A stretch of DNA of 20,412 nucleotides from Parvularia atlantis (Eukaryota; Opisthokonta; Rotosphaerida): the NCBI GenBank assembly GCA_943704415.1, contig CALSCO010000930.1:1-20412 (forward strand), in the 5' to 3' direction. Shown here piece after piece: positions 1 through 20,412 of the stretch. Each line of letters opens with the position of its first letter. The first letter of the stretch is position 1. A program made the position numbers and the translations under genes. The notes below the pieces were generated by a model, which saw only the letters and a program-made list of their open reading frames with translations, was not told the origin of the DNA and made no database searches.

Positions 1-26
1 GCCTCCCCGCCTCCCCGCCTCCCCGC
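1..26. repeat. CCTCCCCG short tandem repeat
   Basis: Three tandem copies of an 8-bp unit (CCTCCCCG) occupy the first bases of the window, in intron or upstream coding sequence of the transporter gene. Low-complexity pyrimidine-rich DNA with no evident function. Confidence 0.7.
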
Positions 27-1656
27 CCGCTCGTGCCGCGGACGCTTCGTGCTGCGTCGCGTGCGCCTGCTGTGTGTGCGAGCCGCATCGCGCCGCTCGT
101 GCCGTCGCTCCCGCGTGGCCCCTCGTCCTGCCGCTTCCGGCTAAGCGCGTTGCCCACGAACAGACGCGGCCGGTCGAGGCGCTGCGCAGCCTGCTGCCGG
201 CGCCGTCGTTGCTGCGGCTGGTGGTGATCGTGCTGCTGTGGTGCGTGCAGCAGCAGGGCGAGAGGCGACAGCGCCGTGCGTGACACGTGCGTGCCGTCGT
301 CGCAGGTACACGTGCAGCTCGCTCACCAACAACATCGGCAAGAACATCTTTGACCACTTCCGCTACCCGATCTCGCTCACCGTGGCGCAGTTTGGCTTCG
401 TCGCGCTGTTTGCGCTCGCGTACTGTGCGTGGCCGCCGCCGTCGTGCAGCATTCGACCACCATTGACCAGGATGCGCCGCGCACAGCCAAGACCGGCGTC
501 ACGCTCACCGACGGCACCGTCGCCGCCATCCTCCCGCCCTCGCCCACCATCCTCCGCACCGTCGGCCCGCTCGCCGTCTTCAACATTCTCGGGCACGTGC
601 TCTCGGCCGTGTCCATCTCGCGCGTCTCGGTCAGCCTCGCACACACGATCAAGGTGCGGCCGCACTGCACACGTTGTGACCGCCCCCGCTCACATCCCGC
701 GGCGTAGGCGCTCTCGCCCCTGTTCACCGTCGTGCTCTCGAGCATCATCCTGCGCACGTCGTACTCGCTCCAGGTCTACCTCAGCCTCATCCCGCTCATG
801 CTCGGCGTCGTGCTCGCGTGCGTGTCCGACATGACGTTCGAGATGACCGGGCTGTACGCCGCGCTCGCCTCGAGCCTGGTGTTTGTGCTGCAGAACCTGT
901 TCTCGAAGAAGGTGCGGCGCCCGCAGCGCGCACGCCCGCGCACGCCAATCATCCGCCCGCGCCGCAAGGTCTTCACCGACAAGTGGATGGACGAGCTCAA
1001 CCTGCTGTTCTACTCGTCTGTGGCCTCGTTCATCTTCATGGTGCCCATGTGGATCTACTACGACGGCCTTGAGCTCTACGCGCTCGAATGGCGGCCGCTC
1101 ACGACCGACATTATGCTGCAGCTCCTGCTCAACGGCATGACGCACTTTGGGCAGAACATCTTTGCCTTTTCGCTCATGACGCTCGTATCGCCCGTGACGT
1201 ACTCGGGTGCGCCCGCTGCCCCCCCCCCCCCCCCCCCCCCCCCCGCGCTGCGACCCCGCGGCCCGGCTGACGCGCACGCAGTCGCCTCGCTGCTCAAGCG
1301 CGTCTTCATCATCACCATGGCCATCGTCTACTTCAGCCAGCCCGTGACGCTCGTCAACGTGCTTGGGCTGCTCCTGACCTTTGCCGGGCTGCACATGTAC
1401 AACCAGGGTGCGCCGGCGCTGGATCTGCGCGCTCTCTGGCTCACGCACCCAACCGTCGCCAGCCAAGGAGCACGGGCACGAAGGCAAGGGCAGCTCGTCG
1501 TCCCTCAACGGCAACGGCCTTGGGCACGACCACGACGGGCGTGAGTCGCTGCCGCCGCTGCAGGCCGGTGCGGGCAGTGGGCACCTGCTCCCGCGCTACT
1601 ACACGGCCACGACGGCCAACGAGATGCTGCTGCCGCCCGTCTCGCATGCGCGGTGA
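1..1656 (+). CDS. SLY41: SLY41-like triose-phosphate / nucleotide-sugar transporter (SLC35 TPT family), 5' partial
   Basis: Multi-pass Golgi/ER membrane transporter of the TPT (SLC35E/SLY41) family. Supported exons are about 164-240, 306-424, 487-653, 708-911, 969-1206, 1282-1407 and 1463-1656 (stop TGA 1654-1656). No ATG occurs in positions 1-240 in any frame, so the start lies upstream of the window; the CAG at 161-163 may be an acceptor, with 1-163 intronic. Family hallmarks are HTIKALSPLFTVV (across the 653/708 junction), LVFVLQNLFSKK, the LNLLFYSS segment and a last helix ending GLHMYNQ. Several hydrophobic helices follow one another as in the family. The hydrophilic tail is His/Gly/Ser-rich. 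The stretch 912-968 is 57 nt, stop-free and ends in AAG; I read it as an intron because splicing restores the family spacing FSKK-VFTDK, but 19 extra residues are possible. The intron at 1207-1281 holds a 26-C run. Substrate cannot be told from sequence. It converges on UBR1 with 94 bp between stop codons. Confidence 0.85.
1219..1244. repeat. 26-nt poly-C homopolymer inside a transporter intron
   Basis: An uninterrupted run of 26 C lies within the intron 1207-1281, between the donor and a GGCTGAC branch-like site. It is a length-unstable tract, and its length in the assembly may be inexact. Confidence 0.9.
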
Positions 1657-1750
1657 CGCGCCGCGTGACTCGTAATCATTGCCTTCTTTTGTCAGGACAC
1701 ACTTTGCATGCTCGCGATGAAAGGTACAACATACAACACATGCAAGCGGT

Positions 1751-4700
1751 CTATCCGAGGTTCCACCCTTGCGGGCGCTCATTGTTGCGCATGACGTACG
1801 CGGCGATCTTGTGCCCGAGCCAGAGGTTGCGCACCTCGTTCAGCCGGCGCGCGTTGAGCACGAGCGGGCGGCCGCGGCTGCAAGCCGCGGTCAGGCCGCA
1901 CGCCGCGAGCACGCACGCGCACGCACCGCAGGCCCGCGTCCGCCTCGCCGTGCACGTCCAGGTACGGCGCGTTGTGGAACGTGCGCACGTGGTCGTGCGA
2001 GAGCAGCAGCAGGCCCTGCTTGTCGAGTAGGTACAGGCCCGTGCCGCAGTGCCGGCTGCGCGGCCATTTGGTCAGCCACCGTGCGCGCATGACCGGACGC
2101 CGCGCACCTCTTCGCGTGGCTCAGCCAGGCCGTGTCGTCCGAGTGCATGCACCGGCTCTGCGAGCACACGTAGACGTTGCAGACCAGGCACAGCACGGGC
2201 TCGCTGCGGGTTGAGCCGCAGCGCGAGCACGCCGCGTTTGTGCCGCGGCGCAGCAGCACGTCGTAGGCCTTGGGCAGCGGCATGAGGAAGTAAGGGAAGG
2301 GGTGCGGCAGCTGCGGGATCTGTACGCAGCGCGGCAGCAGTCAGCTCGTCCGCCCGCCCTTGCGAGGCGCCCGCACCATGTTCCCGAGTGAGCTGCGCTG
2401 CCGGCGCAAAGCCGAGTAGACGTTGCACCATGACACGATCACGTCAAGCATGCCCGCATCGCGGCCCTCGGTCACAATCGCGAGCGGCGGCAGCTGCAGG
2501 TAGACCATGAGCTTGTCGACCTCGGCCGCGACAGACGACATGGCGCGCAGGCGCTTGCGGATCGGTACGTCAAAGTGCGCGTAGCACAGCAGCGCCGTCG
2601 AGCGCAGGTACGGCAGCAGCATCGCCCGCACGACGCGGCTGATACCCGGGATGACTGGGCGCGCGCTCAGCACGCAAAGGAGCGGCAGGCGAGCACACGC
2701 ACCCTGCGGCAGCGTCACTGTGCCGCAAAGGGCGCGCTCGGCCACCAGATGCGCGAGCCGTGACAGCACCGCGTCCTCGGCGGCGTCCGTGCCTCGGGCC
2801 GCGCTGCGCGCACGGCGATCAGACATGCGCGCGCACCACGAGGCTAGCGCCACGCACGTGCTCGGCGCGCTGCTGTACTGGTTGTGGAGGACGTACGCGA
2901 GAAGGATGCGCACGACCTCGAGGTAGAAGCCGATGCGGATCACGTGCGCGAGGTCGAAGCGGTCCGACGGCATCGCGTAGATGGCCTGCACGAGCAGCGT
3001 GAAGGGGTCGTCCAGGAGCACGACGTCGGTCTCGTTGAGCGATGTCAGCGGTGCGTGCGGGTCGGGCAGGATCTGCCGCGTGTGGCACGTCAGATGCCGC
3101 TCGACGACCGCCACGTGCGAGCGCGCCTTGGACAGCAGCTGGTAGGCAAAGGTCGGCAGGAGGTCGTCGCGGTACGACGCTAATTGCATGATAAAGCCGA
3201 GGATGTCCTCCGAGAAGCTCTTGACCAGGAGCATTGTCTGGTTGCCCGTGTCCTCGCAGAACAGCGTGTCTGGGCGCGCGGTCAGTGTGACGCGCACTTC
3301 AGCGCGCGGACGCACTCTGCCCGTCCAGCTGCTTCTGCCCGCGCGTCGCCGCCTCGGTCGCGCGCAGCGTGTAGGCGTATGCCGAGAGCAGGTGGTGCAC
3401 GTCCGGGTACGCGTTGAGCACGGGCGGCTTGACGGCCGTCGCTTGCTGCAGTACCGAGTACCGCGAGTGGCACAGCCGGATCTTGTTCACCAGCTCGTCC
3501 AGCAGGCTTTGCAACTCGGCCGAGAGCCGGAATGAAGCGTCCGCGGTCGACGAGCCCGCGCCCAGCGTCAGTTCCACCTCGCTCGACAGCGGTGAGCGTG
3601 AGAGGCCGAGCAGCTGCGGTGCCATGTGCGACGCGCCGAACGGGCTGCCAGACAGGGCCGACAGGTTGCGCGCGGCCCCGCGCCCCGTGTTCTGGATGGT
3701 CGACGCGATCATCGTCAGCGAGCGCGACATGCGCTCGCGCAGCGCGTTGGGCAGCGACGTCGGCTGGCTCGCGCTCGCCGCCAGCGCCGCGCTCAGGCCC
3801 GAGACCAGTCGCTGCTGCCGCGGCGAGACATCTGCGTCCGCGCTGGGCGAGCCGCCCAGCCGGGCGAGGTTGTCCACCGAGCGCGAGTGGGCCGACGGCG
3901 AAGGTGTGCGCGTGACGAGTAGGCGCCGCGTGCCCGACATCGAGAACACGCCGAGCTCGCGCCGCTCGTCAAAGCTCGGCGACGTGTTGAGCGACGACGC
4001 GCTGGGCGAGTCGTGCAGCGACATGGCCCGTGCGCCCATCCCGGGCGACTGCCGCCGGCCGCCGCCGCCACTGCTGGTCCGTGCGCCGATCGCGATGGGC
4101 GCCGAGCGCACCACGGGAGACTCCAGTGGCGGGCGCGGGGCCACGCCGGGTGGCGGCTGCGGCGGCGGCAAGGCGTCCATCATCATCGCATCCGCGCGCT
4201 CGCGGGGCCGCTCGATGTGCAGAAAGTCCATCGCGCTGCCCGCGTGCTCAGCCTCGCCGCTGGCCTCATGTGCGAGGCTGGCGCTGCCGTCGTGGTACAC
4301 GTCCCGCTCGTTGCGCAGGCGCACAATCTCCTCGTCGAGGCTGTGTCCATGGGCGCGAGCGTGAGCAAACAAGGGGCCAGTGGCTGCGCAGCGCGCAGAC
4401 AGCACCTCTGCGCCAGGCCACGTGCCTCGTTGAGCCACTCGTCAAAGTGACGGTGCTCGCCGCGCGGCCGAACAGCCAGCTGTCACGGGACACACGTCAG
4501 CAACAGCGCGAGCCAGGGCGTGCTGTTGCGCACCTCGTGCGAGATGACCGGCAGGAGCGTGTTGCAGCACGACTTGCACAGTGGGCATAGGTGCGTCATG
4601 CGCTGCGGGTCGGGTGGCGGCGCGGCGTCGTCGGGCGCCTGGGCGCGGCTGGCAGACGAAGCATGAGCGCGCGCGTACACCACGCAGAACGGGCAGCGCG

Positions 4701-7700
4701 CACGTCGTAAACTGGCGGTAGCATTCGAGGTGCATGAAATGCCCGCATGTGGACACGTGCAGGCCGCGCACGACCTCGCCGGCCGACGGCACCGCGTTCT
4801 GCCCCAGCTCGCGGTCAGGGCCACGCCTGCGACGAGGGTCGGCACGCACGGTAACGTTGCGTGCGTCGTCGGTGTACGTCGGCGAGGGCCACGTCGTGTC
4901 CAGGCCCACGTAGCCGTCGCGCGCAAAGAGCGTCGAGAATAGCACAACCGGATTGAAAGCATCGGCGCTCGCGTGGCTGTGCGTCCGCGTCAGCCGACTT
5001 TCAGAGCACGCGATGAGCGGGAAGAAGGTCTCACCTGAGCACCGGCGACGCCTGCACCATGCACAGCATGCCCACGGCCGCGTTGGTTTGCAGGTCCGTG
5101 CTTGCCTGGCAGAAGATGCACGGCTCGGTCGTGAGCGGCAGAATGCCCTGGCGGCGCGCTAGCCTCAGCCGCGCCTTTGCGAGCATGCGTGCGGGTGCAC
5201 CTCGACGTCGTTGATCGCGGGCAGGAACGACGACAGCGAGCCCGACGGCGCCGAATCGTCTATGTCGTCGTGCAGGTCCTCCTCCTCCTCCTCCTCGGCG
5301 AAGTCGGCCGAGAACGACTGCGCAAAGCTGTGTGCCACGTGCGAACCATTGGCGCGCGTGCGCCCGAAAGAGAGTGAACCGAGCGCGCCTCTTCTGCTTC
5401 TCGGCAAACTCGCGCATGATCTCCTCCTGGCGTCGTCGGCTGGCCTGCTTGCGCTTCGCGGCGTCTTCGTTCTCGCCGGCCATCGCGGCCTCGGCCGATC
5501 GAGGCGCAGTGCGCGTCTGCGCGCCGCTGATCAGCTCTGCGTCCGGGCAGTCGGTCCGTTTGCACCGCGTCGATGGCCGCGCGGGTGGCGTCGCTGCCGA
5601 GCGCGTGCATGCGCGCGAGGATCCAGTCGAGCTGCGGCAGCATCGGCTGGGCCGCGCGCACACCGTGTAGGCGCAGCAGCTCGGCCAGCAGCGTCGTCAT
5701 CGGGCGTGCGTCTGCTGCGGCGTGGCCGTCGCTCATCATGTCGTGCACGGGCACGAGCAGGACGGGCTCGCTGGTCGCGCGCTGCACAAAGTCGATCGCG
5801 GGCCGCACGGCCGCCGCGGCGCCCTCGCGCGCCTCGGTCAAGTCCTGTCGAGCGCGTCAAATCCCGAACGACTACAAGCACGCGCACGACGCGACGCACC
5901 TGCAGCGCCAGAGCCGCCAGGTACAGTGCCATGTCCACGAGCGACTGGTTGCTGTAGGTCGGCGGTGCGGGCGTGGCGTCGTCGACCGCCCGCGGGTGGA
6001 GCTGCTGGTGCTGCTGGTGCTCGAGCATGCGCCGGTGCGCCATGACCGTGTACGCGATCATGCCGACGTAGGTCGGGCAGTGCATCAGCAGGCGGAGGCG
6101 CGCGAACGGCACGTCCATCGCCGCCGTGCGCTTGAAGCGGAAGACGCGCGCGCTCGGGTGGGTCTTGCGGAACTTGCGGTAGCCCTGCTCAGCGGCCGCG
6201 TCAGCGCACGGCGCGGGCGCAGTCGGCCGAGCGCACCTCGTCGGCCTTCTCGCGGTCGGACCGGCGACATGTGAACAGGTACGGGTCAAACTCGTCGTAC
6301 ATCTCGTCGCGCAGCTGGAAGTAGCCGTGATCGCTGCCCTCGGGGAACCTGTGTCGCGGTGCGTTCAGGCTGGGCATGCTGCCGTGCAAGCGCGGGTGCA
6401 CCTGAACTCGGCCACCTCGTTCAGCACCTCGTCAAACTCGACCGTCTCGGACAGGTCGTGGTCGACGACCTTGGCGAGCTCGGAGTGCGTCATGGTGTTG
6501 CTCGCGAGCGCCTGCACGACGTGCTTGCGGATGCACGCGCGAACGTCGCCAATGCTCTCTTGCCAGCGCTCGACCAGCACGGCTGCCGCGGCGACGGGTG
6601 TCACGAAAGCAAGGCAGCGCAGGGGCGTGCGCACCGATGACAAAGTTGAGGCACTCCTCGGCGATGAAGATCGTCTGCGTGACGTCGTGCGGCGTGAAAG
6701 GCTCGGACGAGAACCAGCGCGGCAGCTCGAATGCATGCACGACAGCCTGTTGGCAAACGCGTTGAGGCGCCCGCCGTGTAATTGGCAGCGGCAGCGCACC
6801 TGCAGGAAATGGTCCGGGTTGAGCACGCAGGCGATCGCCTGTGACAGCAGTAGGTCCATCGCTCGCGTGCGGTCGCGCAGCGAAACGCCGACGTAGTGGA
6901 AGCACTGCGCAGCGCGATGAGCGCCGACGAGGCGTATGGCCCGCGGGCGCACCTGGTCGCGCATCGAATAGCCGTTACGGCGCCACATGCCCGCGTTGAT
7001 TTGCGCAACAAACACGGTCGCGGCGAGCGGCGGCTGCAGCAGGCGGAGCAGGTTGACGCTGTCGGCCAGCGTGCGGTGTGGGAAGATCTCGTTGAGGCTG
7101 AACCTGTGCGCGTGTGAGCCACGCAGCAGAGCGAGGCGGCAAAAGCGAGGCGGCACGCACTCGTTCGGCCGGTCTGTCAGCGCCGTCACGAGCAATGAGC
7201 CGAGCATCCAGTGCAGCGGGTTGTGGAACGAGACCGCGTGCTGCGACACGTGCGTGATGACGATCGGGAACTCAAGGTCCTTGCGCACGAAGCAGATCTC
7301 CTGCGACGCCCAGCCCGTTCAGCCGCAGCACGCAGGTGGCGGCGGCAGGCAGGCGCACGTATGACAGCGGCAGCTCCATGCCGGCGGGGATCTGGGTGGG
7401 CGGGCGTGAGCGGCCCCGACGGAAGCGCGGCATGCGAAAAGCGCACCAACTGCACGCCAGACATTTGGTGCGGCAGGGTCTCGTCGTGCGCGAGCGTGGC
7501 CTCGAGCGTCGCGCGCATGGCGTACACCACGGCCATCTTGGCCTCCGCGGCTGCAGAAGGCGCACGTGAGCAGGCTGATGCAGGCGCCCGCCCGCCCGCC
7601 GCGCACCCTCGGCCTCGGTAAAGTTGTCCTTGACCGAGAAGCACGCGGCCATAAGCGGGATCGACCGGGTGATCTGGATTGTGAGCTGGAACGCCCTCAC

Positions 7701-9841
7701 CCAGAGCGCGTTTTCGTACTCGACGTGCGCAAACCGCTCGCGGCGCTGCGTGTCCATGCCCTGAAACAGGCGCAGCAACTGAATGTACCTGCGGCCTAGG
7801 TCAGCCGCCCTTCACGGTGCGATCGCCAGGGCGCGCACTGGTACAGGTGCTCGAGGTGGTGCGCCGCGTAGCGCTGCACGGCCTTCTTGCTGAGGATGTA
7901 GCGCAGGTCGTGGAAGATGTTGTTGTACCTGTCTGACGTGCAGACGGCGTGCGTCAGCAGGATGACCGCGCGCGTGTGGCGCTGGCGCAAGGACGGTGTC
8001 AGCAGCGTGACGGCATATGCACGCGTGTGCGCACGTTGGCCGCCGGGATCTCAGCCTCGGAGAAGTAGCGCAGCAGCGAGTGGATGATCGTGCTGAGCAG
8101 GCCGTGCTCGCGCACGAGCATGGTGGCGATCGTTGGCGTCGTGAACAGTTGCAGCGAGATGTACATAATCGAGCAGTCGGGCTCGTCGTCGTGCTTGAGA
8201 AAGTCGTTGACCAGCTCGGGGTACCTGGCCACGAAGCGCGCGCCTACCACAGCGCCTCAGTCGGTGCCGGCCAGCGGCGCGCGCGGACGCACCCAGCAGC
8301 TGCTTGTACTCGATGTCGTCGAGCAGGAGCGAGTAGAAGAACAGGTCGCGCATGGCCTGCCGCACCGACTTCCACAGGCTGCTGTTGACCGTAAGCAGGA
8401 AGTCGAGCGTGTCTGGCTGGAGCGAGCCTGGGATGCGTGCGTGTGTGCAAGTGGGTGAGCCGGGCGCGCGAGCAGCAGCGCCAGCGCACCGTTGACCATC
8501 GTGAGCGCACACATCGCCCGGCAGACGATTGTGCGCGACGCCGGGTTGGCGACGCACTGTGCACGCAGGAACGAGAAGATGATCTGCAGCCATGCGCTGT
8601 CAGCACCCCTCAGCAAGCCGCCGCCGCTGCGGCACCGTTACGAGGCTCTCGCGGAACGCCGTTGCCGCAGGCAGGAGCGTGGCCTTAAGCTTGATCGCCC
8701 AGAGCAGCTGGCACACGGCGCGGCAGCGCTCAATCGCGCTCGAGACGATGATCGTGTCGCGTCCCTGCGCGACGGCCGTCAGTCCGAGGCGCGTGCGAGG
8801 TGGGCGTGCCAGCGCGCCTCGGTGTCGACGATGTCGGCGCGCCGCTGCGCCTCCGTGTCTGACATGCCCACAGTCGGCGAGGTGAGCTGGGGCCACAGCG
8901 GAGCTGCGTGAGCGCGGTCTTGCGAACGGTCGCGCGGCCGCACCTGCTGGATCACGTCCTGGAACGTGTGCCGGTCGTCGTTGTACAGCACGGCCGCAAA
9001 CAGCGTTGACCCGTTGTTCATCGCCTCGAGCCACGCCGGGTCGACGGCGAGGTGATCGGTCGGGCGGCGGAACGTGCGCACCGTCTCGATGGCGTATCTG
9101 CGCCGCGCCGCGCCGCTTTTGAGTGAACGCAGAGCGCGCTAGTCGGGCACGCACTCGGTGATCGCTGTGAGCAGGTACGCATTGACGCCGGCCGCCGGCC
9201 GCTCGGCCGCGTGCCCTTCAGCCGTGGCGCGCGCGGGTGCGTTGTCCGGCGTCGCGAACGAGCGGCTGTGGAAGCGGCAGTTGAGCGGGCGCTTCCAGGC
9301 CTCGACGTCGCCGCAGTCGCAACAGCCTGCGCCGCGGCGTGCAGCGTCAGCCTCGCGGCGTTGCCGTCGCGGCGGACGGGCGGACGTGCCGTTGCCCATG
9401 CTGATGGAGAAGAAGACGTAGTGGCCCGTGTGCTCCGTGGCCTCGTAACAGCGCGCGCACATGACGCACGTGTCGTCGACGCCGCATGTGCTGCGCGCGG
9501 CTTGGTCAGCACACAGTAGAAAAACAGCAGGCCTGGCGGCGCACGCACCGGCACCGGTACACGATCTCGCCCTTCTTGAACAGGTGCCCGCACACGCTGC
9601 TGACCGCGCCCTCGTCCGCTGCCGCCGCGCCTGCCGCCTCCTGGCCCACGCGCAGCACGGCCGCGAGCGCCGTTGACACGACCTGGTCGGTCTCGGCCGT
9701 GGCGACGAAGCCGTAGGCGGGCGCGAGGCGCGTGAAGAAGCGGCGGACGAGCGCAGGCAGGGCGGGCGGCTGGCTCGCGCGCGCCTCGGCCACAAACTCG
9801 GCCGCGAGGTGTGCGCCGCGCACGGCCGCCAAGCTCTCCAT
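1751..9841 (-). CDS. UBR1: UBR1-type N-recognin, RING E3 ubiquitin ligase of the Arg/N-degron pathway
   Basis: E3 ligase that recognises destabilising N-termini and ubiquitinates the substrate with an E2. I resolve 33 exons, about 2,118 aa, start ATG 9841, stop 1753-1751. Exons: 9841-9549, 9490-9390, 9326-9155, 9097-8944, 8886-8818, 8764-8636, 8583-8490, 8427-8293, 8243-8035, 7981-7839, 7788-7607, 7550-7447, 7391-7359, 7300-6953, 6904-6800, 6746-6635, 6582-6402, 6348-6237, 6184-5900, 5844-5566, 5516-5389, 5327-5201, 5147-5035, 4976-4850, 4798-4704, 4648-4534, 4479-4406, 4340-3316, 3269-2703, 2654-2377, 2319-2108, 2055-1927, 1877-1751. Domains: UBR box about residues 84-152 (CGHLFKKGE, DDTCVMCARC, CDCGDVEAWK); ClpS-like N-domain about 180-270 (VLYNDDRHTFQDVI); middle motifs MWRRNGYS, MTHSELAK, EFDPYLF; RING-H2 about 1175-1295 (PCIFC, CGHFMHLEC, CPLCKSCCNT); disordered insert about 1340-1680; C-terminal Cys-rich autoinhibitory-type domain (CSRCG, LCLVC, NAPYLDVHGEAD, GRPLVLN). 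All exon phases are consistent. Donors at 8641 and 5379 are alternatives for two introns. Confidence 0.93.
3316..4340 (-). other. UBR1: UBR1 giant exon encoding a Ser/Pro/Arg-rich disordered insert
   Basis: This 1,025-nt exon is the longest in UBR1, where most exons are about 70-350 nt. It encodes about 341 residues rich in Ser, Pro, Arg, Gly and Ala with many S/T-P and basic-directed sites (RRQSP, SLHDSP, NTSPSF, TRTPSPS, RSVDNL). It lies after the RING and before the C-terminal domain. The end of the exon (SAELQSLLDELVNKI onward) looks helical and probably rejoins the conserved core. It accounts for most of the excess over the 1,749 residues I recall for human UBR1. Confidence 0.75.
5328..5388 (-). 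other. UBR1: Possible GC-AG intron with a GT alternative (UBR1 intron 21)
   Basis: Read 5388 to 5328: donor GAG|GCGCGCTC gives KQKSFAQSF and an ungapped match to the helical linker of UBR1 proteins. A GT donor at 5379 also keeps frame and adds three residues (KQKRRARFAQSF). The choice is not decided by sequence alone. Confidence 0.4.
8765..8817 (-). other. UBR1: Non-canonical GC-AG intron in the ClpS-like region (UBR1 intron 5)
   Basis: Read 8817 to 8765: donor GAG|GCGCGC, branch GGACTGACG, acceptor GCGCAG, 53 nt. The join gives VDTEGRD, matching the D-x-EGR motif of UBR1 proteins. The only GT alternative (GTCGAC, four codons upstream) would delete that motif. Confidence 0.72.
9327..9389 (-). 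other. UBR1: Non-canonical GC-AG intron in the UBR box (UBR1 intron 2)
   Basis: Read 9389 to 9327: donor GCACGT, branch-like GGCTGACG, acceptor GGCGCAG, 63 nt. Removing it joins SISMGNG to CCDCGDVEAWK, which is the ungapped UBR-box spacing. No GT donor in this interval restores that join. It is a multiple of three and stop-free, so retention would insert 21 residues into the UBR box. Confidence 0.7.
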
Positions 9842-10641
9842 GCGACGGGGCAGGTGCGCGGCGGTGTCTGTGGAGCGGTGTGGGCGAAAAAGTGGGCCGG
9901 GCTGGGGCACGGCAGGGCACGGCAGGCCGTGCGGGCCGTGTGCGTGTTTGGAGGCGCGAGAAGCGCGTGCGGCGGGGCGGGACGAGGCGCGCGTGCGGCC
10001 AGTGTCACGCTTACCCTCTCCTCTAAACAGTGGCGCGTCATGGGTGATGGCGGCATGGCGGCATGGCGCAGGCCGCGGACGCCGACCCGAGCTACGCCGG
10101 CGCCGACCGCGCGCCGAGCAACTGCGCGTGTGAGTGCGCGCCGTGGCTGATCGAGGGCTACGGTGCGTCGCGTGGCAGCTGGTGTCTGTTGTCGTTGATC
10201 GTGCTGCGCACGGCCGCGCATTCATCACGGCCGCACGCTCCTCTCGCTCGCTCGCTCGTGCGCAGAGATGCAGCCGGAGGAGGTCGACCTGCTTGCTGCC
10301 TGTGAGCCACCGCGTCGCGACTCGCTGTCTGCCCAGCTTAACCCTACGGCCATGCTGGCAGCTGGACGATTTATAGAAGAACATTTACGTGGCCGCGGCG
10401 CGCCTTGGCTCTCTTCCCGTCCTCCGCCCGCCCCCGCCGCGGTCGCCGTCAAGACGCTCGCCCGGCTGCGCCCCGTCGCCGCCGCCGCCCGCCGCCTGTC
10501 GCCGTCGCCGCTTTCGTCGCCACCCTTCTCGCCCGTGCGCCAGGTGGCATCCTTTGCTCGTCCCGTGGCGTGGTTGACGTTCGCGCCGCGGCTGCGCAGG
10601 CCTCCGTCGCCCGCGTGCGCCCCGTCCCGTACGCCGCACGC
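9842..10641. promoter_or_regulatory. 800-bp divergent intergenic region between UBR1 and CK2 alpha
   Basis: No recognisable protein is encoded here. It must hold the promoters and 5' UTRs of both divergent genes. Visible elements are a TTAACCCTA telo-box-like motif (10338-10346), a TTTATA TATA-like hexamer (10370-10375) in an unusually AT-rich patch (about 10365-10390), a (CTCG)n run (10243-10258) followed by a CGCAG acceptor-like site, and a GTGAGTGC donor-like site near 10131 that could bound a 5'-UTR intron of the kinase gene. An ATG-initiated frame begins at 10268 (MQPEEVDLLAACEPP) and soon turns into Pro/Ala/Ser-rich low complexity; it could be an upstream ORF or small exon, but I recognise nothing in it. 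Confidence 0.5.
10370..10375 (+). promoter_or_regulatory. TATA-like element upstream of CK2 alpha
   Basis: TTTATA lies 267 bp before the kinase ATG, in the only clearly AT-rich patch of the region, 24 bp after a TTAACCCTA motif. If functional it implies a 5' UTR of roughly 240 nt. Position and composition are the only evidence. Confidence 0.3.
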
Positions 10642-12445
<1,804 letters not shown>

Positions 12446-12632
12446 AGCGCCGCCTGCGTGCCTCGCCGCCCACCCCACAAAAAGAGAGACAGGTAAAGAG
12501 CGCGAGCCAGTGTGAGACGGGGCAGAGGTGTGTTGCCCTCACCGTGTGTGTCCCTTCTGTGTGTTTGCCCATCACTTGCATCGAGAGCGGCGCATCGGTG
12601 CGGTGCAGCTGCTGGCCAAAACCAAGAACAAA

Positions 12633-14170
12633 TCAGCGCCGCGGCGGGTACCACACGGCCGCGTTGACGCGGCGGGGCGGGTGCGCCGTAAGCGCGTACT
12701 CGATGTCCTCCCAGTGGTCCTGGTGCGTGCGGTACCACTCGACTGCGCGCCAGGCGGGCCGGCGTCAGCAGCGTCCCGCTGCGCACGCCACGCGCACGCA
12801 CTCGTCTGCTGTAACCCGGCCGCGAACGGCACGCGCGGCCGCCACCCGAGCTTCTCCAGCTTCTGCGAGTCGATCCAGTACCGCGAGTCGTTGAACTGCC
12901 GGTCCTCGACGTACTTGATCAGCTCGCCCTCGCGCTCGCTCACGCCAAACAGCCGCAGCAGCTCGCGCGCGACCGTCAGATTTGACACCTCCGAGTCCGT
13001 CCCGATGTTGTAGATCTCGCCTGGCCGCGCGGGTCAGCCCCGCCGTAGCGACCGCACACAGCGGGCGCGCACCGACTTCGCCAAAGCGCAGGATCGTCTC
13101 AAACGCGTCAGCCACGTCGCTCACATACAGGTATCGCCGCTTGTTGCGCCCGTCGCCGTGGATCCAGCTGCCGCACCGCTGTCGGGGCTGCCCACAGCGC
13201 CCGCGCGCCACTACGCACCACGGCCGGTCGCGCAGCAGCTGCATGATAAACTTGGGGATGATCTTCTCGGGAAACTGGTTCGGCCCGTACACGTTGTTGC
13301 TGCGCGTGATGATCACGGGCAGGTTGAACGACTTGCCGTACGCCTTGACCATGAACTCGGCCGCGGCTGCTCACGCGATCACACACGGCGGACGCGCACG
13401 CGCTCGATGCACGCGCGCACCCTTCGTGGCCGCGTACGGGTTGGTCGGCGCGAGCGTGCTCTCCTCGATGCACGGCGACCCGTCCGCGAGCACCTCGCCG
13501 TAGACCTCGTCTGTGCTGACGTGGATGAAGCGCTTGACGCCGTACACCTGGGCGCGGCCGCATGCATCGGCGGACCGCCCCGTGGACGCCGCGAGCGCAC
13601 GCACCCGCGACACCTCGAGCAGCACGTGCGTGCCGATGAAGTTGTCGTTGGAGAAGTCAAACGAGCTCTCGAACGAGCGGTCTGCCGTCCCGGGGTCAGG
13701 TGCCGCGCGCGGGGCAGCAAGGGGCGCCGCACCGACATGCGACTGCGCCGCAAAGTGCATCACCGTGTCGACGCGCTCCTGGCGCATGACGAGCGAGACC
13801 AGGTCAGCCGATGTCACACTGCCCTGCACGCCACGTGGTCGTGTCAGTCGCGCGCACTGTGCAGCGGCCCTCGACGCGCACCCGCACGAACGTGTAGTTT
13901 GGCGCATCGGCGACGTCGCGCAGGTTCGCGAGCGACGCGCAGTAGTCGAGCTTGTCGAGGTTGATGAACCGGCAGTCCGGGAAGGCCCGCACGAGCTTCG
14001 CAAGCACGTGCGATCCGCTGCCAACCACAGTCAGCACAACGCACGCACAAGTCGAGCACACGATCGCAGGCCACGCACATGAACCCCGCGCCGCCTGTCA
14101 CGAGCACGGCCGACGGGCGGTACTCGGCCGGCGCGACGGCGGGCGCGGGCGCGGGTGCACTGTCCGCCAT
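12633..14170 (-). CDS. TGDS: Nucleotide-sugar (dTDP/UDP-glucose) 4,6-dehydratase, TGDS/RmlB family
   Basis: NAD-dependent extended short-chain dehydrogenase that converts dTDP- or UDP-glucose to the 4-keto-6-deoxy sugar, the first step to rhamnose-type sugars. Exons are 14170-14079, 14017-13882, 13823-13733, 13681-13605, 13547-13421, 13366-13219, 13167-13073, 13020-12802 and 12742-12633, giving 364 aa. Residues: Rossmann motif GGAGFIGSH 26-34; QSHVDRSF joined across 13733/13681; catalytic T144-D145-E146 in [11 protein letters not shown]170-x3-K174 in [29 protein letters not shown]-type substrate segment; C-terminal [16 protein letters not shown]. All catalytic residues are present and the length matches human TGDS (about 350). 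Base specificity (dTDP or UDP) cannot be read from sequence; in fungi the UDP form feeds UDP-rhamnose. No later pathway enzyme is in the window. Its ATG is 6 bp from that of the divergent SET-MYND gene. Confidence 0.93.
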
Positions 14171-14176
14171 GCTTCT
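14171..14176. promoter_or_regulatory. 6-bp head-to-head spacer between TGDS-type and SET-MYND start codons
   Basis: Only GCTTCT separates the minus-strand ATG (14170-14168) from the plus-strand ATG (14177-14179). If the second SET-MYND ATG at 14195 is used, the gap is 24 bp. Any promoter and 5' UTR must therefore overlap the neighbour's coding sequence. Confidence 0.6.
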
Positions 14177-16148
14177 ATGACAGCGGCACCAGCCATGCGC
14201 GTCGTCGACGTGAGGCCGTCGCGCGTCTGTGCCGGGCGCGGCCTGTTTGCGTCGGCGCCGCTCGCTGCCGGTGCGCGACGTGTGTGCGCGCGCGACGTGT
14301 GCAAGCTGCTGATGCGTGCGCGATGCAGGTGAGGACGCGACGGTCGTGCCGCCGTTCGCGCTCGTGCTGACTGGCCACGAGATCGCCCTCCGATGCAACG
14401 CATGCGCCACGGCCGACAACGTCGCCAACCGCTGCGCGGCGTGCCACAAGGCCGCATACTGCAGTGCCGAGTGCCAGGCACGCGCATCGTGTTGCCGCGC
14501 AGCCCACCCGATCACACGCCGAGACGCCGCCGCCGCCGCAGCGCGCCGACTGGGCCGACCACCGCGACGACTGCAAGCTGTTTGCGAGCGCGCCGGGCCG
14601 CCTGCCCGTCACCCACGTGCGCCTGGCCGCGCGCGTGCTCCGACGGATGTTGCGCAAGGGCGTCGTGGTGCGGCACGGCTGGCGTGCGGCGCGCGCTGGC
14701 TGACGCCGCTCTCATCAGCCGCCAGAGATCGCCGTGCTCGAGACGCGTGCGTGGCCCGGCCCGAGGGGCACTCGAACGCGGCGTGACAGCCTGGCCGCAG
14801 ACGCCGATGACGCCGGTGCCGAGCGCGAGGCCCGCATCACGCAGATGACACAGCTGCTCGTCCATCTCGTGCCCGGGCTGGCCGCGTCCCAAGCGATCTC
14901 GCCGGCGCTCGTGCGCAAGACGCTGCTGCAGGTGTGCACGTGGTGCGCTGCGGTACCCTGGCCTGAGCCGCGGCGCGCAGCTCGAGTTTTACGTGCACAC
15001 GGTCGTGGCCAACGACGGCATTGAGGCTGTCGGGCTCGCGCTGTACCTCGGCGACGGCGCGGCGATCAACCACTCGTGCGCGCCAAACGCCGTCGTGTCC
15101 TTCCGCCGCGGCGCACTCGTGCTGCGGACGATCGCGGCCGTGGCCGCGGACAACGAGGTGCGCGTGATGCATGAGAAGCACGGAGTTGAGGCGCCCGGCA
15201 GCTGCTCATCAGCTACACGGAGGTGCTCGACGCGGCGCCGCGGCGACAGGTGGCCCTGCGCGCGCTGCACTGCTTCGACTGTCGCTGCGGGCGCTGCAGG
15301 CGCGAGCATGCGGTGCGCTTCAGCCACCACGGTGGCGTGGCGACTCACCGGGCGCACACGCAGGCGTCGGGGCTGCAGTGGGCGCAGTTTGTGTCGTCAC
15401 GCGCCGTCGCCTGCCGGCAGTGCCGCGCCGTGGTGTACGTGCACGGTGCGTGCGCCGGCCTTGGCGTGTCATGCGTTGACACAGCTGCGGTGTGGCAGGG
15501 CGCGGGTCAGTTTGCGTGTCCTGCGGAGCCGACGCTGCGCCGCCGCTGACGCTGCGTGAGTTGGTGGACGCGCGCCTGCCCGCCGCGCTCGCCGCCGCCC
15601 CCGACGAGGCATGCACAGCTGTCGTGCGCGCCCGGCGGCCTGCGCTGAGCCGTCGCGGCGCGCAGGCCATCCCCGCCCTTGAGCGGCTGCTGCCGGAGCT
15701 CGAGCGCTGGCTGCCGCGCGACGCGAGCGAGGTCGTCAACGCGCAGCGCGAGCTGTCGCAGGCGCTCGTGGCCAAGGCGCGTGTGCACTTGTCGCGCACC
15801 GACCACGCTGACGATGGCCCAAGCAGGAGCGGTACAGGGACGCGTTGGCGCTGTCGTTGCGTGTCGCCGACGCCCTGCGGCCGTCGTTCTCCTGGCACCC
15901 GATCTACGGTGAGGGTGCCAGCGTGCCGCGAGCGCGGCTGACCGTCTGCGGGCGCAGGCACCGAGCTGGCGCGCGCCGGCCGCCTGCTCGCGCTGCTTGA
16001 CGACCTCGAGGGCGCCAAGACGCAGATGGTCGAGGCGCTGCGCGTGCTCATGGCGCTGCACGGCTCGAGCAACAGCTTTGTGCAGACCGTGGCCGGCGAC
16101 CTGTGGCAGCTGTCGCAGGAGGGCCGGGCGGGCGAGGTGCCGCGGTGA
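14177..16148 (+). CDS. SET-MYND (SMYD-type) lysine methyltransferase
   Basis: Predicted S-adenosylmethionine-dependent protein lysine methyltransferase. Exons are 14177-14270, 14329-14477, 14542-14683, 14726-14746, 14801-14931, 14981-15157, 15202-15312, 15364-15445, 15499-15782, 15827-15908 and 15958-16148, about 487 aa; 15313-15363 is treated as an intron, and 15624-15665 may be another (42 nt, in frame). Split SET start GRGLFA (20-25); MYND zinc finger C54, C57, C67, C70, C76, C80, H88, C92; SET core INHSCAPNA with N209-H210-S211-C212; NELLISY; post-SET CRCGRC (C265, C267, C270), which with C212 forms the usual zinc site. A further pair CRQC...CVSC follows, then a helical TPR-like C-terminus (ERYRDALALSLRVADAL, TELARAGRLLALLDDLEGA) as in SMYD proteins. 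The exon joins around 14684-14800 are less certain. Substrate is unknown. Intron 14478-14541 needs a GC donor. Confidence 0.9.
14478..14541 (+). other. Non-canonical GC-AG intron inside the MYND finger
   Basis: Donor CAG|GCACGC, acceptor GCCGCAG, 64 nt. The join gives YCSAECQ-RADWADH, the exact MYND spacing between its last cysteine pair and the final His/Cys. No GT donor keeps this spacing and frame. Confidence 0.85.
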
Positions 16149-16261
16149 GCATGGCCTCGAACTGCCTTGGATGCAACACAAAGCACAGAAAGATGCATAG
16201 GTGCAAGCAGGTGCGGTCATTCGGTTCCGTGGGATCGATTCTGCACATCGAGGGGATGGGG

Positions 16262-18330
16262 TCACAGGCCGCGGGGCTTGGCGAGCGGCATCGGCTTGAT
16301 CGGCAGGCGCGCGAAGCGGTCGGGCGGCGCCGTGAACTGGACGCCCTCGGTCGGCTGGTACTCCCACGACGTCGTGCGGCCTTGTCGCAGCGCCTGCGTT
16401 GCGTTGCGCGGCGGGTGAGCGCGCGGCTCATGCCGGCGCCGGGAGGCGCACCTCCTGCACAAGGAAGCGCCGCCGCTGGCTTGCGTGCACGGCGGCGCTG
16501 AGTGCGTCGGCATCCCATCGCACCTTGACCTCGTCCTGGAAGGCTGCGCCGGCGGCGCGTGTAAGCGACCACGCCCCGGCGTCGCGGACGGCACGGCGCA
16601 CTCTGCAGGCGCGACGCGTGCTCGGGCACGGTCGCCAGGTTGACCTTCTCCTCCGGATCCTGCGTGATGTTGAACAGCTGCGGGCCGTCGAGCGCCGAGT
16701 GGATGTACTTGTATTGCCCGCGCCGGATCATGAGGATGGGGCACTCGGCGCCCTCGGCGTTGTACTCGGCGAGCACCGTGTCTGGCCAGTCGACTGGAGG
16801 CGCGCGCGCACGCGCGCTTTCATCAGGGCACGTTGCGCGGGCGCAGTGCTCCGCGCGCACCCTTGTTGCCCATGTGCAGCATCGGCAGCAGCGTGTGTCC
16901 GTCGATCGGGTCGGCCAGGAGCAGCGGCGGCGCCGAGGCCGCGGCAATGTCGAGCATGGTCGGCATGACGTCGAGTAGCGAGACGTTCGCCGAGATACGC
17001 GAGGCTACGTCGGCGCTACCGTCAGGGTCGCCGTCGCGCGCCGCGAGCACGCGTGCGGCGCACAGTTGAAGCGCGACGGGCAGCTGATGATCAGCGGCAC
17101 GCGTGCCGCGTTCTCGTAAAACACCATCGGGTACCACAGCCCGCGCTCGCCGAGCATGTCGCCGTGGTCGGAGGTGAACACGACGATTGTGTCGTTCTGC
17201 AGGCCCGTGACCTCGAGCGCGCGCAGCAGCTGGCCAACCTTGTCGTCCACGTAGCTGCAAGCGCCGCGTGAGCGCGGTCTGTGCACATCTGGCCGCGCGC
17301 ACCTGATCATGCCGTAGTAGGCGTGGCGCGCGTTGCGCATGTGGTCATCCGAGATGTCGTACTGGTGGTAGCTGCACATGTCGCGGATGCGTCTGCTGTG
17401 CCCTGCGTGTGCGTGTGGTCGTGGCAGTGAGCATGCAGGACGCGCCCGCACGGCCGGCGCGCACGCACCCTCGATGTCGTCGTCCGCGTCCGCCGACGTC
17501 TTGGGCATGTCGATGTCGTCGTGGTTGTACCGGTCCCAGTACTCTTGCGTGGTCAGGTACGGGTCCTTCGGGTGCGACAGACTCACAAACATGAAGAACG
17601 GGCGCTGGGTGGCGTCGCCGCCGGCGGCCCCTGTGCGGTGCTGGCGCGCGCGCCCAATGTCGTGTAGCCGGCGCACGCTGTGGAAGATCGTGTGCTCGTC
17701 AAAATCGATCTGGCGCGTGAGGTCGTACACGCCGGCCTCGGCGACCGAGAGCATCGACGGGTGCCAGGGCTGGGGCGGGTTGTGCGCGCGCCAGTCGGGC
17801 GTGTGTGAGAAGTCGGCGGGGCACATGTCGGGCGTGAGGCGCTCCTCGAAGCCGTGCAGTTGGTCTGGCGCGCGGCGTCGTGAGCTGCGGGCGCGGCACG
17901 GCGCGGCGCAGGACGCGCACCGGCCCCGCTGAACTGCGTCTTGCCCGCGAGGATCGTGTTGTAGTTGAGCAGGCGCAGGTAGTGCGCCATGGTCGGCACG
18001 GCCGAGGGCAGCTGTGGCGCGGGATTGGTCGCTGAGCGCACGTCCACCAACCCGCGACCGCGCCACGCGCACCTCGGACGCGTTGTCAAAGGCCTCGATG
18101 CGCGACGGCAGCTGGCCCGTCAGCATCGACATGCGCGACGGCCCGCCCAGCGGGAAGTTGCAGTAGGCGTTCTCAAACACGACGCCCTTGCGGCCCAGCG
18201 TCTCGACGTGCGGCGCCTTGACCACGCGGTGGCCGTACGTCGGCAGGAACGGCGCGCCGAGCTGGTCCACGAGGATGAAGAGGAAGTTGGGCGGCGACGC
18301 GGGTGAGCCGGGCCCGCCGAGCAGCGCCAT
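16262..18330 (-). CDS. Choline-sulfatase-family protein lacking the catalytic cysteine (probable pseudoenzyme)
   Basis: Alkaline-phosphatase-superfamily sulfatase most like choline sulfatase (BetC). Exons are 18330-18073, 18011-17921, 17864-17469, 17402-17303, 17254-17064, 17004-16861, 16793-16602, 16543-16452 and 16393-16262, giving 531 aa, close to the family's usual length. Conserved: metal D22 (FILVDQL), YGHRVVKAPH, SMLTGQLPSR, DQLHGFEERLT, SLSHPKDPY (H214), YWDRYNHDDIDMP, HSRRIRDMC, SYVDDKVGQLL, metal D311-H312 (SDHGDMLGERGLWY), and the choline-sulfatase C-terminal region (AEYNAEGAECPILMIRRG). Changed: the residue converted to formylglycine is Gly62 (PLGGPSR; family C-x-[AP]-[SA]-R), the GK-x-H histidine is Gln112 (AGKTQF), and the lysine after GLWY is Pro324. 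R66 and K110 are kept. The frame is intact over nine exons, so the gene looks maintained. I see no signal peptide. It may act as a binding or regulatory protein, or be recently inactivated. Confidence 0.9.
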
Positions 18331-18418
18331 CTGAAGGGGGCGTTTGGGAGGGCGACGCAGAGAGAGGGAACCGGTTTGGGGTACAAGACGTTTGCCCACT
18401 CAGCCACTACATGCGCGC
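18331..18418. promoter_or_regulatory. 88-bp shared divergent promoter region
   Basis: This short G/A-rich spacer separates the sulfatase-family ATG (18330, minus) from the ATG of the small membrane protein (18419, plus). It has no TATA element; GGGGGCGTTTGGG and GAGAGAGGGAA tracts are visible. Both promoters must be here or in neighbouring exons. Confidence 0.45.
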
Positions 18419-18946
18419 ATGGACCTGTGGAGACGCGTCGCGCGCAACACCGTCGTGCGGCAGGTCGCCGCGGGCGTCGTGGCGGCGCAGCTCGCGGTGT
18501 GGACGGTCGGGTGGCTGTGGCAGCACCAGGCGTCGATGCCGTACATCGCCCTCAAGCCCAAGACGCCCGTGCGTGCCTGCGCGCCGCCCCGATGCGCACA
18601 CGCTGATCCGCTCGCGCCTCGCCCAGGACGAGCGCCTCGGCACGCCCGTGTACCCGATCCAGCCGCTGCCGTACCCGGGCGACGCGGACGAGTACCAGAC
18701 CTTTTTGAGCAACCGGCGCCTGCTCGGGCGGCCACGGCAGGAGCTTAAGCCGCAGTCGGTGCAGGGTGCGGTCATGCGAGCCGTCCGCCGTCCGCTCAAC
18801 CGCGCCGCGCAGCTCGCGAGGAGTCACGCGCGGCCATCATCTGGCAGCAGATGCGGCGCGACCTGGCCGAGGAGCTCGTGCGCCAGGGCGACCACGCGGA
18901 CGTGCTGTCGGCGCTCAGCGCGGACGATCGGCACCTCATTCACTGA
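18419..18946 (+). CDS. Small single-pass membrane protein, unrecognised
   Basis: Three exons (18419-18568, 18627-18765, 18813-18946) encode 140 aa, with consistent phases and standard signals (donors GTGCGT and GTGCGG, branch sites CGCTGATC and GCTCAAC). The N-terminus MDLWRRVARNTVVRQ is basic and amphipathic, followed by one hydrophobic segment at about residues 14-34. The rest is hydrophilic: a Pro/Tyr segment (GTPVYPIQPLPYPGDADEY), an Arg-rich stretch and an acidic-basic helix (WQQMRRDLAEELVRQ). This layout suggests a small mitochondrial inner-membrane or ER protein, for example a respiratory-chain assembly factor, but I match it to no family. The ATG at 18411 is in another frame with no downstream continuity, so 18419 is chosen. 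It ends 28 bp from the opposing stop codon. Confidence 0.68.
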
Positions 18947-18974
18947 TGCACTGAGCTTGCATCTCACACTGTGC

Positions 18975-20412
18975 TCATATAGCCGACGCGCGCTTCACAC
19001 CGTGCCGGTCCAGCACGGCCTGTGTGCGCTTGAGAAAGGCGTCGGCATCGCGCATCGCCGTCTGGATCTCGTACACCCGGTGCTTGCGAAAGCTGCGGTC
19101 GTCGTTGTTCTGCGAGCACGCCGCGCCTGAGCCCAGCGGCCGAGCACGCCGCGCCGGCCGCACGCACGTCCACCTCGACGCCGTCAAGCTGCAGCAGCTC
19201 CTTCATCAGCGCCTCGCTGTAGCCGGCCGCCGTCGTCTCGATGCGGCGCAGCATCTTGGAGCGGTCGACCGGAGACCACGCGACGATAGTGGCCTCGTCC
19301 GGGAGACTGCTCTCCTGCTGGCGCACGGCCGTGTGCAGCTCGTCCAGCCTCGCCGTGCGCTGCAGCACCTTCTGCATCACCGGCGACAGCGTGGCCGGCG
19401 GCTTGTAGTCGCGCCACTCGTCGCCGGGTGTGCCGTTGCGCGGCGGCTGCGACGCTGCTGCTGTCTGTGAGGTTGATGCTGCTGGTGCGGGGCTGCCCCA
19501 GTTGATTGCGGTGGCCGGTGCCGCAGGTGCTGCTGGGTGCGCTGACACAGGGCTGCCCCAGTTGGTCGGTTGCGCTGGTGCGGGGCTGCCCCAGTTGATT
19601 GCGGTGGCCGGTGCCGCAGGTGCCGCCGGGGTGTCGGTGAGCGCCGTCGACCAGGCGAGCAATGGCTGGGTTGGCTGCTGCTGCGGTGACTGCTGCAAGA
19701 GCTGCGGCTGGATCGGCTGCGGCTGGGTCGGCTGGATCGGCTGCGGCTGGATCGGCTGCGGCTGGAACTGCTGCGGCTGAATCGGCTGCAGCTGAGTCGG
19801 CTGCAGCGAGGGTGCCAGGAAGTTCACTGGCTGCATTGGCTGAGGCTGAGCAAAGCCATATGCCGCTTGCATTGGCTGCGGCTGAGCAAAGCCATATGCC
19901 GGCTGCGTCGGCTGGCCAAAAGCAGGCTGCGCGAGCTGCTGCACGGGCGGCGCCATCGACAGGGCGGGCGGCGCGGCAAACGCCTGCGGAAACGCCTGCG
20001 GAAACGCCTGCGGAAACGCCTGGACGGGCCGCGACGGTGCCGACGGGAAGACGGCCGCTTGCTCTGGCGCGACCGCAAAGGTCTCCCAGCCGACCAACAC
20101 GGGTGCCGGCGGCGCCAGCGCAGAGGTTGCGGGCGTGAAGCTGGCCCAGTCAGACGCAGCCACGGGCGCCGAGATGGAGCGGCCCGCCGCGGTTGCTAGC
20201 CCCGATGAGGCAGGCGCCCAGGCCGGGGTGGCGAGGCTTACGGGGGCAGCGGGCGCAGCGGTATCGACGCCCCTTCGGGCGCTCCACCGATTGCCCTCGT
20301 ACTTGAGCTTGATGCTGCGCCGCGGGCGTCGTCACACACATGTGCGCCACGCAGCGCGCCCCTGCGCACGCACAACTCCGCCAGCCGGTCCTTCTCTTGG
20401 CTCGTCGGGCGC
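18975..20412 (-). CDS. ArfGAP-type protein with Gln/Pro-rich middle and BAG-like C-terminus, 5' partial
   Basis: Exons are 20412-20374 (partial), 20314-19168 and 19109-18975. The first two join to give RPTSQEKDRLAEFIKLKYEG, resembling the C-terminal helix of SMAP/AGE2-type ArfGAP domains (RRPQTD...FIRDKYE in SMAP), so the zinc finger should lie just beyond the window. A long region of NWGSP-x-P, PQAF, YGFAQPQPMQ and QPIQPQ repeats follows. The C-terminus has two helices, MQKVLQRTARLDELHTAV and KMLRRIETTAAGYSEALMKE, then LLQLDGVEVD spliced to RKHRVYEIQTAM. This resembles the BAG domain (LLxLDxI ... R+xRK..V.EIQ), which binds Hsp70 ATPase domains. ArfGAP function would place it on Golgi or endosome membranes. 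The ArfGAP tail and most of the BAG-like part share one continuous 1,147-nt exon, so they belong to one protein. Both domain calls rest on short motifs. Confidence 0.65.
19481..19623. repeat. Two exact 50-bp direct repeats coding NWGSP units
   Basis: An identical 50-bp stretch occurs at 19481-19530 and 19574-19623, encoding A-x-AINWGSPAPA on the minus strand, with a diverged third NWGSP unit between. Exact identity at third positions suggests recent tandem duplication or gene conversion. Confidence 0.8.
19690..19805. repeat. Degenerate 15-bp repeats coding QPIQP
   Basis: A string of GGCTG(C/G)-type units encodes QPIQPQ, QPTQ and QFQPQ blocks on the minus strand. The unit is about 15 bp with mild divergence, typical of a slipping Gln/Pro-rich linker. 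Confidence 0.65.
19832..19903. repeat. 36-bp tandem duplication coding YGFAQPQPMQ
   Basis: Two adjacent 36-bp units (19832-19867 and 19868-19903) differ at a few bases and encode a 12-residue repeat containing YGFAQPQPMQ in the Gln/Pro-rich region of the ArfGAP-type protein. Confidence 0.8.
19981..20016. repeat. 12-bp tandem repeat coding PQAF
   Basis: Three perfect copies of CGCCTGCGGAAA encode repeated PQAF on the minus strand, continuing into a fourth partial unit. Low-complexity spacer of the ArfGAP-type protein. Confidence 0.85.

Follow-up and report, generated by a model that had tools for sequence, protein, structure and literature searches.

The window, by which we mean the whole 20,412-nucleotide stretch of Parvularia atlantis DNA analysed here, carries a sulfatase-family gene on its minus strand along with the other genes and family-matching segments collected in Table 1. 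The translated exons of the kinase gene resemble casein kinase II alpha, the epimerase/dehydratase gene possibly encodes a dTDP-glucose 4,6-dehydratase, and PRT6_C is the C-terminus of a UBR-type E3. Rfam and tRNA scans of the window gave no matches (0 each).

Table 1. Positions of genes, segments, exons and replaced active-site codons in the window. Exon boundaries and codon positions refer to the sulfatase gene.
Feature	Positions	Strand	Basis or remark
Triose-phosphate transporter family segment	711-1406	+	PF03151, E 6.5e-42
Two PRT6_C segments	2110-3270	-	E 3.6e-15 and 4.3e-23; gene may extend further upstream
Segment	6749-7306		no family match
Protein kinase gene	10744-12363	+	PF00069 on 10744-11115
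NAD-dependent epimerase/dehydratase gene	12803-13998	-	PF01370 passes its cut-off on 13227-13358; two segments match PF16363 without reaching its cut-off
SET-domain segment	14978-15181	+	slightly under Pfam cut-off (22.0 vs 22.4 bits)
Sulfatase gene	18330-16262	-	9 exons, 531-aa protein
Exon 1	18330-18073	-	homology + GT..AG
Exon 2	18011-17921	-	homology + GT..AG
Exon 3	17864-17469	-	homology + GT..AG
Exon 4	17402-17303	-	homology + GT..AG
Exon 5	17254-17064	-	homology + GT..AG
Exon 6	17004-16861	-	homology + GT..AG
Exon 7	16793-16602	-	homology + GT..AG
Exon 8	16543-16452	-	homology + GT..AG
Exon 9 (last, C-terminal tail)	16393-16262	-	homology + GT..AG
Codon 62, GGC, Gly at SmCS C54 (formylglycine cysteine)	18145..18147	-	motif PLGGPSR
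Codon 112, CAG, Gln at SmCS H104	17934..17936	-	motif GKTQF
Codon 131, Cys at SmCS Y123 (aromatic tunnel)	17821..17823	-	role, PMC9063841
Codon 137, His at SmCS W129 (half of choline clamp)	17803..17805	-	role, PMC9063841
Codon 152, Pro at SmCS H145 (other clamp half)	17758..17760	-	one-residue alignment gap close by
Codon 216, AAG, Lys at SmCS H201 (leaving-group acid)	17566..17568	-	motif SHPKDPY
Codon 324, CCG, Pro at SmCS K309	17128..17130	-	motif GLWYP
Interval between sulfatase gene and possible plus-strand gene (ATG 18419, weak call)	18331-18418		88 bases, head to head

The exon boundaries of the sulfatase gene were set from homology and the GT..AG rule. Its eight introns are 48–67 nt long, all begin with GTGCG, end in CAG (7/8) or TAG (1/8), and are richer in GC than the exons (0.77 and 0.68, respectively). 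The joined coding sequence of 1596 nt contains no internal stop, and its GC1/GC2/GC3 values are 0.65/0.44/0.94, the excess of GC3 over GC2 together with the intact splice sites giving it a clear coding character; the intact frame and nine exons claimed in the preliminary description are thus borne out. By descent the product is a choline sulfatase, since it matches the NCBIfam choline-sulfatase model TIGR03417 at 607.5 bits (cut-off 433.45), and it also matches the Pfam families Sulfatase (137.4 bits, cut-off 25) and Choline_sulf_C (33.7 bits, cut-off 27). Its best three solved relatives are choline sulfatases of the type found in S. meliloti (SmCS; E 2.4e-118 to 2.8e-117), and chain 7oz8, also labelled choline-sulfatase, is a weaker match (E 1.1e-35).

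Active-site residues were assigned on SmCS numbering taken from PDB 7pth, a C54S mutant whose chain numbering puts S54, H104, H201, D296, K309 and E386 where they are expected. The window protein has the length and domain order of the BetC/SmCS enzymes (S1_12 in SulfAtlas, TIGR03417; PDB 6fny, 6g5z and 7pth). The metal ligands D14, D296 and H297 are present as D22, D311 and H312, the residues Q15, R58, N75 and K102 are kept as Q23, R66, N83 and K110, and among the choline contacts compared E386 and W143 are kept as Glu407 and Trp150; the SmCS oligomer residues D74, W449, R465 and Q483 are retained as well, with D481 replaced by Glu499. Apart from being encoded by a eukaryotic gene of nine exons, it differs from these enzymes in carrying C54G, H104Q, H201K, K309P, Y123C, W129H and H145P and in showing no recognisable C-terminal gate tail. 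In place of the S1 sulfatase motif C/S-x-P/A-x-R it reads GGPSR with Gly62, and from the K102/H104 and H201/K309 pairs only K110 is kept, Q112, K216 and P324 standing in for the others. Further replacements in the pocket are Y144 to His151 and N146 to Ser153. The gate (the N495–D500 region of SmCS, which falls in the last exon) is beyond recognition in the alignment, and at the position of SmCS R494 there is Pro512, or Arg516 if a five-residue insertion is assumed, two alignments differing at this point.

According to the excerpts of the SmCS papers on which we draw, H201 and K309 form the acid pair for the leaving group (PMC5870055), H104 is thought to act on the formylglycine during sulfate release (PMC9063841), Trp129 and His145 clamp the choline with Tyr123 nearby, and Asn146 and Asp500 make up a gate (PMC9063841), the gate function of the C-terminal tail being described in both sources (PMC5870055, PMC9063841). 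Set on this numbering, the preliminary description was correct in replacing C54, H104 and K309 by Gly62, Gln112 and Pro324, in its BetC-like spacing (48 residues from Gly62 to Lys110, as from C54 to K102, and 12 from His312 to Pro324, as from H297 to K309) and in retaining all three metal ligands. Its triple catalytic loss in an intact, coding-like gene is real but incomplete, because the change of H201 to Lys216 had been overlooked and the catalytic residues replaced are four. It had also called the Gln112 site that of an acid/base histidine, whereas in the excerpts cited the leaving-group acids are H201 and K309, both of which are replaced here. Its statement that the substrate-side motifs remain holds for E386 and W143 but fails for Y123 and for the W129/H145 clamp. 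A protein changed at only three positions is ruled out, H201, Y123, W129 and H145 being changed too.

Such a picture could also arise from errors in the assembled bases, or from alternative splicing that brings the absent residues back. Nonetheless, at least six base differences would be needed over the four catalytic codons (1, 1, 2 and 2), in addition to those in the pocket, and motif 1 lies within exon 1 with no intron nearby; an artefact of this kind is very improbable.

Published SmCS mutants indicate what the replacements cost. For wild-type SmCS acting on choline sulfate, kcat/KM is 4.8e3 per s per M, and the values given for single mutants are at least 2e-3 per s per M for C54A and K309L, at least 7e-4 per s per M for H201A and 2.6 per s per M for H104A (PMC5870055), from which we calculate losses of up to ~2e6- to 7e6-fold for single changes and ~1800-fold for H104A. 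Because of these published values a protein with all four changes is very unlikely to be a good choline-sulfate hydrolase; from the residues present we strongly infer a loss of choline-sulfatase activity, and the window protein, judged in the same way, is almost certainly not a choline sulfatase. It might instead be an enzyme of another kind that hydrolyses a different ester without formylglycine, a water molecule on the metal attacking the ester and Lys216 serving as the acid. The metal ligands, R66, N83 and K110 are kept, a lysine has been introduced at the acid position, and formylglycine is not strictly needed, since SmCS lacking it retains turnover (kcat 0.27 per s, in the part of that study used here; PMC6189696). 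The cysteine is, however, still present in unmodified SmCS, and the kcat/KM bound for C54A stands far below the wild-type value (both above); moreover, both acid residues and H104 are altered too, and a supplementary title indicates that the activity of alkaline phosphatase nucleophile mutants was likely wild-type contamination (PMC3699461). We consider a new hydrolase of this sort unlikely.

Scanning the protein against 84,980 species genomes gave 79 loci, which were retrieved with words drawn from the window's own sequence, and all relatives obtained are bacterial; two stretches of viral contigs matched a word and neither is a relative. Site counts were made on 88 alignments from 78 of the 79 loci (L103 gave none). 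Where an alignment has a residue at the position in question, cysteine is present at C54 in 85/85 (three alignments end short), histidine at H104 in 83/83 (three end short and two are gapped) and lysine at K309 in 83/83 (five end short). After five partial alignments out of 79 had been left out, the first relative set consists of 74 full-length relatives, in which 73 columns reach a conservation of 97% or more. The window protein deviates at seven of them: C62G, H112Q, P116A, Y131C, H216K, K324P and R512P (relatives' residue first), although P116A also occurs in relative L025 and R512P is alignment-dependent. When each relative in this set is left out in turn, the worst loses 4 of ~74 near-invariant columns and the median is 1, as against 7/73 for the window protein. 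Fifty columns are invariant in the 74 relatives, and the window protein alters 5/11 of those in the active site and 0/39 of the others (Fisher 2e-4, which like the p values below is descriptive only).

Since these relatives had been retrieved by the window's own words, the columns of those words were removed for a recount, which gave 4/10 active-site and 0/35 other columns altered (p 0.0014), and a second set was taken from a family-model search of 185 genomes of Marinobacter's class and 289 of Roseibium's class. Five and 32 genomes, respectively, matched at E 1e-100, 6/6 and 30/44 matches were taken as loci, and of the 39 alignments that 37 loci gave, 38 were kept. The cysteine, histidine and lysine are present in 38/38 rows at each site, or in 34/34 when three first-set genes and one repeat (L108, L109, L142 and the second gene of L113) are dropped. 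With 38 rows there are 54 fixed columns, of which the window protein alters 6/13 in the active site and 2/41 elsewhere; at 95% conservation the figures are 6/13 and 4/57 (G94 and S365 being added), and with 34 rows, which have 57 fixed columns, they are 6/13 and 2/44 (p 0.001). The two altered columns outside the site are M103 and T120 with either 38 or 34 rows. The list of active-site columns was drawn from papers after the altered columns were known and the relatives are not independent, and for these reasons the p values have only the descriptive meaning given above. L113 (G063:C56:6154-9178) is itself a tandem pair of choline-sulfatase-family genes in one bacterial genome.

Pocket residues vary more among the relatives. 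In the first set W129 is Trp in 71/74 and E386 is Glu in 66/74, while H145 is His in 22/74 (33/38 in the second set) and N146 is Asn in 21/74 (25/38 in the second set). Loss of H145 alone says little, because most first-set relatives lack this histidine and yet keep the catalytic residues. W129, H145 and E386 occur together in only 21/74 of the bacterial relatives, and part of the wider family may therefore have other substrates.

Identity with the nearest bacterial relative is 49–51%, depending on the method. In a quick tree the window gene lies on a long branch (1.11) without a supported place (no starred set), so we claim neither bacterial origin nor transfer. Such a branch could fit relaxed selection, although longer ones in the same tree belong to L078 (1.24) and to SmCS (1.53), the latter an active enzyme. 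The long end branch would also suit a gene that lost its activity recently and is drifting while still unbroken, as would a C-terminal gate that is not recognisable; but the other fixed columns are kept (39/39 in the first set and 42/44 in the 34-row set), all eight introns are intact and codon-position bias is strong, which makes a recently non-functional gene improbable in our view. Because the changes cluster in the active site and nearly all other fixed columns are kept, the gene product is likely to be held under selection as a protein. With somewhat less assurance we read it as a constrained pseudoenzyme of choline-sulfatase ancestry that would carry out no useful hydrolysis of choline sulfate, which we think reasonably probable. 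The preliminary description had proposed a retained protein with a new role; the site-clustered changes and preserved core fit retention, but any new function is a guess.

The P. atlantis assembly that we searched (16.25 Mb in 616 contigs) may be incomplete. In it no second choline sulfatase was found, the best match to the window protein outside the gene's own exons having an E of only 4e-4, and a cysteine-bearing choline-sulfatase paralogue, which the preliminary description thought worth seeking, was not found there. Six-frame searches of the assembly gave no chitin synthase match, which lends no support to a fungal host, and no light-harvesting match, although absences of this kind carry little weight with 616 contigs. 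Other sulfatase-family matches lie on contigs C143, C156, C5, C165 and C21. Judged by eye, the C143 sulfatase bears the cysteine (VCSPSR), as does the C156 sulfatase (PLCTPTR), whose N-terminus looks like a typical signal peptide; those on C5 and C165 resemble other superfamily members. The assembly also encodes an ATP sulfurylase and, on contig C285, a formylglycine-generating enzyme (FGE), which carries the motif SYMCHESHC and appears to begin with a signal peptide. An FGE without a catalytic cysteine is ruled out, as both motif cysteines are kept in an alignment to solved FGEs. Read from its first Met (18330), the window protein has no hydrophobic leader or signal peptide by eye, the way in which all the signal peptides here were judged; a TGA lies immediately upstream of its open frame, though a signal peptide may be encoded by a further exon upstream.

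Since the window protein shows no signal peptide and FGE appears to have one, the two may work in different compartments. A cytosolic sulfatase in this organism may never have received formylglycine from a secretory-pathway FGE, and without formylglycine the constraint on the catalytic residues would relax. There remain the metal site, the SmCS-type Arg, Asn and Lys, and a new lysine. The constrained pseudoenzyme could putatively bind the metal together with an oxyanion resembling sulfate or phosphate, to which Lys216 would contribute charge, and might serve as a binder, sensor or scaffold in place of a catalyst. Our reason for suggesting an oxyanion is that alkaline phosphatase with glycine for its nucleophile binds phosphate more tightly: replacement of the nucleophile by Gly or Ala raised phosphate affinity ~1000-fold (pH 8, R166S background), and for S102G a binding of ~1 fM was estimated for a phosphate species, presumably the trianion (both from the portion of PMC3699461 consulted). 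Alkaline phosphatase is a distant superfamily member whose metal site and ligands differ, so the comparison is an analogy only, and on it an oxyanion binder as specified here is a tentative possibility. More doubtful still, by the same analogy, is the full proposal that this protein would be a naturally evolved equivalent of the phosphatase mutants in which glycine takes the nucleophile's place, serving as a high-affinity intracellular binder or sensor of sulfate or phosphate (or of a sulfate ester), and that its origin was triggered by the mismatch between a cytosolic sulfatase and a secretory FGE.

Many enzyme families include pseudoenzymes; kinases, phosphatases and ADP-ribosyltransferases are the examples given in a 2023 review, and the word sulfatase does not occur in the available portion of its text (PMC10211241). 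Our searches of open-licence PMC papers turned up no described pseudo-sulfatase. The SulfAtlas paper, in the extract used here, lists nine sulfatases from Lentisphaerae/Planctomycetes that have lost the active-site Arg and are putatively inactive, and in its survey alignment the nucleophile is only Cys (3202) or Ser (857) (PMC5066984). Those candidates are, like the window protein, members of the sulfatase family judged possibly inactive from the loss of a catalytic residue, but they lost the Arg, whereas the window protein keeps it and has lost the nucleophile and three partners. The alkaline phosphatase S102G and PTP Stp1 C11G proteins (PMC3699461) resemble it in having Gly for the nucleophile with the rest of the oxyanion site kept; both are, however, laboratory mutants with another metal site or none, and binding by the window protein is suggested by analogy with them.

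The gene passes the curated choline-sulfatase cut-off, and it is for this reason a caution against score-based naming of such genes. It also offers a testable case in which the site of sulfatase synthesis relative to FGE would decide whether the catalytic residues persist, and if the protein is indeed kept, it would be a sulfatase fold that serves without sulfatase chemistry.
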